Positions 1-14,170 of a DNA stretch of 14,170 nt are shown in pieces. Every line of letters begins with the position of its first letter. The stretch's first letter is position 1. Made by a program: the position numbers and the translations under genes. This stretch comes from Bacteroidales bacterium (GTDB taxonomy: Bacteria; Bacteroidota; Bacteroidia; Bacteroidales; Azobacteroidaceae): positions 1-14,170 of the forward strand of contig JAJBTS010000435.1 of assembly GCA_020860885.1 (NCBI GenBank), read 5' to 3'. Under the pieces are notes generated by a model. It did not search any database, was not told where the DNA came from, and was given only the letters and a program-made list of their open reading frames with translations.

Positions 1-1
1 C

Positions 2-1657
2 TCCAGGACATTAACTCCCGATTATATTTTCGAGTCTAGCTGGGAAGTATGCAACAAAGTGGGAGGTATTTATATCGTATTATCGACAAGGGCAAAAACA
101 TTACAGGAACTATTAAAAGATTAAATTATATTTATTGGTCCTGATATACAAAATAACAATGAAGATAATCCCGATTTTATAGAGAATAAAACTCTTTGGA
201 AAGCATGGAAGAAGCATGCCGGAGAAAAAGATGGATTAAAAGTAAGGGTAGGACGCTGGAACGTACCGGGAAAGCCGATTGCCATCCTCGTGGATTTCTT
301 TCCTTTTTATGAAATAAAAGACACTATTTATTTTCAGATGTGGGAAAGATATAAGATCGACTCTACCGTCGGTTATGGTGATTACGATGAATCCTGTATG
401 TTTGCTTATGCTACGGCTAAAGTCATCGAAAGCATCTACAATTTCCTTCAACTGGAAAATCAAAAAGTAATTGCTCACATGAATGAGTGGATGTTGGGTA
501 TGGCTGCTTTGTATCTGCACGATAAAGTTCCTTCCATAGCAACCATCTTCACCACACATGCCACTTCCATCGGACGTTCTATCTCCGGAAACAATAAACC
601 TTTGTACGACCAGCTCGACAATTACAACGGAGATCAGATGGCCCGCGAATTGAATGTAGAAGGAAAACATTATCTGGAGAAAGTGACGGCTCACTATGTG
701 GATTGTTTTACTACGGTCAGCGAGATAACCGGAAAAGAAGCTACCCAGTTGCTGGATAAAGCTCCGGATATTATCACCCCGAACGGATTTGAATCTAATT
801 TTGTTCCGAAAGGAAAACAATACAATGTGAAGAAGGAAGCGGCGCGTCATGCACTTATTTATGTATCCCGGCAACTCACCGCAAAAAATATTCCTGACGA
901 TGCTTTCCTCATAGGCACGAGCGGAAGATACGAATACCGAAACAAAGGATTGGATGTTTTTGTCGAGGCTGTTAACCGGGTGCGGTTGGTGGATCCGAAC
1001 CGGTACATCGTAGCTTTCATTGTGGTTCCTGCCTGGATTAAGGGTCCGCGGAAAGATCTGCAAAAGAGATTGAGTCGGAAAACCATCCCTAAAACGGCTT
1101 TGTTCGATCCCTTCTACACGCATGACCTGATGGAGGTTCATTCGGATAAGATATTGAACTACCTCCATCATCTGGATTTTTTGAATTACCAGGACGATAA
1201 AGTTAAAATAGTATTTGTTCCTTCTTATATAAACGAAAAGGATGGCATATTTAATATGTCTTATTATGATCTGCTTATTGGATTCGATCTGACTCTTTTC
1301 CCTTCTTATTACGAGCCCTGGGGATATACTCCGTTGGAAAGCATTGCTTTCCATATTCCTACCATCACCACCAATCTGGCCGGTTTTGGGATGTGGGCTG
1401 TTTCGGAGAGCAGTAAGTCGATAGAGTCGGGAGTTGAAGTCATTGAAAGGACAGACGAAAATTATTCTGAGGTATCGGAAGAAATGAAAAATACCATTCT
1501 TAAATATAGTATGGAGTTTTCACCGGAAGAAATAGCAAAAACAAGAGAAGCGGCATATGTGTTGTCAGAGAAAGCATCATGGTCGCATTTTATAGATTAT
1601 TATCTGCAAGCTTATAATATAGCATTAGAAAAAAGAAAATTAAGAATTAAAAAATAA
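2..1657 (+). pseudogene. Glycogen synthase (GT3 type), 5' end cut by window edge, internal TAA stop
   Basis: Transfers glucose from a nucleotide sugar onto the growing alpha-1,4-glucan in the cytoplasm. One reading frame runs from base 2 to the stop at 1655-1657, 551 codons with one internal stop. It opens with TLTPDYIFESSWEVCNKVGG, the N-terminal donor-binding region of eukaryote-like (GT3) glycogen synthases; the KVGG codons are at 56-67. The C-terminal EX7E motif (EPWGYTPLE) has its glutamates at 1313-1315 and 1337-1339. The true start lies a few codons left of the window. An in-frame TAA at 122-124 interrupts LLKD-stop-IIFIGPD, and the frame is the same on both sides, so a single substitution (for example AAA to TAA) explains it. 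The longest open part starts at a GTG at 290, but a protein made from there would lack the KVGG loop and probably be inactive. glgP follows after 7 bp. Family assignment is firm; whether the stop is real or a sequence error is open. Confidence 0.88.
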
Positions 1658-1664
1658 ATTCGTT

Positions 1665-4232
1665 ATGAAGATTAAAGCAAACTATGCAAATGAACTTGTT
1701 TGGAGAGAAAGTGTCATTCATTCTAAGATGCCGCCCGAACTGAAGGTTTTGGACGAGATCGCTCACAATTTATGGTGGATCTGGAATTATGAAGCAAAGG
1801 ACTTATTTTCTTCGATAGACAAAGAACTTTGGAATACAACAGAAGGTAATCCGGTATTACTTCTGCATAGTCTTTCTTATGCCCGTTTGGAAGAGATTAC
1901 ACAAGATAAGGATTTGATGAAAAGAATTAATTCGGTTTATAAAAAATTCCAGGCTTATATGGAAGAACCGAAGAATCCGAATATTCCCAGTGTGGCTTAC
2001 TTCAGTATGGAATATGGTCTGGCTAATATCCTGAAGATCTATTCCGGAGGTTTGGGTGTATTGGCTGGTGATTATATTAAAGAAGCGAGCGATATCAATG
2101 CTGATTTGTGTGCTGTCGGTTTCTTATACAGATATGGTTATTTTTCTCAATCTCTTTCTATCGACGGACAACAGATTGCGAATTATGAAGCGCAAAACTT
2201 TTCCCAGTTACCATTGACCCAGGTTATGGATGAAGATGGTAAGCCTATGGTTCTGGAAGTGCCTTATAATTCTTTTACTGTTTATTCGTATGTATGGACA
2301 GCGAATGTCGGACGCGTGAAATTATATTTAATGGATACGGATATGGACCAGAATTCGGAGTGGGACCGTTCCATTACTGCCCAACTGTATGGCGGAGACA
2401 ATGAAAACCGTTTGAAACAGGAATATTTATTGGGAGTAGGAGGTATATTGCTCTTAAATAAACTGGGTATTAAAAAGCAGGTATATCATTGCAATGAAGG
2501 GCATGCAGCTTTGATCAATGCACAACGATTGGTCGAATATATTGATAATGAAGGGTTGAACTTTAATCAGGCTCTTGAGATCGTAAGGGCTTCTGCTCTT
2601 TATACTTGTCACACTCCGGTGCCGGCAGGACACGATTACTTCGAAGAACCGTTGTTCGAGAAGTATATGAGCCATTTCCCGGATAAACTGGGTATTTCAT
2701 GGCAGGACTTTATGGATATGGGACGTACCAATCCCGGAAGCCATGAGAAATTCTCCATGAGTGTATTTGCCCTGAATACTTGTCAGGAAGCCAATGGAGT
2801 TTCTTTCCTTCATGGTGAAGTTTCCAAGAAAATATTCGCTCCTGTCTGGAAGGGTTATTTCGCACAGGAATCTCATGTAGGATATGTAACCAATGGTGTA
2901 CACATGCCTACCTGGGCTGCTTCCGAATGGAGGAAATTCTATGAAAAGCATTTTGAAAAAGATTTCTATAAAGATCAATCCAATCCTGAGATCTGGGAGA
3001 AAATATATAAGGTGGATGATGATGCGATATGGGATGTAAGAATGACATTGAAGAAACGTCTGGTAAGTCACATCCGAGAATCGTTCAAAGACAGCTGGTT
3101 GAAAAATCAGGGTGATCCTTCTAAAGTGGTTGAGATCTTAGGGAAAATTAATCCGAATGCTTTACTGATCGGTTTCGGACGCCGTTTCGCTACTTATAAA
3201 AGAGCTCACCTGTTATTTACCGATTTGGAAAGATTGTCTAAGATCGTTAATAATCCTGATTTTCCTGTTCAGTTTATTTTTACAGGTAAGGCGCATCCTG
3301 CCGATGGAGGCGGACAAGGTTTGATCAAAAATATTGTTGAAATATCTCGTCGTCCGGAGTTTGTAGGAAAAATTATTTTCCTTGAAAACTACGATATGCG
3401 TTTGGCGAAACGCTTAGTGTCCGGGGTAGATATCTGGCTGAATACACCGACACGTCCGTTGGAAGCTTCCGGTACTTCCGGAGAGAAAGCGGAAATGAAC
3501 GGGGTACTGAATTTCTCTGTTTTGGATGGATGGTGGTACGAAGGCTATCGGGAAGGTGCCGGATGGGCATTGACCGACAAACGGACTTACGACAATCAGC
3601 AATTCCAGGATGAATTGGATGCTGCTACCATCTATTCTATGTTGGAAAATGAAATTATTCCTTTGTATTATGCCAAGAACAGTAAAGGATATTCTCCGGA
3701 ATGGTTGCAATATATCAAAAATTCAATTGCTCAGATTGCACCTCTTTATACTACCAAGCGTATGTTTGATGATTATGTAGACCGTTTCTACAATGTGCTT
3801 GCTAATCGTTCGGAAATGCTGGTGAAAGATAATTATGCAAAAGCGAAGGAGCTGGCTGCCTGGAAAGAAGAAGTCGCAAAGCATTGGGACGATATTGAAG
3901 TGGTTTCTGTGAAATATAGCGATAATATCATTAATCATAATATCGAGATCGGGGAATCTCTTTCTTTCTCTGTTGTTCTGGATAAGCATACGGTTCAGGG
4001 AGATCTGGGTGTGGAAGCTGTACAACTTCGTACGGATCCTGCCACTCAGGTGGATTCTTTGAAAATTGCTCCTCTGACTCTCGAAAAGACAGAAGGTACT
4101 AAAATGTATTTCTCTGCGAGAATTAAAGCTTCTGATGCCGGAACATTCAAATTCGGATTAAGGATTTATCCTTCCAACAAAGATATACCGCACAGAATGG
4201 ACTTTGCTTACGTGAAATGGATCAACATTTGA
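1665..4232 (+). CDS. glgP: Alpha-glucan (glycogen) phosphorylase, GT35 with N-terminal DUF3417
   Basis: Cytoplasmic, pyridoxal-phosphate-dependent enzyme releasing glucose-1-phosphate from the non-reducing ends of glycogen or maltodextrin. The 855 residues match the DUF3417-type phosphorylases: an N-terminal DUF3417 segment (about residues 15-110), then the catalytic fold. Visible motifs are FSMEYG (113-118), the glycine-rich GGLGVLAGD (128-136), HCNEGH (275-280), TNGVH (409-413), RRFATYKR (506-513) and the cofactor site EASGTSGEK, whose Lys608 should carry the PLP Schiff base, followed by [14 protein letters not shown]. The ATG at 1665 lies 7 bp after the glycogen synthase stop, so the two are probably cotranscribed. 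About 130 C-terminal residues (after roughly 725) look like the beta-rich tail seen in this subfamily. The frame is intact and ends just before a strong terminator. Confidence 0.96.
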
Positions 4233-4233
4233 T

Positions 4234-4261
4234 CAGTTAACAGTGAGCAGTAAGCAGTTAT
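4234..4261 (+). repeat. Four tandem heptamers CAGTNAN
   Basis: Four contiguous 7-bp units, CAGTTAA, CAGTGAG, CAGTAAG and CAGTTAT, begin two bases after the glgP stop codon. A related tract in the opposite orientation lies at 4550-4577. Function unknown. Confidence 0.8.
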
Positions 4262-4300
4262 AAAAAGAGGGTGAATCACAATATGATTTACCCTCTTTTT
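4262..4300. terminator. Strong bidirectional hairpin terminator after glgP
   Basis: A 17-bp stem pairs 4262-4278 (AAAAAGAGGGTGAATCA) with 4284-4300 (TGATTTACCCTCTTTTT) around a 5-nt loop, with one G.U pair and no other mismatch. The A-run on one arm and T-run on the other make it a plausible intrinsic terminator in both directions, serving glgP (plus) and, after the repeat array, the minus-strand gene run. Confidence 0.88.
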
Positions 4301-4333
4301 ATTCCCCTTCGTAGTGCTTTTTGCGGTGCCTTG

Positions 4334-4560
4334 TTAGTACTCTTCGCTACCCATCCGTGATAAGTATTACCACCCCCTGGTTATACTCTTCGCTACCTCC
4401 CGTTAATACTCTTCGCGACGGGGTGTTAATACTCTCCGCTAACCCGTCGAGATCCTCTTCGCGAACAGGGGTAAATACTCTTAGCAACGGGGTGCAAATA
4501 CTCTTCGTAACGAGGGGTCAGTACTATTCATAAACAGGTGCTAATACCAATCAATGCTGA
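4334..4560. repeat. Degenerate 22-24 bp tandem repeat array, about ten units
   Basis: Units start at 4334, 4358, 4381, 4403, 4426, 4450, 4472, 4495, 4518 and 4541 (last one partial). A typical unit is TTAATACTCTTCGCGACGGG plus GTG; the core TACTCTTCGC is the best conserved part, and units 2 and 10 are the most decayed. Units abut directly, with no unique spacers, so this is not a CRISPR array. Period (mostly 23) is not a multiple of three and translations show no protein-like pattern. It fills most of the gap between convergent genes. GC content is above that of the neighbouring spacer. Function is not recognised. Confidence 0.85.
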
Positions 4561-4577
4561 CTGTTAACTGTTCACTG
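4550..4577 (-). repeat. CAGTNAN heptamers in opposite orientation
   Basis: Read on the minus strand: CAGTGAA (4577-4571), CAGTTAA (4570-4564), CAGTCAG (4563-4557) and a decayed CATTGAT (4556-4550). These mirror the tract at 4234-4261, so the terminator and the 23-bp array sit between inverted heptamer tracts. The stop codon of the neighbouring small gene (4574-4572) lies inside this tract. Confidence 0.7.
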
Positions 4578-4727
4578 ACTTTTATTTTTGGGTTTAAGGA
4601 TACAGCCCGGACAACTTGCGCATTTATTGTCGCGTGCGCTTTTATCAAAAAAGCATTTGAATAATTTACGCAAAATATAAATTACTACGGCTATTCCGAT
4701 TAATATGACAATAATGTACTGCCACAT
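4572..4727 (-). CDS. FeoB-associated-type Cys-rich membrane protein, 51 aa
   Basis: A small open frame reading MWQYIIVILIGIAVVIYILR at its start. Residues 3-20 form one hydrophobic membrane segment, followed by a basic stretch with Cys25 and a short cytoplasm-sized tail carrying the CxxCxxC motif CASCPGC (Cys36, 39, 42). This is the architecture of the FeoB-associated Cys-rich membrane protein family, small proteins usually found beside the ferrous iron transporter FeoB and thought to help Fe(II) handling. ATG at 4727 lies one base after the stop of the upstream beta-barrel gene, which supports it being real and cotranscribed. No feoB is visible in the window, so its role here is inferred from family only. 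The last codons (Ser-Gln-stop) overlap the heptamer repeat tract. Confidence 0.8.
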   Translation of the reverse strand: MWQYIIVILIGIAVVIYILRKLFKCFFDKSARDNKCASCPGCILKPKNKSQ

Positions 4728-4728
4728 A

Positions 4729-5226
4729 TTAAAAACCGAATACATATCCGATGGAATAAATTAAATTATCGGAATAAGGTGTGCGATTGTTTTGGATCAG
4801 ATCGTACGAAAGGGAAAAAGAAATACCTCCCAACGTTCCCATGGGAAGAATGACTCCGCCACCTATCAGGAAACAGGGAACCACTTCACTTTCAAAAGTA
4901 CCCCATGTCCTGTAAAGTTCCGGTTGAGCATGGATCTGAATGTATCTCCAGGGTCTTAACCGGGCATACAGGTTCATCCCTGCGTAATTTTCGGAAATAT
5001 TGTCGTAGCCGTAATAAGTATATCCGACTCCTACTCCTGCACTGAATTTCTCTGTGATGGCATAACCTACCTGAGGAGATATTTTCACCGATGAGGAGTT
5101 GCTTCCGAAAGATGCACCGAAAATTCCTCCGACCTCCAGTCTTCTTACATCAAATTTGTTTTGTGCACTTACAGATGCAACCGGTAAGAGCATCAAAAAA
5201 CATATCGCATATAAGATTTTTTTCAT
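4729..5226 (-). CDS. Small outer-membrane beta-barrel protein
   Basis: 165 residues. A clear Sec signal peptide (MKK, hydrophobic 4-17, SVSA) should be cut after Ala21. The mature part is made of alternating hydrophobic/polar strands rich in Gly, Tyr and aromatic residues (VGYAITEKFSAGVGVGYTYY, ISFSLSYDLIQ) and ends in Phe after a strand-like YSIGYVFGF, as expected for a substrate of the BAM assembly machinery. Size fits an 8-stranded barrel. No specific substrate or partner can be read from the sequence. ATG at 5226 lies 7 bp after the queF stop, so it probably belongs to the same transcript. It could be classed as a porin-family or OmpW/OmpA-barrel-like hypothetical; the exact family is unsure. 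Confidence 0.82.
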   Translation of the reverse strand: MKKILYAICFLMLLPVASVSAQNKFDVRRLEVGGIFGASFGSNSSSVKISPQVGYAITEKFSAGVGVGYTYYGYDNISENYAGMNLYARLRPWRYIQIHAQPELYRTWGTFESEVVPCFLIGGGVILPMGTLGGISFSLSYDLIQNNRTPYSDNLIYSIGYVFGF

Positions 5227-5233
5227 GATCTGT

Positions 5234-5698
5234 TTATTTGCTGTTGTACTCGAACAATCTTTTTTTAGCTAGTTCTTCAAATTCTGTGCCCGGTTTCCCG
5301 TAATTGCAGTAGGGATGTATGCTTATTCCTCCTCTGGGAGTAAATATCCCTGTTACTTCAATGTACTTAGGATCCATAAGAAGAACAAGATCTTTCATAA
5401 TGATGTTCACACAATCTTCATGAAAAGCTCCATGACTCCGGAAACTAAAAAGGTATAGCTTCAGACTTTTGCTTTCGATCATCTTTATATTGGGGATATA
5501 ATCGATATAGATCGTTGCGAAGTCGGGTTGCCCGGTTATGGGACAAAGACTGGTAAATTCCGGGCAGTTAAATCTTACCCAGTAATCATTTTCCTGATTT
5601 TTATTGATAAATGTTTCCAGAACTTCCGGAGCGTAGTCTTGTTTGTATTCCGTTTGATTGCCTAATAAAGTAAGTTCTTTGGTTTGTTCGTTGTTCAT
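5234..5698 (-). CDS. queF: NADPH-dependent 7-cyano-7-deazaguanine (preQ0) reductase
   Basis: Reduces the nitrile of preQ0 to the aminomethyl group of preQ1, the last free-base step before insertion into tRNA by Tgt in queuosine synthesis. At 154 residues it is the short, unimodular type (as in Bacillus) rather than the double-domain E. coli type. Visible landmarks: the thioimide-forming Cys52 in [13 protein letters not shown] with the general acid Asp59, the QueF motif ESKSLK (75-80) for NADPH binding, and FHED (92-95) in the substrate pocket. Its ATG (5698-5696) overlaps the queC stop TGA (5697-5695) as ATGA, so translation is probably coupled and both would follow the riboswitch candidate in front of queC. 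Confidence 0.96.
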
Positions 5699-6366
5699 GC
5701 CTGATATTTGTTTTTATTTTTTTCATATTCTTCCAGTCCGGCGTTTCTCAGTTTGCATGCCGGACAACTACCGCATCCTTCCGCTACTATTCCATTGTAG
5801 CAGGTGAGTGTATTGTTTTTAACAATTTCCAATACTCCCAGTTGATCAGCGAGTGCCCAGGTCTGCGCTTTGTTCAGCCACATCAGAGGTGTATGGATGA
5901 TAAATTGTTCGTCCATAGCCAGATTGAGAGTTACATTGGCGGAACGGATAAATGTATCCCGGCAATCGGGGTAGCCGCTGTAATCAGCTTGTGAGACTCC
6001 TGTCACCAGGTTTCTGATGCCGTAAGAGCGGGCTATTACAGACGCAAATGTAAGGAAGAATAAATTTCTTCCGGGAACAAAAGTGTTGGGGTAGGAGTCT
6101 TGCGGTTTGTCCTGGTCCATCACCATATCGTGATGAGTCAGGGAATTTTCAGCCAGATGGCTTATAACCGTGGCATCTAATACCTGGAAAGGAACTCCGG
6201 CATCCCGGGCGATTTTTTGTGCGATTTCTACTTCCTGGGAATGTCTTTGTCCGTAGGTAATACACAATGTCCGTACTTCTTTGAAGTGTTTGAGCGCCCA
6301 GAACAGGCAGGTTGTCGAATCTTGTCCTCCGGAATGAAGAACAAGAGCTGATTCATTGTTTTGCAT
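5695..6366 (-). CDS. queC: 7-cyano-7-deazaguanine synthase
   Basis: Converts 7-carboxy-7-deazaguanine to preQ0 with ATP and ammonia in the cytoplasm. The 223 residues are full length for the family. The PP-loop SGGQDS (12-17) binds ATP pyrophosphate, and the C-terminal zinc site is formed by Cys189, Cys198, Cys201 and Cys204 (GCGSCPAC region). Other family marks are TYGQRH (37-42), PGRN (98-101) and GYPDCRD (131-137). queF follows with a 4-bp overlap. Only 48 bp separate it from envC upstream, and that gap carries a preQ1-I riboswitch candidate whose 3' end lies 4 bases before the ATG. queD and queE are not in the window. Confidence 0.97.
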
Positions 6367-6370
6367 AATT

Positions 6371-6404
6371 CTTTGTTTTTTACGTGGTTAAGCTAAGATA
6401 CACG
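6371..6404 (-). promoter_or_regulatory. preQ1-I riboswitch candidate in front of queC
   Basis: Read on the minus strand, a 34-nt element can fold as the preQ1-I H-type pseudoknot. P1 pairs CGUG (6404-6401) with CACG (6386-6383). The loop between them holds CUUAG (6397-6393), then CUUAA, then a C (6387) in the position that pairs with preQ1. The A-rich tail UAAAAAACAAAG (6382-6371) closely matches the known UAAAAAACUAAG of the Bacillus element. P2 would pair CUUAG with CAAAG (6375-6371), with one A.A mismatch. The spacing from the loop G to the ligand-binding C equals that of the Bacillus type. P1 is only 4 bp, one shorter than usual. The P2 3' strand lies 4 bases before the queC ATG, so translational control is likely. 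I assigned it by hand alignment, not by a covariance model. Confidence 0.7.
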
Positions 6405-6414
6405 ATATGAATAA

Positions 6415-7641
6415 TTATTTATTGAGCCAGGGCTCAGGATCTATTTTTGCTTTATCTCTTCTCATTTCGAAATACAGGGTAGTGCCTTTCTCTACATCGT
6501 CGTATATTTTCCCTATCACCTGACCAGTAGTCACTTTATCTCCCTGTTTTACGGAAACACTTTCCAGGTAAGAATACAAAGTAAGATAATTACCGTGGCG
6601 GATGATGACAGAAGTTTGTGAGCCCGGAATCTGGAATACTTTCGTTACCACACCATTGAATACGGCGCGGGCCGAATTACCTTGGGTTGTACGTATCTCA
6701 ATACCGTTCTTATTGTATTTTATATGAGGCAGTCCTACATAGTTTTGCTGGCCAAAGCGACCGATGAGAGTGTAGCGTCCCTGAAGAGGGAAAGGAAGTT
6801 TTCCTTTATTGGAGGCAAAGTCGGCCGCTAACTTTTGCTCTTCTTTGGTCATGGCATACCCGTCTTTGGTTGCAGCCTGCCGCAGTCCGGGTTTGGCAGC
6901 CGCTTCTTTTCTGGAAGCTTCTATCTCAGCCTGTATTACACGGTCAATTTCTTTATCCAAGGCGTCGGCTTGTTTTTTCTTTTTAGCCAGGTCTGCCTGC
7001 AATTGTTTCGAGTTTTTCTGAAGATGACTGATTTCTTTTTGTATTTCCACTTCTTCTTTCTGCAACTGTTCTTCTTCTGTTTTCCTTTGTTGGGATATGT
7101 TTTGCTTTTGTACTTTATCGCTTTCCAAAGCGCTCTTTTCAGCCTGAATTATTTGTTGCTGGGCAACGATTTCATAGGCCTGGGTTTTCTGCCAACCGGA
7201 GTATTTCTTCAGATAGAATAGTCTTCGTAGAGATTGTGCAAAATCGTCGGCCGATAAAACAAACAACAAATGATTCTGTGAATCCTTATTTCTATACATC
7301 TTTCTGACCGAAACAGCGTATTTGTCTTGTTTGGACTTAAAATCTTTTTCCAGATCACGGATCCTTAATTCTTTTACACGAATATTGTTATCCATTTCCT
7401 TAATTTCTTCAGCCAGAATTTTCAAAAGATTCCTCTGTGCTTTTAGCTTTTCATTCACTATGGTAACATTGTTAAGATTCTGTCCCAGCACTTTTTGAGT
7501 CTTTTTTATTTCTCCATCTAGAAACTTAATTTCATTCAATGTCTGTTCTTTCTCTTTCTTTAGTTCCTGTATCTTTACAGAATCCGCAGAAAGTGTGAAT
7601 ATAGAAGTGATCAGTAATAAAACAATAACCTTTATTCTCAT
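6415..7641 (-). CDS. EnvC-like murein hydrolase activator (coiled coil + degenerate LytM/M23 domain)
   Basis: Periplasmic protein expected to switch on N-acetylmuramyl-L-alanine amidases during cell separation. 408 residues: Sec signal peptide (1-18, cut near SA-DS), long coiled coils (about 22-110 and 155-250, rich in Lys, Glu and Gln), and a C-terminal LytM/M23 fold (about 285-400). The metal ligands of active M23 peptidases are replaced: the HxxxD position reads NGIE (Asn312, Glu315), and the HxH position reads LYFE (Tyr390). This matches EnvC-type activators that no longer bind zinc, rather than a working endopeptidase. ATG at 7641 overlaps the stop of the upstream DUF4292 gene as ATGA, giving likely translational coupling. 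The order TPR, DUF4292, EnvC is familiar from other Bacteroidales. Confidence 0.92.
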   Translation of the reverse strand: MRIKVIVLLLITSIFTLSADSVKIQELKKEKEQTLNEIKFLDGEIKKTQKVLGQNLNNVTIVNEKLKAQRNLLKILAEEIKEMDNNIRVKELRIRDLEKDFKSKQDKYAVSVRKMYRNKDSQNHLLFVLSADDFAQSLRRLFYLKKYSGWQKTQAYEIVAQQQIIQAEKSALESDKVQKQNISQQRKTEEEQLQKEEVEIQKEISHLQKNSKQLQADLAKKKKQADALDKEIDRVIQAEIEASRKEAAAKPGLRQAATKDGYAMTKEEQKLAADFASNKGKLPFPLQGRYTLIGRFGQQNYVGLPHIKYNKNGIEIRTTQGNSARAVFNGVVTKVFQIPGSQTSVIIRHGNYLTLYSYLESVSVKQGDKVTTGQVIGKIYDDVEKGTTLYFEMRRDKAKIDPEPWLNK

Positions 7642-8507
7642 AATAACTTCTTCATGAGGTTAATAACCTGCTGTAAAGTGATTTGTTTGTATTTGTCAGG
7701 AATCCTGTAATCTACATTAAAAGTAGAATTAACATCCACCGATCTGAAAGCGAGGTTTACATTGTAAGATTTATCCGGGATAGATAAAGAAAATTTCATG
7801 AGCATAGGAAAATCTTTTTTGTTGGAGGTTAATCCCCAATCGGTATAGTCACATAATAGATTGGCTTTCAACCTTTCCTGGCTCATCTGAGTTTCCTGGA
7901 TCCTGTTTGTATAATTGCTGGTAAAAGCGTATTGTATATTTTGCCTGTCCGTATTGCTGATTTTAACCTCATAATCATTTTCCATGACACGGAAAGAATT
8001 AAAATCTCTGGCAGTAACTTCTTTTTTTCCGGCAATAAACAATTGATTGGTAAGCATGGCTTCCAAACTATAGTAATCGAAGTCCAAAGGAACTTTCATT
8101 TTAATACTTTGCATAGACTCTTCCAGATACTGTTTGTTGATCCGGTCTATGATAATCACTTTGTCGGGGGTAATTAAAACTTTGAAAGCTTCGGTACCCA
8201 GGATAGGAACACGTAAAGATAGCTGTATCACTTCATTTTTCCGGATACGGAGTTGGGCATCTACGGAAACTTCTTTCGATTTGTTGCCTCCTTTAACCGT
8301 GAATTTTAAGTTGGATGAGATTGTATTGTAATTAATACCCGATTGGATGATCCTGTTTAATCTCTCTTCTTTACTTACTTTTTCAAGTGCAACCACATTC
8401 GCTTCCGTTTCTTTGCTGCTCTTACATCCTGACCATACAACGATAGATAAAAATAATAGGATGATTCCTGTCTTACTGATAAAATGTATATATTGCTTAC
8501 TCTTCAT
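7638..8507 (-). CDS. DUF4292 family lipoprotein
   Basis: 289 residues. The N-terminus has a basic start, a hydrophobic core (14-25) and a lipobox-like VWSGC with Cys28. Trp at position -3 is unusual for a lipobox, but the following CKSSKE is typical of exported Bacteroidota lipoproteins. The mature part is beta-rich (FTVKGGNKSKEVSVDAQLRI, LRVPILGTEAFKVLITPDKV), consistent with DUF4292, a family with a LolA/LolB-like incomplete barrel. The molecular role of the family is not established; a part in envelope or lipoprotein handling is inference from fold and neighbours. Its ATG lies inside the last codons of the TPR gene (11-bp overlap) and its stop overlaps the envC start, so the three are translated as a coupled group. 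Confidence 0.85.
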   Translation of the reverse strand: MKSKQYIHFISKTGIILLFLSIVVWSGCKSSKETEANVVALEKVSKEERLNRIIQSGINYNTISSNLKFTVKGGNKSKEVSVDAQLRIRKNEVIQLSLRVPILGTEAFKVLITPDKVIIIDRINKQYLEESMQSIKMKVPLDFDYYSLEAMLTNQLFIAGKKEVTARDFNSFRVMENDYEVKISNTDRQNIQYAFTSNYTNRIQETQMSQERLKANLLCDYTDWGLTSNKKDFPMLMKFSLSIPDKSYNVNLAFRSVDVNSTFNVDYRIPDKYKQITLQQVINLMKKLL

Positions 8508-10230
8508 AATATGTCCTGTCGTTTATTTTTTTTCTTAAAATCTCCTCGTTTGTTTCTTCCTGGGAATCTTGTTCCATAGAAAGAGCTTTTTCCCATTGGC
8601 TAACCGCTTTGTCTACGTCGCCTGTTTTGTATAAGATATCACCGTAATGTTCATAAAGCACCCTTCCCGGGTTTTTTTCTTTGGAAATAGCGCTTTCGAT
8701 ATAAAATTTAGCCAATGAATAGTTTTCTTTTTGGAAGAATACCCATGCATACGTATCCAGATACGTCGAGCTTTCCGGTTGCAGTTGAACCGCTGTAGCA
8801 GACAGCCGCTCGGCTTTATCCAGACTTTCTTTATTAACAGCTAATTGATATGCATAGTTGTTCAGGACATTTACATTCATATTATTTAACTGAATGGCTT
8901 TCTCGTAATTCGAGTAAGCCTCTTTTTTGTTACCCAGTTGAAAAAATATGTCCCCCATTTGTCCGTAGAAAGTAGATTGTAATGCTTTTTTGTCATCCGG
9001 AATGTATTCAAGACCCTCTGTGTATGTTTCCAATGCCGCGTTCAAATCTTTTTTCAACATATAAGCCGTTGCTTTATAGAAATAGAATTCCGGAACATCA
9101 GGGAAATGAACCATAGCCCTGTTGCAAAGAGAAATGATTTCATCCGCATTGTTTTCCTGAATGGCGATTTCCAGCAAAGGCATCCATGCCGTCAGTTCTT
9201 CCGGAGTAGCTTCCGTAACCACCTGGAACTGGAATTTCGCTTCTTCAATTTTACCCTGAGTTAAAAGAAACTGTCCGTAAAGAGTATTTAATTCTTTTTC
9301 CTGAGTATGTTGTTCCATGAGTGTTTTGAATAAAGAATCCACAGCATCCATATTCTTTTTACTTCTGTAAAGAGTTTGAATATATCTGCTTAATATACCC
9401 AGTTTCATTTCAATGGCAAGTCCCGGATTCTTCAAAGCATTTTCAATTTGTATGATGGCTTCCTCTTCCTTACCTTCCATTTCATAATAATTAGCCATGG
9501 AGAGGAAGTAAAAAGGATTGTTCGGATCTATCTTTATTGCCCGGTTGTAGAAAGAGAGAGCTGTTTCTTTTTGATTTTCCGATAAGTAAAAGTCTCCCAG
9601 AAGAATAAGATATTTCGCCTCCGCAGGGAATTTCTGTATCAACTTATCTATTTCTTTCACTGCTTTCTCTTTATTTCCGGAAGTCATATACAACTGGTAC
9701 TTTTGCATAGAAATAAATTCATTGATTCCTATGTTGTTTTCCAGTCCGTTCAAGGCATTTATTGCTTTTTCCACATTTACGGTAGGACCTTGCAGATACA
9801 ATTCCGTTAAGGAAATATACAATTCGAGATTCTGCGGATCTTTTTTTACTAACTCTTCGTATATCTGGATGGCTTCGTTAACCTGACCTGTCTGGCGATA
9901 CAGGTCCGCCAAAGCTAATTTATATTCAAAGTTATCCGGACTGTTTTTGACTGCTTGCTGAATTGCCTGCAGGCCGAGTGAATTGTTTCCCAATTCGAAA
10001 TAATAATTGCTGATCTCATACAGAGCAGCCGCGGAAGTCGAATCGATATGTAAAGCATGCTGCAAAGCGTTGTATGCATGGGTCATTTCTCCTTTTTGCT
10101 TCAGGCGAAGCGATTCCAGGAAGAAATAATCGAATTTCAGCTTATCCTGCCCGGTCAGTTTATCACTGTTTCCGGCAAAAACAGAAACACAGAGAATACA
10201 CGATAAAAGCAAATAAATGTATTTTTGCAT
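8497..10230 (-). CDS. Exported tetratricopeptide repeat (TPR) protein
   Basis: 577 residues. A signal peptide (1-19, ending VFA-GN) sends it to the periplasm, or to a membrane-attached state. The rest is almost wholly TPR helix pairs with about 34-residue spacing, for example near residues 53-86 (AAALYEISNYYFELGNNSLG), 87-120, 203-236 (LLGDFYLSENQKETALSFYN), 237-270, and again near 420-455 and 520-555 (YGDILYKTGDVDKAVSQWEK). A middle part (about 270-400) has more divergent repeats. TPRs act as protein-binding scaffolds, and no catalytic domain is visible. Its stop overlaps the DUF4292 lipoprotein start by 11 bp, and dut ends 16 bp upstream. It probably works with the lipoprotein and EnvC at the envelope; this is inference from gene order. 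Confidence 0.88.
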   Translation of the reverse strand: MQKYIYLLLSCILCVSVFAGNSDKLTGQDKLKFDYFFLESLRLKQKGEMTHAYNALQHALHIDSTSAAALYEISNYYFELGNNSLGLQAIQQAVKNSPDNFEYKLALADLYRQTGQVNEAIQIYEELVKKDPQNLELYISLTELYLQGPTVNVEKAINALNGLENNIGINEFISMQKYQLYMTSGNKEKAVKEIDKLIQKFPAEAKYLILLGDFYLSENQKETALSFYNRAIKIDPNNPFYFLSMANYYEMEGKEEEAIIQIENALKNPGLAIEMKLGILSRYIQTLYRSKKNMDAVDSLFKTLMEQHTQEKELNTLYGQFLLTQGKIEEAKFQFQVVTEATPEELTAWMPLLEIAIQENNADEIISLCNRAMVHFPDVPEFYFYKATAYMLKKDLNAALETYTEGLEYIPDDKKALQSTFYGQMGDIFFQLGNKKEAYSNYEKAIQLNNMNVNVLNNYAYQLAVNKESLDKAERLSATAVQLQPESSTYLDTYAWVFFQKENYSLAKFYIESAISKEKNPGRVLYEHYGDILYKTGDVDKAVSQWEKALSMEQDSQEETNEEILRKKINDRTYYEE

Positions 10231-10246
10231 TCAAAGTTCTTTATAG

Positions 10247-10678
10247 TTAGATTCCAGTATGCCCGAATCCTCCGGCTCCACGAATGGTTTGTTCCAATTC
10301 GTTCGTTTTTTCCCATTCGATCCTTTCGTGTCTGGAAATCACCATCTGGCAAATTCTTTCTCCGTCGGTAATAGTGAAAGGTTCTTTGGAAAGATTGATC
10401 ACTATTACTTTGATCTCTCCCCGGTAGTCGGAATCGATGGTTCCTGGAGAGTTCACCAATGAGATACCATATTTGATAGCCAGTCCGCTTCTGGGGCGTA
10501 TTTGCGCTTCGTAACCTACCGGTAATTCGATAAATAATCCTGTGGGTATTAAAGCCCTTTCCAGAGATCCCAATACAATCGGTTCGTCGATATTTGCCCT
10601 TAGGTCCAGTCCGGCAGACTGAGCAGTTTCGTATTCCGGTAGCGCGTGTCTGGATTTATTGATTACTTTAACTTTCAT
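10247..10678 (-). CDS. dut: dUTP diphosphatase (dUTPase)
   Basis: Hydrolyses dUTP to dUMP and pyrophosphate, keeping uracil out of DNA and supplying the dTMP precursor. Counted from the ATG at 10678 it has 143 residues, the usual size of the homotrimeric enzyme, with all five motifs: AGLDLRA (22-28), RPRSGLA (61-67), [12 protein letters not shown] (76-87, catalytic Asp in this motif), GERICQMVI (106-114) and the C-terminal [10 protein letters not shown] (133-142). A longer frame begins at a GTG at 10699, but that codon overlaps a good -7 promoter box (TAACTTTG) and adds seven non-family residues, so the inner ATG is preferred. It is the first gene of the long minus-strand run. Confidence 0.96.
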
Positions 10679-10698
10679 TGCGATGTTTTTTATTTGCA

Positions 10699-10706
10699 CA
10701 AAGTTA
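10699..10706 (-). promoter_or_regulatory. Putative -7 promoter box for the dut operon
   Basis: Minus-strand TAACTTTG matches the Bacteroides -7 consensus TAnnTTTG exactly and lies 20 bp before the chosen dut ATG, giving a short leader. I found no clear TTTG at the -33 position. Confidence 0.5.
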
Positions 10707-10781
10707 GCAATTATGATTTATATATGCAGGATAGAAGAATAAAAAAAGCTTAACAGCACCTGATGCTTTTTGCTGTTCATG

Positions 10782-10813
10782 TTTGTTTTCCTAGATATAA
10801 TTTATTTAATTTG
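10782..10813 (+). promoter_or_regulatory. Putative promoter for the MBL-fold nuclease gene
   Basis: TTTG at 10782-10785 and TTAATTTG at 10806-10813 are 20 bp apart, as expected for Bacteroides -33 and -7 boxes; the -7 box has one mismatch to TAnnTTTG. The ATG at 10839 is 25 bp downstream. This promoter faces away from the dut promoter. Confidence 0.5.
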
Positions 10814-10838
10814 TAGTACGAACGCTAAACTATAAAAT

Positions 10839-12242
10839 ATGAAAATAGCTTTTCATGGAGCAGCAAGAACTGTTACAGGCAGCAAACATCTTATTACGTT
10901 AAATAACGGCAAAAAAATATTGTTGGATTGCGGAATGTTTCAGGGAATGGGGCCTCAGACCACTCCCCTGAATCAGAATTTCGGATTCGATCCCCAGGAA
11001 GTATCCTGCGTATTCCTTTCTCATGCGCATATAGACCATTCCGGTTTATTGCCCAAGTTAGTAAAGGAAGGTTTTAACGGGGAAATTTACGCTACTCCGG
11101 CTACCGTGGATGTGGCTCAGGTATTATTAAAAGATTCAGCTTACATACAAAAACAGGATATCACTTATCTAAATAAAAAGAGGAAAGAACAAGGACGGGA
11201 ATTGTTGGAGCCGTTGTATACAGAGCAAGATGTTGAAAAAACACTGGAATTATTTGTGCCTGTTCCTTATGGGAAAAAAGTAACCCGGGACGAAAACATA
11301 AGTTTCCGGTTTTACGATGTAGGCCATATTATCGGAAGCGCTACAACTTATTTAACGTTGAAGGAAGATAACAAAATAACCACCCTGGCATACAGCGGAG
11401 ATGTCGGAAGATACAGTGACCCCATCTTACATTCCCCGCAGGTTTTTCCTCAGGCCGATTATATAATTATCGAATCGACGTATGGTAATAAATTGCATTT
11501 ACCTATCGAATCCTATGCGGAAGATCTTTACGATAATATTATGGAAACCTGTATCGGGAAAAAAGGTAAGCTGATTATTCCGGCTTTCAGTGTGGGAAGG
11601 ACACAAGAAGTATTGTATGGGTTGAACGACCTGGAAATAGAAAAGAGACTGCCGGATATTAAGTATTATCTGGATAGTCCCATGTCTACTAAAGTTACGG
11701 ATATAGTAAAACAACATCCGGAGTCTTTTAACCGGTCTGTACAGAAATTGATGCTTACCGATAAAGATCCTTTCAGTTTCAAAGGCTTGAAATATATAGC
11801 GGATAAGAGAGAGTCGCAGGCATTGAACTCAGATCATTCGCCGATGGTGATCATCTCCGCTTCCGGAATGGCTGAAGCAGGGCGTGTAAAGCATCATATT
11901 GCGAACAGTATAGAGAATTGGCGCAATACGATTTTATTGATCGGTTATTGCGAACCTCAGTCGTTGGGAGGCCGTCTGAAGCTGCATCCGGAAACTGTAA
12001 CTATATTCGGTAAACCTTTTAATGTTAAAGCCGGCATTAAGTCTATAGACTCTATGAGTGCTCATGCCGACTACAACGATCTAAGCCAGTATCTGGCTAA
12101 TCAGGATCCACAGGAGGTGAAACAGGTATTTGTCGTACATGGGGAACCGGAAGTTCAGGCTGAATTCAAAAGAAGATTGAATAAGAAAGGTTTTAAGGAT
12201 GTAATCATCCCGGAAATACACCAGGAGTTCGGACTTTCCTGA
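10839..12242 (+). CDS. Beta-CASP metallo-beta-lactamase RNA nuclease
   Basis: Cytoplasmic, zinc-dependent ribonuclease of the beta-CASP group, related to CPSF73-like and Thermus TTHA0252-type enzymes. 467 residues. Metallo-beta-lactamase motifs: LLDCG (Asp30), HAHIDH (62-67), His163 in DVGHIIGSA and Asp188 in YSGDVG. Beta-CASP part: motif A with Glu212 in IESTYG, then ISASGMAEAGRVKHH (motif B, His352 or 353). The C-terminal RNA-specificity part has SAHAD (His409) and VVHGEP (His434). All metal ligands appear present, so it should be active. It lacks the N-terminal KH domains of the archaeal relatives and is shorter than RNase J. It stands alone as a single gene with its own promoter and a repeat-built terminator. 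The specific RNA targets cannot be read from sequence. Confidence 0.93.
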   Translation: MKIAFHGAARTVTGSKHLITLNNGKKILLDCGMFQGMGPQTTPLNQNFGFDPQEVSCVFLSHAHIDHSGLLPKLVKEGFNGEIYATPATVDVAQVLLKDSAYIQKQDITYLNKKRKEQGRELLEPLYTEQDVEKTLELFVPVPYGKKVTRDENISFRFYDVGHIIGSATTYLTLKEDNKITTLAYSGDVGRYSDPILHSPQVFPQADYIIIESTYGNKLHLPIESYAEDLYDNIMETCIGKKGKLIIPAFSVGRTQEVLYGLNDLEIEKRLPDIKYYLDSPMSTKVTDIVKQHPESFNRSVQKLMLTDKDPFSFKGLKYIADKRESQALNSDHSPMVIISASGMAEAGRVKHHIANSIENWRNTILLIGYCEPQSLGGRLKLHPETVTIFGKPFNVKAGIKSIDSMSAHADYNDLSQYLANQDPQEVKQVFVVHGEPEVQAEFKRRLNKKGFKDVIIPEIHQEFGLS

Positions 12243-12286
12243 TTGTACCTTTCCCTCCCTGTCTTATTTACATATTAATTCCCGTA

Positions 12287-12370
12287 AGTCCGGAAATTTA
12301 TTTTCTGAGTCTGAAAATATTTTTTTAGACTCTAAAGATATTTTTTCAGACTCAGAAAGTTTACTTCCGC
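12287..12370. repeat. Four tandem 21-bp repeats, AT-rich
   Basis: Units at 12287-12307, 12308-12328, 12329-12349 and 12350-12370 are each exactly 21 bp. Each opens with AGTC or ACTC, then a purine-rich part, then a T-run: for example AGTCCGGAAATTTATTTTCT(G), AGTCTGAAAATATTTTTTTA(G) and ACTCTAAAGATATTTTTTCA(G). A decayed fifth unit may follow at 12371. They lie between the convergent nuclease and MATE genes and include the hairpin noted separately. Confidence 0.75.
12302..12358. terminator. Terminator-like hairpin built from the 21-bp repeats
   Basis: TTTCTGAGTCTGAAAA (12302-12317) is the exact reverse complement of TTTTCAGACTCAGAAA (12343-12358), a 16-bp stem with a 25-nt loop. The loop holds TAGACTC, which can instead pair with GAGTC of the first arm, giving a shorter alternative hairpin. 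Its place between two convergent genes fits a two-way terminator, although there is no classic T-run directly after the long stem. Confidence 0.55.
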
Positions 12371-12415
12371 AGGTCTGGAGATGACCATACGAATACGACC
12401 GTGTCCTTTAATGAA

Positions 12416-13736
12416 TTATAAGGCTTTATTTTGCCATTTGTTCCTTTTCAGAAAGATTAAGGACAATGCAAGCAATACAACAACGTACAACTGTTCGGCA
12501 GTCCAGTAAAACGCCAGAGGTATGTTTGCAGAACGCGACAGCACAAAGAGATAGAGCAGATAGATCGTAATATTTATCATCTGGAATATAAATGCTATTC
12601 GTGTATTTCCTGTTCCGATTACCGTATTGCAATATATATAAGCCGGTACGGAAATAATAAATGTGGAGAGCATCACACAAAAGGGATAAAAAGCTGTCCG
12701 GACAACTGCCGTATCATTTGTAAACAATCCCAAAAGACTATCTGAAAAAATAAAGGCCAATACTATAAGCGGAATACCTATTGCATAATTCAACGCTAGG
12801 ATGCGTCGGCAAGCCGGCATCACTTGTGCTGCTCGTTTGGCTCCGATAAGGTTGCTCACCAGCGAAATCGTAGTTGTGGCAAAGGAGTTGACAATTACAA
12901 AAAAGAGCATCGAAATACTCCTTACTACGTTTGCGGCAGCCAGTTCGCATTCTCCTAAATGTTCAATCGCAACAAAGAAAAGAAACCATGGTGCGATACA
13001 AAAAAAGGATCGTACCATAGTCCATATGGATATATTTAGAAGATGGAGGGAGAGCTTAAAATCAAATACAGGACGCAATCCATACTGTTTTGAGTCTGTG
13101 TATTTCCACATATACAATGCCAGAAACAATAAGCCGATAAATCCGGCAAGCGAAGAACCGATAGCAGCCCCGCTAATCCCTAATCGGGGGGAATCCTGCT
13201 TTCCCAAAAATCAGTAAATAATTGAAGACGATATTGCATACTACCATAACAAGAGAGTTGGCAGTAAGAATTTTCGTTTGGGTTATTCCAATAAAATAGG
13301 CACGGATCGCTAAAAGCGGAAAGGCAAACAGATAACTATAATCCCGCCATTGTATATATTCTATAGTGGCCTGATATACATTATCCGAAGAAATTACCAT
13401 GCGAAGCAATAGAGGCGAAAAAAGTTTGGACAAGACGAAAACGATAACAGCAAATGCGGATAGAAAAATTAGTCCCTGATAAAATACTTTACCAATATCT
13501 TTGTATCGTTTTTCTCCGTTTCGTCTTGCTATTAACACCTGTACTCCGAGACTAAAACCGAAACCGAGCATATAAATGGCGGTATAATACATTGTGGCCA
13601 GTGCGGAAGCTCCTAAGTCTATTTGACTGACGTGACCCAGAAAAATGGAGTCGGTTAGGTTAATCAACTGTTCCATGAGCAGGCTCACCATTATGGGTAA
13701 GTTGATAAGCCAGATTTGTTTGTATGTATAGTTCAT
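12416..13736 (-). pseudogene. MATE-family efflux transporter, split by a +1 frameshift in a C6 run
   Basis: Inner-membrane multidrug/toxin exporter of the MATE family, normally 12 helices driven by Na+ or H+. The N-terminal half starts at 13736 (MNYTYKQIWLINLPIMVSLL, then EQLINLTDSIFLGHVS, the typical first helix and loop) and runs to LIFGKAGFP, after which the frame goes out and stops at 13175-13173. The C-terminal half continues in another frame as RLGISGAAIGSSLAGF to the stop at 12418-12416. The junction is a run of six C on the minus strand (13191-13186). With five C it would read GFPRLGIS and give about 439 residues, a normal MATE length. So one extra base breaks an otherwise intact gene. 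A sequence error, a recent mutation and slipped-strand phase variation remain possible. The leader carries a palindrome and a structured element. Confidence 0.9.
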
Positions 13737-13760
13737 TTGTTTTTATGAAATGGCATGCGT

Positions 13761-13785
13761 ATGCAACACTTTTAAAGTGTAGCAT
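13761..13785. promoter_or_regulatory. 25-bp near-perfect palindrome upstream of the MATE gene
   Basis: Arms ATGC-A-ACACTTT and AAAGTGT-A-GCAT flank a central T at 13773; the only mismatch is the A/A pair at 13765/13781. It ends 24 bp before the MATE start codon. The size and symmetry suit a dimeric repressor operator; with a one-base centre it is a poor RNA hairpin. No regulator gene is in the window. Confidence 0.5.
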
Positions 13786-13813
13786 AGCAATTATTAATAA
13801 TTTTATTGATTAA

Positions 13814-13900
13814 AACTCTGTGAGGGATACGGGCATAACAAACGTATACCGGAGAAAGACTCCCCGGCAAACCCGAAGCTGGATAGCTATATACAGAGTT
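13814..13900 (-). ncRNA. Possible structured leader RNA of unknown class upstream of MATE
   Basis: An 87-nt segment is closed by an 8-bp inverted repeat, AACTCTGT (13814-13821) with ACAGAGTT (13893-13900). Inside are ATACG/CGTAT (13827-13831 with 13843-13847), GGAG/CTCC (13851-13854 with 13860-13863, 5-nt loop), an AGCT/AGCT pair (13877-13880 with 13885-13888), and an alternative CGGG/CCCG pairing (13830-13833 with 13872-13875). It is richer in GC than the flanks and lies between a -7 promoter box (13940-13947) and the MATE start, so a cis-regulatory leader on the minus strand is the simplest reading. The plus-strand RNA would fold about as well. I compared it by eye with TPP, SAM, cobalamin, guanidine and c-di-GMP riboswitches and found no match. 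Confidence 0.4.
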
Positions 13901-13939
13901 GCCACTTCATAAATTGGACAATAGATTGATTTGCGAATG

Positions 13940-13947
13940 CAAAGATA
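13940..13947 (-). promoter_or_regulatory. Putative -7 promoter box for the MATE leader
   Basis: Minus-strand TATCTTTG matches TAnnTTTG exactly. It would start a transcript with roughly 195 nt of leader through the structured element and the palindrome. No good TTTG lies at the -33 distance, so it is tentative. Confidence 0.4.
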
Positions 13948-13992
13948 TGGATTTTACAGGAAATTACCGAGAGTATTCAGATTTCTACTTCT

Positions 13993-14170
13993 TTACCGGG
14001 TCAGTTTATACTTTTCAATTAAATAATCCAGATAAATAAAATCCATTTCTGCTGTCAGGATGTAAGTAGATGTTTCTTCCCTTAACTCAATGGTAAATTC
14101 CAGATGCTTTGGAGCCTTCCATTTCTCACTGACATTTTCGTAAGTATGTTTTACTACATTTAGTGTATTC
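13993..14170 (-). CDS. C-terminal fragment of an unrecognised protein
   Basis: An open minus-strand frame enters from the right edge and ends at TAA (13995-13993), giving the last 58 residues, including EKWKAPKHLEFTIELREE and MDFIYLDYLIEKYKLTR. The mix of charged and hydrophobic residues looks like a soluble protein with a beta strand pair followed by a C-terminal helix. Base composition and codon use resemble the neighbours. No family is recognised and the start lies outside the window. The MATE promoter box is just downstream, so the two genes are probably separate units on the same strand. Confidence 0.55.
   Translation of the reverse strand, partial: NTLNVVKHTYENVSEKWKAPKHLEFTIELREETSTYILTAEMDFIYLDYLIEKYKLTR

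Follow-up and report, generated by a model that had tools for sequence, protein, structure and literature searches.

The stretch of DNA studied here, called the window, comprises positions 1 to 14,170 of contig JAJBTS010000435.1 from a Bacteroidales bacterium of the family Azobacteroidaceae (GCA_020860885.1; 14,170 nt). On its minus strand a gene for an envC-like M23 peptidase is followed by queC (7-cyano-7-deazaguanine synthase) and queF (preQ1 synthase), and a 34-nt element fills the gap between envC and queC (Table 1), the mid-operon position that the preliminary description of this locus had given it. The envC-like gene scored 75.3 bits against NF008644 (EnvC), under the cut-off of 270 for that model. 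Homologs of tgt and of PTPS (QueD-like) were detected in the genome (92% complete); no match was found in it to yhhQ (TIGR00697), the gene of a queuosine-precursor transporter. The small OMP-like ORF at 4729-5226 was set aside as a functional partner: outside the window it lies beside queF in one (L039) of 46 queC loci, although many of these loci extend no more than about 1.5 kb from queC. Farther along the window, a long inverted repeat at 12302-12358 (TTTCTGAGTCTGAAAAT / TTTTCAGACTCAGAAA) separates the convergent gene 10839-12242 from the MatE ORFs and is perhaps a bidirectional terminator. A MATE transporter (12416-13736) is apparently split into the overlapping ORFs 13173-13736 and 12416-13207, both matching PF01554; a frameshift or an assembly error is possible.

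Table 1. Genes and parts of the element on the minus strand of the window. Roles of the ligand-reading bases follow the available part of PMC11625349.
Feature	Position	Strand	Remarks
envC-like M23 peptidase	6415..7641	minus	PF01551, 70.5 bits; upstream gene
preQ1-I-like element	6404-6371	minus	34 nt; ends 4 nt ahead of queC ATG
P1 5' strand CGTG	6401..6404	minus	4 bp; G6401 is the pocket-floor G
L1 TAT	6398..6400	minus	T6400, counterpart of the preQ1-reading U
P2 5' strand CTTAG	6393..6397	minus	
Specificity cytosine	6387	minus	A6388 before it gives AC, the type II mark
P1 3' strand CACG	6383..6386	minus	
T between P1 3' strand and A6 tract	6382	minus	
A6 tract of L3	6376..6381	minus	-10 to -15 from queC ATG
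Last A of A6 tract	6376	minus	Counterpart of the ligand-reading A
P2 3' strand CAAAG	6371..6375	minus	-5 to -9 from queC ATG
Spacer AATT	6367..6370	minus	4 nt; A at -3
queC ATG	6366-6364	minus	
queC	5695..6366	minus	TIGR00364, 243.7 bits; PF06508; adjoins element
queF	5234..5698	minus	TIGR03139, 166.8 bits; 4-nt overlap with queC end

Ten nucleotides, the 34-nt element, and AATT together make up the 48-nt gap, and the envC stop codon (6417-6415) is located 10 nt upstream of P1. The element reads CGTG TAT CTTAG CTTAA C CACG T AAAAAA CAAAG, exactly as first reported for 6371..6404. It can be arranged as an H-type pseudoknot of P1 and P2, with all four P1 pairs canonical and four of five in P2 (C6375-G6393, A6373-U6395, A6372-U6396, and G6371-C6397, with an A6374.A6394 mismatch). 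Counterparts of the class I contacts are present, namely the specificity C, the U after the P1 5' strand, the G-C floor, and the A that ends L3, and the place of the element ahead of queC-queF agrees with the association of this class with queuosine synthesis or uptake. The AC (A6388 C6387) before the P1 3' strand and T6400 A6399, instead of UU, after P1 are features of type II. The preQ1-I pseudoknot proposed from P1, loop spacing, the A6-C tail, and P2 is thus upheld by anatomy and by the comparison described below. A short P1 and the A.A mismatch had been taken as signs of slight divergence; both are present, but the 4-bp P1 is common to the relatives found. The full motif, in a pattern written after the relatives were known, was located a single time in the window when up to three mismatches were allowed, and in none of 200 shuffles. 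Nested folding of the gap was no better than that of shuffles (MFE z-score 0.65).

The library model does not recognize this element. Neither the whole window nor 6340-6440 by itself yielded a match to RF00522 at E<=10, and the covariance search of minus-strand 6365-6410 that had been suggested as a check gave none. A match of at least 39 bits, one of the marks of class I, is therefore lacking; the shortfall lies with the library model and not with the fold, and was not deemed disqualifying. Over the window's own genome RF00522 returned 11 weak matches (E 1.4-7.8), none of them in the gap. None of the 393 sampled genomes of the order gave a match at its cut-off, against one of 14 control genomes (Bacillus subtilis), and none of 20 hand-chosen loci bearing the new elements had a PreQ1 match at E<=10. 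Identity with preQ1-II or preQ1-III (RF01054, RF02680), which are larger HLout pseudoknots, was rejected, with no Rfam match of any kind in 6340-6440. The preliminary description had named a missing model match, together with missing conservation, as evidence against a riboswitch. The match to RF00522 is indeed absent; conservation, however, is present, in compensatory changes of P1 and P2 and in the recurrence of the element in 9 of 45 family genomes.

Ten near-identical elements were found in the regions upstream of queC in 46 loci, and covariance model R1 was built from their eight distinct sequences. Against the 45 family genomes R1 was positive in nine at 51-62 bits, always directly before queC, and the next best match reached 21.1 bits, which argues against chance. 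The choice of queC (confirmed by TIGR00364) as the target is supported by this comparison. On the 46 queC loci R1 returned the same ten elements at 51-62 bits, then L052 (33 bits) and L050 (27 bits), in which the element precedes yhhQ, and four further matches at 17.1 bits or less.

The same anatomy was seen with three types of loop in the 393 genomes sampled from the order. The alpha type, to which the window copy belongs, has CTTAG/CAAAG; the beta type has CTTG/CAAG; and in the gamma type TTCYAG is combined with CAGGA or CAAGA. The beta model R2 was positive in 54 of the 393 at E<=0.01, with at least one spurious match (L284, G326). Across the phylum, which was searched with the alpha/gamma model R3 only, seven of 395 genomes were positive at E<=0.02, and two of these matches (L260 in G461, L263 in G581) look like chance. 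Every search across the order or the phylum, that with RF00522 included, scored only 15-18 candidates per genome under strict filters, so that elements can be missed. Five of 52 covariance-model matches (L283, L284, L260, L263, and L109) were set aside as having no recognized queC or yhhQ, and 47 were kept. A pattern scan of species genomes with P1 fixed as CGTG/CACG gave at least 119 stretches. Among the matches listed (81 in 80 loci), 75 stand before queC (15) or yhhQ (60), one before a DUF5020 gene, and five have no called gene, three of them at the end of the fetched stretch; yhhQ was called from an N-terminal motif or by eye, and two calls were verified as TIGR00697/PF02592. By title, the records among the matches listed are mostly Bacteroidales or wider Bacteroidota. 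The element also precedes yhhQ in Mailhella, in Avidesulfovibrio, and in a Patescibacteria-titled record (L168); the Mailhella and Avidesulfovibrio copies reflect transfer or contamination. Matches in Babeliaceae (L148) and Paraburkholderia (L155), where no gene was called, are probably due to chance. Viral contigs gave no match of the pattern.

Some copies differ in setting or number. The element before the DUF5020 gene (L174, minus 2021-2052) has P2 CTAG/CTAG; the protein (PF16412) could, at a guess, be an outer-membrane uptake protein for queuosine precursors. In L244, L249, L272, and L273 the copies lie 67-84 nt upstream of queC, no clear terminator was seen in a plain fold of these leaders, and three of the four genomes (G112, G104, G301) hold a second copy before yhhQ. 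In an uncultured Prevotellaceae (L218, CAMVIM010000003.1, minus about 1290-1380) three tandem preQ1-I-like units stand directly before yhhQ. Their P1 helices, read by eye, are CGAG/CTCG, CGTG/CACG, and CGAG/CTCG; the model finds the second and third units, and by simple pairing P2 is intact in the first and third and not in the middle one. Two tandem units each were observed at the end of the fetched stretch in L181 (5710-5772) and L202 (1-55), both uncultured Mailhella by title.

The pairing was followed in alignment A6, which holds 21 relatives. Hand-picked for variety, a choice that favors paired variants, they had 98.8% of 168 P1 and P2 cells paired, against at most 69.5% when slid, and five of the eight pairs were changed on both sides. 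In P1, C-G is replaced by A-U and G-C, and U-A by A-U and G-C, and two of the four pairs are constant throughout A6; in P2, both-sided changes were seen in three of four pairs. Compensatory changes in related genomes, which had been proposed as a further check, were therefore found in both helices of these relatives. Among 112 distinct elements, in which pairing was demanded, P1 is CGTG/CACG in 103, AGTG/CACT in four, CGAG/CTCG in four, and AGAG/CTCT in one. In the 47 matches before queC or yhhQ, obtained with models that were built with P1 paired and so favor pairing, P1 is CGTG/CACG in 40, changed in seven, and broken in none (42 were parsed with four Watson-Crick pairs; L286, L241, L246, L248, and L258 were read by eye). 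When the P2 strands of the 112 elements were re-dealt, with the register re-chosen each time, the mean score fell from the observed 3.04 to 2.09 +/- 0.08, with a maximum of 2.38 in 1000 shuffles. A permutation over unique types, whose registers had been picked on the real pairs, was given no weight. In A6 no change was seen in the U, C, and A that contact the ligand or in the G-C floor, and the specificity C is invariant also in alignments A2 and A5. An element before queC in L298, GGGG TACTTGAAAAC CCCC ... CAAGG (RF00522 24.4 bits), combines a beta-type loop with an unrelated P1 and links the Bacteroidales group to classical type II.

Among known switches, the type II element of Thermoanaerobacter tengcongensis (Tte) shares with the window an H-type pseudoknot, AC before the P1 3' strand, a single specificity C, an A-rich L3, a P2 that is only partly canonical, and a translational placement. 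The two differ in P1, which in the window group has 4 bp and is mostly CGUG/CACG, and in the hairpin that abuts P1 in many relatives, although not in the window copy. The type II switch of Bacillus subtilis has the queCDEF operon as its target, as queC is in the window, and has an A6-C tail as well; it acts by transcription termination, whereas the window element lies only 4 nt from the ATG. Type I members have UC before the P1 3' strand and UU after P1, where the window has AC and UA. Type I-like AGACAG..CTGTCT elements were observed in the order as well (L287, L288, L289, L290, L291, L293, L295, and L296); they score 25.5-30.4 bits with RF00522 (<39), often have longer leaders, and in seven of eight, L291 being the exception, stand ahead of a queC-like ORF with SGGLDS, read by eye. 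Both types occur in Bacteroidota according to the accessible part of a 2024 review (PMC11625349), and PMC5372724, in the text available, places yhhQ among the genes that preQ1 riboswitches control in different bacteria.

Three other explanations were weighed against a preQ1 switch. The same fold in the same operon position could have another 7-deazaguanine as its natural ligand, such as preQ0, the product of the QueC enzyme encoded by the first target gene. The pocket reads a guanine-like face, and the review text available describes Tte structures with preQ0 too (PMC11625349). However, the floor G, which in all class I types covered there bonds the 7-aminomethyl group of preQ1, is invariant in A6, and queF is in the same operon; we regard another ligand as improbable. 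Even less credit can be given to the CGTG...CACG palindrome as a DNA operator or RNA hairpin bound by a regulator of queuosine genes. P1 is nearly constant, more so than pairing alone would demand, yet the distance between its arms varies, the arms change together, P2 covaries outside the palindrome, and the tail C stands 3-14 nt from the start codon in 70 of 72 matches listed. A tail that, being rich in A, simply enhances translation in a phylum lacking Shine-Dalgarno sequences, with incidental pairing, would suit an A6 tract sitting where Bacteroidetes genes favor adenines, but is similarly hard to credit, since it accounts neither for the compensatory changes nor for a conserved loop (CTTG, CTTAG, or CYAG, then AC) nor for the concentration before queC and yhhQ.

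Stand-alone and embedded copies were compared. In 53 of 75 relatives, which are not independent, a strong hairpin ends no more than 4 nt from P1, versus 10.6% of single-base shuffles. In 167 distinct contexts, at a lower threshold and a gap of at most 2 nt, 116 had a hairpin, 89 of these abutting P1. A further 615 rows classed as unpaired were left out; those inspected were alternative registers at the same sites or chance matches within genes. Of the 120 copies with no long ORF close upstream, 86 have a TAnnTTTG box, the Bacteroidetes -7 motif, at a distance of up to 60 nt, compared with 3.3% of shuffles, and 82 have a hairpin, compared with 16%. Copies embedded by a loose rule (an ORF of at least 110 codons ending within 120 nt upstream) were much like those 120, with a promoter box in 29 of 42 and a hairpin in 30 of 42, and most copies behind an ORF thus seem to have their own promoter. 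The contrast with stand-alone copies is confined to five envC-embedded ones (the window and L012-L015), in which neither a TAnnTTTG box nor a strong hairpin was found; the earlier remark that no promoter box precedes the element holds for all five. A sigma-70 and terminator scan of 5000-8000 gave no site within the gap, with a promoter model that does not cover Bacteroidetes promoters. A second embedding was detected in Tannerellaceae (L133, L227, and L229), where the element follows a phosphoglycerate mutase gene (NF010713, 420 bits for the L229 protein; L133 and L227 by eye) at a distance of 12 nt and has yhhQ behind it, with no box and with a hairpin that overlaps the mutase stop codon.

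Among family queC loci with an envC homolog in the fetched stretch, the element is present in five of 22 and absent from 17, which suggests that the regulation is dispensable and has been kept or lost piecemeal. The queC tree is poorly resolved inside the genus; at least three trait changes are forced by starred branches, and six by the tree itself, pointing to scattered loss or gain and not to one clade. In the envC-queC gap of L010 a simple hairpin (GAGTTGACGAAAGC..TTTTGTCGACTC) takes the place of the element.

Translation is the natural control step, because no terminator fits into the 4 nt between element and ATG. In their available parts, two studies report that Bacteroidetes mRNAs are without Shine-Dalgarno sequences (PMC6847099), that A residues at -3 and -6 and in the stretch from about -11 to -14 are linked to efficient initiation (PMC6847099, PMC7366714), and that replacement of -14 to -11 in a Flavobacterium johnsoniae reporter led to a 60-90% drop (PMC6847099). 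In a phylum of this kind, control probably acts at the A-rich region used for initiation. Adenines occur in the window copy at -3, -6, and -10 to -15 relative to the queC ATG, and among the matches listed an A was found at -11 in 68 of 70 elements and at -12 in 67 of 70. Translational control, as originally proposed, gains support from this comparison: no room is left for a terminator, and the A-rich -11/-12 region is kept in relatives. In its available text PMC11625349 describes Tte as burying two Shine-Dalgarno bases; the CAAAG of the window is no such sequence. Folding upon ligand binding would here conceal the very signal for initiation. Not all of the group fits this picture, as gamma-type relatives (CAGGAG) have a Shine-Dalgarno-like string near the ATG.

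Anatomy and comparison together make it very probable that the element is a preQ1-I type II riboswitch of a Bacteroidales group missed by RF00522. For such a switch inside this operon, with the ligand, the direction of control, the translational step, and the coupling of queF that we infer, we estimate a probability of about 0.85. When preQ1, the product of QueF, is plentiful, it would sit on the floor that a G-C pair of P1 provides, paired with C6387 and recognized by U6400 and A6376, and P2 would close between CTTAG and the tail CAAAG. This closure would bury the A6 tract along with everything from -5 to -15 relative to the queC ATG, the Bacteroidetes stand-in for a Shine-Dalgarno sequence, lowering queC initiation and, by coupling, that of the overlapping queF. 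With scarce preQ1 the tail would be free and queC translated; envC would be unaffected by the switch. A ribosome finishing envC would briefly cover P1, which starts so close behind the envC stop that the switch may also act on re-initiation.

The preQ1-I class and both target genes, queC and yhhQ, are already known. What seems to be new is a group with a Shine-Dalgarno-free platform, a hairpin abutting P1 in relatives, mid-operon use, and tandem copies; no earlier description of it was found in the literature searched. More tentatively, at somewhat less than even odds for the whole, we propose that the window copy represents a Bacteroidales-wide subgroup that Rfam does not recognize and whose L3 adenine tract serves both as ligand pocket and as the A-rich initiation signal of mRNAs without Shine-Dalgarno sequences. 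Its members could have a 5' hairpin stacked on P1, could sit between unrelated genes and control the downstream ones only, and could be repeated in tandems of two or three units.

The available part of the 2024 review names riboswitches in Shine-Dalgarno-less mRNAs as a future challenge and predicts their existence (PMC11625349). The group offers natural test cases for riboswitches in a phylum without Shine-Dalgarno sequences, and by record title its cultured hosts include Dysgonomonas, Odoribacter, Parabacteroides, and Draconibacterium. It also reveals a probable form of preQ1 control to which RF00522 is blind and, in the window, an operon in which one riboswitch would shut off the distal genes only.
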